A stretch of DNA of 64,000 bases from Gemmata massiliana. Its GTDB lineage: Bacteria > Planctomycetota > Planctomycetia > Gemmatales > Gemmataceae. The notes under the pieces were generated by a model, which was not told the DNA's origin, did not search any database, and saw only the letters and a list, made by a program, of their open reading frames with translations. The stretch spans positions 4,733,738-4,797,737 of the forward strand of contig NZ_LR593886.1 in assembly GCF_901538265.1 (NCBI RefSeq). Reading direction: 5' to 3'. This document shows, piece by piece, positions 1 to 64,000 of this stretch. The position numbers and the translations under genes were made by a program. Each line of letters starts with the position of its first letter. The first letter of the stretch is position 1.

Positions 1-153
1 ATCAACGAGAAGTCGCACCGGATCGCACCGAGCACGAAGATTGAGGTCGAGGTGCCGGCGGGCGATTTCACCTACCAACTCCTTCAGTCTGGCGCCGCGG
101 CCACGCGGAGCGTCATCAAGGACAAGGAAACTGTTACGCTGCGAATCAAGTAA
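1..153 (+). CDS. C-terminal fragment of an unidentified protein (5' end outside window)
   Basis: An open frame runs from base 1 to a TAA at 151-153, giving 50 residues that start INEKSHRIAPSTK and end TVTLRIK. The composition alternates charged and beta-branched residues, as in a beta-sandwich end, but I recognise no family. The codon use matches the neighbouring high-GC genes, and a strong hairpin with a T-run follows 27 bases after the stop. Both points support a real gene end on this strand. The function cannot be given from this fragment. Confidence 0.6.
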   Translation: MNEKSHRIAPSTKIEVEVPAGDFTYQLLQSGAAATRSVIKDKETVTLRIK

Positions 154-179
154 CCCCGAGAAGCGCGGGCGCGATACTC

Positions 180-217
180 AGAACGGAAGACAATTGTCTT
201 CCGTTCTTGGTTTTCAG
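180..217 (+). terminator. Intrinsic terminator after the partial gene
   Basis: Bases 180-207 form a perfect 28-base palindrome (arms AGAACGGAAGACAA and its complement) followed by TGGTTTT. It lies between the stop at 153 and the cmk start at 245, so it separates the two transcription units. Confidence 0.8.
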
Positions 218-244
218 TTCCGCACTCCGCATCCCGCGCGAGAC

Positions 245-907
245 ATGATCGTTACCATCGACGGCCCGTCCGGGGTCGGGAAAAGCACCGTTACGAAAGA
301 ACTTGCGGCCCGATTGGGGTTCGAGTACCTGAATACGGGCGCGATGTACCGTGCCGTAGCGCTCGCGGTCCTGCGGTTGGGCATTCGCCCCAGCGACGAG
401 ACTGCGGTCACGGCCGCCTTGCCGAGCGTTCGTGTCGAAGTTCCGCCGGGCTGTATCCTGCTGAACGGCGAGAACGTGACGACTGCGATCCGCGCGCCGG
501 AAGTGTCGCGTGGCGCGAGTGAGGTGGCCGTTCACCGGGCGGTGCGCCTGATGCTCGTGGCCGCTCAGCGCGCGGCCGCGACCGGGCACGACATGATCTG
601 CGACGGGCGCGACCAGGGTTCATTCGTGTTCCCGACTGCTGATTGCAAGTTCTTTTTGGTCGCTGATGCGCGCGTGCGAGCCGAGCGCCGCGCGGCCGAA
701 CTCGCGGCTAAAGGTGACATGGTGAGCGTCGAAGACGTGATGCGCGATCAGGAGGAACGCGACCGGCGCGACGCCCTCCGCGAACTCGCTCCGATGGCTC
801 CTGCTTCGGACGCGATGGTCCTCGATACCACGCGCCTCACCACGAACGAAGTCATTAACCGGTTAGAGAACGTCGTCCGTGACCTCCGCGCGTGCCCGCG
901 GCGCTGA
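245..907 (+). CDS. cmk: Cytidylate kinase
   Basis: This encodes a 220-residue (d)CMP kinase, which transfers phosphate from ATP to CMP or dCMP in the cytoplasm for pyrimidine nucleotide supply. The P-loop GPSGVGKST sits at residues 7-15, followed by the substrate-site motif NTGAMYRA and by CDGRDQGSFVFP, which corresponds to the family GRD-G motif. The length is close to the usual 220-230. The start is ATG at 245 because the frame upstream of it runs through the terminator hairpin and has no kinase-like sequence. The plsC-like gene follows 27 bases downstream on the same strand, a common cmk neighbour, so the two are probably cotranscribed. Confidence 0.95.
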   Translation: MIVTIDGPSGVGKSTVTKELAARLGFEYLNTGAMYRAVALAVLRLGIRPSDETAVTAALPSVRVEVPPGCILLNGENVTTAIRAPEVSRGASEVAVHRAVRLMLVAAQRAAATGHDMICDGRDQGSFVFPTADCKFFLVADARVRAERRAAELAAKGDMVSVEDVMRDQEERDRRDALRELAPMAPASDAMVLDTTRLTTNEVINRLENVVRDLRACPRR

Positions 908-934
908 CCGCCGAGAACAGAAAGCATTTCGGAT

Positions 935-1603
935 ATGGCAGACCGCCCGAATTTCGTCGGCCGCATGTGGTACGACACCGTTTTCTGGTCCTCGTTTACC
1001 TTCTTCACGTTCGGGTTCAGCATCCGGCGCAGCGGGTGGAAGAACATGCCGCTCCGCGGGCCAGTTCTGGTGCTCGCGAATCACCAGTCGATGTTCGACC
1101 CGGTGATGGTGGGGCTGTCGTCGCGCCGCTATCTCTCGTACCTCGCGCGCAAGAACCTCTTCGAGCAGCGCGGGTTGGCACCCATTATCCGCAGCCTGAA
1201 CGCGATCCCGATCGATCGGAGCATGGGGAAGGACGGCATCCAGGCGGTGCTGGACGCGCTGGGGCAGGGGCAGGCGGTGCTCGTGTTCCCGGAGGGCGAG
1301 CGCACGCAGGACGGCTCTGTGGAGCCGCTGAAGGCCGGTGTGTCGCTGCTCATCAAGCGCGTGAATTGTCCGATCGTGCCGGTCGGTATCGCGGGGGCGT
1401 TCGCGGCGTGGTCGCGGCACATGAAGGTGCCGAAACTGTCGCCGCTCATGCTGCCGCCGGAAGCGAGTACGATCGCGATTTCGGTGGGCGAGCCCATCGA
1501 CCCCGCGCGCTACCAGAACATGAAACGCGACGCGATGCTTGATGACCTGCACCGCGCGCTGGTTGCTCAGCACGCGGACGCCGAACGCTTGCGCCGGAAG
1601 TGA
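935..1603 (+). CDS. plsC: 1-acyl-sn-glycerol-3-phosphate acyltransferase (PlsC family)
   Basis: This encodes a 222-residue acyltransferase of the LPLAT/PlsC family, which acylates lysophosphatidic acid to phosphatidic acid at the membrane. The catalytic HX4D block is visible as NHQSMFDP (about residues 49-56). The second family block is FPEGERTQDG (about 119-128), followed by the hydrophobic VPVGIAG segment. An N-terminal stretch around FWSSFTFFTFGF is hydrophobic enough to associate with the membrane. It begins 27 bases after cmk and is probably in the same transcript. The substrate within the lysophospholipid acyltransferases is inferred from the family. Confidence 0.92.
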   Translation: MADRPNFVGRMWYDTVFWSSFTFFTFGFSIRRSGWKNMPLRGPVLVLANHQSMFDPVMVGLSSRRYLSYLARKNLFEQRGLAPIIRSLNAIPIDRSMGKDGIQAVLDALGQGQAVLVFPEGERTQDGSVEPLKAGVSLLIKRVNCPIVPVGIAGAFAAWSRHMKVPKLSPLMLPPEASTIAISVGEPIDPARYQNMKRDAMLDDLHRALVAQHADAERLRRK

Positions 1604-1625
1604 GGTTCAGCTTCTGCGGTCGAAA

Positions 1626-2636
1626 TCACTCCGCGATAATCTTCGCCCCACCGCGAATCGCACCCTTTTCGACAGTGACTGGTGGGTCGCTCTCGGTGGC
1701 CTTTTTGTAGGTCAGGGTCGCGTTATCGTCGGCGGCAGTCACTTTCAGCACTCCACCCGACGTGAGCGTCGCAAATAGCCGCGAGTTCCCGAGCATGTTC
1801 CCTGCAATTTCCAGGCGCTTTGCGGTAATGACGGTGGTGGAGTGATCCGTCACGCGCCCGGATGAGCCCAAAACAATCACGTTGCCCCCCGGCGCGACGA
1901 TGGTGAGCTTCGAGGAGCCGCCGACATAGCCCCCGATCGTCACTTTTCCGTTCGGGGCGTTGAGTTGCACGACTGATTCACCGTTCAGATCGCCCGAAAT
2001 GACGATCTCCTCGGCCACCAAGCCCGTGGCATCGATCGAGCCTTTCCCGTTCACGGAGCCGATCTTGAGCACGCGCAATTTCCCCGTGAGTGTGACTTGG
2101 TCGCCAGTAGCGAGGTCCGGAAGTGTGGCCGTGTCGTTGGGGTTGTCGAAGTCGCGCTTCGCTATGATCTTGGGGTCGATCTTCATTACAACACCGGTTG
2201 GACGTGGGGCCTCTTTTTTCGGCTCCAAGACCGCGGTGCGTTCTTGTGTGTTCCTGTCGTCGACCGCGCCCGGTGGGTCGACGGTTTTGGAGACATTCTC
2301 CTCGCTTCTCGGTGCGTTGTTAGTTAGCGATGACGGCGTGAACGGCAGAATGTGCTTCGCGACCGCACTTTCTGGTTCCGGTGTTACGAGGGGACGTTCC
2401 GGCGGGAGGTTTCGTGGGGGGATTTCAGAACGTTTGAAGTAAGCGTAAGTCCCGATCGCGAGGACACCCACCACGATCGACAGCATCAGGACCGGGAACG
2501 GGCGCTTCTCTTGGCGTTGCTGTTCGTTGAGAACGACCGGTCCTTCGAGCGGGAACCCACACGTCGGGCATTGCCCCGCGTCCAGCGCGGTTTCGGGCAT
2601 CCCCTGTCGGCACTTCGGGCAGGTCAGAGTGGTCAT
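1626..2636 (-). CDS. Zinc-ribbon, single-pass membrane protein with bactofilin-like beta repeats
   Basis: This encodes 336 residues starting MTTLTCPKCRQGM. The N-terminus has two CxxC pairs (CPKC near residue 6 and CPTC near 23), a zinc-ribbon. One membrane helix follows (about 46-66, FPVLMLSIVVGVLAIG), then a Pro-rich linker. The C-terminal ~150 residues are short Gly/Val-rich strands such as VTLTGKLRVLKIGS and KVTIGGYVGGSSKLTI, resembling the right-handed beta repeats of bactofilins or adhesins. The ATG at 2636 is preferred because the longer frame upstream is Arg/Ser-rich and overlaps the gap to the WD40 gene. It lies 82 bases downstream of that gene on the same strand. The function is unknown; the repeat assignment is inference. 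Confidence 0.8.
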   Translation of the reverse strand: MTTLTCPKCRQGMPETALDAGQCPTCGFPLEGPVVLNEQQRQEKRPFPVLMLSIVVGVLAIGTYAYFKRSEIPPRNLPPERPLVTPEPESAVAKHILPFTPSSLTNNAPRSEENVSKTVDPPGAVDDRNTQERTAVLEPKKEAPRPTGVVMKIDPKIIAKRDFDNPNDTATLPDLATGDQVTLTGKLRVLKIGSVNGKGSIDATGLVAEEIVISGDLNGESVVQLNAPNGKVTIGGYVGGSSKLTIVAPGGNVIVLGSSGRVTDHSTTVITAKRLEIAGNMLGNSRLFATLTSGGVLKVTAADDNATLTYKKATESDPPVTVEKGAIRGGAKIIAE

Positions 2637-2718
2637 GGCCGGCGCTCGCTCCGCGGAAGCTGGGCTGCTCCGATCATACATCCGGGAACCGGAGCGGCGA
2701 GCGCCGATTGTGCGTTTG

Positions 2719-5175
2719 TTACTTCTTCTTGAGGCGCGCGAGTGCGGCTTTGGCCTCGTCACCCGGGCGCCCACCTGTGGTCGCGATCTCGCTGAGTACC
2801 GTTTGCGCCTTGGGAGTGCCGATCGCTTCGAGTGCTTGCACAGCACGGTAGAGACGAATCGAATCGCCGACGAAGCCATGTGCGGGTGTGCTCAACCCCT
2901 TTTCTTCCATCTTGCTTAAAAGAGCTTGAGCGCGGTCGCGCAGCTCGGTGTTCTTTGATTTCGACGCAGCAGCGAGCGTGGGCATCGCGCGCGTGCCGAG
3001 GTCGAACAACTGTTTCGACGCGACTTCGCGGACAGCGAGCGTTTCGGACGCGAGATCCTCGACCCAACTCTGGATTTTCTGCTGCGTCGCGAGCAGATCC
3101 TTTGCACTCCGGGCAATGGTCTCGGTACCGGCTTCACCCGCTGCCGCGAGGAGCTTCGTTGCAGGGTACCCCACGGCCGCATCGGGCGATTCCAGGTTGG
3201 TCCACGCCGTGCGCAACTCGTCGGCTGTTGGTGCGGGTTTCGTGCCGCGGAACGTCAGATCCCAGACCGTTACGGCTTCTTCCGCGCCCGCGGACGCGAC
3301 GCGCGTGCCGTCCGGGAAAACAGCGAGACGCGAGATCCCGCCGTAACCGCTGGTGTAGCTCCGCACCAGCCCCTGCGTGGCCAGTTCCCACACTTCCACG
3401 CGCCCGGCCGTTCCGCTGGAACCGAACATCAGCAACTTGCTGTCGGGGCTAAAGGCCACGTGGTGCGCGTAGCCGTCTTCGCTGTAGCGGTCCGCTTTGA
3501 AGACCTCGGACCCGTCCGCTGTGTTGAACACCGGCACCTGGGCCTGCGACGCGGCAGCGATCAACTTCCCGTCCGGGCTGAACGCGAGCGCGGCACGCTG
3601 CCCGCGCCCGATCCGGACGATCCACAGTTCCTTGGGCTTTTTGTCGCTTTCGGTCAGGCTCCAGAGTCGAACGAACCCGTCGCGCCCGATTTGTGCGAGC
3701 TTCTTGCCGGACGGGTCGAACGCCAGTGCCATGATCGACGTTGTGGTGGGTGGGAGTTCCACTCGTGTATTGCCCGTCGCGCTCGCGATCACCACTTTTC
3801 CGCCATCAACGGCCCACGCGACGCGCTTGCTGTCTGGTGACACGGCAACGACTTTCGCTCCTGCGCTTCCCTCGAATGTGACGGCCGGCTTGGAGGGTAG
3901 CCCTTTGAGCGGATCGAAGTCGGTGAACGCGACGACCGTGTCGGGAGTGGCGATCGCGAGCGTGCCGCCGTTTGCTGCGGCCGAAACTGCGCGGGCGGGA
4001 AGTGTCCCGACGACTTTGGCCTTATCCGCGCCGACGGACCACAGGTACGCGGTCTCCGTGGTGAGCAGGAACAGTGATTTGCCGTCGGCGCATCCGAGCA
4101 TGAGGGCTGGGTCGGGGAAACTGTCGTCTTCTGCGTGCAGTTGCTTGCCCGTGGTCAGATCCCACAAGCGCACACGCAGCCCGCCTTTCCCTGTGGCAAC
4201 GAGCTTCGTCCCGTCTGGGGATACCGCGAACTCGCCGAACGCCCCGCTGATGCGCCCGGCCCACTCGTTTGTTTTGAGGTTGTACACCCCCGCGTCGCTG
4301 CCGTTGCCGACCGCGAGCACGTCCCCACTGATCCACGCACGCGGAAGGTTCGCGCCGGCGATTTCGTTGAGAGGTTTGGGATTGTTCTCCGCGAAAATCC
4401 GCACCGTATCCACCCCCGCGGGGGTACGCGAGCCGATCGCGATGCGCTTCCCGTCCGGGCTGTACGCGACCCCGTAGATGTTCCCGAGATCCTTGAGGGA
4501 GAACACCGGCTTTCCGCCGGTGACAAGGTGAACGGTCAGGGTGCCTTTCGCACTGGCTACCGCGATCGCCTTGCCGTCGGGCCGGAAGTCGAAGTAGTCG
4601 GCGGGGGTCAGTTCCAGTTTCGGGAGGTTGCCTTCTACCTCCGTGACGACCGCGTTGCCGGTGGGTTCGGACGTGATAACCATCGAACCATCGGTACTGA
4701 ACCCGAACCGGTGCGGGTTGGGGAACGGCACGGAATCAACTTCGCGGAGCGTCTTCGCGTCGAGTAACCGGATCACGGTTTCGGAACTGTGGTGAACCGC
4801 GAGTTTGGTCCCGCCGTGGACGTACCGGAGCGTTTCCACGCTCATGGCCGGGCGCTGGACGATACCGACCTGATCGCCGGTCGCGACCGACCACGCGCGA
4901 ACGGTGCCGTCCTCGCCTCCTGTAACGAACGTCTTGCCGTCTGGTGCGAACGCGACGCACGTGGGGCGCTCGGCGTGTCGCAGGCGCGTTTTACCGAGCC
5001 GCGCGATCACGCCCTCGGCCAGCCCGTTCGGTCCCTTCGCGGGTTGCGCGGGTTGTTTGGGCGCTGGCTTCGGTTGAGGGGCAGGGGCGGGTGGGTCTTT
5101 TTGCCCGAACGCGAGACCGGCTGCGCCGCACAACAACACTCCCGCTAAGATCCACGACCCGGGACGGGCAGCCAT
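2719..5175 (-). CDS. Exported WD40-repeat protein with C-terminal HEAT-like region
   Basis: This encodes 818 residues. A signal peptide (SWILAGVLLCGAAGLAFG) ends near residue 24 and is followed by a Pro/Lys/Gln linker. About ten WD40-type units cover roughly residues 65-640, seen as repeated (F/Y)SPDGK and RLWDL-like elements (CVAFAPDGKTFVTGG, AVSPDSKRVAWA, LAFSPDGKLIAAA). The last ~170 residues are helical with alternating Leu/Ala and resemble HEAT repeats (VASKQLFDLGTRAMPTL). Proteins of this design are abundant in Gemmata-type planctomycetes and probably act as periplasmic scaffolds; the partners are unknown. The zinc-ribbon gene follows downstream on the same strand. Confidence 0.9.
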   Translation of the reverse strand: MAARPGSWILAGVLLCGAAGLAFGQKDPPAPAPQPKPAPKQPAQPAKGPNGLAEGVIARLGKTRLRHAERPTCVAFAPDGKTFVTGGEDGTVRAWSVATGDQVGIVQRPAMSVETLRYVHGGTKLAVHHSSETVIRLLDAKTLREVDSVPFPNPHRFGFSTDGSMVITSEPTGNAVVTEVEGNLPKLELTPADYFDFRPDGKAIAVASAKGTLTVHLVTGGKPVFSLKDLGNIYGVAYSPDGKRIAIGSRTPAGVDTVRIFAENNPKPLNEIAGANLPRAWISGDVLAVGNGSDAGVYNLKTNEWAGRISGAFGEFAVSPDGTKLVATGKGGLRVRLWDLTTGKQLHAEDDSFPDPALMLGCADGKSLFLLTTETAYLWSVGADKAKVVGTLPARAVSAAANGGTLAIATPDTVVAFTDFDPLKGLPSKPAVTFEGSAGAKVVAVSPDSKRVAWAVDGGKVVIASATGNTRVELPPTTTSIMALAFDPSGKKLAQIGRDGFVRLWSLTESDKKPKELWIVRIGRGQRAALAFSPDGKLIAAASQAQVPVFNTADGSEVFKADRYSEDGYAHHVAFSPDSKLLMFGSSGTAGRVEVWELATQGLVRSYTSGYGGISRLAVFPDGTRVASAGAEEAVTVWDLTFRGTKPAPTADELRTAWTNLESPDAAVGYPATKLLAAAGEAGTETIARSAKDLLATQQKIQSWVEDLASETLAVREVASKQLFDLGTRAMPTLAAASKSKNTELRDRAQALLSKMEEKGLSTPAHGFVGDSIRLYRAVQALEAIGTPKAQTVLSEIATTGGRPGDEAKAALARLKKK

Positions 5176-5302
5176 TGGCGGAACCTCAATGAAGGAGCCG
5201 GTTCGAGGCGTCTCACATTAGAAAGTAGACGCCGGACCCGCTCAACACTCACGGAAATTCTCGCCTCGAAATGGTCTTCCTGAAATCAATCTATCCTGTC
5301 AC

Positions 5303-5340
5303 GAAAACGGCTCGTGAAGCCATTGACTTCACGAGCCGTG
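5303..5340 (-). terminator. Intrinsic terminator of the small exported-protein gene
   Basis: A 13-bp perfect stem (arms 5307-5319 and 5327-5339, 7-base loop) lies 16 bases past the stop of the minus-strand gene at 5356. Read on the minus strand it is followed by TTTTCGT, a short U-tract. Confidence 0.8.
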
Positions 5341-5355
5341 TGTTGTGAAGAGAGC

Positions 5356-5622
5356 TTACCAGCGGTCGCGTTCCACTTCGAGCCGCGCGTCCTTCCCCTG
5401 GCGTTCCAGCATCCGCACAACCCGCCGGGCGTCGTCACGATCGCGGTAGGTGCCGTAGGTCTTCCAGAACCCGCGGTACCGGACTTGCACCTCGAACCGC
5501 ACCCCGTGGCGATCGCGATCGAAGGTGGCAGGCGCTGCGGCTTCGGCATTCGAGGAGCTGGCGGTCAGGCCGGTCAGCGTCCCGGTGGCAATCACAGCAG
5601 ACAGGATGAGCTTGCGGATCAT
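5356..5622 (-). CDS. Small exported protein of unknown function
   Basis: This encodes 88 residues with a clear signal peptide (MIRKLILSAVIATGTLTGL, with likely AXA cleavage near NAEAAA) and a mature part of about 60 residues rich in Arg/Asp. The body, with VQVRYRGFWKTYGTYRDRDDARR and a C-terminal KDARLEVERD, resembles small domains in which a residue pair per strand is counted across a short alpha/beta fold. I know it only as a conserved hypothetical type in Gemmata-like genomes. It has its own terminator and stands alone between divergent or unrelated genes. Confidence 0.75.
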   Translation of the reverse strand: MIRKLILSAVIATGTLTGLTASSSNAEAAAPATFDRDRHGVRFEVQVRYRGFWKTYGTYRDRDDARRVVRMLERQGKDARLEVERDRW

Positions 5623-5859
5623 AGTCGTTCTCCTTTGTCGCGGGCCGGGTGTTCGGCCCTCGTGTGAGTAGAACGGATGGGTTCGGTGGCGTTGCGCGGG
5701 CCGGGCGGCCTCTCATCCGGGACTCACCCGCGATTCGGTGCCCGCATTGAACCTCGTGTACCGCACATGTGTCTGTGGACTCTCTGTTGAAAGGCCGGGG
5801 CGCACCGATGGTAGTCCTTGCGCCGAAATGAATCTGGATTTCGCCGATTGGGGAATGAA

Positions 5860-6828
5860 ATGGGATCGGAACCTCCGTCTCGCATCAAGTTGTTCTTTGC
5901 CTTCGCCGCGATCTATATCCTGTGGGGCTCGACCTACCTCGCAATTCGGATCGCGATCGACACCATCCCTCCCTTCCTGATGGCCGGTTCCCGACTCTTC
6001 ACCGCGGGCGCGATTCTCTACGCACTTGGAGTGCGAGTGGGGCATCCGCGACCCACTCGTTTGCACTGGCGCAACGCCGCCCTCGCCGCAATCCCGTTGT
6101 TCGTGTTCGGTAACGGCGGTGTGACGTGGGCCGAACAAGCGGTCCCGTCCGGTGCCGCGTCGCTCGTCATTGCGACTTTGCCCGCGTGGTTACTGCTGCT
6201 CGATTGGGGATACGGCGGGCGGGCTGCGCCGCGCTTCGTAGAGTTGCTCGGACTCGGGATCGGACTCAGTGGCGTTGCAGTCCTATCCGCGCCGGGGGGC
6301 ATCAATCCAATCGGTATCGGTGTGCTCCTCTTCGCGGCGATCGCGTGGGCCGTGGGGTCGCTGCTGAATCGATACTCCGAACTTCCCCCGTCGCCGGTTC
6401 GTGTCGCGGGGATGCAGATGCTGATCGGCGGGCTGGTCATGGTGGTGTTCGGACTGGCGCTCGGTGAGACTCAGCGTCTGAATTTTGCCGCCATATCCGT
6501 GAAATCGATGGCCGCGTGGGTGTACCTCGCGATCGCAGCCCTGGTTGCGATCCCCGCATACACGTGGCTCCTGACCGTCACGTCTCCCGCGCTGGTTGGC
6601 ACGTATGCGTTCGTGAATCCGGTGGTCGCGGTGTTCCTCGGTTGGGGGGCCGCGCTCCTCGGTTGGGTTGTAGCCGACGAGATCGCGAGCGAACGAACTG
6701 GCATTGCGGCAGGATTGGTTGTGCTTGGGGTGATGCTGCTCGTGTGGCCGCGGAAAAAGCCCGAAGCGGCGCAACAAGCACGCTCGACCGAGCCGACCGA
6801 AGTCGCGGCCGTTGGCGCAGGAGAGTAG
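5860..6828 (+). CDS. EamA/DMT-family transporter
   Basis: This encodes 322 residues forming about ten membrane helices in two EamA repeats, beginning LFFAFAAIYILWGSTYLAIR, the hallmark first helix of drug/metabolite transporters. It probably exports metabolites or amino acids at the inner membrane; the substrate is not readable. The ATG at 5860 is chosen because a GGGGA sits just upstream and the first helix follows at once, while the longer TTG start adds a charged tail. The C-terminus after the last helix is a short hydrophilic tail (RKKPEAAQQARSTEPTEV). Confidence 0.92.
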   Translation: MGSEPPSRIKLFFAFAAIYILWGSTYLAIRIAIDTIPPFLMAGSRLFTAGAILYALGVRVGHPRPTRLHWRNAALAAIPLFVFGNGGVTWAEQAVPSGAASLVIATLPAWLLLLDWGYGGRAAPRFVELLGLGIGLSGVAVLSAPGGINPIGIGVLLFAAIAWAVGSLLNRYSELPPSPVRVAGMQMLIGGLVMVVFGLALGETQRLNFAAISVKSMAAWVYLAIAALVAIPAYTWLLTVTSPALVGTYAFVNPVVAVFLGWGAALLGWVVADEIASERTGIAAGLVVLGVMLLVWPRKKPEAAQQARSTEPTEVAAVGAGE

Positions 6829-6939
6829 GCACGCATTCGCTCTTTGACCCGCGGTTCATCGAGTGTTCGGTGAACCGCGGGTTGTGCTTTCCGAACAGCG
6901 CACGACACGCCTCATACCAAATTCTGTGGATTCCTTAGC

Positions 6940-7634
6940 ATGAGTGGTATCGCCCGCCCCGGTGAGGGCGTCCGATGCTCCGCCTGCCCGTGCTGCGTCA
7001 CCGCGCCCCGCCAAGCCGGGGCCAAGTACCGGGCGTGCCGGCACCCGGTCGAGAAGACCCGGTGGCATCCGGTCTGGCTGTTGCTCCGGACCGACGAACC
7101 CCGGCCCCCGGCCCCGGCGGCGGCACTGGTCGGGGTGTCGGTCATCACCGCGCGGGCGGTCCTCCACCGATGGAACGAGCCCGGGCCGGGCGGGTTGACC
7201 GACCGTCGGGCGCCCAACGGGGGCGGTCCCGGCTGCCCCCGGACCAGCGGACGGCCCCGTTCGCGGCCCTGAAGAACCGTCCCTCGGACGGGGGCTGTGG
7301 ACCGGCCCGAAGGTGGCCGTGTACGTCCGGGGTCGGTGGGGCGTGGTCGTCCGCCCACAGACCGGGTGGCGCGGGCTGGTGGACCTCGGGTTCACCCTCC
7401 CGGTTCCACGCCCGGTTCAACGTTGTCCTCCACTTCCTCCCCCCGTGTACCCCGGAGCTCCAACCCGTGGAACCGTTCTGGCCGATCGTCCGCGAGGCCG
7501 TCGCGAACCGCTCGATCGGACGCATCGACCGCCTCCGGGCGATCCTCCGGGCGCGGCTCGAATACCGCACCCGGAACCCGAGCGTGGTCCAACCACGGAT
7601 CGGGTTCCGATGGGTGAGATCGATCGAACAGTAA
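6940..7634 (+). pseudogene. IS630-family transposase remnant, frameshifted and internally deleted
   Basis: Three frames carry consecutive pieces of one IS630 transposase. The N-terminal helix-turn-helix (AAALVGVSVITARAVLHRWN ... GLTDRRAPNGG) is at about 6940-7270. The winged-helix segment (QTGWRGLVDLGFTLPVPRP) is at about 7313-7420. The C-terminal catalytic end (VVLHFLPPCTPELQPVEPFW) is at about 7420-7634. The middle DDE portion with the first Asp residues is missing, because the wing segment joins directly to the C-terminal piece. The element lies against the truncated integrase that follows in the opposite direction, so it probably inserted into that gene. Confidence 0.8.
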
Positions 7635-7636
7635 CG

Positions 7637-8169
7637 ATTCCATGTGATCTGGTATCAGCTCCCCGAGCCCGCGGTCGGTCGCGTTGCGCGGCTTCTTCAA
7701 CCGCTCCCGGAGGTACCGGGCCAGGCGGTCCGCGGCCGTCCCGCTTTTCAGATCGTCCATCCATCGAAAGTTGCACCCGTCGAGCACATCCCGGACGCGT
7801 TGAACGCTCTGCTGGATCTGCTTCGCGCTGGGGGCCGTGCGGCGCTTCCGCCCGGTCGAAACATGCACGCCGGCGGACAGCTCACCCTCGAAGTCCGCGA
7901 GGTGTTCCTTCAGCGATTTCGCCTTGGCCGCGCGGTCGAGCATCTTCGCCTCGCCGCGCTCGGCCGCGCGCACCAGGTCGCCGAGCATGCGCCACGCGGC
8001 TTCCTTGTCCGTGGCCAAGGGGACGCGCTTCTTGCCCTGACCGGGGATGCCCGCTCCGTACCACTTGTCGCTCGCCTCGGTCACCTTCTTGGCGCCCTTG
8101 GTACCCTTCGGCGCGCTTGCCGCTCGCGTCGACGTGGCGGGTCCGGTACACGCGAACGAAGTGTGCCAT
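7637..8169 (-). pseudogene. Tyrosine-recombinase integrase, N-terminal part only, frameshifted
   Basis: Reading on the minus strand, an ATG at 8169 opens MAHFVRVYRTRHVDASGKR. About 50 bases on, the frame shifts to PKGTKGAKKVTEASDKWYG and continues through a helical core-binding (SAM-like) domain with QIQQSVQRVRDVLDGCNF and RYLRERLKKPRN. The sequence then stops making sense at about 7637 where the IS630 remnant begins. The catalytic domain (R-H-R-Y) is absent from the window. The gene is therefore broken twice, by one indel and by truncation. It marks the end of an old integrative element. Confidence 0.72.
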
Positions 8170-8212
8170 CCGTGGGGCTCCGTTGAGAAATGGTGAGCGA
8201 CTGACAGCGCAG

Positions 8213-8542
8213 TCACTCCAGCGGGAGCACAACTTTGGCCCCAGACGTGTGGGCCAGTTCGAGCCGCGTGCCTTTCATAGTCGCGCCCACCAGGGCGTAG
8301 ATCATGAACCGCCCGTCTCTCTCCACGGTCACCAGCTCGGTATTGCGCATGATCTTCAGGTGGTGCGACGCGTTCACCATATCAGTCTCGACCGCGCGCG
8401 AGGTTAGTAACCGTCTGCGCCCCATTTGGCAAGCGCGCTGATCAGAGCCAAACAGGTCGGCTCGCCGAACGAGGCATACCAGTCGGCTTGAGGATTTGGG
8501 TTGGGATTTGGACTTGGGTTTGGGAGCGGATTTCTTCGCCAT
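8213..8542 (-). pseudogene. ArsR-like winged-helix regulator, frameshifted
   Basis: The frame opening at ATG 8542 has a Lys/Pro/Ser tail, then loses sense. A second frame carries QADWYASFGEPTCLALISAL, and the first frame resumes with AVETDMVNASHHLKIMRNTE and VERDGRFMIYAL. Put together these match the layout of ArsR-type repressors, with recognition helix SHHLKIMR and a beta wing RDGRFMIYAL. At least two single-base shifts separate the pieces, so the product is not made intact. It sits between the broken integrase and the excisionase-like remnant, as cargo or control gene of the same element. Confidence 0.6.
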
Positions 8543-8587
8543 TGTGTCCGCCGATGGTTAGCGGGCGGGGGAGTTCGTCGGGGTGGG

Positions 8588-8662
8588 ATCAGCGAACGAC
8601 CGTGTAGATCAGGTAGAAGACCGCGGCGCCGAGGAGCAGAACCAGGATCAAAAACGCGCTGG
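8588..8662 (-). pseudogene. Fragment of a small membrane protein
   Basis: On the minus strand a 20-residue hydrophobic helix (FLILVLLLGAAVFYLIYTVV) ends in TGA at about 8588. An in-frame TAA lies just upstream of the helix, so no complete gene is present. The only possible start is the TTG within the helix. I treat it as a leftover rather than a functional gene. Confidence 0.35.
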
Positions 8663-8763
8663 TGAAGGCTGGTTACCTGAAGCCCGAGCAGGAGGCCACG
8701 AATGCGCGCTGGGCCGGTCGCGCCGACTTCTCTGAACTGATCGAAGCGGTCAGGGCCGAGGCC

Positions 8764-8948
8764 GCCCTTCCGCCCGCGCTTCTGGCGGCCGACGCGCGGC
8801 GCTACTGCGGATTGAGCCGGACGGGATGATTCCGCGCGGCTCGCTTCCGAAGGCGGTTCACGTCGAGGGCAGCGGGGACCGGTGGCGCCGCGCGGACCTG
8901 GACAAGTGGATCGAGCGATTGAAGCCGGCCCGGAAGAAGCGGGCGTGA
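8764..8948 (+). pseudogene. Excisionase/HTH_17-like DNA-binding gene, frameshifted
   Basis: One frame reads LLAADARRYCGLSRTG and then stops. A second frame from 8826 reads MIPRGSLPKAVHVEGSGDRW and RRADLDKWIERLKPARKKRA, ending at TGA 8948. Joined, this is the compact MerR-like helix-wing-helix of excisionases and HTH_17 proteins: the LLTADEVARLLGLSRT-type helix, the wing, then WRRADLDKWI. In intact elements of this kind it sits next to the integrase and controls excision. The two halves are out of frame here. A GC hairpin follows at 8957-8980. Confidence 0.6.
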
Positions 8949-8956
8949 AATAGTGG

Positions 8957-8980
8957 GGCCGAGGGGTTGACCCCTCGGCC
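8957..8980 (+). terminator. GC-rich hairpin after the excisionase-like remnant
   Basis: A 10-bp perfect stem GGCCGAGGGG/CCCCTCGGCC with a TTGA tetraloop starts 9 bases after the stop at 8948. There is no T-run, so termination is likely but not certain. Confidence 0.55.
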
Positions 8981-9011
8981 GCGCGTTCCGACACACTCTG
9001 GAGGGTTCGGT

Positions 9012-9370
9012 ATGAACAGAAAGCACGGTTCCGTCAACCCGGGGCGCGCCTCTAACGAGGCGGCCCGGGAGCAACTCGGGCGGCTCCGGGACGCGAGCAA
9101 CTCCGAACAGTACTGGGTGCTCGCGACCGACCAGGGCCAGTTCGTGTTCGCGGTCCACGCCCTGGCCGGCATCTTAGTGATCAGCGGCGCGCCGGCCCGC
9201 GAGCTGTTCCTGGTCGACATCGACGCCCGGGGCCTCGACCGGGCGCGGCGCGTGGTAACGGTACCCAACGGCGTGCCCCTCGCGGAGAGCGGCATCGAGC
9301 TGCACCGGTTCCTGACCGCGTTCACGACCGGGGCCGACTGGCACCTGGTCGTCGAGCTGCGGGCGCTCGC
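9012..9370 (+). pseudogene. Unidentified protein of the integrative element, 3' end lost
   Basis: ATG 9012 opens MNRKHGSVNPGRASNEAARE and continues with sense to about LHRFLTAFTTGADWHLVVEL. The frame stays open to 9491 but from about 9370 the meaningful sequence is in another frame (the primase-like remnant). The readable ~118 residues contain alternating beta strands (VFAVHALAGILVIS, ELFLVDIDARGLDRARRV) and no motif I know. It may be a separate gene fused by an indel or deletion to the next one. Confidence 0.45.
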
Positions 9371-9800
9371 GTCCCCCCCGGCCCTACGGGGTCGCTCGGA
9401 CCGAGTTCGGGTTCTTCGACCTCGGAACCGTCGAGGGCAAGGCCGCGTTCGTCGCGGCGCTCAAGGCGCTCCTCGACCGGTCCCCGGCTAAACAGCCCGA
9501 GGGCGTGTACGTAACTCTTAACCCGCGCAACCCGGATCTGCTCGTGTGCCAACAACCGGCTCAGGGTGAGCCGCGAGAAGAGCGAGACCGCGGCCGATAC
9601 ACACGTGCTCGCGCGCCGCTGACTGCTCGTGGGCGCGGCCCCGGTGCGCCTGGCCGGGATCTCTGCCACCGACGCCGAGAAGGCCGAACCGCCCGGGGTA
9701 CAACCCGTCCGGGATCACGCGCCGGCCCAACCATCGTACTCTACCAGAGCCTCACCGCCGGCGGCTCCAAGGCCGAGTTACCCAGTCGTGGTACCAAGCC
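9371..9800 (+). pseudogene. Primase-like gene remnant
   Basis: Two frames carry pieces of a protein I place with phage/plasmid primase-like N-terminal domains. One reads RTEFGFFDLGTVEGKAAFVA and then GVYVTLNPRNPDLLV; the other reads VGAAPVRLAGISATDAEKAE. In such proteins the order is TE-R ... GVYVTLNP-NP-LL ... D-DP-RP-GISATD-E, which is preserved here. An indel near 9560-9620 separates the pieces, and the acidic residues expected before APVRLAGIS are not clear. It directly precedes the RepA-like helicase, the usual primase-helicase order in small mobile elements. Confidence 0.55.
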
Positions 9801-9819
9801 GCCGCTTCCGATCGCGTAC

Positions 9820-10924
9820 TATGCCGAAATAGACCCGGCGTTGGACTCGGCCGATTTTGTCGAAGGGTTCCTGGTCGAGGGGGGGCCACGAGCGCGACCT
9901 ACGGCGAGAGCGGGGGCGGCAAGACGTTCTTCACCCTTGACCTGGCCCTGCACGTGGCCGCGGGTATGCCCTGGCGGGGCCGGGAAGTGGATCTGCGGGG
10001 CGTGCTCTATCTGGCTCTCGAAGGATCGCATGGGATTCGGAACCGGGGCGCCGCGTTCAAACAGGCGAACGCGCTGAACGCCGTCGAACTCCCGTCGCGG
10101 TCGTTCCGGTCGCGCTCAACCTGCTCGATCCGGACGGTGACGTGGTTCGCGTGATCGAGGTCGCCCAGGTCGCGGCCGAGGAGCTCAGCATTCAGGTCGG
10201 GCTGATCGTGGTGGATGCGCTCAGTCGGACGATCGCCGGCGGCAACGAAAACTCACCGGATGACATGGGCGCACTCGTTCGGAATACAGACACTATTCGA
10301 CAGACCCTCGGGGCTCACGTTGCAACCATTCACCACAGCGGTAAGGACACGGCCCGGGGCGCTCGCGGTCGCTCACTGCTCCGGGCCGCGACCGATACGG
10401 AGATCGAGGTGAGCCGAGAGCCCGTGACCAAGACCTCGGTGCCCCGCGTGACAAAGCAACGGGAGCTCGACCTCGACGGAGGGTTCTCTTTCGAGCTGCT
10501 CCCGGTCGAACTGGGCACCAACCGGCGCGGCAAGGCCGCTACCTCGTGCGTGGCGCGCGCGGCCGACGAAGGGTCGAACCGCGGGCGAACGCCGGCCGAA
10601 CGAGAGATCCAAAAGGACCGCGTTAAGAGGGCCAAAGAACGCGAGCAGAACGAACTCGACGCGGCGGACGTACTCCGGGTGGTCGATGCCGAGCACCGGG
10701 CCGGGCTCCCGGGCGCTTCGCAGAGTTGGATCGAGGATCACACCGAGTGCTCGAAGGTGCGAGCAATGGCGGCTGTGGAGCGTCTCAGGGAACAGGGCAT
10801 CCTCATTGAGGTCGGACGATTTCAGAAGAGCAGCGGTAAAGGAGCCAGAGCCACCGTCGAGAAGGGGTGGGGACGGCCGGAAGAAGAGCGCCCCAGTACG
10901 AAGCCGGCATCGTCGGCCCGTTGA
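9820..10924 (+). pseudogene. RepA-like (AAA_25) helicase, frameshifted
   Basis: The Walker A region YGESGGGKTFFTLDLALHVA starts near 9900 and is followed by GVLYLALEGSHGIRNR. After a shift near 10090 the frame continues with VGLIVVDALSRTIAGGNENS (Walker B region), TLGAHVATIHHSGKDTARGA (sensor helix) and a C-terminal helical/winged part to TGA 10924. The upstream segment DFVEGFLVEGG is also out of frame by one base in a run of seven Gs near 9885. The family unwinds DNA for replication of plasmids, phages and satellites. With two indels the protein is probably dead; a shorter product from 10142 could still be made but would lack Walker A. Confidence 0.75.
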
Positions 10925-11102
10925 TTTTGGACCGACGATCGTGCCGGGCCGACGATGAGCTTCCGGGTTGGACCGACGATCCTGGCGACCACCGAGCCGG
11001 TAGGTCGCGGGCACCCATTTTGTGCGTATGTGTTTGACGCACCCGGATCGATCGGTTTAACTACAACGTGAACCGATCTTGCACTCCAATTTCCGTCCAA
11101 CA

Positions 11103-11888
11103 ATGACAATTGCGATCAGATCTCCGAATCTCAAAAAACAGCTCTTGGTTCTCGCGGCAACTCTCGGTACCGCCCTGGTCGGACCGACCGGGCGCGCCAC
11201 TGCGGGGTTCGAGCACACGTTCACCACCAACGCGGCCGTCACAATCGCCGACGGCGATTTTCTGGGTACCGGGCCGCCCCGGGACGGGGTGCCGGACACT
11301 TTTTACCCCGATGGCCGCCCCCCGGGCACTCTGAACGCGTTCTACGGGGATTTTGGGCCAACGAATAATCGCGAACACCGGGGCGTTATCGAGTTCGATG
11401 TGAGCACCCTGTCCGGGATCACGCTCACGTCCGCGACGCTCAAGCTCTTCTCAACCGGTAGTGGCGGCGCCTCGACCCTCAGTGGGTACTACGGGGATGG
11501 CGCGATCACACTCGACGACTGGTACCGGATCAATGACCCGATAACGACCCTCCCCCAATACGGCAACGCCAGCATCGACGTGCTGGCGTTCATTCAGGGT
11601 GCCATTGATTCCGGACACGACTACGTTGGGTTCGTGATTTGGCAGTCGCCGGTCCAAAAAAGCAATGGCCGCACGTTCGAGAAGAGCGGACAACTCGTTC
11701 TCGGTGCGGACCAAGACTTCGGGGTGCCGCCACCTTTGGGCGCGCCCCCCTATTCGGGTAGCGATCCTCCACACACCACACCCGAGCCGTCCAGCATGGT
11801 CCTAGCAATGATTGGGATCGGGAGCCTGCTACCGCTCCGCACCCTTCGCAGGTCACGTTCGACCACCGATCGCATCGGGGCAAAGTAG
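11103..11888 (+). CDS. PEP-CTERM sorting-domain exported protein
   Basis: This encodes 261 residues. The N-terminus is a signal peptide (KKQLLVLAATLGTALVG, then ATAGFEH). The mature region is beta-rich with GVIEFDVSTLSGITLTSATL, a pattern of exported carbohydrate- or surface-associated beta-sandwich proteins (DNRLRE-like). It ends with the sorting signal TPEPSSMVLAMIGIGSLLPL followed by RTLRRSRS. The PEP motif, helix and Arg cluster direct such proteins to exosortase for anchoring or release at the cell envelope. ATG 11103 is preferred over the upstream TTG. It is intact despite lying among decayed mobile DNA, and a strong hairpin follows 15 bases after the stop. Confidence 0.88.
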   Translation: MTIAIRSPNLKKQLLVLAATLGTALVGPTGRATAGFEHTFTTNAAVTIADGDFLGTGPPRDGVPDTFYPDGRPPGTLNAFYGDFGPTNNREHRGVIEFDVSTLSGITLTSATLKLFSTGSGGASTLSGYYGDGAITLDDWYRINDPITTLPQYGNASIDVLAFIQGAIDSGHDYVGFVIWQSPVQKSNGRTFEKSGQLVLGADQDFGVPPPLGAPPYSGSDPPHTTPEPSSMVLAMIGIGSLLPLRTLRRSRSTTDRIGAK

Positions 11889-11903
11889 TGACTACAGCCC
11901 GAA

Positions 11904-11947
11904 GCTCACTTTCACTAGCGCCTCAAGCGGCGCTAGTGAAAGTGAGC
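11904..11947 (+). terminator. Perfect 19-bp hairpin after the PEP-CTERM gene
   Basis: The arms at 11904-11922 and 11929-11947 are exact complements with a 6-base loop. It lies 15 bases past the stop at 11888. There is no T-run, so a structural rather than canonical rho-independent stop is likely. Confidence 0.65.
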
Positions 11948-11972
11948 GGGCCAGCGCCCAAGCCAGTTCGCC

Positions 11973-12295
11973 TCATCCAAACTGACCGAGATCGAAAGGG
12001 AGATCCTCACCGAGGTGCGCGACCGGACCGCCACGGCTGAAGCGATTCCGGAGCCGCCAGCGTGGCGGCATTGGGCGGTGCAGGAGGGGGGACGATTTGA
12101 GAGCATACGGCCCGCGGTACGAGCCCCGGGAATGGTTCGGTGGGGGACAGACTCTGCCGGAGAGGATCCGGGTGCGGTACCTGCGCGCTCATGGCCGCGG
12201 GCCCGGTCGAGGCCACGATGGGCGACGGGCGGTGTTTGCAGTGGATCAAACTTACCCCGGACGAGCGGAACGTTCTCAAGTCGAGAAAGGCATGA
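11973..12295 (+). pseudogene. Remnant of a small helix-turn-helix-type gene
   Basis: Pieces in three frames keep protein sense in order: SSKLTEIEREILTEVRDRTA near 11973, then YEPREWFGG and LPERIRVRYLRA near 12110-12190, then VEATMGDGRCLQWIKLTPDE with a terminal VLKSRKA before TGA at 12293-12295. The pattern resembles small two-domain DNA-binding proteins, with an N-terminal helix bundle, a wing and an IKLTPDERN-type end, that I associate with Gemmata-like genomes. At least two indels make it non-functional. The identity is inference. Confidence 0.4.
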
Positions 12296-12920
12296 TATTC
12301 GAGGTGATCAGGCTATGGATTTTGGGAAACACAGCGCGTTGCGAGCGTGATCACGGGTGTTGTGGTGACCGATGCACGATCTATTACCCCCCTTGTGTGG
12401 CGACCGGACGGCAAGACGGTGGCGTTCGGCAGCCGGGATGGGAATCTGCACGTGTATGACCTGGGATCGGGAAAGAGGTGGCCCAACTCAAAACCCAGCA
12501 GGGGTTCATTCCGCTCGTAGCGTGGCGGCCGGACGGCAAGATGCTCGCGGTCGATAGCAGCAAAGGGATCCGCCTTTGGGATCCGGTCACGAACAAAGTC
12601 GCGCACGCTCGGAGAGAATGAACCGCCTTCGCCCCGGGCACTGGCATGGCGGCCGGTTGTTACGATGAGTCGGTACGAGTTTGGGATTCGGCTACTGGGA
12701 AGGAGATCTCCAAACTTGAGGGGAAAGGGCTGGAGATCAGCTCTGTCGTGTGGCGACCGGACGGGAAGGCCGTGGCAGTGCTCGTGTCGACCGGACATCT
12801 TCGGGTTTGGGATCCCGCGGTCGACAAAGCTATGTTTGAGGTCGGATCGGGTACAGCCCCCGTCCGGGGCTTTCTGGCGTGGCGACCGGACAGCCGAGCA
12901 CTTGGTGCGTTGGCGCCTGG
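12296..12920 (+). pseudogene. WD40-repeat protein remnant
   Basis: Repeated WD40 units are readable across several frames: LVWRPDGKTVAFGSRDGNLH, VAWRPDGKMLAVDSSKGIRL, then DESVRVWDSATGKEISKLEG, VVWRPDGKAVAVLVSTGHLR and FLAWRPDSRALGAL. Frames change near 12470 and 12620, and there are in-frame stops. The start and end of the gene are gone. The sequence passes at about 12920 into a transposase remnant on the other strand. Confidence 0.75.
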
Positions 12921-13221
12921 TCCTCACGCCATTGCAGGTCTCATGCCCAGTATCCCGGGCCCTCGGTGCGTTGGGTACAGGCACCAGGGGCGGCGCGCGG
13001 CGGACCTCGGCCGGCTCATTACGCTTGACGACCAACTCGGGCCCGACGGCTTCGGTCAGTCGCCTCACGTCTCGACCACTAATCGAGATCCGCCCGAAGC
13101 CGGAGCGCATTGGCGGCCAACTCGAGGGAAGGAGGGAGGCGCCGGCGCGAACGATCTCGGCGAGCACCGAGGGGCTGTAGCTGCAGGACTCCAGTTCGAG
13201 GCCCGGTCGCTGGGGAAAAGT

Positions 13222-14640
13222 CCCATACGTCCCAACTTTAGCTGGGTGTCTGGGGCTCGAAGAGTAGTTCGAGGGCCGAGGGCCGTTTCCTCCGTCGATG
13301 CCGAGGGCGGAGGAGCGCCAACGTGTCGCGAAGTGATCGGAGCACCCGGCGGAGGCGCCGGGCGCACGGTAGCGCATCGGCAACGGCGAGCGCGAACCGG
13401 CGTGCCTCGCGGGCCGCGCGCACCGGATTCATCCGAGCCAATGGGCCACCGCCCGTCAGCAGCAACCAGTGCCGAACCACCATCGCCAGCAGCTTGGCGT
13501 ACACTTCGCACAGTACCCGGTGCCCGAGCCGCCCGTGGGACTGGCCGACCCCGCCGTGGGATCGCCACAGCTTCAACAGCAACTCCACCTGCCACCGCAG
13601 GCGGTACAGCACCCACACCTGTTCCGGCGTGAACCGGTCGGCCGGCAGGTTGGTGGCGAATACGGTCCACTCGCACAGCACCCGCAACCGCTCGCTCACC
13701 ACCCGCCCCTTCTTCCTCTGCCTTTCGGCCGACTGCTCCCGGCGCCGGGCCGCGACCCCGGGCGGGCACCGGAAGGCCAGCAACCGGCACCCGATCCGGG
13801 TCTCGTTCCCGGCCGTGACACGCAGGTCGAGCAGATCCCCCGACCATTGCCGGAGCAGGCGCCACACCTCGGACGGGCGCTCGTCGCCCACGGCCGCCAC
13901 GGCATTGGGCGGGAGGCGGCTGATCCAGAACACCCCGGCCGCGCTCAGGCGCGTCAGTACACCGAAGTCGAAGTACCCGAGGTCGGCCAACCGCAGCGCG
14001 CCGGCGGGCAACGGGTCGTCGGTGGCATTGAACCGGCCGTCGGGTTGCCGGCCCGGTTGGAACGCCATTCCGGTGATCCGTCCGGTCGTCAACTCCCAGC
14101 GGACGTGGGCCTTGATCGCAGCCAACCCGGCGCTCGGGGTATTTCCGCCGCACCCGGGGAATGTGTCCCGAAGGGTGTCCGGGAGTGCGACGACGGTGCT
14201 GTCCTCGACGTACACCCCCGCAAACCGTTGCAGGAGCGGGACGGCGATAGGCTGAGCCGCCACCAGTTGGCCAACGGCGCGGAGGAGCACCTCCCGGACG
14301 AACTCGGTTGCGGCCGGCGTGAACCGCTTGTGGAAGGCCTGCGGGGTCACGCCCGGCACCGGGCATCGAGCGGCAAGGGCATCAACGGGGGCGCGTGGGT
14401 CCTCGATCCAACCGAACACGAGGGTCTGAATGAACGCCGCGCCCGAGATCTTGCGGCGCCGGCGAACGAACCCGACGCGCGCGGCCGCGCGATCGGCGTC
14501 CGCGGTCAGGACGGTTCGGATGGCGCGGGCGAGGTTGGGAATCGGGGCCGACATCGGAATCCTTCCGAACCAGAGGTTGACGCAACCTCATGGTACGGCT
14601 TCGTATTCCGACGTGGACCCGCTAAGTTGGGACGTATGGG
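13222..14640 (-). mobile_element. Complete IS4-type insertion sequence with 17-bp inverted repeats and 6-bp target duplication
   Basis: The element spans 1,419 bp. Its left end reads CCCATACGTCCCAACTT and the right end, complemented, reads the same 17 bases before diverging by one base. The hexamer AAAAGT flanks it on both sides (13216-13221 and 14641-14646) as target-site duplication. One transposase gene fills it. Intact ends, intact gene and exact duplication suggest recent insertion into an already decaying transposase gene. Confidence 0.88.
13238..14554 (-). CDS. IS4-family DDE transposase
   Basis: This encodes 438 residues of a DDE transposase that cuts and joins the ends of its IS. 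The first catalytic Asp is in VEDSTVVALP (about residue 118), the second in LADLGYFD (about 192). The third block has the IS4 signature YRLRWQVELLLKLWRS (Y-x2-R-x3-E-x6-K). The length is typical for the family. The stop codon lies inside the left inverted repeat. The frame is uninterrupted, so the enzyme is probably active, unlike every other high-GC transposase in this window. Confidence 0.92.
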   Translation of the reverse strand: MSAPIPNLARAIRTVLTADADRAAARVGFVRRRRKISGAAFIQTLVFGWIEDPRAPVDALAARCPVPGVTPQAFHKRFTPAATEFVREVLLRAVGQLVAAQPIAVPLLQRFAGVYVEDSTVVALPDTLRDTFPGCGGNTPSAGLAAIKAHVRWELTTGRITGMAFQPGRQPDGRFNATDDPLPAGALRLADLGYFDFGVLTRLSAAGVFWISRLPPNAVAAVGDERPSEVWRLLRQWSGDLLDLRVTAGNETRIGCRLLAFRCPPGVAARRREQSAERQRKKGRVVSERLRVLCEWTVFATNLPADRFTPEQVWVLYRLRWQVELLLKLWRSHGGVGQSHGRLGHRVLCEVYAKLLAMVVRHWLLLTGGGPLARMNPVRAAREARRFALAVADALPCARRLRRVLRSLRDTLALLRPRHRRRKRPSALELLFEPQTPS

Positions 14641-14929
14641 AAAAGTCCCGGCGACGGGCGGGGCAGTGCGCCCTCCCCCCTGTCTTGGAGCGTGGGCATG
14701 GCTCCCCGTGCAACAACTTGGCGCGGGCGGCGCTCGACAGGGCAGGCCTTCTGACAGGTGGGACCGGGTAACTCGTCGGGGAACGGCCGGGCTGGGCGTT
14801 GGGTCTATTGTTCGAGGGTGCCCGCGTCGGCCAGCGTGAGACCGCAGCGGCGACCCGTTTCATCTGGTCCGAGTCCACACCACGGTCGGGGCCGGCTTCA
14901 CCGTGTGCTCGCTTGGCAACGATTTTCCC

Positions 14930-15036
14930 TCACTGTTGAGCCAAATCCTCCAGCACAGCCAGTTGTTCAGGTGATAGCTTGCGTTTCGCCGTCGGCCGTC
15001 CCACCTTACACTCGGGGCGAACGCCGGAAGTGATTT
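14930..15036 (-). pseudogene. C-terminal scrap of an unidentified protein
   Basis: The minus strand reads CKVGRPTAKRKLSPEQLAVL and ends EDLAQQ at a TGA at 14930. The GRP-KRKLSPEQ pattern resembles Lys/Arg linkers next to small helices in DNA-binding or mobile-element proteins, but nothing upstream is in frame. A neighbouring frame has WVQDTYCERVVPDYNNSL before a stop, perhaps another piece of the same gene. Confidence 0.3.
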
Positions 15037-15114
15037 ACAAGCTGTTGTTGTAGTCCGGCACAACCCGCTCGCAGTATGTATCCTGCACCCATTTGAAGGC
15101 GCAACCTCTTGCAT

Positions 15115-15423
15115 CCATTGCTCTCTCGATTCACAATATTCATCAACAAGAGATCCGAGGCCGACGAACCGACATCACTTTTACGTTGCATCTTCGGAAC
15201 CTTATTCCGCTCCGTGCCCTTCTCCCCTTCGTGGCGATCTTCCACCGCGAGCGCACTCGCGGCGCAGGTGTACGAGTCGCGAGACTTCAGCGCGATGCCG
15301 ATTCTGGCCGACGCGCTCCAAGACGCGGACTGTCACAGCGCCGACATTCTTGACCACTGCCGTGGTGAAGGGCCGCACGTGTACGGGTGCTGGGTCGTTG
15401 ATCTCGTCCGCAGCAAGGAGTAG
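15115..15423 (+). pseudogene. Truncated duplicate of the CACCRR-family gene downstream
   Basis: The last ~70 residues (FSPSWRSSTASALAAQVYES, RDFSAMPILADALQDADCHS, CRGEGPHVYGCWVVDL) match the C-terminus of the gene at 15453 almost residue for residue, while the N-terminal two thirds is absent. The first residues of the frame are unrelated and lack a good start codon. It ends 29 bases before the full copy, so it is probably the tail of a tandem paralogue whose 5' part was deleted or overwritten by mobile DNA. Confidence 0.75.
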
Positions 15424-15452
15424 GTTGAGGACGAGATCATAACGAGGCTCGA

Positions 15453-16127
15453 ATGAAGGCACCGGTTACCGAAACCCAGTGGCTCGTGGCCGGGTCGTGG
15501 TTCCCGGTGTGTGAAGCCGTGCAGCGCCGGCAGAACGCGCGGAAGATGCGGCTGTTTGGTTGCGCGTGCTGTCGGCGACTCGGAAATTTGTTGACCGACG
15601 AACGGAGTTTCAGCGCTATTGAGGTGGCCGAGCAGTTCGCCGACGGTGCGGCCAAGCGGACGGCTCTGGTCGCCGCACAAGCGATTGCACACGCCGCGGT
15701 AAACGAGTTGGGGCAGACGGAGTACAAGTGGGAACCGGACGGGTGGGCGGCCAACGCGGTCGCGATGGTGGTTCACGGAACCGCCAAGATCTATTTCCAG
15801 TTGACCGCGACTCGGGCAGCGGAGGCGATCGGTCAGGCCGGTGTGCGAACCAACGCGGCGGAGCGCGCGATCCAGTTCGGCCTGCTCCGCGATATCTTCG
15901 GGAACCCGTTCCGCCCCGCGATCTTCTCTCCCTCTTGGCGCACCTCGACCACTGTGGCACTGGCGGCGCAGATGTACGAGTCGCGGGACTTTAGTACGAT
16001 GCCGATTCTCGCTGACTCGCTCCAAGACGCGGGATGTGACAGCGCTGAGGTGCTGGATCACTGCCGCGGTGGTGGGCCGCACGTGCGCGGGTGCTGGGTC
16101 ATCGATCTGGCGCTCGGCAAGGCGTAG
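15453..16127 (+). CDS. Planctomycete expanded-family protein (CACCRR / DIFGNPFRP / RGCWV type), function unknown
   Basis: This encodes 224 residues starting MKAPVTETQWLVAGSWFPVC. Family marks are RLFGCACCRRLGNLLTDERS (about 31-50), LLRDIFGNPFRPAIFSPSW (about 145-163), MYESRDFSTMPILADSLQDA and the C-terminal HCRGGGPHVRGCWVIDLALG. Proteins with these marks occur in many copies in Gemmata-type genomes and have no known activity. The paired Cys residues of CACC could bind metal, which is inference. The protein is mainly helical with no signal peptide or membrane helix. A truncated sister copy lies immediately upstream, evidence of tandem duplication. Confidence 0.82.
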   Translation: MKAPVTETQWLVAGSWFPVCEAVQRRQNARKMRLFGCACCRRLGNLLTDERSFSAIEVAEQFADGAAKRTALVAAQAIAHAAVNELGQTEYKWEPDGWAANAVAMVVHGTAKIYFQLTATRAAEAIGQAGVRTNAAERAIQFGLLRDIFGNPFRPAIFSPSWRTSTTVALAAQMYESRDFSTMPILADSLQDAGCDSAEVLDHCRGGGPHVRGCWVIDLALGKA

Positions 16128-16284
16128 CGGAAATGGAATGGCTGCAGCACATCAACAATTTGCGAAAAATCAAATCCGGGTAACATGTTCCGATTTTCAT
16201 TCAATTTGGTAGTTTTATTGTAAGGTCGTTCCCTCCCCGACCCGCAGCGAGGCTCGAAACGTCCGGAACCACGGAGCGCCACCG

Positions 16285-18213
16285 ATGGAACCCGACTCGG
16301 ATCAGCGCCTGAACATCGCCCTCGACGAACTCCTCGCACTCAACGGCTCCGGGGCGGAGCGCTACCTGCGCGATCTGCACGCGACCGACCCCGGTGTGGC
16401 CGCGCGCGTGGACCGCTTGCTCCGGCTGCGCCAGGAGCCGCACGCCGAACCCACCGACGAATCGCGAAATCACAAACTGTCTCCGCCGCTCGGTCACGCT
16501 TCACTCAACGTCTCGGGACCGGGCGGCGCGCTGACGATCTCGGCGGAGGGGCGCGGGACGCTCAGCTTTCCGCAACCCGATCCCGTGTTCTTCGTCGGTG
16601 CCGGGCGCAGCGAAGCGGTCGCACCCGGGCAGTTTCTGGGGCGCTACCGGCTCGTCCGCGCCGTGGGGCGCGGGGCGTTCGGCGAGGTGTGGCAGGCGTT
16701 CGACCCGGTGCTGCAAAAATTCGTGGCGGTGAAGGTTCAACTCCCGCGGGCGTCCGGGCGCGAACTGCCGCGCGACACGTTTTTGCGGGAAGCGCGTAAA
16801 GCGGCGGCACTGCGGCACCCGGCGCTCGTGCAGGTCCACGACGTGATCGAGAGCGCGAGCGGGTGGTACATCGTTTCGGAGTTCGTCGAGGGGGAGAGCC
16901 TCCGGACGTGTGCCGAGACCGAGCGCCTCCCGTTCGTGCGGGCGGCCCGGATCGTCGCGGCTGTGGCCGGGGCGCTGGGCGCCGCGCACCTCGCCGGGCT
17001 GGTTCACCGCGACGTCAAGCCCGCCAACATCCTGCTCGACCGGGCCGGGAACGCTTACCTCACGGACTTCGGGCTGGCCGTTCGCGAGGACGAGCTGTTC
17101 GCGGAGCGGAGCCGGGTCGCGGGTACGCTGGCGTACATGTCGCCCGAGCAGATCCGCGGGGACACGCACTTGCTCGACGGGCGCGCGGACATTTACGCGC
17201 TCGGGGCCGTGCTGTACGAACTGCTCACCGGGCGCCCGCTGTTCCGGGCCGAGAGCATCGCCGAGTACCGGGAACTGATCCTGCGGCGCGAGCCGCGCCC
17301 GCCTCGAACCATCGATCCCGAGATCCCCGAACCACTCGAACGCGCGTGCCTGAAGTGCCTGGCGAAAGAGGTCCGCGAGCGCTACCGGACCGCGCGCGAC
17401 TTGGCCGCGGACCTGGAATCGTGGCTCGCGGACGCGACACAGACGGTGAGCACGTCCCGCGCAATCAATGAACGGGCCGCGAACGAGTGGCTGAGGCCCG
17501 CTGTGTTCGGAGCGGGGATCGTTCTCCTGTTGGGGAGCCTCATCGGATCGGCCGTATATACCGGGAGCGGGCGCTCGCAAACGGGCGCGAGTGTGGAACC
17601 GGTTCCCAAAGTGCCCGCGGTGAAGGAACTGGTTTGGCCCGTGGGGCGCGCGGAGTGTAAGTGGGAGGTGTTGCCCGCGAACCGGCTCAAGACGTCGACC
17701 GAAGCGGTCGGGTTACTTCAGCTCGGGGAGGGGAAGGGGGACTCGTGGGAGTTTTGTGCCACCTTTCGGCAACTCAATAACGTCGGCTGGATCGGGCTGT
17801 TCCTGGGGCACCGGTTGAACCCGGACACGGGCAAAGTGGACTTCGAGTTGATCCAGATCGTCGTGGACCGGGACAACAAAATCACCCTCAACCGGTCGAT
17901 CGAGAGCTACCGGTTCGATCCGCAGCTCCCCACCGTTCACGGGAAGACCCTGGAGAGCGTGTCGGTTCCGTCCCTGGAAGAAGAGAACAAGCTCCGCTTG
18001 CGCGTGCGGAACAATCGGTTGGCCGAGGTGTGGTTCAACGACGTGGAGTACAAGGCGCTCGGGGGCGCGGTTCCCGAACTGCAACTGCCCGCGGACGCAC
18101 CGTTCGGCGTTTATAACCGTCGGAGCGAGGGGCTGTTCTCGAACCTGACGCTGAACGGCACCCCGATTCCTCTACTCGTCGACGCCAAACCCCGTGTCCC
18201 GGAGGGACCGTAA
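16285..18213 (+). CDS. Transmembrane serine/threonine protein kinase with extracytoplasmic sensor-like domain
   Basis: This encodes 642 residues. The Hanks-type kinase domain is at about 118-380: glycine loop VGRGAFGEVW, ATP lysine in FVAVKVQ (residue 150), catalytic loop HRDVKPANILL (241-251), DFG (261-263) and YMSPEQ (284-289). All key residues are present, so it is expected to be active. One membrane helix follows (about 405-425), then ~200 residues outside the cytoplasm with a beta-sandwich look (WEFCATFRQLNNVGWIGLFL, VWFNDVEYKALGG) resembling the DUF1080/LamG-like domains common in planctomycetes. The N-terminal 110 residues are helical and of unknown role. The next gene overlaps its stop (TAATG), so translation is coupled. 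Confidence 0.93.
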   Translation: MEPDSDQRLNIALDELLALNGSGAERYLRDLHATDPGVAARVDRLLRLRQEPHAEPTDESRNHKLSPPLGHASLNVSGPGGALTISAEGRGTLSFPQPDPVFFVGAGRSEAVAPGQFLGRYRLVRAVGRGAFGEVWQAFDPVLQKFVAVKVQLPRASGRELPRDTFLREARKAAALRHPALVQVHDVIESASGWYIVSEFVEGESLRTCAETERLPFVRAARIVAAVAGALGAAHLAGLVHRDVKPANILLDRAGNAYLTDFGLAVREDELFAERSRVAGTLAYMSPEQIRGDTHLLDGRADIYALGAVLYELLTGRPLFRAESIAEYRELILRREPRPPRTIDPEIPEPLERACLKCLAKEVRERYRTARDLAADLESWLADATQTVSTSRAINERAANEWLRPAVFGAGIVLLLGSLIGSAVYTGSGRSQTGASVEPVPKVPAVKELVWPVGRAECKWEVLPANRLKTSTEAVGLLQLGEGKGDSWEFCATFRQLNNVGWIGLFLGHRLNPDTGKVDFELIQIVVDRDNKITLNRSIESYRFDPQLPTVHGKTLESVSVPSLEEENKLRLRVRNNRLAEVWFNDVEYKALGGAVPELQLPADAPFGVYNRRSEGLFSNLTLNGTPIPLLVDAKPRVPEGP

Positions 18214-19049
18214 TGGAGAACCTCGCCCAATTCGCGCTCGTGGGCTTCGGCGGGTTACTGGCCGGCTTTTTGTTCGGTTACGCGCTTCTAAGGGCACTCG
18301 TTATGTCCACTCTCGCGACCCCCGGCATCACTCTCACCGGCGCGGCCTGCGCGAGTGGGCGGATCACCATTAGCGGTGCGATCGACCCCGATACCGCGGA
18401 GTACCAGTTGAGGGCTCTTCACGTCAAGGTGTACGACAACCCGGCAACGGTCGTCCCCACGAATCCGCTCGGCGTGGCGGGCGTGACTCGGTACCCCGCT
18501 TCCGCGCTCCCGATCACTCACACGGCCCCGGGCGGGACGTCGGGTAACGATCTGATCGCGGTCTGGAGCGAGTACACCGCGTGGAACCACGGCTCGCGGG
18601 TGTTCCCCGCGTGTGTGCCGAGCGGCTCATCAGGTCCCTCGACACCCACGACCCCGCGGATGGTGCCCCCAGAACTCGACGCGGTGCCGCGCGAGCTCCG
18701 CGTCGAACTTGCTGCTCTCGATGGGGCGGTGAGTGGTCCGACGGCCGCCTTGGTCGGGGCGCTGGCGGGCGCGCTCGCTACGGTGCTACGGTACGTGCTC
18801 GAAGGGTCCACACCGTCCGACCCGGTCTGGCGCGGGCTGAACGGGACGGACGCGGTCCACGAGACGAGTCTCCGACTGATGCACCGCGCGGACGGGACGG
18901 GGGCGCTCCTGCGCGCCGCGATGGTCGTCGCGGGTCAGCGCGTCGAACTCACCTGGGTGACGAGTAAATGGTGCGCGAACGGGGTGAGTCGATTCGTGTG
19001 CGAATCGGACGAACCCGGCATTCCGGCGCTCGTCGTGTCTCCCGCGTGA
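18213..19049 (+). CDS. Membrane-anchored protein of unknown function, coupled to the kinase gene
   Basis: This encodes 278 residues. The ATG overlaps the kinase stop by one base (TAATG), with GGAGGG at 18201-18206 as its ribosome site. One N-terminal membrane helix (FALVGFGGLLAGFLFGYALL) is followed by a beta-rich domain beginning GITLTGAACASGRITISGAI, a Ser/Thr/Pro linker, a short second hydrophobic stretch (TAALVGALAGALATVLRYVL) and a C-terminal domain with CANGVSRFVCESDEPG. I recognise no family. The coupling suggests it works with the kinase, perhaps as ligand carrier or substrate, but this is inference. Confidence 0.75.
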   Translation: MENLAQFALVGFGGLLAGFLFGYALLRALVMSTLATPGITLTGAACASGRITISGAIDPDTAEYQLRALHVKVYDNPATVVPTNPLGVAGVTRYPASALPITHTAPGGTSGNDLIAVWSEYTAWNHGSRVFPACVPSGSSGPSTPTTPRMVPPELDAVPRELRVELAALDGAVSGPTAALVGALAGALATVLRYVLEGSTPSDPVWRGLNGTDAVHETSLRLMHRADGTGALLRAAMVVAGQRVELTWVTSKWCANGVSRFVCESDEPGIPALVVSPA

Positions 19050-19089
19050 GTGTGGCGGGAACCTGGATTTTACTGAGAGACCGCGCCGA

Positions 19090-19983
19090 ATGTCCTCCGC
19101 CCATTTGCCCGCGTGCCGACACCGCGGGGAGCAACTCCTTCCCGACCGGTGGTTGTGTTACTCGGACCGGCTCGTGCTCCGCACGGGGCTGGTGTCGAGC
19201 GAAGTGTGCCGGGCGCGGTGCCCGTATGTGGATCACGAACCCCGGGAGCACGGGTACCCCGAAGCGCGCGCGCCGAGCGTCCGAATCGAACACCGTCCCG
19301 AACTCATCACGATTGGGGTGATTACCGCGCCGCGCCCGGTCGCGACGCTGCCCCAAACGCTCGCGGAACTGCGGCGCGCGGGGTTCACACAACCGATTCA
19401 CGTCTTCGCCGAACCGACTGCCCCGGTGCCGGATGCTCCGGGGGCAGTTCCTCATCGAAATGCCGTGCAACTCGGGTTGTGGGGTAACTGGGGGGCGACG
19501 GCCCGGTGGATGCTCGCGGAGACGGACACGCCGTTTCTTCTGCTCTGCGAGGACGACGTGCGGTTTTGTCCGTGTGCGGCGCTGGCCCTTCAGCACGCGA
19601 TCGACGTCCTCCCGCACGACAGTTGGGGGTACGTTTCGCTGTACACCCCGCGCCACAATCTGTCCGATGCGAGCGGACCGGTCGGTTGGCGCCACCTACC
19701 TGTGGGGGCGGGGACGTGGGGCGCGCTGGCGTGGTGCTTCACGCGCGCGGGACTGCGAGCGCTCCTGAACTCGCGCGCCGTTCGGGCCCACAGTGACACG
19801 ATCGGAACGGACGAGGTGATTTCGCTGGCCGTGAGCGAAGTGGGGCGGAAGGGCTACTTCCACGTACCGAGTCTCGGCGACCACACGGGCGGGGACAATT
19901 CGACTCGAGGGCACTACCACGGCCCCGGCGCAGCGTTCGGGATCGGATTCTCACCGACGTATCGCGGGTACCTCCCGAAGTAG
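19090..19983 (+). CDS. Glycosyltransferase-like protein with Cys/His-rich N-terminus
   Basis: This encodes 297 residues. The N-terminal ~60 residues contain spaced Cys/His (CRHRGEQLL, WLCYSD, EVCRARCPYVDHE), likely metal-binding. From about residue 75 a Rossmann-like segment starts (ITIGVITAPRPVATLPQTLA) and leads to FLLLCEDDVRFCPCAALALQ near residue 155. The EDDV motif is the DxD-type sugar-nucleotide/metal site of GT-A glycosyltransferases, as in GT2/GT25. The end has TIGTDEVISLAVSEV and HYHGPGAAFGIGF. It would transfer a sugar to an unknown acceptor. Intact, 40 bases after the previous gene. Confidence 0.7.
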   Translation: MSSAHLPACRHRGEQLLPDRWLCYSDRLVLRTGLVSSEVCRARCPYVDHEPREHGYPEARAPSVRIEHRPELITIGVITAPRPVATLPQTLAELRRAGFTQPIHVFAEPTAPVPDAPGAVPHRNAVQLGLWGNWGATARWMLAETDTPFLLLCEDDVRFCPCAALALQHAIDVLPHDSWGYVSLYTPRHNLSDASGPVGWRHLPVGAGTWGALAWCFTRAGLRALLNSRAVRAHSDTIGTDEVISLAVSEVGRKGYFHVPSLGDHTGGDNSTRGHYHGPGAAFGIGFSPTYRGYLPK

Positions 19984-20149
19984 CGGATCTTCGGATCGAA
20001 GTACTTCCGCTTGGGAAAGGTGGCGGCGCGAGCGACCTCGATCGAGCGGCTCGTTCACCGTGTGGCGCTCCGGCCACAGTCCGGTGGAGCCGGTGAATTT
20101 CTTTCGGACTTCCTTATCGCTCAGGGGGTTCCATGCTGACGGTATTGGT

Positions 20150-20222
20150 CGTTAAAATTATTTAATTTTTATTAAAATAAAAAAATTAATTAATGTATAA
20201 TAATGAATTAATTCATATGGAC
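20150..20222. other. Very AT-rich patch
   Basis: About 70 bases between the glycosyltransferase gene and the IS5 remnant are almost pure A/T, with runs such as TTAATTTTTATTAAAATAAA and AATTAATTAATG. The surrounding DNA is around two thirds G/C by eye. It holds no gene and may be a foreign join, a promoter-like region or an IS target. Confidence 0.6.
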
Positions 20223-20271
20223 GGAACCGTTCGTCGACGTGCTCTCCTCTAACCGATTGGAGGAGTAGGAC

Positions 20272-20511
20272 ATGAGGCGGCATGCGATCAGCGGTGCGGA
20301 CTGGGACCGAGTCAAGGGTGCTCCCGGTCCAAAATCGAAGGCGGGCAACCGACTGCTCGTGGACAGGGTTCTGTGGATCGCCCGGACCGGGAGCCCGTGG
20401 CGCGATCGGCCCGACCGGTTCGGGAACGGGAACTCGGTCTGGCGCCGGTTCCGGCGGTGGGCCGAAGCCGGGGTCTGGGGGACGGTGCTCGAGCTCGTTC
20501 GGGATCCGGAC
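20272..20511 (+). pseudogene. IS5-family transposase, N-terminal half only
   Basis: Following AGGAG, an ATG opens MRRHAISGADWDRVKG and continues with VDRVLWIARTGSPWRDRPDR, FGNGNSVWRRFRRWAEAGVW and TVLELVRDPD. This is the orfA half (DUF4096) of IS5-type transposases. The catalytic orfB half is missing. After VRDPD, within the same frame, the text changes into an IS630 transposase, so the join is a recombination or insertion point. Confidence 0.75.
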
Positions 20512-21225
20512 CGGGGTCCGAGGGATGCATTCGTCGCCAGAAGCAGGACCGCCCGAGCCCGGGCCCGCGAGCTCGACGGCGCGGCCGAGGCCCGACGGAT
20601 CGCGGTCGCATGTTCGGACCCACCCGACGGTCGGGATGCATGGACCGTGCGGATGCTGGCCGACAAACGGGTCGAGTCGGAGGTGGTCGAAGTGATCTCC
20701 GACGAGACCGCGCGCCGGGCCTTGGAAAGCGCGCCTCAAGCCGTGGCTCAAGGAGCCGTGGCACATCCCGGACGGACCCGGCGGTGCGTTCGTGGCCCGG
20801 ATGGAGGGCGTAATCGAGGTGTGCCACCGGCCCTACGACCCGGCGCGCCCACGGGTGTGTATCGACGAGCAACCAGTCCAACTGATCGGCGAAACACGTA
20901 CCCCGCTCCCGGCCCGGCCGGTCGCGGCGATTCGATTATGAGTACCGCGCAACGGGACCGTGAACCTGTTCCTGGCGTTCGCCCCACCGGTCGGGTGGCG
21001 CCACATCGGGGTGACACCGCGGCGCACGGCGAGGGACTTCGGGGCGTTCCTGGGTACGTCGTGGACGAGGCGTATGCGGAGGCGGACCGGGTGGCCCTGG
21101 TCACCGACGACCTGAACGTGCGCGGGTCCGGGAGCTTGTACGAGGCGCTCGACCCGGCGACCGCGCGGCGCGGGGCCGCGAGAATCGAGTGGCACTACGC
21201 GCCCAAGCACGGAGCGGGCTCAACC
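20512..21225 (+). pseudogene. IS630-family transposase remnant
   Basis: Readable pieces in order are DAWTVRMLADKRVESEVVEV (winged helix), LKPWLKEPWHIPD, YDPARPRVCIDEQPVQLIGE (first catalytic Asp in CIDEQPVQL), GTVNLFLAFAPPVGWRH, and VTDDLNVRGSGSLYEAL (second Asp region) with IEWHYAPKHGAGS. Frame changes occur near 20730 and 20940, and the C-terminal HGSWLN-E block is cut at about 21222. Inactive. Confidence 0.78.
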
Positions 21226-21510
21226 CGGGTCTTGGAGTACCTCGAACACGCGCGGCCACACACACGCCCGGGACCACCGACCGAACCGGCGCCACACCCC
21301 GTTCCAATGGCCGAACCGCTCGAGCCGGTCGCGCCACGGGATCCCGGTTCGGACCACGAACAACACCGCATCCACGAACCGCCGGGGCTCGTTCTTCGGA
21401 CCGTGGCTCGGTACCAGACCCGTGACCCGGTCCCAATCCGCATCCGAAATCGCATGGCAAGCACGCTCGGCCCTCCGAAAATCGCTCCCGATAGCTAAAA
21501 AATTTGCCAA
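21226..21510 (-). pseudogene. Second IS5-family transposase half, inverted
   Basis: The minus strand from about 21480 reads CHAISDADWDRVTGLVPS, FVDAVLFVVRTGIPWRDRLE, RFGHWNGVWRRFGRWSRACV and RVFEVLQDPG. It is homologous to the + strand half at 20272 and ends at the same codon position (VRDPD versus LQDPG). The catalytic half is absent. Together the two halves flank the IS630 remnant in opposite orientation. Confidence 0.72.
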
Positions 21511-21705
21511 ACGATACTCTGCCCACGCGGCCTAGCAGGCCGTTGAGATCGTGTCCGACTGTGGACCCTTGGACCGCCTCCGCCACCCATGGCGTCCGTG
21601 CTCTTATCGAGCACCTCTGCCGTGCGCCGGGCCCACTCGGTGATCTTGATCAGCCAGTTCCCGAGCTCCGTATTCGGGTACCCGCGCCCCCAGGGCGTGC
21701 GCATT

Positions 21706-22818
21706 TTATTGGGCCGTAATTCCTTGGACGACTTGCAGTAGGTAGTTGTCATCCCATCCGGCCTTCATGCGCCGGGTCTTGATACTGCCTTTGACCTTGG
21801 TGCGCTTCAACAGCGACACGGCCACGCGCCGCAACAGCCCCAGGTTCGCCGCCGCGTGACCGGTTCGGGCGCGGCTGTCGTCTTCTTTGAACGCCACGTC
21901 CAATACCCAGTGCAACCCGTTCTCGATGCCCCAATGGTTGCGGATGTAACCGGCCCGTTCCGCCGCACCCACTCGCAAACTGGTGAGGTAGTAATGCCCC
22001 GTGCCCTCATTCTTCTGGCCCTTCACCCGCCGCTCGCGCCACCAGCGCCACCGCGCCGACATCGGCCCACCCGTCCGGCAACCCGTCGGGGTCGCGAACC
22101 GCGGTCACGTACCGCTCCTCCGCGCGCCCGTGACCTGCGCCCACCTCGCCGGCCACGTCGCACTCCGCGAACTCCTCGTCACACGCCCGGTCGAGCACCG
22201 CGCCGACGGCCGCGTGCAACCCCTTCTGTTCCCTTTCACGCGCACCACGTACTCACCGCCCTGCTTGTGGATCTGCTCGACCGTGGCCTTCTGGCACCCG
22301 GCCGCGTCCAGCGTCACCACCGCCCCGCGCAGGTCCAGTGCGGCCAGCAGGTCCGGGACCGTGGTGATCTCGTGTCCGCCGTCGGGCACCGACCGTTGGC
22401 CCAGAATCAGCCGGTTCTGGACCGCCCACGCGCTGACCAAGTGCAAGCACCCGGTGAACGTGTCCTTGGCGCAGGCCCGCGCGCTCTTGCCGTCGACGGC
22501 GATGTGAACCAACCCGGTCGATTCGCACAACTCGGCCATCCACCGGCCGAATCGGTCGGCGAAGGCGCCGGGATCGAGTTTGGCGAACACGCGCTCGAAT
22601 GTATCGTGGCTCGGAACCCCGTTGGGCGCACCAAGGAACCGTCGGAAGAGCGGTTCCTTGGTGCGCCCGTACTCGGCGATCTCGTCCCACCCGTCGGCCC
22701 CGGCGATCACCGCGCACGTCGCGATCACCAGGACGCCGGTCAGTGGGTGCAGCTTGTTCGCGGTCTCGATGCGCGGGTCCGGCACGTCGGCGAACACCGT
22801 GGTCAGCGCGAGCGGCAT
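21706..22818 (-). pseudogene. ISAs1-family transposase, frameshifted
   Basis: ATG 22818 opens MPLALTTVFADVPDPRIETA and LHPLTGVLVIATCAVIAGAD, then YGRTKEPLFRRFLG, PSHDTFERVFAKLDP, VHIAVDGKSARACAKD (first catalytic Asp) and TLDAAGCQKATVEQI (second). After GEYVVRVKGN the frame shifts to one with RACDEEFAECDVAGEVGAGH, and shifts again to GHYYLTSLRVGAAERAGYIR and NHWGIENGLHWVLDVAFKED (third acidic block), ending at 21706. Two indels make it dead, but every domain is still present. Confidence 0.85.
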
Positions 22819-22931
22819 TGGGTATCCTCCTGATACCCTCGGTGCAGACGCAAACCACTACACCATCAGCCGTTCAAAGTGCGCACACCCTGGGGGCGGT
22901 GGAGGGAAATCGGCCATCAGCGTGGCGCCCA

Positions 22932-22949
22932 GTTGCCTGAACAGGCAAC
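22932..22949. repeat. Short perfect dyad GTTGCCTGAACAGGCAAC
   Basis: An 8-bp inverted repeat with a 2-base centre lies 62 bases upstream of the start at 23012. It could be an operator for that broken gene or a scar of the neighbouring ISAs1 element. No direct evidence separates these. Confidence 0.4.
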
Positions 22950-23011
22950 GGTCGGAGGTACCCTTGCCCGCTCGAACCGGGCCTCGGTTTACGTCTCAAC
23001 AAGGAACGGAT

Positions 23012-23517
23012 ATGGCTGACGCCTTGGATCTTCGCTTCGGAACCGTGTTTCCCGGCGCGTCGGGCGGGAACTTGGCGTTCACTGCCGCAACTATCAACAC
23101 GTCCACGCCGCGGGCGGAGTGGGCGTTCGACCTGGACGAGAGGCAGATGGTGTCACGCCTATGGTGCCGGCCCAACGCGATTATAGGCACGCCCCTGTCA
23201 CTCAAGATCGGTCTTTAGGGCGCGACGGCTGGGAACCCGGACGGAACGATCAAGGGTGGCGGGTCGCCCGCGTCGAAGGTATTCAGCCCGTCCGCCCTGG
23301 GGCACGTGGCGGGCACCGGCTACTGGATCGATCTGGGCAACGCGTACACGGGCGCCCCGGTGGCGAGCGCGTCACGACGGTCACCGCTTACGAGAGCGGG
23401 ACCGTAGACGGGAGCAACAACATCGCACTCACGGTGGCGATCAACACAGGCGAGGTGCGCGAGTTCACCGACCAGCGCCGGCACTCAGTCGGACTGGGTC
23501 ATCACTTGGTAGTATCG
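23012..23517 (+). pseudogene. Phage-like or structural protein gene broken by a stop codon and a shift
   Basis: AAGGA precedes ATG 23012, which opens MADALDLRFGTVFPGASGGN, then AEWAFDLDERQMVSRLWCRP. An in-frame TAG stands at 23216-23218. The same frame continues sensibly beyond it (GATAGNPDGTIKGGGSPASK, HVAGTGYWIDLGNAYTGAPV), then shifts near 23370 to VTTVTAYESGTVDGSNNIAL and TVAINTGEVREFTDQRR. Short Gly-rich beta segments suggest a structural or surface protein. I recognise no family. Confidence 0.5.
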
Positions 23518-23701
23518 CGTGGCCGGCTGGCAGATCAGGAACACGACTGGCGCCCTTGCGGTCGTGAACGAGCAAGCCGCGCGTGCCCCGTTTGGCCTTT
23601 TACCAAACCATGTTCGCATAGTGACGCGGGCGGTCGACCGGCTGGCCCCGTACTGGCGACCAGCCTTTGGCACCGGAATCCGACCCGTGGGCGGCACCCG
23701 A

Positions 23702-25483
23702 TCACTTGAATTCGACGTGAAACGGTATGAGCATTTGGACCGGGGCCTTGTGAGCGTTAAGTACGGGCGCCATCAGTTGCATCGCCTTGGCCCCGCCGGG
23801 TACGTTCTTCAGGTCCGCCAGCGCCCGGCCGAACGGCAGGTCGAGGTCGCCGTCCATCAGCTTGTCGAAGAACGACGAGCCCTTGGGCAGCATGAGCAAC
23901 TCCAGATCCTTCGACGGGTCGATGCCCGCTTCCTTCTTGGCGAAGGCGATGGCGTCGTCGAGCGTGCCGAGTTCGTCCACCAGGCCGTTCGCCTTCGCTT
24001 GACGGCCGGTCCACACTCGCCCGCCGGCCAGTTCCAATAGCTTCGCCTTGGTCATCTGCTTCTGCCCCGCGGCCACGCGCCCGGCCACCGCTTTGTCCGT
24101 GAACTGGTCGTACACCTCCTCGATGACCTCGGTCATCGCCTTCCGCTCGCTCTCGCTCCACTTGAACGTCGCCGAGTTGACCCCGGTGTTCTTCCCCCGG
24201 CTGATGACGTGCGTGGTGACGCCGACCCGCTCCTCCAACTTGCCGGTGACGATCTTCATCCCGAACACGCCGATGCTGCCGGTGACGGTACCCGGTTCGG
24301 CGAAGATCCGCCGGGCGTTCATACACACGTAGTACCCGCCGCTGGCGGCCACGTCGCCCATGCTCGCCACCACCGGCTTCTTGCACACCGCCAGCGCGCG
24401 CCAGATCACGTCCGAGGCCAGTGCCGAGCCCCCGGGGGAATCGACCCGGAGGACGATGGCCTTCACGGTCGGGTTCTTCTCGGCGTCGCGGATCGCTTCG
24501 ACGATGGTGTCCGAACCGACCGACTGACCCCCGAGCAGGCTGAACCCGCCCTTCCCGGACGCGATCGCCCCGACGACGTGGATGACCGCGACCTTGGGCT
24601 CCTTCGTCTCCGATTTCTTCTTGGGCGACATGAGGTCCATGAGCGCGCCCAGCCCGCCGACGCTGTCCGCCTTTTTGGGCTTACCGTACCCGGTGACGAT
24701 CTTCACCTCGTTCCGGCCGAGGGCCTTGGCGAACCCGGCCTCGAACTGGTCCTCGTACTGGAGCGCGTCCACGAGCCCGAGCTTGAGCGCCTTGCGGGCG
24801 GTGAACGGCCCCTCGTCGACGAGGGCCTCGGCAGTGGCGGGCGTGAGCTTCAAGTTCGGCCGCCCGGTGACCAGCGCGGCGACGAGTTCTTTGTCGAAGT
24901 TGTCGTTCATCATGCTGGTGATCTGTTCGCGGTTCTCGGGGCTCATGTCCGCCCGCAGGAACGGCTCGACGGCCGACTTGTACCCGCCCATCTTGAGCAC
25001 GTCCACGTCCAGCGTGGCGAGCTTAAGTGCGTCCTTGTAGTAGCTCACTTCGGCCCGCAAACCGACCATGTTGAGCCCGCCGGATTCGGGGACGCTGATC
25101 GTATCGCACGCGAGTGCGACGAGGTATGCCTTGGTGTCGAATTCCTCGGCGTAGGCGAACGCCTTCTTGCCGGTGGCGCGGAAGTCGGCGACCGCCCGGC
25201 GCAGTTCGTTCACCTTGCCGAACCCGACGTGCAGCTCGTCGAGGCGGAGGTACAGAGCCGCCACGGTCTTGTCCTTGGCCGCGGCTTTGATGCGGTCGAT
25301 CTTCTGGCGCAGTGTTTCGCTCCCGCCGCCGAACGGCCCGTCGGCCGGCGCGCCTTCGTCCATGTCGCCGCCGAGAACGATGTGGGCGACACGGGGCGCG
25401 GCCGGGGCTTCTTTCTTTGGCTCCTGAGCGACCGCGATGGTCGATTGAAACAGTAAAACCAGGGCGAACAACAGGCGGGGCAT
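23702..25483 (-). CDS. sppA: Signal peptide peptidase SppA (67-kDa type, peptidase S49)
   Basis: This encodes 593 residues. SppA is a membrane-bound serine protease that degrades cleaved signal peptides in the envelope. A signal/anchor (MPRLLFALVLLFQSTIAVAQ) is followed by two tandem S49 domains. The general-base Lys lies in the N-terminal domain in GYKSAVEPF, the nucleophile Ser in the C-terminal domain in ASMGDVAASGGYYVCMNAR, followed by VTGSIGVFG. Both catalytic residues are present. The length fits the long two-domain form (E. coli 618). ATG 25483 is chosen because the signal peptide starts there; the longer frame upstream is not membrane-like. It is intact between decayed transposases. 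Confidence 0.93.
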   Translation of the reverse strand: MPRLLFALVLLFQSTIAVAQEPKKEAPAAPRVAHIVLGGDMDEGAPADGPFGGGSETLRQKIDRIKAAAKDKTVAALYLRLDELHVGFGKVNELRRAVADFRATGKKAFAYAEEFDTKAYLVALACDTISVPESGGLNMVGLRAEVSYYKDALKLATLDVDVLKMGGYKSAVEPFLRADMSPENREQITSMMNDNFDKELVAALVTGRPNLKLTPATAEALVDEGPFTARKALKLGLVDALQYEDQFEAGFAKALGRNEVKIVTGYGKPKKADSVGGLGALMDLMSPKKKSETKEPKVAVIHVVGAIASGKGGFSLLGGQSVGSDTIVEAIRDAEKNPTVKAIVLRVDSPGGSALASDVIWRALAVCKKPVVASMGDVAASGGYYVCMNARRIFAEPGTVTGSIGVFGMKIVTGKLEERVGVTTHVISRGKNTGVNSATFKWSESERKAMTEVIEEVYDQFTDKAVAGRVAAGQKQMTKAKLLELAGGRVWTGRQAKANGLVDELGTLDDAIAFAKKEAGIDPSKDLELLMLPKGSSFFDKLMDGDLDLPFGRALADLKNVPGGAKAMQLMAPVLNAHKAPVQMLIPFHVEFK

Positions 25484-25712
25484 CGGGCGCCTCCAAGGGT
25501 GTTGTGTCGGACGTACGCGGATCGAAGAACGGTCGCCGCGTGAGCAGGCCGTTGCCATCGTTCCAGTGGATACCTGGCTCAGGTGGGCGGTGAGTTTCCG
25601 CACCGTTCGAGAACCGTTCTCCCGCTCTGCTACCCGACAAAATTTGTAGAGTTTCAGAGACTTTTCGCTGAACACCGCACAGCCTAATGTAAAAGCCTGA
25701 CCGTGTGCAACT

Positions 25713-26850
25713 TCAGTGCGTTGGCCGCAGGCCGTTTAGTTCTCGGTCGGCCGTGCGCGCGTTTACGAGTCGGAGCGCATCGAGTGATCGAATGGCGAAT
25801 CGCCGCCGCGTGGCATCGAAGTGGGTAATCTGGGCGCGGGCGAGCAAGTGGTTCAAGGCGCTCCGGGTGGGCGCCAGGACGTGCGGACGGTTCCCGCACC
25901 GAATCCGGCTCGCGCCCTCACCGGAGGTGACGTCGCGGACCCGGTGCAGGTTGTTCTCAATGGACCCGTGGTTGCGGTTGAGTTGCCGGGGCCGCGCCCG
26001 CGGGACGCCGGCGCGGGCTGGTGATCCCGTAGGGCGCTTCGCCCTCGACACGTCCGTCCGAGAACCGGCGCGTGCGGTGGAGCTGGAACCCGGAGCGATC
26101 CCGGGCCACGGCACGAGATATTTCGACAACGCCGGGGCGGCCCGCAGGGCGCGCGCCTCCACCCGACCGTGGCCCTCGTCGGTCGTCGCGGTATCCTGCT
26201 CAGCGGCCCGTCGGGCCTGTCGGTAGGGGAATTGGTAGGGGGAAAATGGGGCCGACTCGCCGAACGCGCGCGATGTCGTAGTGGAGCGTCGGTTGGTTGT
26301 CCTTGACCGTGAACGGGTACGCTCGTAGTGACGCCCTTGCGGCCGAACATGGCGTCCCGGGGACCACGGTTCCCTCGAGGGCAAGAGGCCCAAGAGTTCC
26401 CGTGCGGCCTTGTGCTCGTTGGTCTTGCGGTGGACCCGGATCTGGGCGACCACGGCACCGACGCGGGGTGCGTAGGCGCCGAGCCGATGAGCCCGGGAAC
26501 GGGTCCGTTGCGCGAGCCGCGGGCGGTCCTCCTGTCGAGGCCCGCCTGAGCCACGGGGCCGGGGTGCCAGTGCCCCGGCCCCGTGGCTCAGGCGGCTTAC
26601 GGCCCCGACGTCGAGTTGGCGCAGGAGGTTGGAGAGCGTACCCTTGCACGGCGCTCGGGCGGACCGGAACCCAAGGCGTGGGCTAGCGGGGTACCGTGGT
26701 CGCGGGCGAACGGGGCGGTGGTGAGCGCGCGAGCGCGGCGACGGCCACGAGGTTTCGAATCATCGGGAGCGGGTACCGGCGCCTCGACGGATCACGCGGA
26801 TCGGGATCGGGGCCAGAACCTCCGCCAACGACGGCGCGGCTTCCATACCG
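25713..26850 (-). pseudogene. ISAs1-family transposase remnant, heavily decayed
   Basis: Pieces on the minus strand run from 26850 downward: DPDPRDPSRRRYPLP, DHGTPLAHALGF, GTLSNLLRQLDV, then HRKTNEHKAARELLGLLPSR, TVKDNQPTLHYDI, GRVEARALRAAPALSKYLVP and finally NHGSIENNLHRVRDVTSGEG with IRCGNRPHVLAPTRSALNHL. The order is that of ISAs1 transposases. Frames change many times. A 23-bp perfect hairpin (26542-26595) sits inside the coding region after LLRQLDV. Confidence 0.75.
26542..26595. repeat. Perfect 23-bp inverted repeat within the dead transposase
   Basis: Arms 26542-26564 and 26573-26595 are exact complements around an 8-base loop. Its GTGGCTCAGGCGG outer arm resembles arms of the hairpins at 40498-40565 and 54812-54870. 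Position inside a coding remnant suggests insertion rather than a gene terminator. Confidence 0.7.
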
Positions 26851-26919
26851 GCCTCTGATTCACAGAACCGAAGGTGAATACCCGGAACTCACCCGACCTG
26901 CCAAGATTAACACACTAAA

Positions 26920-27820
26920 CGGCCCTGGGTCGACCAGGGTCGTTGCGTTATTCGCGCTGGGGATGCCGATAAGCTTCTGGGCGCGTTGGGTGGGAGCGGT
27001 GGCGAGTCGGTGGAGCCGGGCGTTGCGCGAGGCCGCGAGCACCTGTGGAGCGGCCCCGGCGCACGCGGCATGCATCCTCGCGTAGGGTCACATCGCGCAC
27101 GTAATGCGGTTGGTTCTCGATGCGCCAGTAGGACCGAACCCATCCCAGAAGGGCTCGCGCGTCGGCCCGCGGGTGACAGGCTGGTGATCCCATACACGAC
27201 CTCGAGCGTCGTCGCACCGCCCCCGGTCCGCGTGCGGGTCATCCGGAACCCCTGCTTCAACCCCTTCCACCGGTCGTGGGCGGTCAGGATCGGGTTGGTC
27301 CGCAGGGTTCGCGGCTCGAGGCGCCGTGCCCCTTGTCGACCGTCGTGGCCTGGCGCCCAGTTGCTCGGGCGCGGGGACCGGCTCAGGGGGAAGTGGCCGC
27401 ACTGATCCCGCGGGCAGCGTCCTCGAACCCCAACCCGGCTTCGATGTCGGTCACCAACCCGGGTCGGTTGCCCTTGGCGACCAGCACATAGTCCGCGCCC
27501 CCGTCGCGGCGACATCCCGCTGACAGAACATGGCATCCCGGTGAGTACCGACCCGGCCACTTGCTGGGGCCGAACCGGGACCGGGTGGACGCGGCCGGTG
27601 TCTGACCGCGCCGGAACCCGAGCGCGCGGGCCAACGGGTGCCCGTGTTGGCGCCCGAACCGGGCGATCCCCCGGAGGCTCGTGCGCCCCACCCGCACCAC
27701 CAACGTGACCAACCCGAGCACCGCCGGGAGCGGGTGGATCGGACCTTGCAACCCACGCGGGTCGGGAACCGGTCGCCAATTCGTCGTACAAGGAACGCGC
27801 GGGCATTGGGCACCTCCACC
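26920..27820 (-). pseudogene. Second ISAs1-family transposase remnant
   Basis: The minus strand carries VPDPRGLQGPIHPLPAVLGL, VGRTSLRGIARFGRQHGHPL and ARALGFRRGQTPAASTRS (N-terminal block), then VLVAKGNRPGLVTDIEAG, GATTLEVVYGITSLSP, VRSYWRIENQPHYVRDVTLR with EDACRVRRGR, and PQVLAASRNARLHRLATAPT with QRAQKLIGIPSAN near 26930. The pieces are in at least three frames. It is collinear with the first ISAs1 remnant on the same strand, so the two may be old tandem insertions. Confidence 0.75.
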
Positions 27821-28120
27821 CGGAAGACGGCCCCATCTACTCAACCCACACACACCGAGGTGAGATCGGGAACGGTCCTGGGATCGACGATCACGTTTGT
27901 AGTAGTGAAGGGCTTTACTCCTAAACCCCTGAAATGAAACCACTTCCGTTTCAATTCGCCACTTTTCGTTTCAAAGTCTGAAAGCAGCAACTCATTTTCT
28001 TTAGGAGCAAAATTCCAATTGAATGGGCAGTTCCAATGTGTTGCGCTGTATCTAAATAGATATAAACAAACAATTGTAAATTTATTTAATTTTGTAAAAT
28101 CAAATGACCAGGAGAATAGT

Positions 28121-28423
28121 ATGCGAGAAAAGTACAATCAAACTGATCCACAGTGGTTGGCTCAACCACATTTAACTCAAGGAACGGGAATTTTTCTTGT
28201 TCCAGATATCCACAGTGCGGCTCCTGAATCGGTCAAAAAGGAATATGTAGAGAATATCACTTATGAAGAGTGCATTCGACGAGGAAAGCTAGCACTCGTT
28301 GTTAAATGGGTTCCGCATACGGTTTTATCATTTGCCGATTTAAAGGCAAATGCATGTGGTCAAAACTGCGTTGATACGTGTGCTGAGCCTGGATGCGAAT
28401 GTTGGAGTGGCAAGTGTAGATAA
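28121..28423 (+). CDS. Small cysteine-rich protein in AT-rich island, function unknown
   Basis: This encodes 100 residues. The ribosome site AGGAG lies 6 bases before ATG 28121. The N-terminal ~70 residues are soluble-looking (LTQGTGIFLVPDIHSAAPES, NITYEECIRRGKLALVVKWV). The last 22 residues are Cys-dense: ACGQNCVDTCAEPGCECWSG then KCR, that is C-x3-C-x3-C-x4-C-x-C-x4-C. No signal peptide is visible. Such a tail could bind metal or form disulfides, or be the core of a processed peptide; these are guesses. The base composition is visibly lower in G/C than any chromosomal neighbour. It is followed after 21 bases by a membrane-protein gene, so the pair is probably one operon. Confidence 0.72.
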   Translation: MREKYNQTDPQWLAQPHLTQGTGIFLVPDIHSAAPESVKKEYVENITYEECIRRGKLALVVKWVPHTVLSFADLKANACGQNCVDTCAEPGCECWSGKCR

Positions 28424-28444
28424 ATCGAAACGCAGGAGATTCTC

Positions 28445-29029
28445 GTGCCGAAGATTCACGCGGCATTCATATTGATATTGTGCGCCACGCTAATTGGTGC
28501 AGTGTTTTATGTGGCGTGGCTATTGACCCTAGATGGTCATGCCTTGCCTTCGGCAGACGACTGGAAGAATTTCTATTCGCTTGTTGGTGTGGGGATTGCA
28601 GCAGTAAGTGGCATTATTGGCGTGTGGGTTTCTTTTCGTAATCTTGCGGCGCAAGCAAAAACATCAGTAGACGTAGAGCGAGTAAAGAAATCATTAGAGA
28701 AGAGTGTTCCAGCTTACGGAAATTTATTTGCAAGTGCTTCTCGTTACTATAGATCATTAGCCCCACTTGAGACTGGCAATTTCAATATCGAAGTCATCGA
28801 AAACTCTGAAGGAAAAATGAAGGATGTAGAGGGGGAAATTGTTTTTGTAGACAATGATTATGAGAAGTTGTGGTTCGATTTTTGGCAAGAAGCACGTTAT
28901 ATTAAGGAGCAGTCAAGCAAGCCGTTAAGCCCAGAGGAACGCAAACATCTTTGGTCTGTTTATGTGAAATCTCTTTCTGCTAGGCTTAATAAGATGAAAG
29001 AAGTGGCAAAAAACACCATCCGTGGCTAA
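28445..29029 (+). CDS. Two-helix membrane protein with cytoplasmic domain, unknown function
   Basis: This encodes 194 residues starting at GTG 28445 with AGGAG upstream. Helix 1 is about 5-27 (HAAFILILCATLIGAVFYVA), helix 2 about 44-66 (SLVGVGIAAVSGIIGVWVSF). The remaining 125 residues are charged and helical (VERVKKSLEKSVPAYGNLFA, NDYEKLWFDFWQEARYIKEQ, MKEVAKNTIRG). The two-helix plus soluble-tail layout resembles membrane-anchored effectors and some phage-defence components, but no motif confirms it. It has the same AT-rich composition as the preceding gene and lies 86 bases before the SWIM-transposase gene end. Confidence 0.72.
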   Translation: MPKIHAAFILILCATLIGAVFYVAWLLTLDGHALPSADDWKNFYSLVGVGIAAVSGIIGVWVSFRNLAAQAKTSVDVERVKKSLEKSVPAYGNLFASASRYYRSLAPLETGNFNIEVIENSEGKMKDVEGEIVFVDNDYEKLWFDFWQEARYIKEQSSKPLSPEERKHLWSVYVKSLSARLNKMKEVAKNTIRG

Positions 29030-29116
29030 TTCCCATCTTGGATAAATTTGAGTCAAATCAGATGCATGGCTCAGATGGCTAGAAAATTGCGTATTCGATT
29101 GGTAAAGCTCTTTTTA

Positions 29117-30262
29117 TCAGCACGCCATAGCTATTTGATTCTCTTTCAAGAAACAAGCAGAAATCCCTAACTCCAAACAACTCTGAATCACTACGAAAAT
29201 ATTGTGACATAAAAATTTACAATATGCTTCATTATGCATTGCCACATCCGTCTTACTACGCACATTATCCCGAAATTTTGCCTTAATCATGCTAAACACG
29301 CTCTCCACATTCGACCGTGCGTGATAGTGCTTCAAGAACTCATCGCGACGAAGGTTGTAATACAAATACATCCGCTCCCAAACGCTACCAGCTTCCCCTT
29401 TTACACTATTCGACTTGAAGGGAATGTAAGCAGTTCCCCCTAATCGTTCAACAAAACTCAGGTTTTCTTTGCTCAAGTAAGCCTTATCAGCCGTTACCTT
29501 CTCAACCTTGAAGTTCTTCGCTGTCGCTTCCACCAGCGGCTGGAACTGAGGACAATCATTCGCATCTTTGTCCAGAATTTCTACGGCTGTGACGATGTGG
29601 GTCTTCGTGCCGCAACAAGCATGCACTTTGACGAACTCGCGTTTGGAACGTTCAGCCCCGTATTTTTCATCAAACCAGCGAATGTGACGGTTGGTACTGA
29701 ACCCCGTCGAGTCGGCGGCAAAGCACGTTTCGACGGATCGCAACGGAGAACTGCTTACTTCGATTAACCGCTTCAAGATCGGTGTCAGCGCTGGATCTTC
29801 GAGGTGAGTGTTGATCTTGTTCGGGTGCATCTTCTTGGACAGAAACCCGTTCTTGTGCGCGTCCAAGAGATCACTTCCGAACCGACGGCTGCTCACGGTC
29901 GAGCAGACCTTGTAAACGCAAGCGAAGATCACGTCAGTGATAGGAGTTCGTGGGCGTCCGCCATTCGACGGGAGTTCCTCAACTCCTTTGGCGAGATCGG
30001 CGAGCAGTTCAAGGAAGCGGTGCTTTTCCGTAATCTGCGATTGGTTGTAAGTCGCCCACTTCTGAACGTAGGTCTTTTTCTTCGGTGGGACTTCGTCGTT
30101 CAGTTCCGGGCCTTTTTCAGCCTTCTCTCGTTGCGCAACAATCCGAGCGGCAAGGATGTGCTTGCAATCTTTCTGACGTAGTTGCCAATCATCGCAAGTG
30201 CAGGAATTCCCTGCTTTTTCAAGACGAACAAAGTACTTTCGGCTGGTCTTCTGAGATGGCAC
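29117..30262 (-). CDS. DDE transposase with N-terminal SWIM zinc finger
   Basis: This encodes 381 residues. The N-terminus holds a SWIM finger (CTCDDWQLRQKDCKHILAAR, CxC...CxH). The rest is a DDE transposase of the IS4/IS1182-like fold: first Asp in CFAADSTGFST, second in VTADKAYLSKENLSFVERLG, Glu block in HYHARSNVESVFSMIKAKFR. The GTG at 30262 is the only start in this frame close to the finger. The frame is open for ~40 more codons upstream (FQNGKWLVPSQKTSRKYF) but has no ATG, so the real N-terminus may differ or have lost its start. The composition is lower in G/C than the core chromosome. Confidence 0.8.
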   Translation of the reverse strand: MPSQKTSRKYFVRLEKAGNSCTCDDWQLRQKDCKHILAARIVAQREKAEKGPELNDEVPPKKKTYVQKWATYNQSQITEKHRFLELLADLAKGVEELPSNGGRPRTPITDVIFACVYKVCSTVSSRRFGSDLLDAHKNGFLSKKMHPNKINTHLEDPALTPILKRLIEVSSSPLRSVETCFAADSTGFSTNRHIRWFDEKYGAERSKREFVKVHACCGTKTHIVTAVEILDKDANDCPQFQPLVEATAKNFKVEKVTADKAYLSKENLSFVERLGGTAYIPFKSNSVKGEAGSVWERMYLYYNLRRDEFLKHYHARSNVESVFSMIKAKFRDNVRSKTDVAMHNEAYCKFLCHNIFVVIQSCLELGISACFLKENQIAMAC

Positions 30263-30580
30263 AAGCCACTTACCATTTTGGAAGGTAAGTCGTGGTTGCG
30301 CTGCGTGCGGGTCGCAGTGGGCGTCGCGCGTTGTGCCTGCGAGAATCCTTCGCGGAATTGTCCCAACATACTTCGCTGTGATTCAGCCTGTTGCGGGTCG
30401 AGATAACGCCGTTTTCATGCGAACGGCCAGCAAATTCTTGCTCGCACTCGGGCGGTGAGCAAGCTTCGCGTGCCTCATTGTGCGCGTGTACGTGCTCGTG
30501 GGCGGCCGGTTCATGAGCCAATGCGCCTTGTCCGTCAGCAGTCCGCAACAATGAGTAACAACGTGTGCCGGGAGCCACTC

Positions 30581-33500
30581 TCAACCGACGTACACACCGC
30601 CGTGTACGTCGGTCGAACCAACGAACATGCTCAGCGGCGGGTCACCGCCGTCGGACTCGAACGCACACAGGTGCGGCCCCGCCCCCGGGCCGGCGCCCGT
30701 CAGGATCATCGCCCGCCCGTTCACCTCTTCGACCCCCACACGCACGCCGCCGACAAACCCTTCGAGGTACGCGAGGAAGGTCTTCTGAACGGACTCGTCC
30801 CGGCCGCTGTACACGTTCACTATCGGCGGGTCACCGAAGCCGGCCCCGGTCACCACCTCGGCCCGCCCGTCGCCGTCGAGGTCGCCGGCCGCAACGTACA
30901 GCCCGCCGGTCGCGCGCCCCGCGACCAAAGCGCTGACCAGATCGGTCCCGTCGGCGCCACTGAACACCCGCAGGTGCGGCGCCGAACCCACGCCGCTCAT
31001 AGTCACAACGTCGTCGAACCCGTCCCCGTTCACGTCCGCCGCGGACACCCGCACCCCACCGCGGAACCCCGCGTCGTAGGCCAGGAAGCTCCGCAGCAGC
31101 GACCCGTCGAGTCCGCTGAACACCTTCACGTGCGGGACCGCGCCCGCGTCCGCCGCTACGATGATGTCCGCGTGCCCGTCCCCGTCAATGTCACCGGTCG
31201 ACACCTGGACCCCGCCACGGAACCCCTCGAACGCCAGGAAGCTGAACCGATCGGCCCCGGTCCGGCCGTCGAGCACCTTCACGTGCCCGCCCATCGGTCC
31301 CGGCCCCGCGCCGGTAATCATGTCGATGAGCCCGTCCCCGTCGATGTCGCCCGAAGACACCCGGACGTCCCCGGCGAAGCCCACATAGGGCCGGACCGAT
31401 TCGCCCAGCGCGCCAGTAAGTGGGTTCACCGGTTGAACGATACCGGCCGTCGCGCCGCTCGTGCCGACACCGATCACGATCCGCGGCGGATCATCGTCGG
31501 CGATGGTGCCGGTGGCGGTGCCGCGTGCGATAGTCGCGTTCGCCGCCCCCGCGAGCACCACAGTGAACTGTTCGTCCGACTCCGGCACCGGGTCGCCGAT
31601 CACGGAGACGAGAATCGTCAGTTCCGTAACGCCCGGCGCGAAGGTCAGAGTGCCCGTAGTGGAGACGAAGTCGGTGCCGGCTGTGGCGGTGCCACCAACG
31701 GTGGTGTAAGGGACCGTCACCGGCACGACAACCGGTCCGGACAGGCGCACCGTGAACACGAACGTGGTAAGCCCGTCCGCGCCTTCACTCGCGGTGACGT
31801 CCCCGATCGACACCGTCCGGGGCAGCGGAATCGTGAGAACCACGTCGTTCCCGGTGCCACCGACGTAACTGATGGTGAACAGCACCCCGCCGATTGTGAT
31901 CGTCGCGCCCTCGGGCAATCCGTTGAAGGTGCCGGTGATCGGGCTCCCGCTAGTGTTGTTGATGATGACGAAGTTCGTCCCGCCCGACGGCGCGAACCCG
32001 AGTACGGTGGAGAGCGTCGCGCCCGTCAGGACGACCGGCCCGGTCGCCATCTGGTCGTATCCGGTGCCGGCCGCGCTTCCGTTCAGGTCGACCGCGACCG
32101 TCCCGCCGCTCTGGAACGTAACCCCGCCGGACAGCGTCAGAACGCCGACTCCGGCAACACCAGCGGCCACAGTGCCCGCCGCGGTCACCGGACCGGTTAC
32201 GGTCCCGGTCCCACCGAGCACGGCCCCCGCACTCACGACGACCGCCGAACTCGCGAGGGTGCCGGTCACGAACACGGTCCCGGCGCTGATCGTAAACGTG
32301 CCGCTGTGTGTGTTCGCGGCGGATAGAGCGAGCGCGCCGGTGCCGGTCTTGGTCAGTGCGAACGCGCCGCCAATGGCGCCGGACAGCAGCACATCGGCCC
32401 CGGTGCGGATCGTCGCGGCGCCAGTGAGCGCGACCGCGTTGTCGACCGTAGTCGCGCCGGTGATTTCCAGGGTCGTGCCGGCACCCAGTGTCACGCCCCC
32501 GGTTCCGAGGTTAGCGTCACTCGCGATGCTCAGCGTGCCGCCAGCAACTACGGTGTTCCCGTAGCTGTTCGCCCCCGACAGGGTCAGCGTGCCGGCCCCG
32601 TTCTTGGTCAGCGTGCCGGCGCCGGTGATCGTATTGGCGAGCGTGGTTGTGCCGATAACTTCCAGGGTCGCGCCCGCGGCCAGCGCCACCGTTCCCGCGC
32701 CGAGGTTCGTGCCGCTCGCGATACTCAGCGTGCCGCCGGACACTGTAGTTGTACCGGTGTATGTGTTTGCGCCGGAGAGAGTGAGTGTTCCGGCACCAGC
32801 CTTCGTTACGCTCCCGCTTCCCGTAATCGTGACCGCGATCGTGTCACTATCACCGGCGCCCGCAATGTAAGTGAGCGCGCCGCCCAGTTGCAGACCGGCG
32901 CCGGTGATCGTGACGCCCGCCGCCCCGCTGGCGTCAATCATCAGGTTCGCGTCGAGTGCGAGAGGGGAACCGAGCGTGATCGTCCGCGGGGTAGCGAAGG
33001 CAGCGGCCGTGAACCGGATCGTTTGTGCGCCCGGCTGGGTCGCCGCGATCGCCGCGGCCTCGCGCAGAGTAATCGTGTTGCGGTCGGCATCGGCGGTGTC
33101 GCCGGTGTCGTTCACGTAGATTTCGTTGGAAGTCACCGTGACTGTGGCCGCAGCAGCAATAACCCCGTCGCTCAGCTCGAATCGCACGGAAGCGTCGCCG
33201 GCGGGGGTGTCGTTCCGGTACGTAACGCGGCGCAGCACGTCTTGCACCAGTGCGGTGGTGGCGGTGGTACCGGTGCTAGTAAAGGCGACCGTGAGCACGC
33301 CCGCGGTGCTGGTGAACGTGGCGAACGCCAAACCATTCGCTTCGAGGGTGTTCCCGTTGACAGTGAACAGCGCGCCGGTCAGATCAAACCCGAACACGTC
33401 AGTGGTGACCGCGGTACCGGACCGCCAGACGGTCAGCGCGGCGCCGGCCCAGTTCCCGAGGCCGCCGTTCAGCGCGTCCAGGTCCGCGTCGCCGATCGTG

Positions 33501-35149
33501 AGAGGCGTCCCGGCGTCCAGGCGCACGGTGTTACCGACCCCGGCCCAGGGGACCGAGTCGCCGTCCAGGTCGGTCAGCGTCGGTGCGGTGTTCGAGGTAA
33601 CGTTCAGGGTGCTGGTCAGCGTGGTCGCGACCGCCGTGGTGCCGGTCTCGCTCGCCCCGGACACGGTCACCGGCATAACTACCTGCGTGGCGCCGACGTT
33701 CACGATCACCTGGAACGTGACGGTCGTGGTCTCCGCGATCCCGATCCGGCCGCCTCCTCCACTCCCGGCCCCGGTACCGAGGTTCACGGACACGGTCCGA
33801 CTGACCGGATCGTACCCGCCCGCGTCGTCGCCCGTGGCGTCCGTCTGCGTGCCGGTATTGGAGCCCGAAGTGATGTGAATCGACCCGGGCACGTAGGTCA
33901 CGCCGGTCGGCAGCGCGGCCGCCAGTGCGGAGCCTACCGAGGCGTCGTCCCCGAGGTTCTGCACCGTAACGGTGTAGGTCACCACGTCGCCCGCCAGCAG
34001 CGGGCCGCCGTTCACGTCGGTCGCGGTGAGGGTGGAGGGGCCGAACTCCGGGGCGAAGCTGTTGATCGCGAGGACCAGCGGGCCGACGAGGTACACGTCA
34101 CTGTTCGTGGTGGCCTGGGCGGTCGCCTGGGTCTGCCCGCCGACCAGTGCCCCGGCGAGGTCGAACGTGTCGATGTCGATGCCGCTCATGCTGCGCGGCC
34201 CCCCGGTCAGCCGGGGCAGATCGTTGGGGTCGCTCACGACGGCCCCGTTGTTCGTCCGGGTGCCGTTGAAGATGTTGTTCGCGGGGTTGTTGGCGTTGGA
34301 CAGCGCGATGCCGTTCACCGACAGCCCGTCCCCGCTCAGCGAGTCGTCGCCGTCGAACGCAATGACCCCGAGGCGCCCGCCCGGGTTGGACACCGTGAAC
34401 CCGTTGAGCGTGATCGTGGTAGAGCCGCCGCTGAGCACCTGGTTGAGCTGATCGGAGATGAAGAAGGTGCGGAACGGGTCGCTGCTCCGGGCGTAAATAA
34501 CGACGATCGACCAACCGGCGAAGAGCGACGAGTGGTTCACGTTGGCGAGCGGCAGCGAGTCCACGTCGCCGATGCGGTACGCACCGGTGCCGTACTGCTG
34601 CACCAGCGCCGTGACGTCGGCCACGCCCATGTAGGCCGGGCCGTTGAGCGCCGCGGTATAGGTGGCGGTCGCGGTGACGCTCTGGGAGAACGTGCCGGGG
34701 CGCTCGATGAGTGCGTTGTTGTCCGGCGCACCGGTGCCCGCCCAGTATAGGTATGCGTGTGTGACCGTCGCGCCCGCGGGCAGGTTCAGGACGGCCGTGG
34801 TGCGTGCGTTCAGGGCCGTGATAGTGGTGTCCGCGGTCGCGGAGCCGTTGGTCGGGCTGTCGGCGCGCCAGTACACGTCGGGCGCGGTGTCGCTCGTGTT
34901 GCTGCCGACACCCCCGACCGTCCCGGTGACCGGCGCGATCACGCCCGGTCCGGCGTCCTGGGCCAGCGTGTTGCCGATCATGACGAAGTCGCCGCGCTGC
35001 GCGACGAGCGCCGGGACCACCCGGTCCTCGAGCGCCTCGACCGAGAGCCGGACCGGTCGAGGCGCCCCACTGGTCATCGGACCTGACCAGCCCCACGGTC
35101 CGCAGGTCGGTTGGCCACGTGGCACGTCCCGGTTGGTGCGGAACGACAT
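30581..35149 (-). CDS. Giant surface protein: autotransporter-type repeats, Calx-beta and FG-GAP repeats
   Basis: This encodes about 1,522 residues if started at ATG 35149 (AGAGG upstream); 35221 or 35077 are alternatives. The N-terminus has RLSVEALEDRVVPALVA, the LEDRxVPA motif of planctomycete exported proteins. A beta-sandwich region follows (LNLPAGATVTHAYLYWAG), then a DUF11-type repeat (VVTYTVTVQNLGDDASVGSA), a DUF-type loop, ~4 autotransporter-associated beta-strand repeats (KAGAGTLTLSGANTYTGTTT, TVSGGTLSIASGTNLG), a Calx-beta domain (TVGGTATAGTDFVSTTGTLT) and ~5 FG-GAP repeats with Ca-binding loops (DIDGDGLIDMITGAGPGP). It is likely a cell-surface adhesin or scaffold. No membrane anchor is visible at the end. 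Confidence 0.92.
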   Translation of the reverse strand: MSFRTNRDVPRGQPTCGPWGWSGPMTSGAPRPVRLSVEALEDRVVPALVAQRGDFVMIGNTLAQDAGPGVIAPVTGTVGGVGSNTSDTAPDVYWRADSPTNGSATADTTITALNARTTAVLNLPAGATVTHAYLYWAGTGAPDNNALIERPGTFSQSVTATATYTAALNGPAYMGVADVTALVQQYGTGAYRIGDVDSLPLANVNHSSLFAGWSIVVIYARSSDPFRTFFISDQLNQVLSGGSTTITLNGFTVSNPGGRLGVIAFDGDDSLSGDGLSVNGIALSNANNPANNIFNGTRTNNGAVVSDPNDLPRLTGGPRSMSGIDIDTFDLAGALVGGQTQATAQATTNSDVYLVGPLVLAINSFAPEFGPSTLTATDVNGGPLLAGDVVTYTVTVQNLGDDASVGSALAAALPTGVTYVPGSIHITSGSNTGTQTDATGDDAGGYDPVSRTVSVNLGTGAGSGGGGRIGIAETTTVTFQVIVNVGATQVVMPVTVSGASETGTTAVATTLTSTLNVTSNTAPTLTDLDGDSVPWAGVGNTVRLDAGTPLTIGDADLDALNGGLGNWAGAALTVWRSGTAVTTDVFGFDLTGALFTVNGNTLEANGLAFATFTSTAGVLTVAFTSTGTTATTALVQDVLRRVTYRNDTPAGDASVRFELSDGVIAAAATVTVTSNEIYVNDTGDTADADRNTITLREAAAIAATQPGAQTIRFTAAAFATPRTITLGSPLALDANLMIDASGAAGVTITGAGLQLGGALTYIAGAGDSDTIAVTITGSGSVTKAGAGTLTLSGANTYTGTTTVSGGTLSIASGTNLGAGTVALAAGATLEVIGTTTLANTITGAGTLTKNGAGTLTLSGANSYGNTVVAGGTLSIASDANLGTGGVTLGAGTTLEITGATTVDNAVALTGAATIRTGADVLLSGAIGGAFALTKTGTGALALSAANTHSGTFTISAGTVFVTGTLASSAVVVSAGAVLGGTGTVTGPVTAAGTVAAGVAGVGVLTLSGGVTFQSGGTVAVDLNGSAAGTGYDQMATGPVVLTGATLSTVLGFAPSGGTNFVIINNTSGSPITGTFNGLPEGATITIGGVLFTISYVGGTGNDVVLTIPLPRTVSIGDVTASEGADGLTTFVFTVRLSGPVVVPVTVPYTTVGGTATAGTDFVSTTGTLTFAPGVTELTILVSVIGDPVPESDEQFTVVLAGAANATIARGTATGTIADDDPPRIVIGVGTSGATAGIVQPVNPLTGALGESVRPYVGFAGDVRVSSGDIDGDGLIDMITGAGPGPMGGHVKVLDGRTGADRFSFLAFEGFRGGVQVSTGDIDGDGHADIIVAADAGAVPHVKVFSGLDGSLLRSFLAYDAGFRGGVRVSAADVNGDGFDDVVTMSGVGSAPHLRVFSGADGTDLVSALVAGRATGGLYVAAGDLDGDGRAEVVTGAGFGDPPIVNVYSGRDESVQKTFLAYLEGFVGGVRVGVEEVNGRAMILTGAGPGAGPHLCAFESDGGDPPLSMFVGSTDVHGGVYVG

Positions 35150-35621
35150 TAACAGAAACCTCTGTGCGATAACCAGCGCGGGCACCGGTTCAACGCACCG
35201 AAACCGCTTGGAAAATGGCAACGATCAGGCTGGCAGAGTGAGCACGGGCGCGGCCCCCTTATGCACACTATTTCACTTTTGCCCCGGCGAAGGGACCGGT
35301 GATGTGAATTTTGGTGCAACAGAAGCTCCCATTGGCTCTGGTGCGGGCCTGCGCGGAAGATTTCCGCCCGGACGAATACTCTGCACGGGCGGTTAGCAGT
35401 ACAGCGCTGGTCTAGATGATACGTTTATGCCGCTGTTTCTTGTGGAACCTGGCGGCCTGGGTGTTGCGCGTCTGGTAGTAGCGGATCACGTCACTGGTGT
35501 GCTGCATCTCGGGGCTTCGGCGCCGTCGTCGGAACCGCGCCCCGCACCGCTGGTTCCGCGCCCGGCACACCTGTTCCGCCGTCACCGCCGGATTGTTCCC
35601 CCCGCAGGCGCTCCGTGTGGG
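35150..35621. other. Intergenic region, no supported gene
   Basis: About 470 bases upstream of the giant surface-protein gene. It probably holds that gene's promoter. Frames on both strands are short and lack domain sense, and I see no clear hairpin. Confidence 0.5.
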
Positions 35622-35921
35622 TTATTCCTCAGCGCCCGTGTCGCTGGGGGTGGAACACACCATCGGGAGGAAACAACAGTCAGGCCAGCCCTCACGCATG
35701 TAGCGGGCCAGTTCGCCATATGCGAGCGGGAAGATCCGGCGGCACCATTCGCACCGTAGCACGAAACGGACGGGAGGCGAGTTCCCGCCACTGTTGCTGA
35801 AGATGGCCGGTTTAACAGCGGGTGAAAGGGTTGATTGGGGCACGGCTGAGACCTCCGGACTGAGTGCGATTGATCGCTGTGAGGAACCAATCGATATTGG
35901 AGGCACATTCGTGTCACACAT
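35622..35921 (-). CDS. Small CxxC protein, hypothetical
   Basis: This encodes 99 residues from ATG 35921. The N-terminal half is low-complexity Ser/Pro. The C-terminal half has VLRCEWCRRIFPLAYGELAR and GWPDCCFLPMVC, with a CxxC and a later CC, a likely zinc knuckle seen in small Gemmata-type proteins. Weak support: no obvious ribosome site, and composition close to non-coding. Kept because the Cys pattern and basic region look selected. Confidence 0.45.
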   Translation of the reverse strand: MCDTNVPPISIGSSQRSIALSPEVSAVPQSTLSPAVKPAIFSNSGGNSPPVRFVLRCEWCRRIFPLAYGELARYMREGWPDCCFLPMVCSTPSDTGAEE

Positions 35922-36098
35922 TCCGTAACGCGCCCATTCCAGTGGAGCGGGCGAGTGACGGGCGCTATATTCGGGAAACGACTTAATTTTAACGACTGGA
36001 GCTCATGGCAGTGCGAAGAAGCAGTAGCTGCGATCGTGTTCGTCGTGTACTTTGGCGGTCCCAGAGAGCGGGTGCGCTCACCGGGGCTCGAGGGAAGC

Positions 36099-36404
36099 AT
36101 GACGATACGAGTTGCTCTTGCCACGATCACCATCAGCACGGCCCTGTTTGCCTGCATCGGTGGCGGGCTCGGGTGGGCGGTTGGGGCGTACCATCCGGGG
36201 TACTACCGGGCCATGTTCCGAACCGGCCAGGAGCCGTGGTTCGACCCGGTCAGTATTGGCGTCGGTCAGGGGGTTGGCCAGGGCGTCGCGGGCGGCGCGA
36301 CCGTGGGTTTAATAGTCGTCGCGCTATTCGTCTGGAGAGACGTGCGGATGCGGCGGCTCGCGATCGAGGCGGGCGAACCGGACCCGGCAACCACTACTTG
36401 GTAA
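36099..36404 (+). CDS. Small two-helix membrane protein
   Basis: This encodes 101 residues from ATG 36099 with GAGGGAA just upstream. Helix 1 (ALATITISTALFACIGGGLG) and helix 2 (GQGVAGGATVGLIVVALFVW) flank a loop with GYYRAMFRTGQEPWFDPVSI. The C-terminus is hydrophilic. I know this pattern as a conserved small membrane protein in Gemmata-like genomes; its role is unknown. The longer upstream frame is not membrane-like and is left out. Confidence 0.75.
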   Translation: MTIRVALATITISTALFACIGGGLGWAVGAYHPGYYRAMFRTGQEPWFDPVSIGVGQGVGQGVAGGATVGLIVVALFVWRDVRMRRLAIEAGEPDPATTTW

Positions 36405-36532
36405 TTCCGCCCGCACCGCCCGGCAACTCGGGTAACGCTTCACGCGATTGGAACCCGAACTGTTAACCGACTAACCAGACGTGTTCGTTCCGAAGTCGGC
36501 TCACCGATTCGTTCGCGGTACCGGAGACACGG

Positions 36533-37012
36533 ATGACCCGTCGAGGGCTGAAACGGCTCTTGTTAGTTGCGGTCGCCTTGCCGCTGCTCGTGCGGGCCGT
36601 CGACCGGTTTTCCGTGCTCCTCTGGTGCGGGTCTACTAACCTGGAAGTCGAGTTCGTCATCACCGATGGCGCCACCGGTGCTCCGGTACCCCGTGCGTGT
36701 GTCGCGATACATCAAGAGAAGGGCGGGTTCTACGAGGACAAGGACGAGAAGGAGTTCCTTCTCGTTGCTGGCGACGATGGACGTATCAGCAAGGAATGCC
36801 CGGGGAGCTTTTGCAGCGGCGCCAAAAGTACGTTGGGGCTTTCCGACACCTTCAAGGTTTATCCGCCTGGGTGGGTCGTTCAGGTTGGTGCTGATGGTTA
36901 TGAATCTAGTGACAATATAATTGTCAATTTACCTGAAAATTATGATAAATCGCGAAGGTCGGGGGATCGAAAAGCAAAACTAATCATCCCGGTGGCGCTC
37001 CACAAGAAATGA
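36533..37012 (+). CDS. Exported carboxypeptidase-regulatory-like domain protein
   Basis: This encodes 159 residues. An N-terminal signal or anchor (LKRLLLVAVALPLLVRAVDR) leads to a beta domain with VEFVITDGATGAPVPRACVA, the first strand and loop of carboxypeptidase regulatory (Ig-like) domains. It also contains GDDGRISKECPGSFC and VVQVGADGYESSDNIIVNLP. Such domains usually aid folding or ligand contacts of envelope proteins. The start has ACACGG rather than a strong ribosome site. Role unknown. Confidence 0.75.
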   Translation: MTRRGLKRLLLVAVALPLLVRAVDRFSVLLWCGSTNLEVEFVITDGATGAPVPRACVAIHQEKGGFYEDKDEKEFLLVAGDDGRISKECPGSFCSGAKSTLGLSDTFKVYPPGWVVQVGADGYESSDNIIVNLPENYDKSRRSGDRKAKLIIPVALHKK

Positions 37013-37250
37013 GCCGAGTACGGATCGCGCGCCGGCTCGGACGCTGGTTTTAGGGCGGTAGCATTAACCACCGTCGAGGGCGATTTTGGTGAACCATTGA
37101 TTCCTGATTTTCCGCACGCCTCACACGAGCGGGCTTGGCAGGCAGGTCCGGGCAAGACTCAGGCGCAAATCACCTCCGCCAGATCCCTTGAAATCGCTTC
37201 CCGCGCGCCGCGTCTGTATCCTGTTGGGGAATCCACCCTCGGGTACTTTC

Positions 37251-38432
37251 ATGAATCTTGACGCCGTTATTTTCGTTCCCGCGCTGACCGGGAGCGTGAT
37301 CGTCGGGTTCGTGTTTCTCATGTTCGTCGCGCACTATTACCTCAGCGTTCTGGAAGGAACCTCGGCCGGCGCAAAAGAGATCCCCTGGGAGGGGGACGCG
37401 ATCACCAACAACTTCATAAAGGTGTTCTACCTCGCGTGGCTGATGGGGTTGTGGGCCGGCCCCGCGTACTTCGTGGGGCGCGCGATCGCGAGTGGGAGTG
37501 ACGCTGCGTGGATCAAGCTCGCGGCGCCGTTGTTGGTGATCTGGGTGCTGTATCCTTTGAGTCAGTTGGCCTCGCTCAGTGCGTCGAGCGTGTGGGTGCC
37601 CATGAACTTGGACGTGTTCGCCCGGCTCGCGCAAAAGCCCCTCGTGACGCTCGGGTTCTTCGCTCTCACGCTGCCGGTGTTCGCACTGATCGGGATCGCG
37701 TTCAAGTGGGCGTACATGACGCGGGGCGAGTTCCCGCTCCTGTTCGCGGGCGTACCGCTCTTGTGCTTCGCCGTGCTCCTTTACGCCCGGCTGCTCGGCC
37801 GGCTCGCGTTCGCGCTGATGTTTACCAAGAACCTCTTCAAGCGGAAGAAAAAGAAGAAGCCGAAGCGGGAGGTGGAGGAATTCGACGCGGAGCCCGACGA
37901 GGAGGCCCCGCCGCTTCAGCCCAGTGAGATGGCGCCGATCAATACGCCGGACGGTGAGTTGGCCGGGTACAACGTGCTGATGGAAGACGATCCGCCCGCG
38001 CCGAAGAAGCGCGTGAAAGCGGTGGTCGTGGAGGACGAACCGGAGGGGCCGGAGCCGGTGTTGAGACTGGCTCCCGAGCCACCGCCGCTCCCGGCGCACG
38101 TGAAACCCGCCGCCGACCGGCCGCTCGAACGTGCCCGTGTGTGGGACGACGATGACGATGACACCACGCCCTACACCATGAACCCGTCGGAGGTGAAAGA
38201 CGAGGAGCGCATTCCGCAAGAGGTTGCGAAACCGCGCGCCGATGAAATGGCACTGCTGGATCGTCGGGACGTACCAAAACCGCCAAAAGTAGTCTGGTCG
38301 TGGGAGTTGCTCGTGTTCCTGCTCCAACCCGGAACGATATCGGCACTCATCGTAATGTCGGGCCTCGGAACGCTCGCGGGCGTATTCGTTCGTGTCGCGC
38401 GGGCCTTCGACCCGACTTTGGGGAGTGAATGA
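37251..38432 (+). CDS. Multi-pass membrane protein with acidic C-terminal tail
   Basis: This encodes 393 residues from ATG 37251 (the longer frame is rejected because the first helix starts here). About five or six membrane helices lie in the first ~200 residues (VIFVPALTGSVIVGFVFLMF, FYLAWLMGLWAGPAYFVGRA, AAPLLVIWVLYPLSQLASLS, LGFFALTLPVFALIGIAFKW). A KRKKKKKPKR patch is followed by a ~130-residue acidic, Pro-rich region (DEPEGPEPVLRLAPEPPPLP, WDDDDDDTTPYTM). The last helix (ELLVFLLQPGTISALIVMSG) sits at the C-terminus. Likely an envelope protein; no known family. Confidence 0.78.
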   Translation: MNLDAVIFVPALTGSVIVGFVFLMFVAHYYLSVLEGTSAGAKEIPWEGDAITNNFIKVFYLAWLMGLWAGPAYFVGRAIASGSDAAWIKLAAPLLVIWVLYPLSQLASLSASSVWVPMNLDVFARLAQKPLVTLGFFALTLPVFALIGIAFKWAYMTRGEFPLLFAGVPLLCFAVLLYARLLGRLAFALMFTKNLFKRKKKKKPKREVEEFDAEPDEEAPPLQPSEMAPINTPDGELAGYNVLMEDDPPAPKKRVKAVVVEDEPEGPEPVLRLAPEPPPLPAHVKPAADRPLERARVWDDDDDDTTPYTMNPSEVKDEERIPQEVAKPRADEMALLDRRDVPKPPKVVWSWELLVFLLQPGTISALIVMSGLGTLAGVFVRVARAFDPTLGSE

Positions 38433-38476
38433 CCGCGGAGCAGGGCACCCCACCTACTAGGGCGGGGGCACTGGAA

Positions 38477-40339
38477 TTACTTCAGCACCCAGGTTTCGAG
38501 CATTCCGCGATGTTGCTCGTCCGAGCCTGAAACGACCAGCCGTGTGCCGTCGGGTGAGAACGTGACTTGGCGGAAGCTGATTTTTGTGGTCAGGAATGCG
38601 ACTTGTTTTCCGGTGGTCACGTCCGAAACGATGATCCCGTAGGCTTTCTTGTCCGCACTTGGACCGTACCCGGCCGTCAGCTTGCCATCCGAAGAGAGCG
38701 GAACCCCGCAACCCGGGAGCACGCATCCGCCGAGCGTGTGCAGGGTCTTGCCCGTAACTGCATCGCGTACCGTAATTTCCGTACCGGTGCCGGACAAGAG
38801 CTTTTTACCGTCAGGGGTGTATGTCAGGCCACAAATCGACCCGGCGTCCGTGACTTGACGCAGCAGTTTGCCGGTTGCCGCGTCCCAAAAATGGAGCTTC
38901 TCGTCTTCGCTGCCCGTGGCGATCGTTTTCCCGTCCGGACTAATCGCGACCCCGCGAACCGCGCCCACGTGACCGCGCATTAATAACTGTTCCTTGCCTG
39001 TTGCTACATCCCAAAGCCGGCCCGCTCCGTCATCTCCACCTGTAACGGCCCATTTACCGTCGGGTGCGAGTGCTACGGCCCACACACGCGAGCCGGTCGC
39101 CAGTGACCGAACCGGTTTCCCGCCGATCTCGTCCCACACCACGAGCTGCCCGCTCTTGGTTCCGGACGCCCCGCGCTTCCGGTCCGGGGTGAAGGCGACC
39201 GATTCGAGTTCCGCGGCTTCTTTCTCGCGAAACTCGCGTTCGAGTTTACCGGTAACTGCGTTCCATTCCCGGAACTGTTGGAACGGTTGCGGCGGTTGAC
39301 CGGGAGCCCCAGCCGACACGAGTGAAGCGGTGGAGAACACGCGCTTACCGTCCGGGGAGAACAGCGCGATGTTGACCGTTGTTGGTTGAGCGACCCAGGT
39401 TTTCCCCAACACCCATTCCTTGGGAGCCGGGAGCGGTTTAGGAACGGGTGCTGCGGTTCGAGCAAATGAGAGCGGGGCCGGGGGCTGTGCTTCCGCGCGG
39501 TTGGAGCCACCGGACCTACCAATCATGGCCGCAGTAAGCGCGAGCACGGTCAGTGAGACGACCTTCAGTTTCGAGAGGAACATCCCTTTTACCACATCTT
39601 CGGCGAGTGTTCGTGCCGCGGTCGAGACCGTCCCGGTCGCGGAGAGCTTTTGCAGCGTGATCGCCGCCAACCGGGGCGCTGCGATCACGTTTTGTGTGGC
39701 GACCAAGGTGAGGAGCACGGCCAATGAACCGGGCGCGTGGTGCTTCAGGCGCGCGGCCAGGATCTTCCGGGCGTAGGCCAGCCGGCTCGAAAGTGTCCCC
39801 TCGGGGATGCCCAACTGCCGTGCGACGTCCCCGCGGCTCCGGCCCTCCAGTTCGCACAGCACCACGGGCACGCGATAGCGCTCGGGGAGCCGTTCGATTT
39901 CCCGGTCCAGGAACGGGAGCAGGCCCGTTTCTTCGGGCGGTGCCTCGTCGCGTGCGGCCGGTTCGTGGATTGGGTTCATGGGTGTCTCGTGGTTCCCGCG
40001 CCGAGCCGCTTTGGTTCGCGCGGCCCGTGCGGTTCGCGTAGCGACTCCGTAGAGCCAGTTACCCACGGCCTCTCGCGGGCGCACGGTGTCGGCCCGTCGA
40101 ACCAGAACGAGAAACGCCGCTTGGAACGCATCATCGACCCCGTCGCGTCGGCCGAGCGCCCGGCGGCACACGCCGTGAACCATCGGGCCGTGCCGTCGCG
40201 CGAGTTCGGCGAACGCATCGGGATCAGCGCGCTCCACGAACCGCGTGAGTAACTGACCGTCCGTCGGGGGCTGTGACTCGGCCGGTCCACCCAGCACGCG
40301 GGTGACGCGGGCGATGGAACTGCGGAGGGCGGACGGCAT
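38477..40339 (-). CDS. ECF sigma factor fused to a transmembrane WD40 domain
   Basis: This encodes 620 residues. Sigma region 2 is at about 30-100 (FAELARRHGPMVHGVCRRAL, DGVDDAFQAAFLVLVRRADT). Region 4 is at about 150-200 (LERLPERYRVPVVLCELEG, LGIPEGTLSSRLAYARKILA). A helix at about 255-278 (LKVVSLTVLALTAAMIG) is followed by a WD40 propeller (FSPDGKRVFSTASLVSAG, VALAPDGKWAVTGGDDGAGR, RGVAISPDGKTIATGSEDEK). The polymerase-binding part is thus tethered to a sensor-like propeller outside the membrane. Planctomycete ECF sigma factors of this kind are known; the signal is not. It has its own transcription unit. Confidence 0.9.
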   Translation of the reverse strand: MPSALRSSIARVTRVLGGPAESQPPTDGQLLTRFVERADPDAFAELARRHGPMVHGVCRRALGRRDGVDDAFQAAFLVLVRRADTVRPREAVGNWLYGVATRTARAARTKAARRGNHETPMNPIHEPAARDEAPPEETGLLPFLDREIERLPERYRVPVVLCELEGRSRGDVARQLGIPEGTLSSRLAYARKILAARLKHHAPGSLAVLLTLVATQNVIAAPRLAAITLQKLSATGTVSTAARTLAEDVVKGMFLSKLKVVSLTVLALTAAMIGRSGGSNRAEAQPPAPLSFARTAAPVPKPLPAPKEWVLGKTWVAQPTTVNIALFSPDGKRVFSTASLVSAGAPGQPPQPFQQFREWNAVTGKLEREFREKEAAELESVAFTPDRKRGASGTKSGQLVVWDEIGGKPVRSLATGSRVWAVALAPDGKWAVTGGDDGAGRLWDVATGKEQLLMRGHVGAVRGVAISPDGKTIATGSEDEKLHFWDAATGKLLRQVTDAGSICGLTYTPDGKKLLSGTGTEITVRDAVTGKTLHTLGGCVLPGCGVPLSSDGKLTAGYGPSADKKAYGIIVSDVTTGKQVAFLTTKISFRQVTFSPDGTRLVVSGSDEQHRGMLETWVLK

Positions 40340-40497
40340 CGGCCGGTCCTCGAGTGCGAATGGGCGACAGGTTCTTGCCGGTAATTGTCGCGCAGAGGGC
40401 GGCGCGTCGAAAAATCGTACCCGGTTTCGCGGAAATTCGGAGCGCGTCCGATGCGATGGTTTGGCGAGCGGTCGGTGACGTGGTTTGGCGAACGGCC

Positions 40498-40565
40498 GGT
40501 GTCAGCCGGCCAGTGATGCGCGTCTGCCCGGCGAGGGCGTGGTCGCTCACTGGCCGGCTGACACC
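40498..40565 (-). terminator. Long perfect hairpin after the DUF1501 gene
   Basis: Arms 40498-40516 and 40547-40565 are a perfect 19-bp match around a 30-base loop. The outer arm reads GGCCGGCTGACACC. It starts 4 bases past the stop of the minus-strand gene at 40570. There is no obvious U-tract, so its role as terminator is inferred from position. The arm resembles the hairpins at 26542 and 54812. Confidence 0.7.
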
Positions 40566-40569
40566 GCCT

Positions 40570-41967
40570 TTACGCCAGGATTTCGTTCACGATGCGGCCG
40601 TGGACGTCCGTCAGCCGGAAGTCGCGCCCGCTGTAGCGGTAGGTGAGCTTTTCGTGGTCGAGTCCGAGCATGTGCAGGATGGTCGCGTGCAGATCGTGAA
40701 CGCTCACGCGGCCCTCCGTCGCCTTGAACCCGAACTCGTCGGTGGCGCCGTAGGTCGTGCCGGCCTTCACCCCGCCGCCCGCCATCCACACGGTGAACCC
40801 GTAGTGGTTGTGGTCCCGGCCGTCGCCGTTCTCCGATACCGGCGTGCGCCCGAACTCGCCGCCCCAAACGACCAGCGTGTCGTCCAGAAGCCCGCGCTGG
40901 CGCAAGTCCCTCAGTAGCGCGGCGATCGGCTGGTCGATCGTGCCGCACAACTTCTTCAACCCGCTGTTGATTTGCGCGTGGTGGTCCCAGCCGCCGATCG
41001 AGAGTTGCACGAACCGGACGCCGCGCTCGACGAGGCGCCGGGCGAGCAGGCACCCGCGTGCGAACTCCCCGTTCCCGTAGGCTTCCCGCACGCGGACTGT
41101 TTCGCGGCGAACATCGAACGCTTCGCCGGCCGCGGACTGCATCCGGAACGCCGTTTCCATCGCGCGGATGCGCGCTTCCAGTTGCGGATCGTTTCCGTTG
41201 GCCGTGGCGTGCGTGCGGTTGAAGGACTGGAGCGCTTCGAGTTGGCGCTTCTGGTCCTCGGAGCTGATGTTCGGGTTCCGCAAGTGCCGGATCATCTTCT
41301 CCGGGTCGGTTTCCGACGCGGCCACGCGGGTCGCCTGAAACTGGCCGGGAAGGTACCCGCTTCGCTCGAACCCCGCCTGACCGAACCCGCCCCCGAGCGA
41401 AACGAACCCGGGCAAGTCCGCGTTCTCGGAACCCAGACCGTAAGAGACCCACGATCCGATCCCGGGGTGGACCGCGTCGATGCGCCCGCTGGCCAGGAAA
41501 TTGGCGGCCGGTGAGTGGTTCGGGTTGATCGCGTGAACGCCTCGGAGCACGCACAGCTCGTCCGCGCATTCACGGATATTCGGGAGCAAGTCGCTTACTG
41601 GCAGGCCGGACTTCCCGCCCGGGCGGAACTTGAAAGCTGAAGGGAGCAACCCGCCGGTGACGCGCTCGGTGCGCAGGTCGGCCGCGCCGGGGCGCTGACC
41701 GGTGTGCTGGGCGAGCACCGGTTTCGGGTCGAACATGTCGAGGTGCGACGGCCCGCCCGCCATGAACAGGAAGATGACGCGCTTCGCACGCGGCTTAAAG
41801 TGCGGCTTCCCCAACGCAACGGTTGGCACCGGGGCAGTCGATGGTTCGGTGGCGCGCAGGTAACTCGCCAGCCCGAGTAGCCCCACGCTCCCGCCGAGTT
41901 CGCGGATGAACTGCCGGCGAGTCGGTCCGAACGGGTCGGTCAGATCGGGTCGGATCATCGGAAGCAC
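40570..41967 (-). CDS. DUF1501 family protein (sulfatase-like, Tat-exported)
   Basis: This encodes 465 residues. The N-terminus TRRQFIRELGGSVGLLGLAS is a twin-arginine signal. The body follows the DUF1501 family: RVIFLFMAGGPSHLDMFDPK, VSDLLPNIRECADELCVLRG, ANFLASGRIDAVHPGIGSWV, QLSIGGWDHHAQINSGLKKL and WGGEFGRTPVSENGDGRDHN. The metal-site Asp/His residues (SHLD, WDHH) are in place. DUF1501 proteins are paired with PSCyt1/DUF1549/DUF1553 proteins throughout planctomycetes, and the two probably work together in the periplasm. It lies 6 bases after that gene, in one operon, and ends in a long hairpin. Confidence 0.92.
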   Translation of the reverse strand: MLPMIRPDLTDPFGPTRRQFIRELGGSVGLLGLASYLRATEPSTAPVPTVALGKPHFKPRAKRVIFLFMAGGPSHLDMFDPKPVLAQHTGQRPGAADLRTERVTGGLLPSAFKFRPGGKSGLPVSDLLPNIRECADELCVLRGVHAINPNHSPAANFLASGRIDAVHPGIGSWVSYGLGSENADLPGFVSLGGGFGQAGFERSGYLPGQFQATRVAASETDPEKMIRHLRNPNISSEDQKRQLEALQSFNRTHATANGNDPQLEARIRAMETAFRMQSAAGEAFDVRRETVRVREAYGNGEFARGCLLARRLVERGVRFVQLSIGGWDHHAQINSGLKKLCGTIDQPIAALLRDLRQRGLLDDTLVVWGGEFGRTPVSENGDGRDHNHYGFTVWMAGGGVKAGTTYGATDEFGFKATEGRVSVHDLHATILHMLGLDHEKLTYRYSGRDFRLTDVHGRIVNEILA

Positions 41968-41973
41968 TCGCGG

Positions 41974-44367
41974 TCAGTTGAGGAACAAGAACTCGTTGCT
42001 CGCCAGGAGCGTTTGGGCGAGCAAGTCCCACGCGGGCGGGGCACCTTCGCGCGCGGGCCGGATCAGGCGCTTGGCGGTTTCCAACTCGTCGGCGGTCGGG
42101 TCGCGCAGCAGCACGCGCCGGAACAGCGCGCGAACGCCAATGTCGGTCGATTGCACTGTTGTCGCGGCTTTGGCCAGTGCCGTGGCCGACTGGCGGACGA
42201 ACGGGCTGTTGAGGAAGTAGAGCTGCTGAACCGGTGTGGTCGTCGCGTCGCGCTTCTCCCCGTGGGCTTTCGGGTCGGGCAGATCGAACAGACGGTGAAT
42301 GTCGGCCGGCCGTTCCCCGCGACTCACCTTGCCGTAAACCGTTCGGCGTGCGCTCCGCGGGCTGTCCAGGTTGTCCGACGGCCCGCCACCGGTGAGGTCG
42401 AGTTGGCCGCTGACCTGAAGCGTCGCGTCGCGCCACGCTTCCAGTTCCAGGCGCTTGCGCGGGGCGCGCCACAAGAACCGGTCGTCCGGGTCCGCGGCCG
42501 CGAACTTCTCGTTATGTCGGCTCGACTGGCGGTACGTCGTGGATGTCACCAGCTCGCGAACGAGCCACTTGATCGACCAGCGATTGGCCACGAACCGGGC
42601 CGCGAGATCGTCGAGCAGTTCGGGGTGCGTCGGGCGGTCTCCGAGCGCGCCGAAGTTGCTCGGGGTGGTCACGATGGACCGGCCGAACACCCAACCCCAG
42701 GTCCGGTTCACGAACACGCGGGCGGTCAGCCCGGTCGCGTCGGAAACGATCGCCTCGGCGAGTTCCTTCCGCCCGCTGCCTTCGCGGAACGAGCGCGGTT
42801 GGCTCGGCGAGAGCGCGGTCGGGAACCGGCGCGCGACGATCGCGCCCGGTCGGGCCGGGTTCCCGCGAATGAATACGGGGAGGTCGCGGTACTGGCCGGG
42901 CTTGTAGTCGATTACCGTCCAGTCCGGGTTGTCGCCGTTCACCCACGTCCCGGCGTCCCGAACCACGTTGGCAATCGTCCCGGTATCGAGGGCCTTTTCC
43001 TTCTTCTTCAGTTCCGTGACGCGCGCCTCGAATTGCTTGATCTGCCCGTCGAACGGCGTGGGGTCTTTCTTCTCCTTCACGGCCGTTCCGCGCATCTCCT
43101 TCGCGTATTCGAGCTGCAAGTTTGCGTCCATCAATTCGAGCCGGACGGTTGTGAGGCCGTCCTGACCCGCGTTGGCGTTGGGCTTCAGCGGGCGCTCGGC
43201 GAGCTGTGTGTTCGCCATCACGCCGGCGAGGGCGTAGTAGTCTTCCGCGGTGATCGGGTCGAACTTGTGGTCGTGGCACCGCGCGCAAGCGACGGTCAGC
43301 CCGAGGAACCCACGGGTGACGACGTCCACGCGCTCGTCCCACTCGTCGGCAACGAACGCGGAGATTACGTCTTTCGAGAGTTTGGGTTCCTTGTGGTAGA
43401 CGGGCGAAAGCCCCAAGAACCCGAGCGCCGCGAAATCTGTGGGCGGGGTGTCGGGGAGCAGGTCGGCGGCCAGTTGGAGGCGAACGAAGCGATCGAACGG
43501 GACGTCGGCGTTGAGCGCCCCGATGACCCAGTCGCGGTAGCGGTACGGGAATCGCGGCGGGCGGCACGTCGATTCGCCGGTGGAGTTGTCCTCGGCGTAC
43601 CGGGCCACGTCGAGCCAGTGGCGCGCCCACTTTTCTCCAAAGCGCGGCGAGGCAATGAGTTCATCAACCAGTCGCTCGTAGGCATCGGCCCGGGCATCCG
43701 CAACGAACGCTTCGACCTGCTCGATCGTGGGCGGAAGTCCAATGAGGTCAAAGTAGACGCGGCGAATTAGCGTGCGCCGGTCCGCGGCCGGCGCGGGGGC
43801 GAGCTTCTGTTCGTCGAGCTTCTTCAGAATGAAGAAGTCGGCTTTCCGGATCGGCCACTTCGGGTCCGAAACCGTCGGGCGGGATTGCTCCACAACAGGC
43901 TTGAACGACCAGAATTCGCGCGCAGAAGCTGTGGTGGATGGCGCCTGAGTTGCGGCCGGGAGCGGCGCCCCCATTTTCACCCATCGCTGGAGGTCCGCAA
44001 CGGCTGCGGCCGGGAGCTTGCCTTTCGGAGGCATTGCGGGGAAGTCCGGGGCGTGGGCCACGACCTTCAGGAGCAAACTGTCTTCGTCTTTGGCTTTGAC
44101 GAGTGGCCCGGATTCCCCACCCTTGCGAATGCCGGTCGTGGTATCGAGTTCGAGACCACCTTTGGCCTTTTTTGTGCTCACCGCGTGGCACGAGTAACAG
44201 TGCTCGGCCAGGATTGGGCGGACCTTCTTCTCGAAGAAATCGATCCCGTCGTCGGCGCGGCTGCTGGTCGGCAAAAGGGCAACGAGCAGGAGGGCGGTGG
44301 GCCACGTCCGGCCGTAATAAGTCACGGCCGCCCGCACAAAAGCGGTCGGGATGCTTCCGACGTGCAT
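41974..44367 (-). CDS. PSCyt1-DUF1549-DUF1553 protein (planctomycete cytochrome c family)
   Basis: This encodes 797 residues. A signal peptide (GRTWPTALLLVALLPTSSRA) precedes a small cytochrome-c domain with the haem motif CYSCH (AEHCYSCHAVSTKKAKGGLE) and FPAMPPKGKLP, where the Met is the likely axial ligand. DUF1549 follows (FGEKWARHWLDVARYAEDNS, RVYFDLIGLPPTIEQVEAFV) and DUF1553 after it (NRTWGWVFGRSIVTTPSNFG, WLVRELVTSTTYRQSSRHNE). ATG 44367 is used because the signal peptide begins there; the longer frame is not peptide-like. It is the first gene of the operon with DUF1501. Its redox role is inferred, as no enzymatic activity is proven for the family. Confidence 0.92.
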   Translation of the reverse strand: MHVGSIPTAFVRAAVTYYGRTWPTALLLVALLPTSSRADDGIDFFEKKVRPILAEHCYSCHAVSTKKAKGGLELDTTTGIRKGGESGPLVKAKDEDSLLLKVVAHAPDFPAMPPKGKLPAAAVADLQRWVKMGAPLPAATQAPSTTASAREFWSFKPVVEQSRPTVSDPKWPIRKADFFILKKLDEQKLAPAPAADRRTLIRRVYFDLIGLPPTIEQVEAFVADARADAYERLVDELIASPRFGEKWARHWLDVARYAEDNSTGESTCRPPRFPYRYRDWVIGALNADVPFDRFVRLQLAADLLPDTPPTDFAALGFLGLSPVYHKEPKLSKDVISAFVADEWDERVDVVTRGFLGLTVACARCHDHKFDPITAEDYYALAGVMANTQLAERPLKPNANAGQDGLTTVRLELMDANLQLEYAKEMRGTAVKEKKDPTPFDGQIKQFEARVTELKKKEKALDTGTIANVVRDAGTWVNGDNPDWTVIDYKPGQYRDLPVFIRGNPARPGAIVARRFPTALSPSQPRSFREGSGRKELAEAIVSDATGLTARVFVNRTWGWVFGRSIVTTPSNFGALGDRPTHPELLDDLAARFVANRWSIKWLVRELVTSTTYRQSSRHNEKFAAADPDDRFLWRAPRKRLELEAWRDATLQVSGQLDLTGGGPSDNLDSPRSARRTVYGKVSRGERPADIHRLFDLPDPKAHGEKRDATTTPVQQLYFLNSPFVRQSATALAKAATTVQSTDIGVRALFRRVLLRDPTADELETAKRLIRPAREGAPPAWDLLAQTLLASNEFLFLN

Positions 44368-45056
44368 GACCGTCACCGGGGGTGAGTGCGGAGAGGGACC
44401 GTAGGCGGGCTTAACAAGGTTATGGTAAGTCGGGTGGCAACCTTCATCTAGCCCAAAAATCACATCTCCAATGTCGGGCAGCAATTCGTCGGCACCGGCG
44501 GACTCCCGCTTTGCGTTCGGCCCCGCATAGATCGCCCGGAACACGACCGAGAGTTCCGATTGTTACAAATGGGTCGGTGCGTGTTGTTGGGAAGCTGGGG
44601 GAGGGTGATGAGGATTTTCGGCGCTGCGCGGGCGCGTAGTCCGAAATTTCTTCACTGTCTACCCTCGACGCAAGAAATTTCAGATTTCGCCTATTTTTTC
44701 TTCAAATGCCGCGTATAGTCAAATCAGCCTCCGGGGGCGGACCCCGGAAGGTTAGGAAGATTTTGGACAGGTCTTCGCGTACTCGGTCTGGTATTTCGGC
44801 GGATCGGCTTTGAAGCCTAGAGACAGTTCACGACTGCCTTGCGGACGCTCCCAAGCTCGTCAAGCTGGCCTGTTCCACGGTACGCCCCTCTTCGTCGGTG
44901 GTCCTGTACTCGCGACACAACCAAAACACGTTCGCGGCGGCACCCTCGTGTCGAGCGGTGGTCTGTTCACACACGTCTTCCCGGGCGCGATGTCGCGTTC
45001 GGTTCAGTTGAGTTCCCGAACGGGTCGGTGAAGAAGCTCGCTCGGGGAGGGATGAC
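44368..45056. other. Intergenic region upstream of the RNA-binding protein gene
   Basis: Roughly 690 bases between divergent genes. It contains a TATAGT-like element near 44713 and a small hairpin at 44730-44748 (TCCGGGG/CCCCGGA). The long leader before the RRM gene (ribosome site GGGGAGG at 45044-45050) may carry cold-shock-type regulation. No gene is supported. Confidence 0.5.
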
Positions 45057-45470
45057 ATGGCCAGCAAGAATCTTTACGTCGGCAACCTGCCGTTTACGAC
45101 GACGCAGGCGGATCTGGAGCAGCTCTTCGGGCAGTACGGCACGGTCACCAAGGTACAGGTGATCTCGGACCGGGAAACCGGCCGGAGCCGCGGGTTCGGG
45201 TTCGTCGAAATGTCCAGCGGGGCCGAAGAAGCCGTCGCCGCTATGAACGGCGCCGAGTACCAGGGCCGCCGGTTGACCGTCAACGAGGCCAAGCCGCGTG
45301 AAGAGCGCCCGCGTGGGGGCGGCGGTGGCGGTGGTTACGGTGGTGGCGGTGGCGGGTACGGCGGTGGTGGTGGCGGCGGTCGCCGGGGTGGTGGCGGTGG
45401 CGGGTACGGTGGGGGCGGTGGTGGTGGCTACGGCGGCGGGTACGGCGGTGGCCGCGGCGACCGTTACTAA
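45057..45470 (+). CDS. RRM-domain RNA-binding protein, glycine-rich tail
   Basis: This encodes 137 residues. The RRM is at residues 3-80, with RNP2 LYVGNL (6-11) and RNP1 RGFGFVEM (45-52). The remainder is Gly-rich with Tyr/Arg (GGGYGGGGGGYGGGG-type), as in bacterial and plant glycine-rich RNA-binding proteins that act as RNA chaperones, often cold-induced. A strong ribosome site precedes it and a good terminator follows. The long AT-rich leader is consistent with leader-mediated control, which is inference. Confidence 0.93.
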   Translation: MASKNLYVGNLPFTTTQADLEQLFGQYGTVTKVQVISDRETGRSRGFGFVEMSSGAEEAVAAMNGAEYQGRRLTVNEAKPREERPRGGGGGGGYGGGGGGYGGGGGGGRRGGGGGGYGGGGGGGYGGGYGGGRGDRY

Positions 45471-45510
45471 GCGAACCGCCCACGACATCAACTGATTGAA
45501 CAAATCGCGT

Positions 45511-45546
45511 GGCCGACCCAAGTTGGGTCGGCCGCATTTTTTATGG
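45511..45546 (+). terminator. Intrinsic terminator of the RRM gene
   Basis: A 10-bp stem GGCCGACCCA/TGGGTCGGCC (AGT loop) is followed by GCATTTTTTATGG, with a run of six Ts. It lies 40 bases past the stop at 45470. Confidence 0.9.
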
Positions 45547-45745
45547 CCCGAGCGGGGAAATGAATCGCCCGGCTGAGAATTTTACTATATTTTAGTACAC
45601 TTATCGCGTATAATGCCCAGAAATGAGCGGTGCCCCGAACTAGTCGTGTGCCGAAACGTGAGAAAACGCGGTACTTGGAGCGCAGTTGCACGATTATGTA
45701 GTTGTGGGCGCGGACCAGCGCAAACAAGCCATCTGGGAGAGAGCG

Positions 45746-46018
45746 GTGGAACCGAATTACGCGGACATTCTGAAGAAGTTGTGGCGACGCATCAGGGCGC
45801 GCGAGGCCTCGATTAGAGGGGACGCGGAGCTGATCGCTCTCTCTTCCGTCGCGAGCACGGAGCGCGCGATCGTGGACCGGATGTGGGACCGGTTGCGCCA
45901 AATTAAGGAGCGTAATTTCGCACGGGACGCAGAAACCGCCGTGGACCTGGACGCGATCGAGGTGATCGTAAAGAGCGGTGTGCTGGATCGCGGCCGTGTT
46001 CTCAGCGCTCGGAGTTAG
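45746..46018 (+). CDS. Small hypothetical protein
   Basis: This encodes 90 residues from GTG 45746 with GGGAGAG before it. It starts MEPNYADILKKLWRRIRARE and runs helical (LIALSSVASTERAIVDRMWD, LDAIEVIVKSGVLDRGRV). A TTG further upstream would add 20 residues of less convincing sequence. No motif is recognised. The codon bias and composition match the genome, so it is probably real. Confidence 0.5.
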   Translation: MEPNYADILKKLWRRIRAREASIRGDAELIALSSVASTERAIVDRMWDRLRQIKERNFARDAETAVDLDAIEVIVKSGVLDRGRVLSARS

Positions 46019-46226
46019 CCGCCGGCTCGATTACAGGGCAAAATGTTAGCCGCGCGGCCGGGGTTTCGCTTGGAAACGTGCGTATCGAACCGGCCGGGCG
46101 GGAAGTGTTAGCAATTGTTAGCCGCAGATCGCTGGTCGGAGAATTGCGAAAAAAGTCGGAACAAATCTGCCGTGACCGACCAACTCTGTCCGGACGCCAC
46201 CCGCGGGCGAGCGTCAGGAGACAGCC

Positions 46227-48017
46227 GTGTCAATGTCGGAGAAATCGCTCGTCCACCTGTTCCCGGATCTCGCACGGTACCGCTACGAGGGCGTCCCCGA
46301 TGACGCGCTCGTGGGTCGGTACGTCCACGAGCGCGACGAGGGAGCATTCACCGAACTGGTTCAGCGCCACGGGGCGATGGTGCTCGCCGTTTGCCGGCGG
46401 GTTCTGCGCAACTCCGCCGACGCGGACGACGTCTTCCAGGCCACATTCATGGTGCTGGCGCGTAAAGCGGACGCGATTCGGCCCGCGGGGGCGGTCGGTC
46501 CGTGGCTTCATGGCGTCGCGTTCCGGACCGCGCGGGAGGCCCTTCGGCGGGCCGCTCGGCGGCGAGCGAAGGAGAGTCGTGTGGTGCCCCGCGAACCGAT
46601 CCCGGAACCCGTCGCGCCGGACGTGCGGCACGTGCTCGACGCCGAACTGGACCGGCTCCCGAAGGCGTTCGCGCGGGTTCTCGTGCTCTGCGACATGGAG
46701 GGGCGCACGCGGCGCGACGTGGCCGCGCTACTGGACTTGCCGGAAGGGACCGTTGCCAGCCGGCTCGCTCGCGCCCGCGAGATGCTCGCGGCGCGCCTCA
46801 CTCGGCGCGGCGTCGGCCTGTCGGTAGGGGCACTGGCCACCGTTTTGTCTGCGGACCCGGGCGCTGCGGTGCCACCTGAGCTACTCGCGGGAACCGTGCG
46901 ATCGGCGCTCACGTTCGGAGCGGGGCGCACAGTCGAGGCCGTTTCTCCCAGCGTCCTTGAGTTGACCAATACCGTGCTGCGTGCCCACAGCACGCGACTG
47001 AAGTTCCTCATCGTGGGTTTAGTGGTCGCGGTGGCGGGCGTCGGCGGGTGGGCCGCAATGAGCGAGACCCGGCCGCGACAGCCCGATCCCGAACGCACAA
47101 GCTCCGCGATCAGCGATGTTGCGAAGCAACCGCAACCGGTTCCGGTTCTTAACCCCGCAGCCGCGCTTCGCACGCAGTTGGCCGGTGTGTGGAAGGTGGA
47201 CGCAGGCGTTCGAGACGGGCGCCCTCTAACTGACTGGGAGAAGAACGGGTTCCGGTTCGATTTCAACCTGTCAGGCGCTTTGACCATTTACCGCGGGCTG
47301 ATTCAGGATCAGCGCGCGTTTACCTGGACCATCGAGCCGAATGCCGCGCCTCCAACGATCGTGTTGACTCCACCTAACGCCAACGCAGTCGGAGCGGTCC
47401 GCGTAGCTTTCGAGCTTCGAGAGGGTTCTCTCACCCTGTCGTGGGACGACCCACAGACGGGCCGAGGGAACCCGCGCGCCGCGAGGGGAGTGAGCAGCCG
47501 ATTGACGCTCTCGAAGGTGGCGTCGGCGAGTTCTTCCACCGAGTTGGTGGTCGCTCCGGCCGCACAAAACGTTGTCGGGACGCGGCTCGCGGGTTCGTGG
47601 GAAGCGGACGGCGCATTGAACGGGCGCCTGGGGCTTGCGGCAGAACCCGATCCGGACGAACCGCCGAGCAAAACCACGCTCACGTTCACAAGTGACTCAA
47701 CCGTCGCCCGCGACGTGCCGGCCGCGTACCGCGAACTGTTCGCTGAGAAGCGGGTCTACCTGTCCGGGGTCATGGCGGTGGCGCGCGGTTCGCGCAAGCC
47801 CGTGTCGTACCGGTTCCTGTTGATCGAGCACGCGGGTAACGCGCTCCTCGTTTACTTCGTTCCGCATCTGCGAGATGAGTGGAACTGTGAGGAGGCCGCG
47901 ACCGTGATGCTCGTGCCCGGCACGGAGCGAGAAAAGGATCTGCTGTTTCTGTCGGCGTTCGAGAACGCGCCCCACGCTCCGGTTGGAGGATTCCGGCGCG
48001 TCGAGGTGAAGAAATAA
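46227..48017 (+). CDS. ECF sigma factor fused to a transmembrane TIGR03067-like domain
   Basis: This encodes 596 residues. Sigma region 2 is at about 30-95 (FTELVQRHGAMVLAVCRRVL, DADDVFQATFMVLARKADAI). Region 4 is at about 140-195 (LDRLPKAFARVLVLCDMEGR, LLDLPEGTVASRLARAREML). One helix (LKFLIVGLVVAVAGVGG, about 258-275) leads to two beta-rich segments, the first beginning QLAGVWKVDAGVRDGRPLTD and the second RLAGSWEADGALNGRLGL. These starts look like TIGR03067, a repeat planctomycetes use in exported proteins. GTG 46227 fits the AGGAG at 46216-46220; ATG 46233 is an alternative. The LRR gene follows 29 bases on. Confidence 0.85.
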   Translation: MSMSEKSLVHLFPDLARYRYEGVPDDALVGRYVHERDEGAFTELVQRHGAMVLAVCRRVLRNSADADDVFQATFMVLARKADAIRPAGAVGPWLHGVAFRTAREALRRAARRRAKESRVVPREPIPEPVAPDVRHVLDAELDRLPKAFARVLVLCDMEGRTRRDVAALLDLPEGTVASRLARAREMLAARLTRRGVGLSVGALATVLSADPGAAVPPELLAGTVRSALTFGAGRTVEAVSPSVLELTNTVLRAHSTRLKFLIVGLVVAVAGVGGWAAMSETRPRQPDPERTSSAISDVAKQPQPVPVLNPAAALRTQLAGVWKVDAGVRDGRPLTDWEKNGFRFDFNLSGALTIYRGLIQDQRAFTWTIEPNAAPPTIVLTPPNANAVGAVRVAFELREGSLTLSWDDPQTGRGNPRAARGVSSRLTLSKVASASSSTELVVAPAAQNVVGTRLAGSWEADGALNGRLGLAAEPDPDEPPSKTTLTFTSDSTVARDVPAAYRELFAEKRVYLSGVMAVARGSRKPVSYRFLLIEHAGNALLVYFVPHLRDEWNCEEAATVMLVPGTEREKDLLFLSAFENAPHAPVGGFRRVEVKK

Positions 48018-48046
48018 GGCAGCAAGTCGCCCGAGGAGTGCGAGAG

Positions 48047-49642
48047 ATGTTCGTGTACCGAGGCATTTTGATCGCCGGTGCCGTCCTGCTCGGCTTCGCG
48101 CCGGTAAGTGCCGGGGCACCGGTGCCCCCACCGGCACCGAGTCCCGTTGGCACGTGGTGGGTCGAGGGGAACGGCTTCTATGGCGAACTCGTCATCAAGG
48201 AGATCAAGGATGGGAAAATCGATGGGACGATTTACGACCAGCCCATTTCCGGAACTTACGACGCGAGCACGAACAAGCTGACGTTCACGCGGTTCCAGAA
48301 CGCGGACGATAAGACGGGGTGCCAGGTGTGGACCGGAACACTCTTGCCGCCCGCAGACGCGGAATCCAAGCAGGGCGGAATATCCGGGAGCTATAAGTCC
48401 ACCGCGGGTCCGGAGTGGGGGCAGGCGGGCAAAGAGTATTCGTGGTCGGCGTGGGGCAAAAACGAAGCCGCGGAACGCGCCCTGCGGTTCGTGTCGGAGC
48501 GCGGTGGACGGTTCGCACTCCCTCCCAAGGGGAGAGGGGTGTACACGTTCGAGAGTGTCCCGAAGGACAACCCGCGCGAACTGCTCCGGGTGCGGGCCTG
48601 TTTCGCGTTCGTGGGGCAGCTCGACCTCTCGGATATCCGGGTTCGTGACGAGGATCTCAAGGAACTCGCTGGGCTGAAGCGCCTTCACTACCTCATTCTC
48701 AACAACACAGCCGTGACCGGAAGTGGGTTCGACGCGCTTTCTTCTGTGGAGCGCCTCCTTTGGGTCAGCATGGCCAATACGGAAGTCACGAGCGACGGAT
48801 TGAAGAAGATTGCCAAGATGCCCCACATCAACACGATCAATCTGGCCGGGGCAAAGGTGCCCAACGCGGACCTGAAAGAGCTGACGCCGCTCCGGGAGCT
48901 CTTACAACTCGATCTGAATGGTACGAACGTCACTGACGAGGGCTTGAAGGGGCTGGCCGGAATTCACACGCTCAAAGCCCTCAATCTGAACAACACCGCG
49001 ATCTCGGGTAAGGGGCTCGAGGAACTGGCCCATCTGAAGTACCTGGAAGTATTGAGCCTGAACAACACAACCCTGACGGACGACGGGATGAAGGCGATTG
49101 GGAAAGTGCTCAGCGTTCGCGAACTGCACCTGAAGAACGCCAAGGTCACCGAAGCGGGGCTAAAAGAGCTGGGGAGTCTGAAGAAACTGGTTCGTCTGGA
49201 CCTCCCCGGTACTCCCGTAACGGATTCAGTCCTGAGCGCGTGGAACGGTTTAAGTGACTTGGTCGCTTTGGACGCGAGTCGGAGCCGCGTTACGGATCAG
49301 GGATTCAAGGAACTCGCGCGCCTGAAGTCGCTGGAACGCCTGTACCTCGAAGGAACGTCCGTGACGGGGAAAGACGTTTCCAAATTGGCTGGTTTGAATC
49401 TCGATCAGCTCGACTTGAACTACACGAAAGTGGGCGACCTGGAACTGCGCGAACTGGCAAAATTAGGTAGCGTGCGATCTATTCAGCTCGACGGTACCGC
49501 CGTCACCGACGAGGGGCTGAACGACGAGGTCGTTCGGGGGTTGGATCACGTGGGCGTTTTGTTGCTGCGGAACACCAAGGTGACAAAAACACGGGTGGCG
49601 GAACTCAAGCAACAGGGGTTCCGGCGGGGCATCATTCGCTGA
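48047..49642 (+). CDS. Exported leucine-rich-repeat protein
   Basis: This encodes 531 residues from ATG 48047 (GAGGAG 8 bases upstream; the GTG at 48038 lies inside that site). A signal peptide (MFVYRGILIAGAVLLGFAPVSAGA) precedes a ~100-residue beta domain (GTWWVEGNGFYGELVIKEIK). The rest is ~14 leucine-rich repeats of the bacterial type, about 23 residues each (LKRLHYLILNNTAVTGSG, LLQLDLNGTNVTDEGLKGLA, LEVLSLNNTTLTDDGMKAIG). The repeats form a curved binding surface; the partner is unknown. It is the second gene of the operon with the membrane-tethered sigma factor, so it may be its signal receptor. That link is inference. Confidence 0.88.
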   Translation: MFVYRGILIAGAVLLGFAPVSAGAPVPPPAPSPVGTWWVEGNGFYGELVIKEIKDGKIDGTIYDQPISGTYDASTNKLTFTRFQNADDKTGCQVWTGTLLPPADAESKQGGISGSYKSTAGPEWGQAGKEYSWSAWGKNEAAERALRFVSERGGRFALPPKGRGVYTFESVPKDNPRELLRVRACFAFVGQLDLSDIRVRDEDLKELAGLKRLHYLILNNTAVTGSGFDALSSVERLLWVSMANTEVTSDGLKKIAKMPHINTINLAGAKVPNADLKELTPLRELLQLDLNGTNVTDEGLKGLAGIHTLKALNLNNTAISGKGLEELAHLKYLEVLSLNNTTLTDDGMKAIGKVLSVRELHLKNAKVTEAGLKELGSLKKLVRLDLPGTPVTDSVLSAWNGLSDLVALDASRSRVTDQGFKELARLKSLERLYLEGTSVTGKDVSKLAGLNLDQLDLNYTKVGDLELRELAKLGSVRSIQLDGTAVTDEGLNDEVVRGLDHVGVLLLRNTKVTKTRVAELKQQGFRRGIIR

Positions 49643-49666
49643 TTGATTTGGTTCTGTGGGTGCTGT

Positions 49667-49709
49667 GCCGGAGAATTCGCGGGGAACATTCCCGTGCGAA
49701 TCCTCCGGC
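49667..49709 (+). terminator. Imperfect hairpin after the LRR gene
   Basis: GCCGGAGAATTCGCGGGGAA pairs with TTCCCGTGCGAATCCTCCGG with a few mismatches, 24 bases past the stop at 49642. It is followed by no clear T-run. Probable terminator. Confidence 0.5.
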
Positions 49710-49779
49710 CTCGTGTGCGTAACAGCTCGTGCGGTTCCGTAGCATACTTCCATCTCGCTCTCGCATTTGGAGGTTTGGC

Positions 49780-51237
49780 ATGTCTGCTACTCTCCCAGTG
49801 AAGAACCGCCAACTGTACATCGACGGCGCGTGGTGCGACTCCTCGACCGGCAAGAAGCTCGGGGTCATCAACCCAGCCACAGAAGAGACGATCGCGGAAG
49901 TCAGCTTCGGGAACCGGGCGGACGCGGCCCGGGCCGTCGCTGCGGCGTCCGCTGCGCTCCCGGCGTGGATGAAACTGACCGCTTACGACCGGGCCAAGGT
50001 GCTGAAGAAGACCGCCGACCTCATGCGCGAGCGCGCGGACGCGCTGGCCCGCACGATGACGATGGAGCAGGGGAAGCCCCTCGTCGAAGCGAAGGGCGAG
50101 GTGATGCACTCCGCCGACACCTTCGAGTGGTTCGCGGAGGAGGGGAAGCGGGCCTACGGGCAGGTGATCCCGCAGACGAACCCGGCCAAGCGCCACATGA
50201 CCATCAAACACCCGGTCGGCGTGGTCGGGGCCATCGGTCCGTGGAACTTCCCCATCACGCTCCAGGCGCGGAAGATCGCGCCCGCGCTCGCGGCCGGCTG
50301 CACCATCGTGTGCAAGCCCGCGAGCCAAACTCCGCTTTCGCTCATCGGCGTATTCGAGTGCCTCATCGACGCGGGGCTGCCGAAGGGCGTCGCCAACATG
50401 GTGATCGGCTCGGCCAACGAGATCAGCGACGAGTTCATGCAGAACGAGGCGGTGCGGAAGATCAGCTTCACCGGTTCGACGGCCGTGGGCAAGCAACTGA
50501 TGAAGCAGGCCGCGGACCAAGTGAAACGGCTCAGCCTGGAACTCGGCGGGCACGCCCCGTTCATCGTGTTCCCGGACGCGGACCCGGAGGTCGTTGCGAA
50601 AGCCGCAGTGCTCGGTAAGTTCCGCAACAACGGGCAGGTGTGCATCAGCCCGAGCCGGTTCTTCGTTCACAAAGACATCGAGAAGCGCTTCACGGAGGTC
50701 GCGGTCGCCGAGGCGAAGAACCTCAAGTTGGGCAACGGACTCGACGAGGGCGTCGTGGTCGGGCCGATGTTCGAGAAGAAGGCGCTGGAAGGAACGCAAG
50801 CTCTGATCGACGACGCTAAGGGTAAAGGCGCAAAGATTCTGACCGGGGGCGGAAAGTCCACGCGGTTCGAGCGCGGGTACTTCTTCGAGCCGACCGTGCT
50901 GTCGGGTTTATCGCAAGACGCCCGGATTCTCACGGACGAACCGTTCGCGCCCGTGATGCCGGTACTGGACTTCTCGAAACTCGACGACGTAATTGCCGCC
51001 GCGAACAACACGAAGTATGGTTTGGCGGCGTATGTGTTTACGAACGACTTGAGTGTCGCGTGGCGGATGGCAGAGGGGCTGGAAGCCGGGATCATTGGTT
51101 TGAACGATCCGGTTCCCGCAACGCCTCAATGCCCCTTCGGGGGGATGAAAGAATCTGGCATGGGGCGCGAACTCGCCCATGAGGGGCTAGAAGCTTATCT
51201 CGAAACGAAATACGTATCGATGATGCTTCGCGGGTGA
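49780..51237 (+). CDS. gabD: NAD(P)-dependent succinate-semialdehyde dehydrogenase family
   Basis: This encodes 485 residues of an aldehyde dehydrogenase that oxidises succinate semialdehyde to succinate, feeding 4-aminobutyrate breakdown into the TCA cycle. It starts MSATLPVKNRQLYIDGAWCD (GGAGG 6 bases before). The cofactor site has PWNFPITLQARKIAPALAAG and CKPASQTP. The catalytic Glu is in LELGGHAPFIVF and the nucleophile Cys in RNNGQVCISPSRF. GMKESGMGRELAHEG is near the end. Both catalytic residues are present and the length is typical. The substrate name rests on similarity; other aldehydes cannot be excluded. Confidence 0.9.
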   Translation: MSATLPVKNRQLYIDGAWCDSSTGKKLGVINPATEETIAEVSFGNRADAARAVAAASAALPAWMKLTAYDRAKVLKKTADLMRERADALARTMTMEQGKPLVEAKGEVMHSADTFEWFAEEGKRAYGQVIPQTNPAKRHMTIKHPVGVVGAIGPWNFPITLQARKIAPALAAGCTIVCKPASQTPLSLIGVFECLIDAGLPKGVANMVIGSANEISDEFMQNEAVRKISFTGSTAVGKQLMKQAADQVKRLSLELGGHAPFIVFPDADPEVVAKAAVLGKFRNNGQVCISPSRFFVHKDIEKRFTEVAVAEAKNLKLGNGLDEGVVVGPMFEKKALEGTQALIDDAKGKGAKILTGGGKSTRFERGYFFEPTVLSGLSQDARILTDEPFAPVMPVLDFSKLDDVIAAANNTKYGLAAYVFTNDLSVAWRMAEGLEAGIIGLNDPVPATPQCPFGGMKESGMGRELAHEGLEAYLETKYVSMMLRG

Positions 51238-51521
51238 ACGGATTTCTTGTGGGACATGCGTAACAGAACCGCGCTGAGCACGCTTTGGTGGAAAGGGAAG
51301 GACGTCCTACGACGTTCCGTGAGTGGTTGGAGTGTATTCGGAGTGAACTCTGGGAACTGCAAAAACGGTCCAAAAGTCGGGATCGGTAACCGCGGAATGG
51401 TCCGTGATCTCCGAAAAAACTCTACCCAAGACCCGACGGACGTGGTAAAGATGTGGATGGTCTGTTACGAATAGTATCAGTAACGCCCAAGCAACGGGGC
51501 GCGCCTCGTTAGGTAATCGCC

Positions 51522-51815
51522 ATGACCCGTATGTCCCGTGAGTTCTCGCTCGTTCTACTCGGCGCCGGTCTGATGACCGCCGGGTACTTCGTGTGGCCGG
51601 AACAGAACTACGACAAAGAAGTCGACAAGCAGGCCGAAAAGCGCGTCGGTGGCCGGTCGCGGAGCGGCGGGGGCACGTTCATCTTCATCGGACACATCGG
51701 TGGCGGCGGTCCCTCGTCCGTGAGCGGCGGCGGGCGCTCCCCTGCGATGGCTAGCGTGTCGAAGGGTGGCTTCGGCTCCGTCGGCGGTCGTGTCGGCGGC
51801 GGATTCGGTGGCTGA
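51522..51815 (+). CDS. Small Gly-rich membrane-anchored protein
   Basis: This encodes 97 residues. A membrane helix is at the N-terminus (FSLVLLGAGLMTAGYFVW), then EQNYDKEVDKQAEKRV and a Gly/Ser tail (GGGTFIFIGHIGGGGPSS, GGFGSVGGRVGGGFGG). It precedes the glutathionylspermidine-synthase-like gene. In other bacteria a small lipoprotein-like gene of the YgiB type stands in that place, so this may be its counterpart, which is inference. A hairpin separates the two here. Confidence 0.65.
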   Translation: MTRMSREFSLVLLGAGLMTAGYFVWPEQNYDKEVDKQAEKRVGGRSRSGGGTFIFIGHIGGGGPSSVSGGGRSPAMASVSKGGFGSVGGRVGGGFGG

Positions 51816-51858
51816 TCCGGTGGCTGATCCGCGACGAGCGGAATGAACAGTCCCAAAG

Positions 51859-51922
51859 GTAGAAGGGAAAAAGGAACCTAACCCGCGTCGCGGGTGTTTC
51901 TTCCTTTTTCTCTTTTACCTTT
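51859..51922 (+). terminator. Terminator-like structure between the Gly-rich gene and the next
   Basis: A GC stem ACCCGCG/CGCGGGT near 51881-51895 sits inside a larger A-rich/T-rich match (AAGGGAAAAAGGAA with TTCCTTTTTCTCTTTTAC). The run of Ts after it favours termination or attenuation. Confidence 0.6.
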
Positions 51923-51954
51923 TTTATTTCCCCTCACTTTCCAGAAGGTGGACC

Positions 51955-53094
51955 GTGCGCCGGGTCACCGTCGATCCCCGACCCAACTGGCAGAAACGGG
52001 TCGAAGAGTTCGGGCTGTACTACCACACCCTCCGCGGCGAACCATACTGGGACGAATCCGCGTTCTACCAGTTCACGAACTACGAAATCGACGTTATCGA
52101 AGAGGCGACCAACGTACTTCACAAGATGTGTCTTGACCTCGTTCAAGAGGTCATCGACAAGCGCCTGTTCGGACTGTTCCTCATCCCTCAAGAGTTTGAA
52201 GAGTACGTCGTCCGGTCGTGGGAGAACGACGAACCGTCGGTGTACGGTCGGTTCGACCTCGCTTACGACGGTGTCGGCCCGCCCAAACTGCTCGAGTACA
52301 ACGCGGACACCCCGACGGCGCTCGTAGAGGCGTCCGTCGCGCAGTGGATGTGGCTCAAGGACGTGGACGAGCGCGGCGACCAGTTCAACAGCATCCACGA
52401 GCACCTGATCGACGCCTGGAAGGAAGTCCTCAAGCGCGATGGCGGGCCGATCCACTTCGCCGCGATGACCAAACTGGACACGCCCGAGGACTACATCACC
52501 GCGGAGTACATGCGGGACGTTGCGATCCAGGCCGGTGCGAAGACCTCGTTTATCGACGTTACCGACATCGGGTACGACCGCCCGCGCCGCGTGTTCGTGG
52601 ACAATACGGGGTTCCCGATCAACCGGTGCTTCAAACTGTACCCGTGGGAGTGGATGACGAAAGAAGAGTTCGCCCCGCACCTCCGCACCGCGCCGACCAA
52701 GTGGGTCGAACCGCCGTGGAAAATGATCCTCAGTTGTAAGAGCATCCTGCCGCTTTTGTACGAACGGCACCCCGACAGCCCGTTCCTGTTGCCGGCCTCG
52801 TTCGACCCGTTGACTGATGGGAGCTACGTGAAGAAGCCGATTCACGCGCGCGAGGGAGCGAACATCGAGGTCGTCGTCGGCGGGCGGGTCGCGCACAGCA
52901 CGGACGGGCCGTACCAGGGCGGGCCGTATGTGTACCAAGCACTCGCGAGCCAGTTGAAGCCGCACGACGGGCGCTACCCGGTGCTCGGGAGCTGGGTCGT
53001 GAACGGCGAGGCGTGCGGCATGGGCATCCGCGAAGACGTGTCACTCGTGACCGGTAACACGAGCCGCTTTATCCCGCATCAGATGGTGGGGTAG
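51955..53094 (+). CDS. Glutathionylspermidine synthase family protein (YgiC/YjfC type)
   Basis: This encodes 379 residues from GTG 51955 (AAGGTGG upstream). It fits the GSP_synth ATP-grasp family without the amidase half, as in E. coli YgiC and YjfC. Recognisable blocks are DPRPNWQKRVEEFGLYYHTL, GRFDLAYDGVGPPKLLEYNA (substrate site), WKMILSCKSILPLLYERHPD and YVKKPIHAREGANIEVVVGG with GGPYVYQALASQLKPHDGRY. ATP-grasp ligases of this family join a carboxylate to an amine; the true substrates of the short form are not established. A membrane-protein gene follows. Confidence 0.88.
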   Translation: MRRVTVDPRPNWQKRVEEFGLYYHTLRGEPYWDESAFYQFTNYEIDVIEEATNVLHKMCLDLVQEVIDKRLFGLFLIPQEFEEYVVRSWENDEPSVYGRFDLAYDGVGPPKLLEYNADTPTALVEASVAQWMWLKDVDERGDQFNSIHEHLIDAWKEVLKRDGGPIHFAAMTKLDTPEDYITAEYMRDVAIQAGAKTSFIDVTDIGYDRPRRVFVDNTGFPINRCFKLYPWEWMTKEEFAPHLRTAPTKWVEPPWKMILSCKSILPLLYERHPDSPFLLPASFDPLTDGSYVKKPIHAREGANIEVVVGGRVAHSTDGPYQGGPYVYQALASQLKPHDGRYPVLGSWVVNGEACGMGIREDVSLVTGNTSRFIPHQMVG

Positions 53095-53250
53095 TGTTGT
53101 AGTCGAAGGTCATTGAGTCGAAAGTCGTAACGTCGAAACCCGAATGTGCCCGGTACCTGTGTCATCGAATTAAGTCCGCAGGTGTCGAAACAAATCGGAA
53201 CACGCGACTTGAGGCCGTAATACGCGATTTGGGACTATCGGAGAGGTGGA

Positions 53251-54798
53251 ATGCCCAAGACGTTTATTTTCGAGGAACTCGACGACAGAACACGCGAGTA
53301 CCTGACCGCGGTCCGCGAAAACGAGGGCGGTGGGTCGCCGGGCGTGTTCGTCCACACCACCGACGCGCTCCCCGGGTGCGGCTGCATCGCGGGTCCGATC
53401 ATCATCATCACCACGTTATTGTTAACGCTCACGACGTGGCTCGGGATCATTTACAACGACCCCGTCGGGGTCGCGTTCCTGCAAACCGCTGGGTTGCTCG
53501 TTGGGAGCTGGCTCCTGTTCGCGAAGTTCCGCGGACGGGGCGCGAAGAGCGCCGGGACGTGGGTCTATGTCGACCCGCTGTTCATGTACGAGGCGTACCG
53601 CGAACAGGTCACCGTCACGCGCGTCGATGACGTGGTCGACGCGAACTACACGCACAATTACGACAGCAACGGGAACTACCAGAACAGTGTCGTGAACATC
53701 ATGCTGGGCGGGCGCCGGAGCGCATCGGTCACGCTCAAGCACGAGGGCCGCGCCGAGCACATGGTGACGTTCCTGAACTACTTGGCCTGGGCACGCAGCC
53801 CGGAGGGCGGGGCGCGCGGGGAGATCGAACCGGCCGACCTCGGTGGGCTGGCGCGGTACGTGGCCAAGAACGGCGACGAGCCGAAGGACGCAGAGGGGAA
53901 CGTCAACCTGCGGCTCATCGAACTCGACATCACCGAGGTGCCCGACGAACCCGCGCGCGAGGGGCACTCGCTGCCCGCACTGTTGCCCTACGTCTTCATT
54001 TTCCTCGGTAGCGTCATGTGCTTCGTGGTCATGGCGTTCGTCATCAACCCGGTGGTTCGGGACGACGCGCTCTACGACCTCGTAACGAAGGAAACGAGCC
54101 CACCGTCGCTGGAGCCGCGGTTCCTCCGGGCCTACCTCGTGGACTCGCGCAACACACTCCACCGCAAACAGGTGCTCGAAAAACTCGCGCGGTTCTACGA
54201 CCCAGCTATTACACACGTGCAGAAAAGCGCTGCGGACCGGCGGCTCGGTCAAGGCATGGCCGACGTGCTCAAGGGCCTCAGCACCGCCGATCAGCCGGTG
54301 GTATCGCTGCGAGTCACCGAAACGCGCTCGCCCGCAGGCAAAGCGGGCTCGAAGGGGACGCGCGAGAACGCGCTCCGCACGCAGTTCGCGGACGGGGTGA
54401 ACACCACATTCGCGGCGCAATCCTGGGGTCAGCCGATTCAGCTCCCGGCCGGGTTCGTGGCCACAGAAACGCTGGTACCGATCGGGCACCAACTGATCGC
54501 GTTCGTCGAACCGCCGGACGACGCGAAGGCGGTCCACTTCGACATCGCTTATGCGGTGGAAGACGTGGGCAACGACCGGTTTCAGGTCGTCGTGAACGTG
54601 ACGCTGCGGGCGAACATCGAAGACCCGGCCGAAGTGAGCGGTCAGTTCAAAGTGCCCGGAACGTTCACGGAGGTCGAACTCGACGGGAGCGGGAGCACTC
54701 GCATCAAAGACGAACTGATTCGGAACCTAATCAGTCCCCCAAATGTTATGGGGATTCTGGGCGGGGGAATGGTAGTTCCGCAGCCGGTCTTACCGTAA
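53251..54798 (+). CDS. Membrane protein of unknown function, three helices
   Basis: This encodes 515 residues from ATG 53251 (GGAGAGG upstream). Two helices lie near residues 45-95 (IIIITTLLLTLTTWLGIIYN, VGVAFLQTAGLLVGSWLLFA). A beta-rich domain follows (REQVTVTRVDDVVDANYTHN). A third helix lies at about 245-270 (LLPYVFIFLGSVMCFVVMAF). The C-terminal ~240 residues are soluble and beta-rich (DIAYAVEDVGNDRFQVVVNV, VPGTFTEVELDGSGSTRIKD). No family is recognised. It ends in a strong hairpin shared with the convergent CPBP gene. Confidence 0.8.
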   Translation: MPKTFIFEELDDRTREYLTAVRENEGGGSPGVFVHTTDALPGCGCIAGPIIIITTLLLTLTTWLGIIYNDPVGVAFLQTAGLLVGSWLLFAKFRGRGAKSAGTWVYVDPLFMYEAYREQVTVTRVDDVVDANYTHNYDSNGNYQNSVVNIMLGGRRSASVTLKHEGRAEHMVTFLNYLAWARSPEGGARGEIEPADLGGLARYVAKNGDEPKDAEGNVNLRLIELDITEVPDEPAREGHSLPALLPYVFIFLGSVMCFVVMAFVINPVVRDDALYDLVTKETSPPSLEPRFLRAYLVDSRNTLHRKQVLEKLARFYDPAITHVQKSAADRRLGQGMADVLKGLSTADQPVVSLRVTETRSPAGKAGSKGTRENALRTQFADGVNTTFAAQSWGQPIQLPAGFVATETLVPIGHQLIAFVEPPDDAKAVHFDIAYAVEDVGNDRFQVVVNVTLRANIEDPAEVSGQFKVPGTFTEVELDGSGSTRIKDELIRNLISPPNVMGILGGGMVVPQPVLP

Positions 54799-54811
54799 GC
54801 GACATGGCGAA

Positions 54812-54870
54812 CGAACGGCGTGAGCCGGCTGGTAGGAGTCGTGCTCCTACCAGCCGGCTCACGCCGTTCG
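54812..54870. terminator. 27-bp perfect hairpin between convergent genes
   Basis: Arms 54812-54838 and 54844-54870 match perfectly over 27 bp with a 5-base loop. The outer arm contains AGCCGGCTCACGCC. It lies 14 bases past one stop (54798) and 19 past the other (54889), so it can act as a two-way terminator. The arm motif recurs at 40498-40565 and partly at 26542-26595. Confidence 0.8.
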
Positions 54871-54888
54871 CCTCGAGACAGCAGTTCG

Positions 54889-55605
54889 TTACACGACAAC
54901 AACGCCTACCAACACGTCGTAGCCCGCGTGGGCACCGACCGCGATCCCAAACCCGCGTGTCACAAACAAGAGGGTGAAATACAGCCCGGCGGTGGTGCGG
55001 AACACGAAGTAGTCGGCCCGCATCGGTTCCCCGTAAGGGCCGATGTGGTGCGCTGCGGCAAAAGCCGCTGCTGCCGCAAACGCAGCCACCGGGATGGCCA
55101 CCATCCCCGGAATCCCGATCACACGCAACACGAGTACCAGTCCGCCGAACAAACCGAGACGGAACAGCACTTCTTCGTAAATGCCCGCACCGATGAACGT
55201 GAGGATCTGAGCAGCGGGGGCCGTGCGGACGGTGATCTGGAGCTTGATCCCGAGGCCGTCGATGATCGGCCTGAAGTTCCGGCTGAATTGCCACAACACG
55301 ACCGCGAACAGCACGCTCTCGAACGCCATCCCGAACCACGCCGTCACCGGGTCTTCCGGGCGGTCGGCCCAGCGCCACCAGCTCCAGATGAGCATCACGC
55401 CCAGCACGATCGCCGGCGCAATCAGAACGTGGCCCGCACCGAAGACTTCCAGTGCCCAGCGGAACCACGCATCAGCTCCATTACGGAACCGGGCCGCCTG
55501 GTCGCCGCCTAGCCAGAACAGCCCGCCTTCGTAAGCCGCCAGGAGCGGGAGGAGGAACAGGAAACACACCCACGGGTGGCGCGTTGCCAGGAGGTAGGAC
55601 TTCAT
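54889..55605 (-). CDS. CPBP-family intramembrane metalloprotease
   Basis: This encodes 238 residues with about six to eight membrane helices. The family motifs are EEVLFRLGLFGG (EExxxR) near residue 145, FAAAHHIGPYGEPM (HxxxG-like region) and IAVGAHAGYDVLVG. CAAX-like CPBP proteases cleave membrane proteins and are used for processing, immunity to bacteriocins or protein maturation; the substrate here is unknown. It is convergent with the membrane-protein gene and shares its terminator. Confidence 0.88.
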   Translation of the reverse strand: MKSYLLATRHPWVCFLFLLPLLAAYEGGLFWLGGDQAARFRNGADAWFRWALEVFGAGHVLIAPAIVLGVMLIWSWWRWADRPEDPVTAWFGMAFESVLFAVVLWQFSRNFRPIIDGLGIKLQITVRTAPAAQILTFIGAGIYEEVLFRLGLFGGLVLVLRVIGIPGMVAIPVAAFAAAAAFAAAHHIGPYGEPMRADYFVFRTTAGLYFTLLFVTRGFGIAVGAHAGYDVLVGVVVV

Positions 55606-55708
55606 GAATTGGAGGGCCGAAGTCCGGTGCCGTGAAACGGGTACCGGGGCGGACCATCGGGTGAGCGACGGTTCCGGCCCCCGGCTCCTGCTTACCGTCG
55701 TCGGACTT

Positions 55709-57163
55709 CTAGACCAAATCGGGGTACCGGCTCCCCAGAAGTTCTCGGCGCCGTGCCGCGGGGACTGCTTTCACGATGCTGCCGTGGTCCGCGGCGGACA
55801 AGTCCAGGTGCTCGACGCGGGGAAGCATCCCGCCCTCGGCGTCCGTTAGAACCGCGACGACCGGGCGCCCCGGCGTGCGCGGATCGAGTCGGTTCGGGTG
55901 GTTCGCGACGACGAACGCGACCCGCCCGTCGGTGAGTTCGACCACCGTGTTCACCGGGTAGTACGACAGGTTCAGCAGGTACTCGGCGAAATCACGGTCC
56001 ACCTCGCCCTGTTCGGCCGCCATGAGCACTTCGGTGAGTGCGGCACGCGGATCGGCTGCCGAGCGGTGTGGGCGGTCCTCGTTCAGCGCCGCGTACACGT
56101 CCGCAACCCGGAGCAGGCGCCCGAGAGGGGGCACTTGCGACCCGGCAAGCCCGCCCGGGTACCCGGTCCCGTCCGCGCGCTCGTGGTGCGTCGCGATGGC
56201 CGCGGCGAGCGGGCCGGCGAGGTTCGGGAAGCGCCAGAGCAGCAGTTCTGCCCCGAGTTTCGGGTGTGCTTCCAGTACGCGGCGCTCGTCCGCAGTGAGC
56301 GGGTCCGTTTTCATCAGGAGCGCGGAGGGCACGGTCACCATTCCGCAATCCATGATGAGTGCTGCGACCACCGGTGCGAGTGGCCGTGCGGCCCATTCGT
56401 AGTCGAAGGGCACGACCCGGGCGATCACCTGCGCGACGTTGATCGCATGCGCCGCGACGAACCGGGCCGGCACCGGGAATGCAACGGTCCCACCGGGGCC
56501 GTGAGCCGAATCGACTGGCGCGGACACGAACCGGATCGGCTTCGCCAAACGCGCGTCTTCGAGGATCTCTTCCGCGAGCGCGGCGACCGTTTCCAGTGTG
56601 GTCGGTAGGTTGCAGTGGATCGAGGCGAAGAACCCGGCGAGCCGGTCGATGCGTTCAACGTCCGTTCGGCGCTGCTTCAGGATTCGCTCCTGGACCGCGA
56701 GTCGGTCCATGACGACCCCGACCAACCCGGTCAGCCCCTCGCACATCTTGAGTTGCGCGCCGGCCGAATCCGGGAACGCCTGGGCGAGTCGCACGATCGA
56801 ATCGAGCACCCCGACCGTTTCCCGGTGGTAGTCCACCAGTGCGTCCGGCTTCCCTGCACTCGCGAACGCCACGAACAGCGGGTCGTCGGTGAACTTCCGC
56901 TGGCGATCGAGTAGTTCCTTGGTCCGCGCGAGGAGCCGTTGAGCGCGTTCCGTGAATTGCAGTTGTTGCGGGCGCGGTTTGACGATGGCTTCCGGTTCGC
57001 TGCCCGCGATGCGCTTGAGGGACATCCGGAACGTTTCGGCCTCGGAAACGACCGAGGTGCTGTCCGCGTCGACCGGGAAGGCATCCGGAATCAGTTGCGG
57101 GGTCGCGTCGAGCCGTTGCCGGAACGCGGAAATTCGATCGAGCAGACCTCGCGTATCGCTCAC
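55709..57163 (-). CDS. HD-GYP-like protein with degenerate metal site
   Basis: This encodes 484 residues from GTG 57163, 7 bases after GGGGAG. The first ~230 residues are helical with no known domain. The C-terminal part follows the HD-GYP order: AALIMDCGMVTVPSALLMKT, LEAHPKLGAELLLWRFP, THHERADGTGYPGGLAGSQV and RLLRVADVYAALNEDRPHR. The first block should read HDIGK but is MDCGM: the metal-binding His and the conserved Lys are both lost, while the HHE-DGTGYP signature is kept. It may bind rather than hydrolyse cyclic-di-GMP, or bind another ligand; this is inference. It follows the ExbB-ExbD genes on the same strand. Confidence 0.85.
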   Translation of the reverse strand: MSDTRGLLDRISAFRQRLDATPQLIPDAFPVDADSTSVVSEAETFRMSLKRIAGSEPEAIVKPRPQQLQFTERAQRLLARTKELLDRQRKFTDDPLFVAFASAGKPDALVDYHRETVGVLDSIVRLAQAFPDSAGAQLKMCEGLTGLVGVVMDRLAVQERILKQRRTDVERIDRLAGFFASIHCNLPTTLETVAALAEEILEDARLAKPIRFVSAPVDSAHGPGGTVAFPVPARFVAAHAINVAQVIARVVPFDYEWAARPLAPVVAALIMDCGMVTVPSALLMKTDPLTADERRVLEAHPKLGAELLLWRFPNLAGPLAAAIATHHERADGTGYPGGLAGSQVPPLGRLLRVADVYAALNEDRPHRSAADPRAALTEVLMAAEQGEVDRDFAEYLLNLSYYPVNTVVELTDGRVAFVVANHPNRLDPRTPGRPVVAVLTDAEGGMLPRVEHLDLSAADHGSIVKAVPAARRRELLGSRYPDLV

Positions 57164-57343
57164 GGCACTTCTCCCCGGTCGCGCCACCACGGGAACCGAC
57201 TTTCAGGGCCGGTTCCGTTCCCCCATCGCTTGTAGTCGACCAGACGGGGCAGGGGACTTGAGGCGATTTTGCCGATTGTGCTGGTACGAAGCGTGAAGTT
57301 GGGCGAACTGCGCGACGGCTCGAAGATAGGTAACTGAAAAAGC

Positions 57344-57961
57344 TTACTTCCGCTGGTTGTTGATGATGTTGTGGACCTTGTTGCCCTTCGCGGCGTCGAG
57401 GATCGCGGTTTCGACACCCCAGGGAACGTCTTTGTCGATGTCGAGGAGCATTTCTTTCCGCGTGGTTGTGTTGATGATGTTCTGCATTTCGGTAAAGACC
57501 TGATCCTGCGTTACCTCCTTACCTTCGATCTTGATAACCGGGCGCTCGCCGTCCATCTTCACGACCACTTTGAAGATCCGGTCTTTGATGTCCTTGAAGT
57601 CGATTTTTTGCGGCGCGCCCTTCTCGTCGGCCGTATCCGGCGGTACGTCGAGCGCGCGCTCGATTGAAGCGTAGGTAATGGTGAGGATGAAGAAGATGAG
57701 CAGCACGAGACACACGTCGATCAGCGGGTTCATGTCGAGGTGCGTGTCGTCGGCCACCTCCGGTGGGGGCGGGTCGATGTACTCGGCCGCTTCCGCGAAC
57801 GTGGGGTGAACCTCGATCGCGCGCCACGTCGCGTCGGTCGGCCCCTTCACTTCGTCGGTGGGGAGGAAGTTCCCGTCACGCAGCCCGGTGAGCACCTCTA
57901 CCGCGGTCGGTAGGGCGAGCACCTCTGGAGAACCTTCCTTGCGCACGTACCACGCGCTCAT
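57344..57961 (-). CDS. ExbD/TolR-family protein with N-terminal GYF-like domain (copy 2)
   Basis: This encodes 205 residues. Residues 1-65 (MSAWYVRKEGSPEVLALPTA, VEVLTGLRDGNFLPTDEVKG) look like a GYF_2 domain, which is not usual on ExbD. The membrane helix follows with the essential Asp in LDMNPLIDVCLVLLIFFILT (Asp of PLID). The periplasmic domain closes with MQNIINTTTRKEMLLDIDK. ExbD works with ExbB as a proton-driven motor. The ATGA overlap with the upstream exbD means translational coupling. Confidence 0.88.
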   Translation of the reverse strand: MSAWYVRKEGSPEVLALPTAVEVLTGLRDGNFLPTDEVKGPTDATWRAIEVHPTFAEAAEYIDPPPPEVADDTHLDMNPLIDVCLVLLIFFILTITYASIERALDVPPDTADEKGAPQKIDFKDIKDRIFKVVVKMDGERPVIKIEGKEVTQDQVFTEMQNIINTTTRKEMLLDIDKDVPWGVETAILDAAKGNKVHNIINNQRK

Positions 57962-58737
57962 TTTTCGGGTGCCTCAACGACGGTTGCGACGGTGGAGTTG
58001 ATGATGCCCTTTTTGCGCAGCGGTTCGAGTTCGCGCCGCAACTCGTAGACGCGCTCGCGCGGCAGATCCTTGCGGCACGCGATGCGCACCTCGGGGGGGC
58101 GCGTGACGCCGATGAGAACCTCGTTCAGTGCCTTGAGTGCCTCTTCCGGGGTGCGTAACTGGTCGTGGCTCGGTTTAGGGGCCACGTTGCCGACGCGAAC
58201 CGCGTAGTACACGTCCTCGGTGTTGAGTTTCTCGATGGTGATGGTGACCGCGTCCGGGTCACTGGTGAGTTGGCCCGCGTACTTCATTTCCGGGACATCT
58301 ACGGGGGCGAGCGCGCCGGCCGCCTGGATCATGATGAAGAAGACGAGAAGCACCATGCTGATGTCGATGAGCGGGATCATGTCGACTTCGTCATCGTCTT
58401 CCGGTCGCCGGATACGCTCTCCCGGCTCCGGGTCCGGGAGTTCGACCGGGGCGGGTTCTGCGGGTAGTGCGCTCGCGGGTGCTTGCTCGTCCGCGTCGGG
58501 GATCGCGAGCGGAGCAGGAGCGGCGGTCGCGGGGGACGGGCGCGCGAGGTAGTCGGCGAGCAGGTCGTAATCGCTGATCGCGACCCACGCCGTCGTGGTG
58601 CCGGCCGGGCGCACCTTGTCGGTACGCGAGAGCCGGCCCTGTTGTGTCCAGTCGGCGACGACGTTGTACGGCACGGCCTTGTAGACCGTGTTCGCGGCGA
58701 CGAACCACACGTCGAACGCCTTCGGAATCGCGGCCAT
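57958..58737 (-). CDS. ExbD/TolR-family protein with N-terminal GYF-like domain (copy 1)
   Basis: This encodes 259 residues from ATG 58737 (TTG 58752 is the longer option). The N-terminal ~70 residues (FDVWFVAANTVYKAVPYNVV, ADWTQQGRLSRTDKVRPAGT) again resemble GYF_2. A Pro/Ala linker leads to the membrane segment DMIPLIDISMVLLVFFIM with the essential Asp, then a periplasmic domain (TITIEKLNTEDVYYAVRVGN). It overlaps the second exbD by ATGA. The two ExbD proteins probably form a heteromeric unit with the ExbB-like protein upstream. Confidence 0.88.
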   Translation of the reverse strand: MAAIPKAFDVWFVAANTVYKAVPYNVVADWTQQGRLSRTDKVRPAGTTTAWVAISDYDLLADYLARPSPATAAPAPLAIPDADEQAPASALPAEPAPVELPDPEPGERIRRPEDDDEVDMIPLIDISMVLLVFFIMIQAAGALAPVDVPEMKYAGQLTSDPDAVTITIEKLNTEDVYYAVRVGNVAPKPSHDQLRTPEEALKALNEVLIGVTRPPEVRIACRKDLPRERVYELRRELEPLRKKGIINSTVATVVEAPEK

Positions 58738-58865
58738 TGGCGGAACTCGCAAGTGATCTCGGGGCCGCGGGCGATCCGCCCACGGAAGTGCGGCAAGGCT
58801 CGCCGCACCAGGAACACTTCATCGGGTATAACGTGGCGTGATCGACGGGCGTTGGTTCTGGAGCT

Positions 58866-59594
58866 TCAATCTGCGCGTGCTTTGCGCTTCCGGCGGGCGC
58901 GGTCGTCTTCGTCCTCGTCCTCCGCGTCTTCTTTCTCGGGCTGGTCGAGCAGCTTCGGGTCTTTCTTGTAGTTGGTGACGAGTGTGATGAGCTTCTGCGA
59001 CGAGGCTTTTACGCGGATCTCGAACTTCGCGATCCAGTCCTTGAACAGCACGTGGCTGAACACGAGCGGGATCGCGGTGAACAGCCCGAGCGCGGTCGCA
59101 AACAGCGCGAGGCCGATCTTGGAGGCGTGCCCGCCGATCTCCTTCGCCTTTCCGCTGGACGCGCCCTCACCGATCGCATTGAACGTGTTAATCATCGAGA
59201 TGACGGTGAAGAACAGCCCCACCATCGTTGCGATCTTCGCGATCGCGAGAATCGGCGCGAGTAGGAAGTGGAGCCGCGGGACGATTTCCAGTTCGTTTTC
59301 GTTCGCCATGCTCCGACGCATAGCCGCTGCGCCCTGGTCAGAGGCTTCCAGACCGGCAATGAACAAGCGGCTCGGGATCAGCCCCTTTTCTTCTCTGCAC
59401 AAACTCACCGCAGCCTTGACGCCGCCCTTTCGCAGCGTCTGCTGGAACAGCGGCAGGAAGTCGTCCATGTCCGTGTTCGCGGTGTTGTTCAGCAGCAGGC
59501 GCCAGATGACCAGCGCCGCTGCGATCAGCGACATGATCACGAGCGGGATGGAGAAGTACCACTCTTTGATGAAGAAATCGTAAACCGCGTTCAT
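58866..59594 (-). CDS. ExbB/TolQ/MotA-family proton channel protein
   Basis: This encodes 242 residues. Three membrane segments are visible: WYFSIPLVIMSLIAAALVIW at the N-terminus, LAPILAIAKIATMVGLFFTV, and IGLALFATALGLFTAIPLVF. These match the ExbB/TolQ fold, whose polar residues in the last two helices conduct protons. The C-terminus is long, acidic then basic (EKEDAEDEDEDDRARRKRKA). With the two ExbD genes downstream it forms a motor energising transport or envelope processes. Which partner it drives is not readable; no TonB-like gene is near. Confidence 0.9.
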   Translation of the reverse strand: MNAVYDFFIKEWYFSIPLVIMSLIAAALVIWRLLLNNTANTDMDDFLPLFQQTLRKGGVKAAVSLCREEKGLIPSRLFIAGLEASDQGAAAMRRSMANENELEIVPRLHFLLAPILAIAKIATMVGLFFTVISMINTFNAIGEGASSGKAKEIGGHASKIGLALFATALGLFTAIPLVFSHVLFKDWIAKFEIRVKASSQKLITLVTNYKKDPKLLDQPEKEDAEDEDEDDRARRKRKARAD

Positions 59595-59672
59595 GCGGGT
59601 GCTTCCCAGGGTGCGCGCGATGTGAGGTACTTCTAGAATTATCGGCGACGGGTGGGGGCTTCAACAAGTGTT

Positions 59673-59749
59673 TCGTGCGACCGCCCCCGGAGGGCGCGCC
59701 GCCGGCGCGGGTTGCGCTGGTGGTGCGCCGCCGGGGGCGGTGGTGCGAG
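59673..59749 (-). terminator. GC-rich hairpin after the EF-G gene
   Basis: ACCGCCCCCGG at 59680-59690 pairs with CCGGGGGCGGT at 59731-59741, with flanking partial pairing and smaller inner stems. It lies 12 bases past the stop of the minus-strand gene at 59761. Confidence 0.5.
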
Positions 59750-59760
59750 ACCCGTTTTTG

Positions 59761-61905
59761 TTACTCGTCTTCAACGTCCTTGAGCTGTGCCCGACTCACG
59801 ATCTGCTGTTGCACGTTCGCGGGCACCATTTCGTAGTGGCTCAGTTCCATTGCGTATGACCCCTGACCCTGGGTCATGCCGCCCAGTTGCGCCGCATACC
59901 GGGCCACCTCGGAGAGCGGCGCCCGCGCGTAAATGACGGTCATGTCACCGGGCAGACTGTCCTGGTTCTCGACGTGTGCCCGCTTTGTTGGTAGGTCGCC
60001 CAGTACGGCTCCGGTGTATTTGGTCGGGACCGTGATTTCGAGTTTCACGATCGGTTCGAGCAGCGACGGCCGGGCGGTCATGAACGCCTTCTTGAAGGCG
60101 TGGCGCGCGGCCGTCTTGAACGCGGCTTCCGACGAGTCCACGTCGTGGTACTTACCGAAGTGGACCTCCACGGCGCAGTCCTGGATGCGGTACCCGGCCA
60201 GCACCCCGCGCTCCAGCATCTCCTTGCACCCCTTCTCGATCGCGGGGAGGAAGTTGTTCGGGATCGATCCGCCGACGGTGTGGTCGATGAACGCGAAGTT
60301 GAACACGGGGTCGTAGTGGACGCTCCGGAGCTTCTCGAACCGGCTCTTGTTCGCGAACTCGGTCTCGCACTGGGCTTGGTCCTTGATCTCGCGCGCCAGC
60401 GGGTAGATGCGCATGTGGACCTCGGCGAACTGCCCGCGTCCGCCGGTCTGCTTCTTGTGCTTGTGATCTCCCGCCCCGTCGCCGTTGATCGTCTCGCGGT
60501 ACGGGATCTTGGGATCCTTCGCGTTCACCTCGACGCCGAACCGGGCCTTGAGGCGCTCGCGGATGATGTCCAGGTGCAGTTGGCTCACGCCGCTGATGAC
60601 GAGTTCGTGCGTCTGGGCGTCGTGCGTGACCTTTACGGTCGGGTCTTCGGCCGCGAGTTTGTGCAGCCCGACGGAAATCTTCTGCTCGTCCCCGCGCGTC
60701 TTAGGTTCGATCGCCAGCCCGAACATCGGCGTGGGGAAGTGCGGGAGCGGGATCTTCGGCGCGTGGTTCGTGTACGCGATCGTGTCGCCAATCTCCAGTC
60801 CCTCGACTTTGGCGATGGCGACAATGTCGCCCGGCCCGGCCTCGTGAACCTGCGTGGTCGTTTTGCCCTGGGCTTCGAGCAGGTGCCCGACGCGGAGCGT
60901 TTGTCCGCTGCGCAGGTTCACGACGTTGTGGTTGTGCTGGAGCTTTCCGGCGAGCACGCGGACGAAACTCAGGTGCCCGACGAACTTGTCGTTAACCACC
61001 TTGAACACCTGTGCGACGAACTCTTCCTGCTCGGTCGGTTCGAGCTGGTGTGCGGACCCGTTCGACCCGACCTGCAACCCTTCGAGGCGCTTACGCGAGA
61101 ACGCCGGCGAGAGTCCGTAGCGGCTGAGCGCGTCGAGCAGCTCCTTGACGCCCTTGTCCTTCTTCGCGGACGCGCAGAAGATCGGAATCAGCGTGCCCGT
61201 GTCCATCGCCCGGGTGATGTCGGCCTCCAGTTCCGCCAGCGTGACCTTACCCTCGCTCAAATACTTTTCGAGCAGCGCTTCATCAGACTCGACGACCGCT
61301 TCGATGAGCTGGCTCCGGGCTGAACCGGCATCGACCGGCAGGGACGGCGGGAGGATTTGCCGCGGGTCGAGTAGACAGTAGATCTCGCGCATTCCGGGAC
61401 CGGTCCGGTCCGGCACGTTGAACAGCACGCAGTTCTTCCCGAACGCGGCCTGGATGGTATCGACCAGCCCGGGCAAATCGACGTTGTCGGCGTCGAGCTT
61501 GTTGATGACGATCGCCCGCGACAGGCCCAGCGTGGTCGCTTCCTGGAACATCTTCCGCGTGTTCATCTCCACGCCGTTAACGGCCGAGATGACGATCACT
61601 GCCGTTTCAACGGCCGCGAGCGCTTCGAGCGCGGCGCCGATGAAGTCCGGTGAGCCGGGGGCGTCCAGGATGTTGAGGTGTTTGCCGTCGTGATCGGCGT
61701 GGAGGACGTGGGTGTCGATGGAGAAGTGGTGCTTGTGTTCTTCGTCGTCGGCGTCCGCGACCGATGTCCCGTCGTCCACGCTCCCGAGTCGGTCGACCGC
61801 GTGGGCGTCGAAGAGGAGGGCATCGGCCAGGCTGGACTTGCCCGCGGCGCGGTGCCCGACGAGTGCAATGTCCCTTACGTTTTCCACCACATGTTTTACG
61901 GCCAT
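59761..61905 (-). CDS. Elongation factor G paralogue (EF-G family)
   Basis: This encodes 714 residues. The GTPase motifs are GHRAAGKSSL (G1, about 17-26), DAPGSPDFIGAAL (G3) and INKLDADN (G4). The G2 region and domains II-V follow (LSFVRVLAGKLQHNHNVVNL; RGQFAEVHMRIYPLARE; PNNFLPAIEKGCKEMLERGV). It differs from the housekeeping FusA in its G1 text (normally HIDAGKTT) and is one of the EF-G-like paralogues found in planctomycetes. Ribosomal translocation or recycling is likely, but the exact step is not shown. hisA lies 56 bases upstream. Confidence 0.9.
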   Translation of the reverse strand: MAVKHVVENVRDIALVGHRAAGKSSLADALLFDAHAVDRLGSVDDGTSVADADDEEHKHHFSIDTHVLHADHDGKHLNILDAPGSPDFIGAALEALAAVETAVIVISAVNGVEMNTRKMFQEATTLGLSRAIVINKLDADNVDLPGLVDTIQAAFGKNCVLFNVPDRTGPGMREIYCLLDPRQILPPSLPVDAGSARSQLIEAVVESDEALLEKYLSEGKVTLAELEADITRAMDTGTLIPIFCASAKKDKGVKELLDALSRYGLSPAFSRKRLEGLQVGSNGSAHQLEPTEQEEFVAQVFKVVNDKFVGHLSFVRVLAGKLQHNHNVVNLRSGQTLRVGHLLEAQGKTTTQVHEAGPGDIVAIAKVEGLEIGDTIAYTNHAPKIPLPHFPTPMFGLAIEPKTRGDEQKISVGLHKLAAEDPTVKVTHDAQTHELVISGVSQLHLDIIRERLKARFGVEVNAKDPKIPYRETINGDGAGDHKHKKQTGGRGQFAEVHMRIYPLAREIKDQAQCETEFANKSRFEKLRSVHYDPVFNFAFIDHTVGGSIPNNFLPAIEKGCKEMLERGVLAGYRIQDCAVEVHFGKYHDVDSSEAAFKTAARHAFKKAFMTARPSLLEPIVKLEITVPTKYTGAVLGDLPTKRAHVENQDSLPGDMTVIYARAPLSEVARYAAQLGGMTQGQGSYAMELSHYEMVPANVQQQIVSRAQLKDVEDE

Positions 61906-61961
61906 GACGTGAACTCCAATCGGAGAGGGGAGGAGAACACTGGCGCGTTAAGTGGTCGCCT

Positions 61962-62684
61962 CTACTGAGGTGGCCGCGTCAGTGCGAGTGCGGCTGCGAG
62001 GTCCAGACTCCCTTCGTAAAGTGCGCGGCCGATAATGCAGCCCGGAATCCCTTCGTCAATCAGTCGGCGCACGTGATCGAGGGTACAAACGCCTCCACTG
62101 GCGATAACGGGGAGCGGAACCGCGGCCTTCATCTCCGCGAGTCCGGTAAAGTTCGGGCCGCTCATCATCCCGTCTTTCGCGATGTCCGTGTAAACGAGCG
62201 CGGCGAGCGGCGAATCACTGACCTGCTTCGCGAGATCGACGGCTTTGACCTGGGAAACTTCGAGCCACCCCTCGGTCGCGACGAACCCGTTTTTCGCGTC
62301 CACGCCCAGCACGATGTGATCCGGGTATCGCTTGGCGACCGTGCGGGTCCAGTCCGGGGACTGAAGTGCTTTGGTGCCGAGCACGGCCCACCGCACGCCC
62401 CACCCGAAGACGGTTTCGAGGTCGGCGTCGGTACGTAACCCGCCCCCGAGTTGGACCGGAACCCCCGCGGCCTCGACGATCGCACGAATAACGGCGCCGT
62501 TGATGGGCTTACCGGCTTTTGCGCCGTCGAGGTCGACAACGTGGATGCGATCGGCGCCGAGTTCGACCCACCGCCGCGCGACCGCGGCGGGGTCGTCCGA
62601 GAACTCGGTCTTTTGCGAGTAATCGCCCTGCTTCAACCGCACGGCGCGGCCGTTAAGGAGATCAATTGCCGGGTAGATGAACAT
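61962..62684 (-). CDS. hisA: 1-(5-phosphoribosyl)-5-[(5-phosphoribosylamino)methylideneamino]imidazole-4-carboxamide isomerase
   Basis: This encodes 240 residues from ATG 62684. HisA catalyses the ProFAR to PRFAR isomerisation, the fourth step of histidine synthesis, as a (beta/alpha)8 barrel. The catalytic Asp residues are in YPAIDLLNGRAVRLKQGDY (Asp8) and LVYTDIAKDGMMSG. The phosphate loops are VPVQLGGGLRTDADLE and VIASGGVCTLDHVRRL. The length is typical. The ATG at 62684 is preferred because the family begins MxIYPAIDL; nine extra codons upstream have no homology. Confidence 0.95.
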   Translation of the reverse strand: MFIYPAIDLLNGRAVRLKQGDYSQKTEFSDDPAAVARRWVELGADRIHVVDLDGAKAGKPINGAVIRAIVEAAGVPVQLGGGLRTDADLETVFGWGVRWAVLGTKALQSPDWTRTVAKRYPDHIVLGVDAKNGFVATEGWLEVSQVKAVDLAKQVSDSPLAALVYTDIAKDGMMSGPNFTGLAEMKAAVPLPVIASGGVCTLDHVRRLIDEGIPGCIIGRALYEGSLDLAAALALTRPPQ

Positions 62685-62822
62685 GAATCGGTCCTTACAC
62701 TCCGTGGTCATTCTTCACGGAGCGCGCGAGGAAAGCAAGGGAATTGAAGGAATCGTGAAGGACGAAGTCGGTCACAGTTTTGGCAAGATCAAAGAAATCG
62801 TGGGGATCGGCCACCAAAAAGC

Positions 62823-62905
62823 GCGACGGGCACGAAAGAAAACCGAAGGCCAAGAGTGGAATTACTCCAACTCTTTTCTTCGGTCTTCTTTCGTGCCCCG
62901 TCGCT
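62823..62905 (-). terminator. Long near-perfect hairpin terminator for the prenyltransferase-repeat gene
   Basis: GCGACGGGCACGAAAG at 62823 and following pairs with CTTTCGTGCCCCGTCGC near 62889-62905 over about 26 bp with one bulge and one mismatch. Read on the minus strand it is followed by CGCTTTTTGG, a U-tract. It lies 31 bases past the stop at 62936. Confidence 0.85.
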
Positions 62906-62935
62906 TTTCACCGATCTCCGCGGTTCTCGTGTTCG

Positions 62936-64000
62936 TTAGCGAGAGAGAGCGGGGAGATAGTCGTTGTCGAGTTGCAGGATCACGAGGGCGACGGCCGTAG
63001 AATAGCTGGGGCCGAAGTTGACGTCAGCCCAGCTCCCGTCTTTGGACTGCATGTCCTTGAGGGTTTTGAACAACTTGGTTCGCGTCTCGGACCAGCGGAG
63101 GAGATTTTGGTCCGCCGTTTCTGTGTCGATCTTGCGGTGCCCATTCTCACCCAATGCGAACGCGACCCGCGCGAGCTGGTACTGCTGTAGCATCGCGTAC
63201 ACGCCGCCGTCGCGGAGGAAGCGGAGCTGCTGCGGGGTGTTCGTGCTGTTCGCGTTGTTCACCCACTTCGCCAACTGTTCCGGGCGCCCGCCGTCTTGCA
63301 TGAGTACATCGGCCGCGGCCATCGCGCTGAACATCGGCTGCCCGTCGTTACCCGCCGGGAGCATTCCGTTCGCGATGCTGTAAATGATCCCACCTTCCTT
63401 GTTGGTCGCTCGGGTCAGGTACCGCACCGCCTTATCGGTTGCGGGCTTCGGCACGCTGATCCCGACCTTGCGGGCGGCGATGAGAGCTTGCAGCACGATC
63501 CCGGTGGACTGGCTGTCGTCGTACCCGCCGTTCTCGCCCGGCGCAACGAACCCCCACCCGCCGCTCGTGTTTTGGCGCTCCAGGAGGAACTTGGTGGCTT
63601 TGTCCAGCACTTTCGCGACCCGCTTGCGGCGGTCGTCATCGTCGTCCGAGTCGTAGGCGCACGCGAGAAACAACAGCGCGTGAGCGTGGGTCTGGATGTA
63701 CTGGTACGTCTCGTTCATGGAGCTACTGGCGAGTAACCCCTTGTCGTTCGTGTTCGCCTCGAACCAGTCGATCGTTTTGCGGATGTGCGGCGCGTAAGTT
63801 CCGGTCTTCGGCGTGCTGCCTTCCATCAGGAGGGCGAGCCCGGCGGTCGCGGTGATCGTGGTAGGCGAGATGCCGTTCATCCCCTCCCACGTGCCGTCGG
63901 CTTTCTGCTGGGCGGCGAGCCACTTTAACCCGGTCCGGACGGTTTCGCTCGCACCCTTATTGGGTGCCGGTGTTGCCAGAACTGCGAGGGCAATGGCTGC
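62936..64000 (-). CDS. Prenyltransferase/squalene-oxidase-repeat protein, 5' end outside window
   Basis: The frame is open from base 64000 to the stop at 62936, giving 355 residues without a start. The first residues read AAIALAVLATPAPNKGASET, probably the end of a signal peptide, then VRTGLKWLAAQQKADGTWEG. Repeats follow as LERQNTSGGWGFVAPGENGG, TDKAVRYLTRATNKEGGIIY and LKDMQSKDGSWADVNFGPSY. The QxxxGxW marks are the alpha-alpha barrel repeat of squalene/hopene cyclases and prenyltransferases. In exported planctomycete proteins the fold is common and the enzyme role usually unproven; no DXDD cyclase motif is seen in this part. Confidence 0.88.
   Translation of the reverse strand, partial: AAIALAVLATPAPNKGASETVRTGLKWLAAQQKADGTWEGMNGISPTTITATAGLALLMEGSTPKTGTYAPHIRKTIDWFEANTNDKGLLASSSMNETYQYIQTHAHALLFLACAYDSDDDDDRRKRVAKVLDKATKFLLERQNTSGGWGFVAPGENGGYDDSQSTGIVLQALIAARKVGISVPKPATDKAVRYLTRATNKEGGIIYSIANGMLPAGNDGQPMFSAMAAADVLMQDGGRPEQLAKWVNNANSTNTPQQLRFLRDGGVYAMLQQYQLARVAFALGENGHRKIDTETADQNLLRWSETRTKLFKTLKDMQSKDGSWADVNFGPSYSTAVALVILQLDNDYLPALSR

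Follow-up and report, generated by a model that had tools for sequence, protein, structure and literature searches.

Divergent GYF-family heads on both ExbD subunits of a Gemmata motor operon, and a candidate membrane partner

Both ExbD paralogues of a three-gene operon in Gemmata massiliana carry, ahead of the membrane helix, a conserved N-terminal head that by computed remote kinship and predicted GYF-type fold is a divergent GYF-family domain. The operon would encode a proton-driven ExbB-ExbD1-ExbD2 motor, and each head, judged by the N-in topology of ExbD proteins, is expected to face the cytoplasm. The genes and their parts have the following positions in the window, i.e. the whole stretch of 64,000 nucleotides that was analysed:

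58866..59594, minus strand: ExbB/TolQ-like subunit, first gene of the trio (242 residues)
57958..58737, minus strand: ExbD1, whole gene (259 residues)
58543..58737, minus strand: GYF-like head of ExbD1, residues 1-65, core at about 7-62
58393..58542, minus strand: proline-rich linker of ExbD1, about residues 66-115
58303..58383, minus strand: membrane helix of ExbD1 with the invariant Asp125 (DMIPLIDIS), from the alignment, span set by eye
57344..57961, minus strand: ExbD2, whole gene (205 residues), overlapping ExbD1 by 4 bases
57779..57961, minus strand: GYF-like head of ExbD2, residues 1-61
57671..57736, minus strand: membrane helix of ExbD2 with the invariant Asp82 (DMNPLIDV), from the alignment, span set by eye

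ExbD1 lies downstream of ExbB after a gap of 128 bases. Pfam analysis assigned ExbB to MotA_ExbB (PF01618; 62.4 bits, cut-off 22.9) and both ExbD1 and ExbD2 to ExbD (PF02472; 34.4 and 52.8 bits, respectively, cut-off 25.4), with no further family in the trio at E ≤ 1. The ExbD match comprises residues 113-232 of ExbD1 and 73-199 of ExbD2; thus, a long N-terminal segment precedes the membrane helix in both. The membrane aspartates were invariant in alignments of 39 ExbD1 (D125) and 41 ExbD2 (D82) sequences. In this aspartate, in the ExbD domain and in the position of the gene beside ExbB, the two proteins resemble the ExbD/TolR subunits (PF02472) of TonB and Tol-Pal systems; they differ by the extra folded N-terminal domain and by scores far under the NCBIfam equivalog cut-offs for ExbD of TonB and for TolR (best 34.9 versus 127.3). 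In a neighbour survey of 65 loci (64 relatives and the window), gene picking placed a member of this ExbB family just upstream in 50, several loci ending at contig ends. Promoter and terminator scans yielded nothing useful. Genes with Pfam matches of the EF-G (59761-61905) and HisA type (61962-62711) are located upstream of ExbB in the window. The same genome contains a second ExbB-ExbD-ExbD locus (L356:5491-10973; G000:C1, about 10129.5-10135 kb); for its ExbD genes (10130464 and 10131033) Pfam gave ExbD alone, and the head profiles found no match in them. A protein encoded downstream of that locus exhibits, by eye, an S-x3-H motif, and one region of it resembles squalene-hopene cyclase below threshold.

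The first-pass annotation had assigned a GYF_2-like segment of 65-70 residues to both ExbD copies. Its identity was borne out by the Pfam matches of relatives, by profile comparison and by AlphaFold models; its length was corrected to about 55-62 residues, the linker being extra. The Pfam search for GYF_2 (PF14237) gave a divided answer: neither window protein matched at E ≤ 1, so that the assignment rests on the relatives, among which GYF_2 was the commonest weak match. Heads more than 90% alike were merged, giving 57 ExbD1 and 60 ExbD2 heads for alignment; an ExbD1 fragment at a contig end (L057) and a broken ExbD2 with an internal TAG (L105) were dropped before counting. When each head was scanned singly against 24,736 Pfam models, GYF_2 was the top weak family for 15/57 ExbD1 heads (best E 0.0011; next family 5/57) and for 14/60 ExbD2 heads (best E 0.00015; next family 1/60). 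HH alignment to a profile of 29 Gemmataceae GYF_2 domains gave probabilities of 83% for the ExbD1 head and 90% for the ExbD2 head; five of the 34 loci considered for this profile were omitted, as they were clipped and a different stretch stood where the domain is normally read. In the controls, the score of each head exceeded those of all 200 column shuffles and of the reversed profile. A plain HMM of the same 29 domains recovered none of the 66 ExbD1 and 67 ExbD2 heads at E ≤ 0.001, and only two and four, respectively, at E ≤ 0.05, indicating that the kinship of the heads to GYF_2 is remote. In the D1 versus D2 comparison, the two head families aligned with an HH probability of 96%, and at E ≤ 0.05 the ExbD2-head model found 35/66 ExbD1 heads and the ExbD1-head model 51/67 ExbD2 heads. 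When the head profiles were run against PDB sequences, the matches did not rise above chance (best E 0.94 and 0.52). GYF_2 domains above the Pfam cut-off are present in 89 of 95 Gemmataceae genomes; the window heads are alike to GYF_2/DUF4339 (PF14237) in profile and fold and differ in lying below Pfam detection. An ExbD from a non-Gemmatales planctomycete family (L209) passed both cut-offs, with 29.1 bits for GYF_2 (cut-off 25.8) and 106.1 bits for ExbD. At the sequence level this protein is the cleanest single proof of a GYF-ExbD fusion, and the architecture may therefore well be listed in domain databases.

Structure prediction of the N-terminal segment, proposed in the first-pass annotation, gave confident models whose best structural matches were GYF domains. 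AlphaFold pLDDT values were 87.7 for the ExbD1 head and 89.6 for the ExbD2 head, with a predicted core of strand-strand-helix-strand. The best 13 Foldseek rows for the ExbD1 head were GYF domains (Smy2, GltJ, GIGYF1/2 and an Arabidopsis protein) and TOC-TIC chains (E 0.013-0.27); the best 11 rows for the ExbD2 head were of the same kinds plus a U5-52kD complex chain (E 0.11-0.64). VIA-align gave Z values of 4.7-6.2 for the GYF and TOC-TIC rows of the ExbD1 head, the next unrelated row being at 2.6, and of 3.7-6.5 for the GYF, U5-52kD-complex and TOC-TIC rows of the ExbD2 head, with the next row at 3.6 (tied with the last GYF row). Z values below 8 alone prove little, and the case for GYF thus depends on the agreement between fold and sequence. 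Disorder or chance as the origin of the segment was rejected on the basis of the head alignments, the confident models and the HH shuffles; the head is, moreover, conserved in orthologues.

The classical definition of GYF domains includes the G-Y-F tripeptide, which is absent from the 57 ExbD1 and 60 ExbD2 heads aligned. At its place ExbD1 mostly has G-R-L (G34 in 52/57, R/K35 in 57/57, L36 in 46/57), and ExbD2 mostly G-x-W/F (G30 in 59/60, W/F32 in 51/60). The tripeptide loss would fit a GYF fold retained for a structural part, either as a spacer or as a dimerisation element between ExbD1 and ExbD2, that has lost peptide binding. Such a reading also accords with the ExbD2 head, in which the helix tryptophan is missing and the conserved residues W4, R7, W46 and H52-P53 suggest a different surface (aromatic residues at 4 and 46 in 60/60 each; H in 56/60 and P in 57/60). 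We nevertheless consider it unlikely, as the aromatic residues of ExbD1 at positions 11 (57/57), 24 (54/57) and 30 (57/57) are nearly invariant, and position 30 is again W (four) or Y (one) in five aligned non-Gemmatales heads. Position 51 of ExbD1 is likewise aromatic in 57/57. A tryptophan four residues before the helix-end glycine is present in 56/57 ExbD1 heads and in 0/29 Gemmataceae GYF_2 domains, a difference between the two groups. By comparison with CD2BP2, W30 of ExbD1 would correspond to the ligand-binding helix tryptophan, which makes positions 11, 24 and 30 candidates for a putative aromatic proline-binding pocket; the ExbD2 head may have another binding mode or none.

Conservation of the fusion across planctomycetes, as raised in the first-pass annotation, holds for Gemmatales and a few other families; extended to the whole phylum, the statement is too broad. 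Among 95 Gemmataceae genomes, ExbD1 was found in 67 and ExbD2 in 69, and the head was present in 66/66 full-length ExbD1 and 67/67 full-length ExbD2 orthologues, as scored with models from the same families. The ExbD1 profile matched in 74 of 102 Gemmatales genomes, in 73 as a single match from head to membrane; in G091 it was split over two contigs, and the matches in G038 and G039 each contained one TAG inside the matched stretch. A general planctomycete trait was rejected: among the matches listed, those starting in the head came from six sampled non-Gemmatales genomes (G160 and G177 of family f55; G118, G142 and G451 of f29; G135 of f42). The phylum was sampled with 342 and then 392 genomes, the query profile for the latter being built from five of the six found, and G451 was the only addition of the larger search. 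The head from G135 (L223) was matched neither by three head profiles nor by Pfam GYF_2; it was counted because it aligns with the other four and is the least certain of the set.

Inspection of 29 non-Gemmatales loci (L205-L233) revealed five GYF-like heads, 22 zinc ribbons and two loci with neither (L220 and L229). The zinc-ribbon heads were recognized by eye as CxxC...CxxC on ExbD, Pfam zinc-ribbon scores being below cut-off in the four scanned. The ExbDs of the phylum thus carry alternative N-terminal heads, with GYF as the choice of Gemmatales. Zinc-ribbon ExbDs with a linker occur across L207-L233, further examples being L349:5878-6630 and L350:5786-7051, and in L220 (G364) the ExbD-type match shares an open frame with a sequence that is protein-kinase-like by eye. 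In L349 and L350, both from zinc-ribbon lineages, the gene order is F2 homologue (F2 being the membrane protein family treated below), ExbB, ExbD, zinc-ribbon ExbD and a further gene; in L349 this last gene encodes an FHA-domain protein. In four non-Gemmatales loci with GYF-headed ExbDs (L343, L344, L345 and L347), the gene of a vWA protein, each with S-x3-H by eye, adjoins ExbB; no such neighbour was seen in the short contig of L346.

The alternation of head types bears on a possible role in recruiting or sensing a soluble partner in the cytoplasm such as a regulator, a GTPase or a cytoskeletal element, as is said of GltJ in Myxococcus gliding. The structures that match best include the GYF domain of GltJ (7z3c), the zinc ribbon of the 22/29 other planctomycete loci is the other domain type of GltJ (7zok), and the FHA protein follows the zinc-ribbon operon in L349. 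Set against this, none of the soluble neighbours recurs throughout the Gemmatales loci: the families met most often in the 65 loci were EF-G-like (19), HisA-like (17), Hsp70 (13), kinase/WD40 (11) and DUF1501 (10), and simple synteny may account for the presence of all of these near the motor. We rate a soluble partner as a serious though somewhat unlikely explanation.

The linkers would offer a ligand closer at hand. Those of ExbD1 comprise about 50 residues and are proline-rich (14.6% Pro over 66 proteins, by eye highest in Gemmata), and PP occurs in 46/67 ExbD2 linkers; accordingly, the heads might bind the proline-rich linkers of the ExbDs themselves, within one chain or between the partners of the dimer, and so serve as a clamp for autoinhibition or assembly. 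This appears improbable, given that PP is found in just 17/66 ExbD1 linkers, that many of these outside Gemmata carry an EALEPVEL-like motif instead (e.g. L077, L080 and L083), and that the ExbD2 linker is short (18 residues, 15-21 across orthologues).

A candidate partner was found in F2, an undescribed family of single-pass membrane proteins. Its member in this genome (G000:C1:1227230-1228225; L272, L348) is encoded outside the window, directly follows an Hsp70 gene and is not adjacent to the motor. An Hsp70-type gene is also found near the motor in 13/65 loci. F2 proteins of about 340 residues consist of an N-terminal tail, one helix, a glycine-rich stretch and a last domain of no known family. 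The tail of the G. massiliana protein is proline-rich; it starts with MPAPQPTTPP, contains EGPPDEEFWERYN and ends with EGPPDEEFWERYNRRLEFP. Motifs were counted in 36 distinct Gemmatales proteins, out of 80 F2-bearing genomes, and the tails of 19 loci were read by eye. An aromatic motif before the helix was present in a loose form ([FLVW]W..[YFH][SN] or FE/FD-KYN) in 35/36 tails and in the strict form FW..Y[SN] in 23/36; PP occurred in 24/36 tails and was missing in 12/36. The F2 homologues in the motor operons of L349 and L350 have, by eye, a tail of the type PVMRxTxYD and a helix without histidine.

The layout of F2, with a short tail, one helix, a glycine-rich stretch and a further domain, would be that of a TonB/TolA-type transducer. 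According to PMC12204202, TonB and TolA bind their motors via a full Ser-His-Leu-Ser motif. In the F2 membrane helices the full motif was found in 0/36, S/T/A-x3-H in 30/36, S/T/A-x3-H-x6-L in 20/36 and strict S-x3-H in 11/36. With the full motif absent and the strict form in a minority, layout and partial motif suggest a transducer only weakly. The G. massiliana F2 matched no Pfam family at E ≤ 0.1, hence no TonB or TolA C-terminal domain, and F2 was accordingly not filed as TonB or TolA. Five relatives gave merely matches with E values of 0.07-0.18 to unrelated families, no convincing match to Pfam or NCBIfam was obtained for the proteins scanned, and an F2 profile searched against the PDB mostly matched through the glycine-rich stretch.

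F2 was detected in 80 of 102 Gemmatales genomes and lies, convergent and just after ExbD2, in 22/65 loci. ExbD1 and F2 occurred together in 72 of the 102 genomes, ExbD1 only in two, F2 only in eight and neither in 20 (Fisher p 7e-13, a statistic that ignores kinship). Restricted to genomes of at least 90% completeness, the numbers were 62, 0, three and eight, respectively (Fisher p 1e-8, kinship again ignored). The two genomes with ExbD1 only are G003 (75% complete) and G436 (87%). Those with F2 only (G007, G027, G029, G030, G034, G047, G050 and G059), three of them at least 90% complete, suggest that a genome can retain F2 when no GYF-headed ExbD1 is detected in it. Within genus g28, G063 and G065 have both genes, and G060, G061, G062, G064 and G066 (74-94% complete) have neither; in G061 an ExbD2-like stretch remains, interrupted by a TAG. 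An apparent association between loss of the ExbD1 aromatic residue at position 24 and loss of PP from the F2 tail (0/3 versus 24/33, p 0.03) was set aside, as it came from two unmatched lists and one clade.

On these grounds we tentatively propose, as the favoured reading, that the ExbD heads dock the N-terminal tail of F2, a putative interaction that we hold to be possible rather than probable and that is mostly inferred. The heads would act as peptide-docking modules on a presumed ExbD1-ExbD2 heterodimer, the F2 tail would be their likeliest ligand, and docking may hold F2 at the motor or license it there, which would make regulation conceivable. Computed support comes from the fold, the remote kinship, the conservation in both paralogues, the co-occurrence and adjacency of F2 and the aromatic motif at the tail end. 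Several observations speak against docking. Besides the F2 tails without PP, the weak transducer motif, the genomes with F2 only, the distance between F2 and the motor in this genome, the missing helix tryptophan of ExbD2 and the absent tripeptide, head and tail types track clades, and their match may represent one event. Further, in the five non-Gemmatales GYF-headed systems read, four had a vWA gene beside ExbB, not F2, and just one tail (L347) contained a PPG.

The first-pass annotation had called the suggested cytoplasmic recruitment or regulation not known for TonB/Tol systems. In support, no paper on a GYF domain with ExbD or TolR was found in the literature searched; the claim is narrowed by GltJ of Myxococcus, associated with a TolQR-like motor, which has a solved GYF domain (7z3c) and zinc ribbon (7zok). 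A literature search, in which most subscription papers lay outside the searched body, gave no co-mention of a GYF domain with ExbD or TolR, and none for DUF4339 with planctomycetes, GltJ with GYF, or zinc ribbon with ExbD and planctomycetes. In the passages covered, PMC12505986, on motor diversity, does not mention GYF; PMC12204202 has 0 occurrences of the term. GltJ (AgmX) of Myxococcus xanthus is the closest precedent, with both domain types in one protein; the domains sit on GltJ in the gliding machine and on the motor's own TolR-like subunits in planctomycetes. The cytosolic domains of GltJ are said to recruit or sense a soluble partner in Myxococcus gliding. The AglRQS motor comprises AglR, of the MotA/TolQ/ExbB type, and two ExbD/TolR proteins, AglQ and AglS (PMC3169522). 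In PVC bacteria, force transducers with vWA domains are encoded beside TolQ and a pair of TolR-like genes (PMC12204202). Paired heterologous TolR-like genes and a single-pass protein, in F2 a putative transducer, are shared with the Gemmatales systems; F2 differs in having no vWA or other convincing Pfam match in the proteins scanned and in lacking the full Ser-His-Leu-Ser motif. Within the literature searched, the parts are known, and GYF heads on both ExbDs together with a candidate partner are apparently undescribed.

In the usual picture, ExbBD, TolQR and related motors work through the membrane and periplasm. A conserved domain from a class that binds peptides, expected to lie on the cytoplasmic face of both ExbDs, offers a handle on whether such motors are recruited or switched from inside the cell. 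The findings also connect the motors of planctomycetes with domains known from a gliding machine and name an undescribed candidate partner family. More generally, the force motors of Planctomycetota might be gated from the cytoplasm, exchangeable ExbD heads (GYF or zinc ribbon) reading matching transducer tails; we regard this as speculative and rather unlikely. If it were true, coupling between ExbBD and its transducer would be a switchable step under cytoplasmic control, using the same head types as are found on Myxococcus GltJ.
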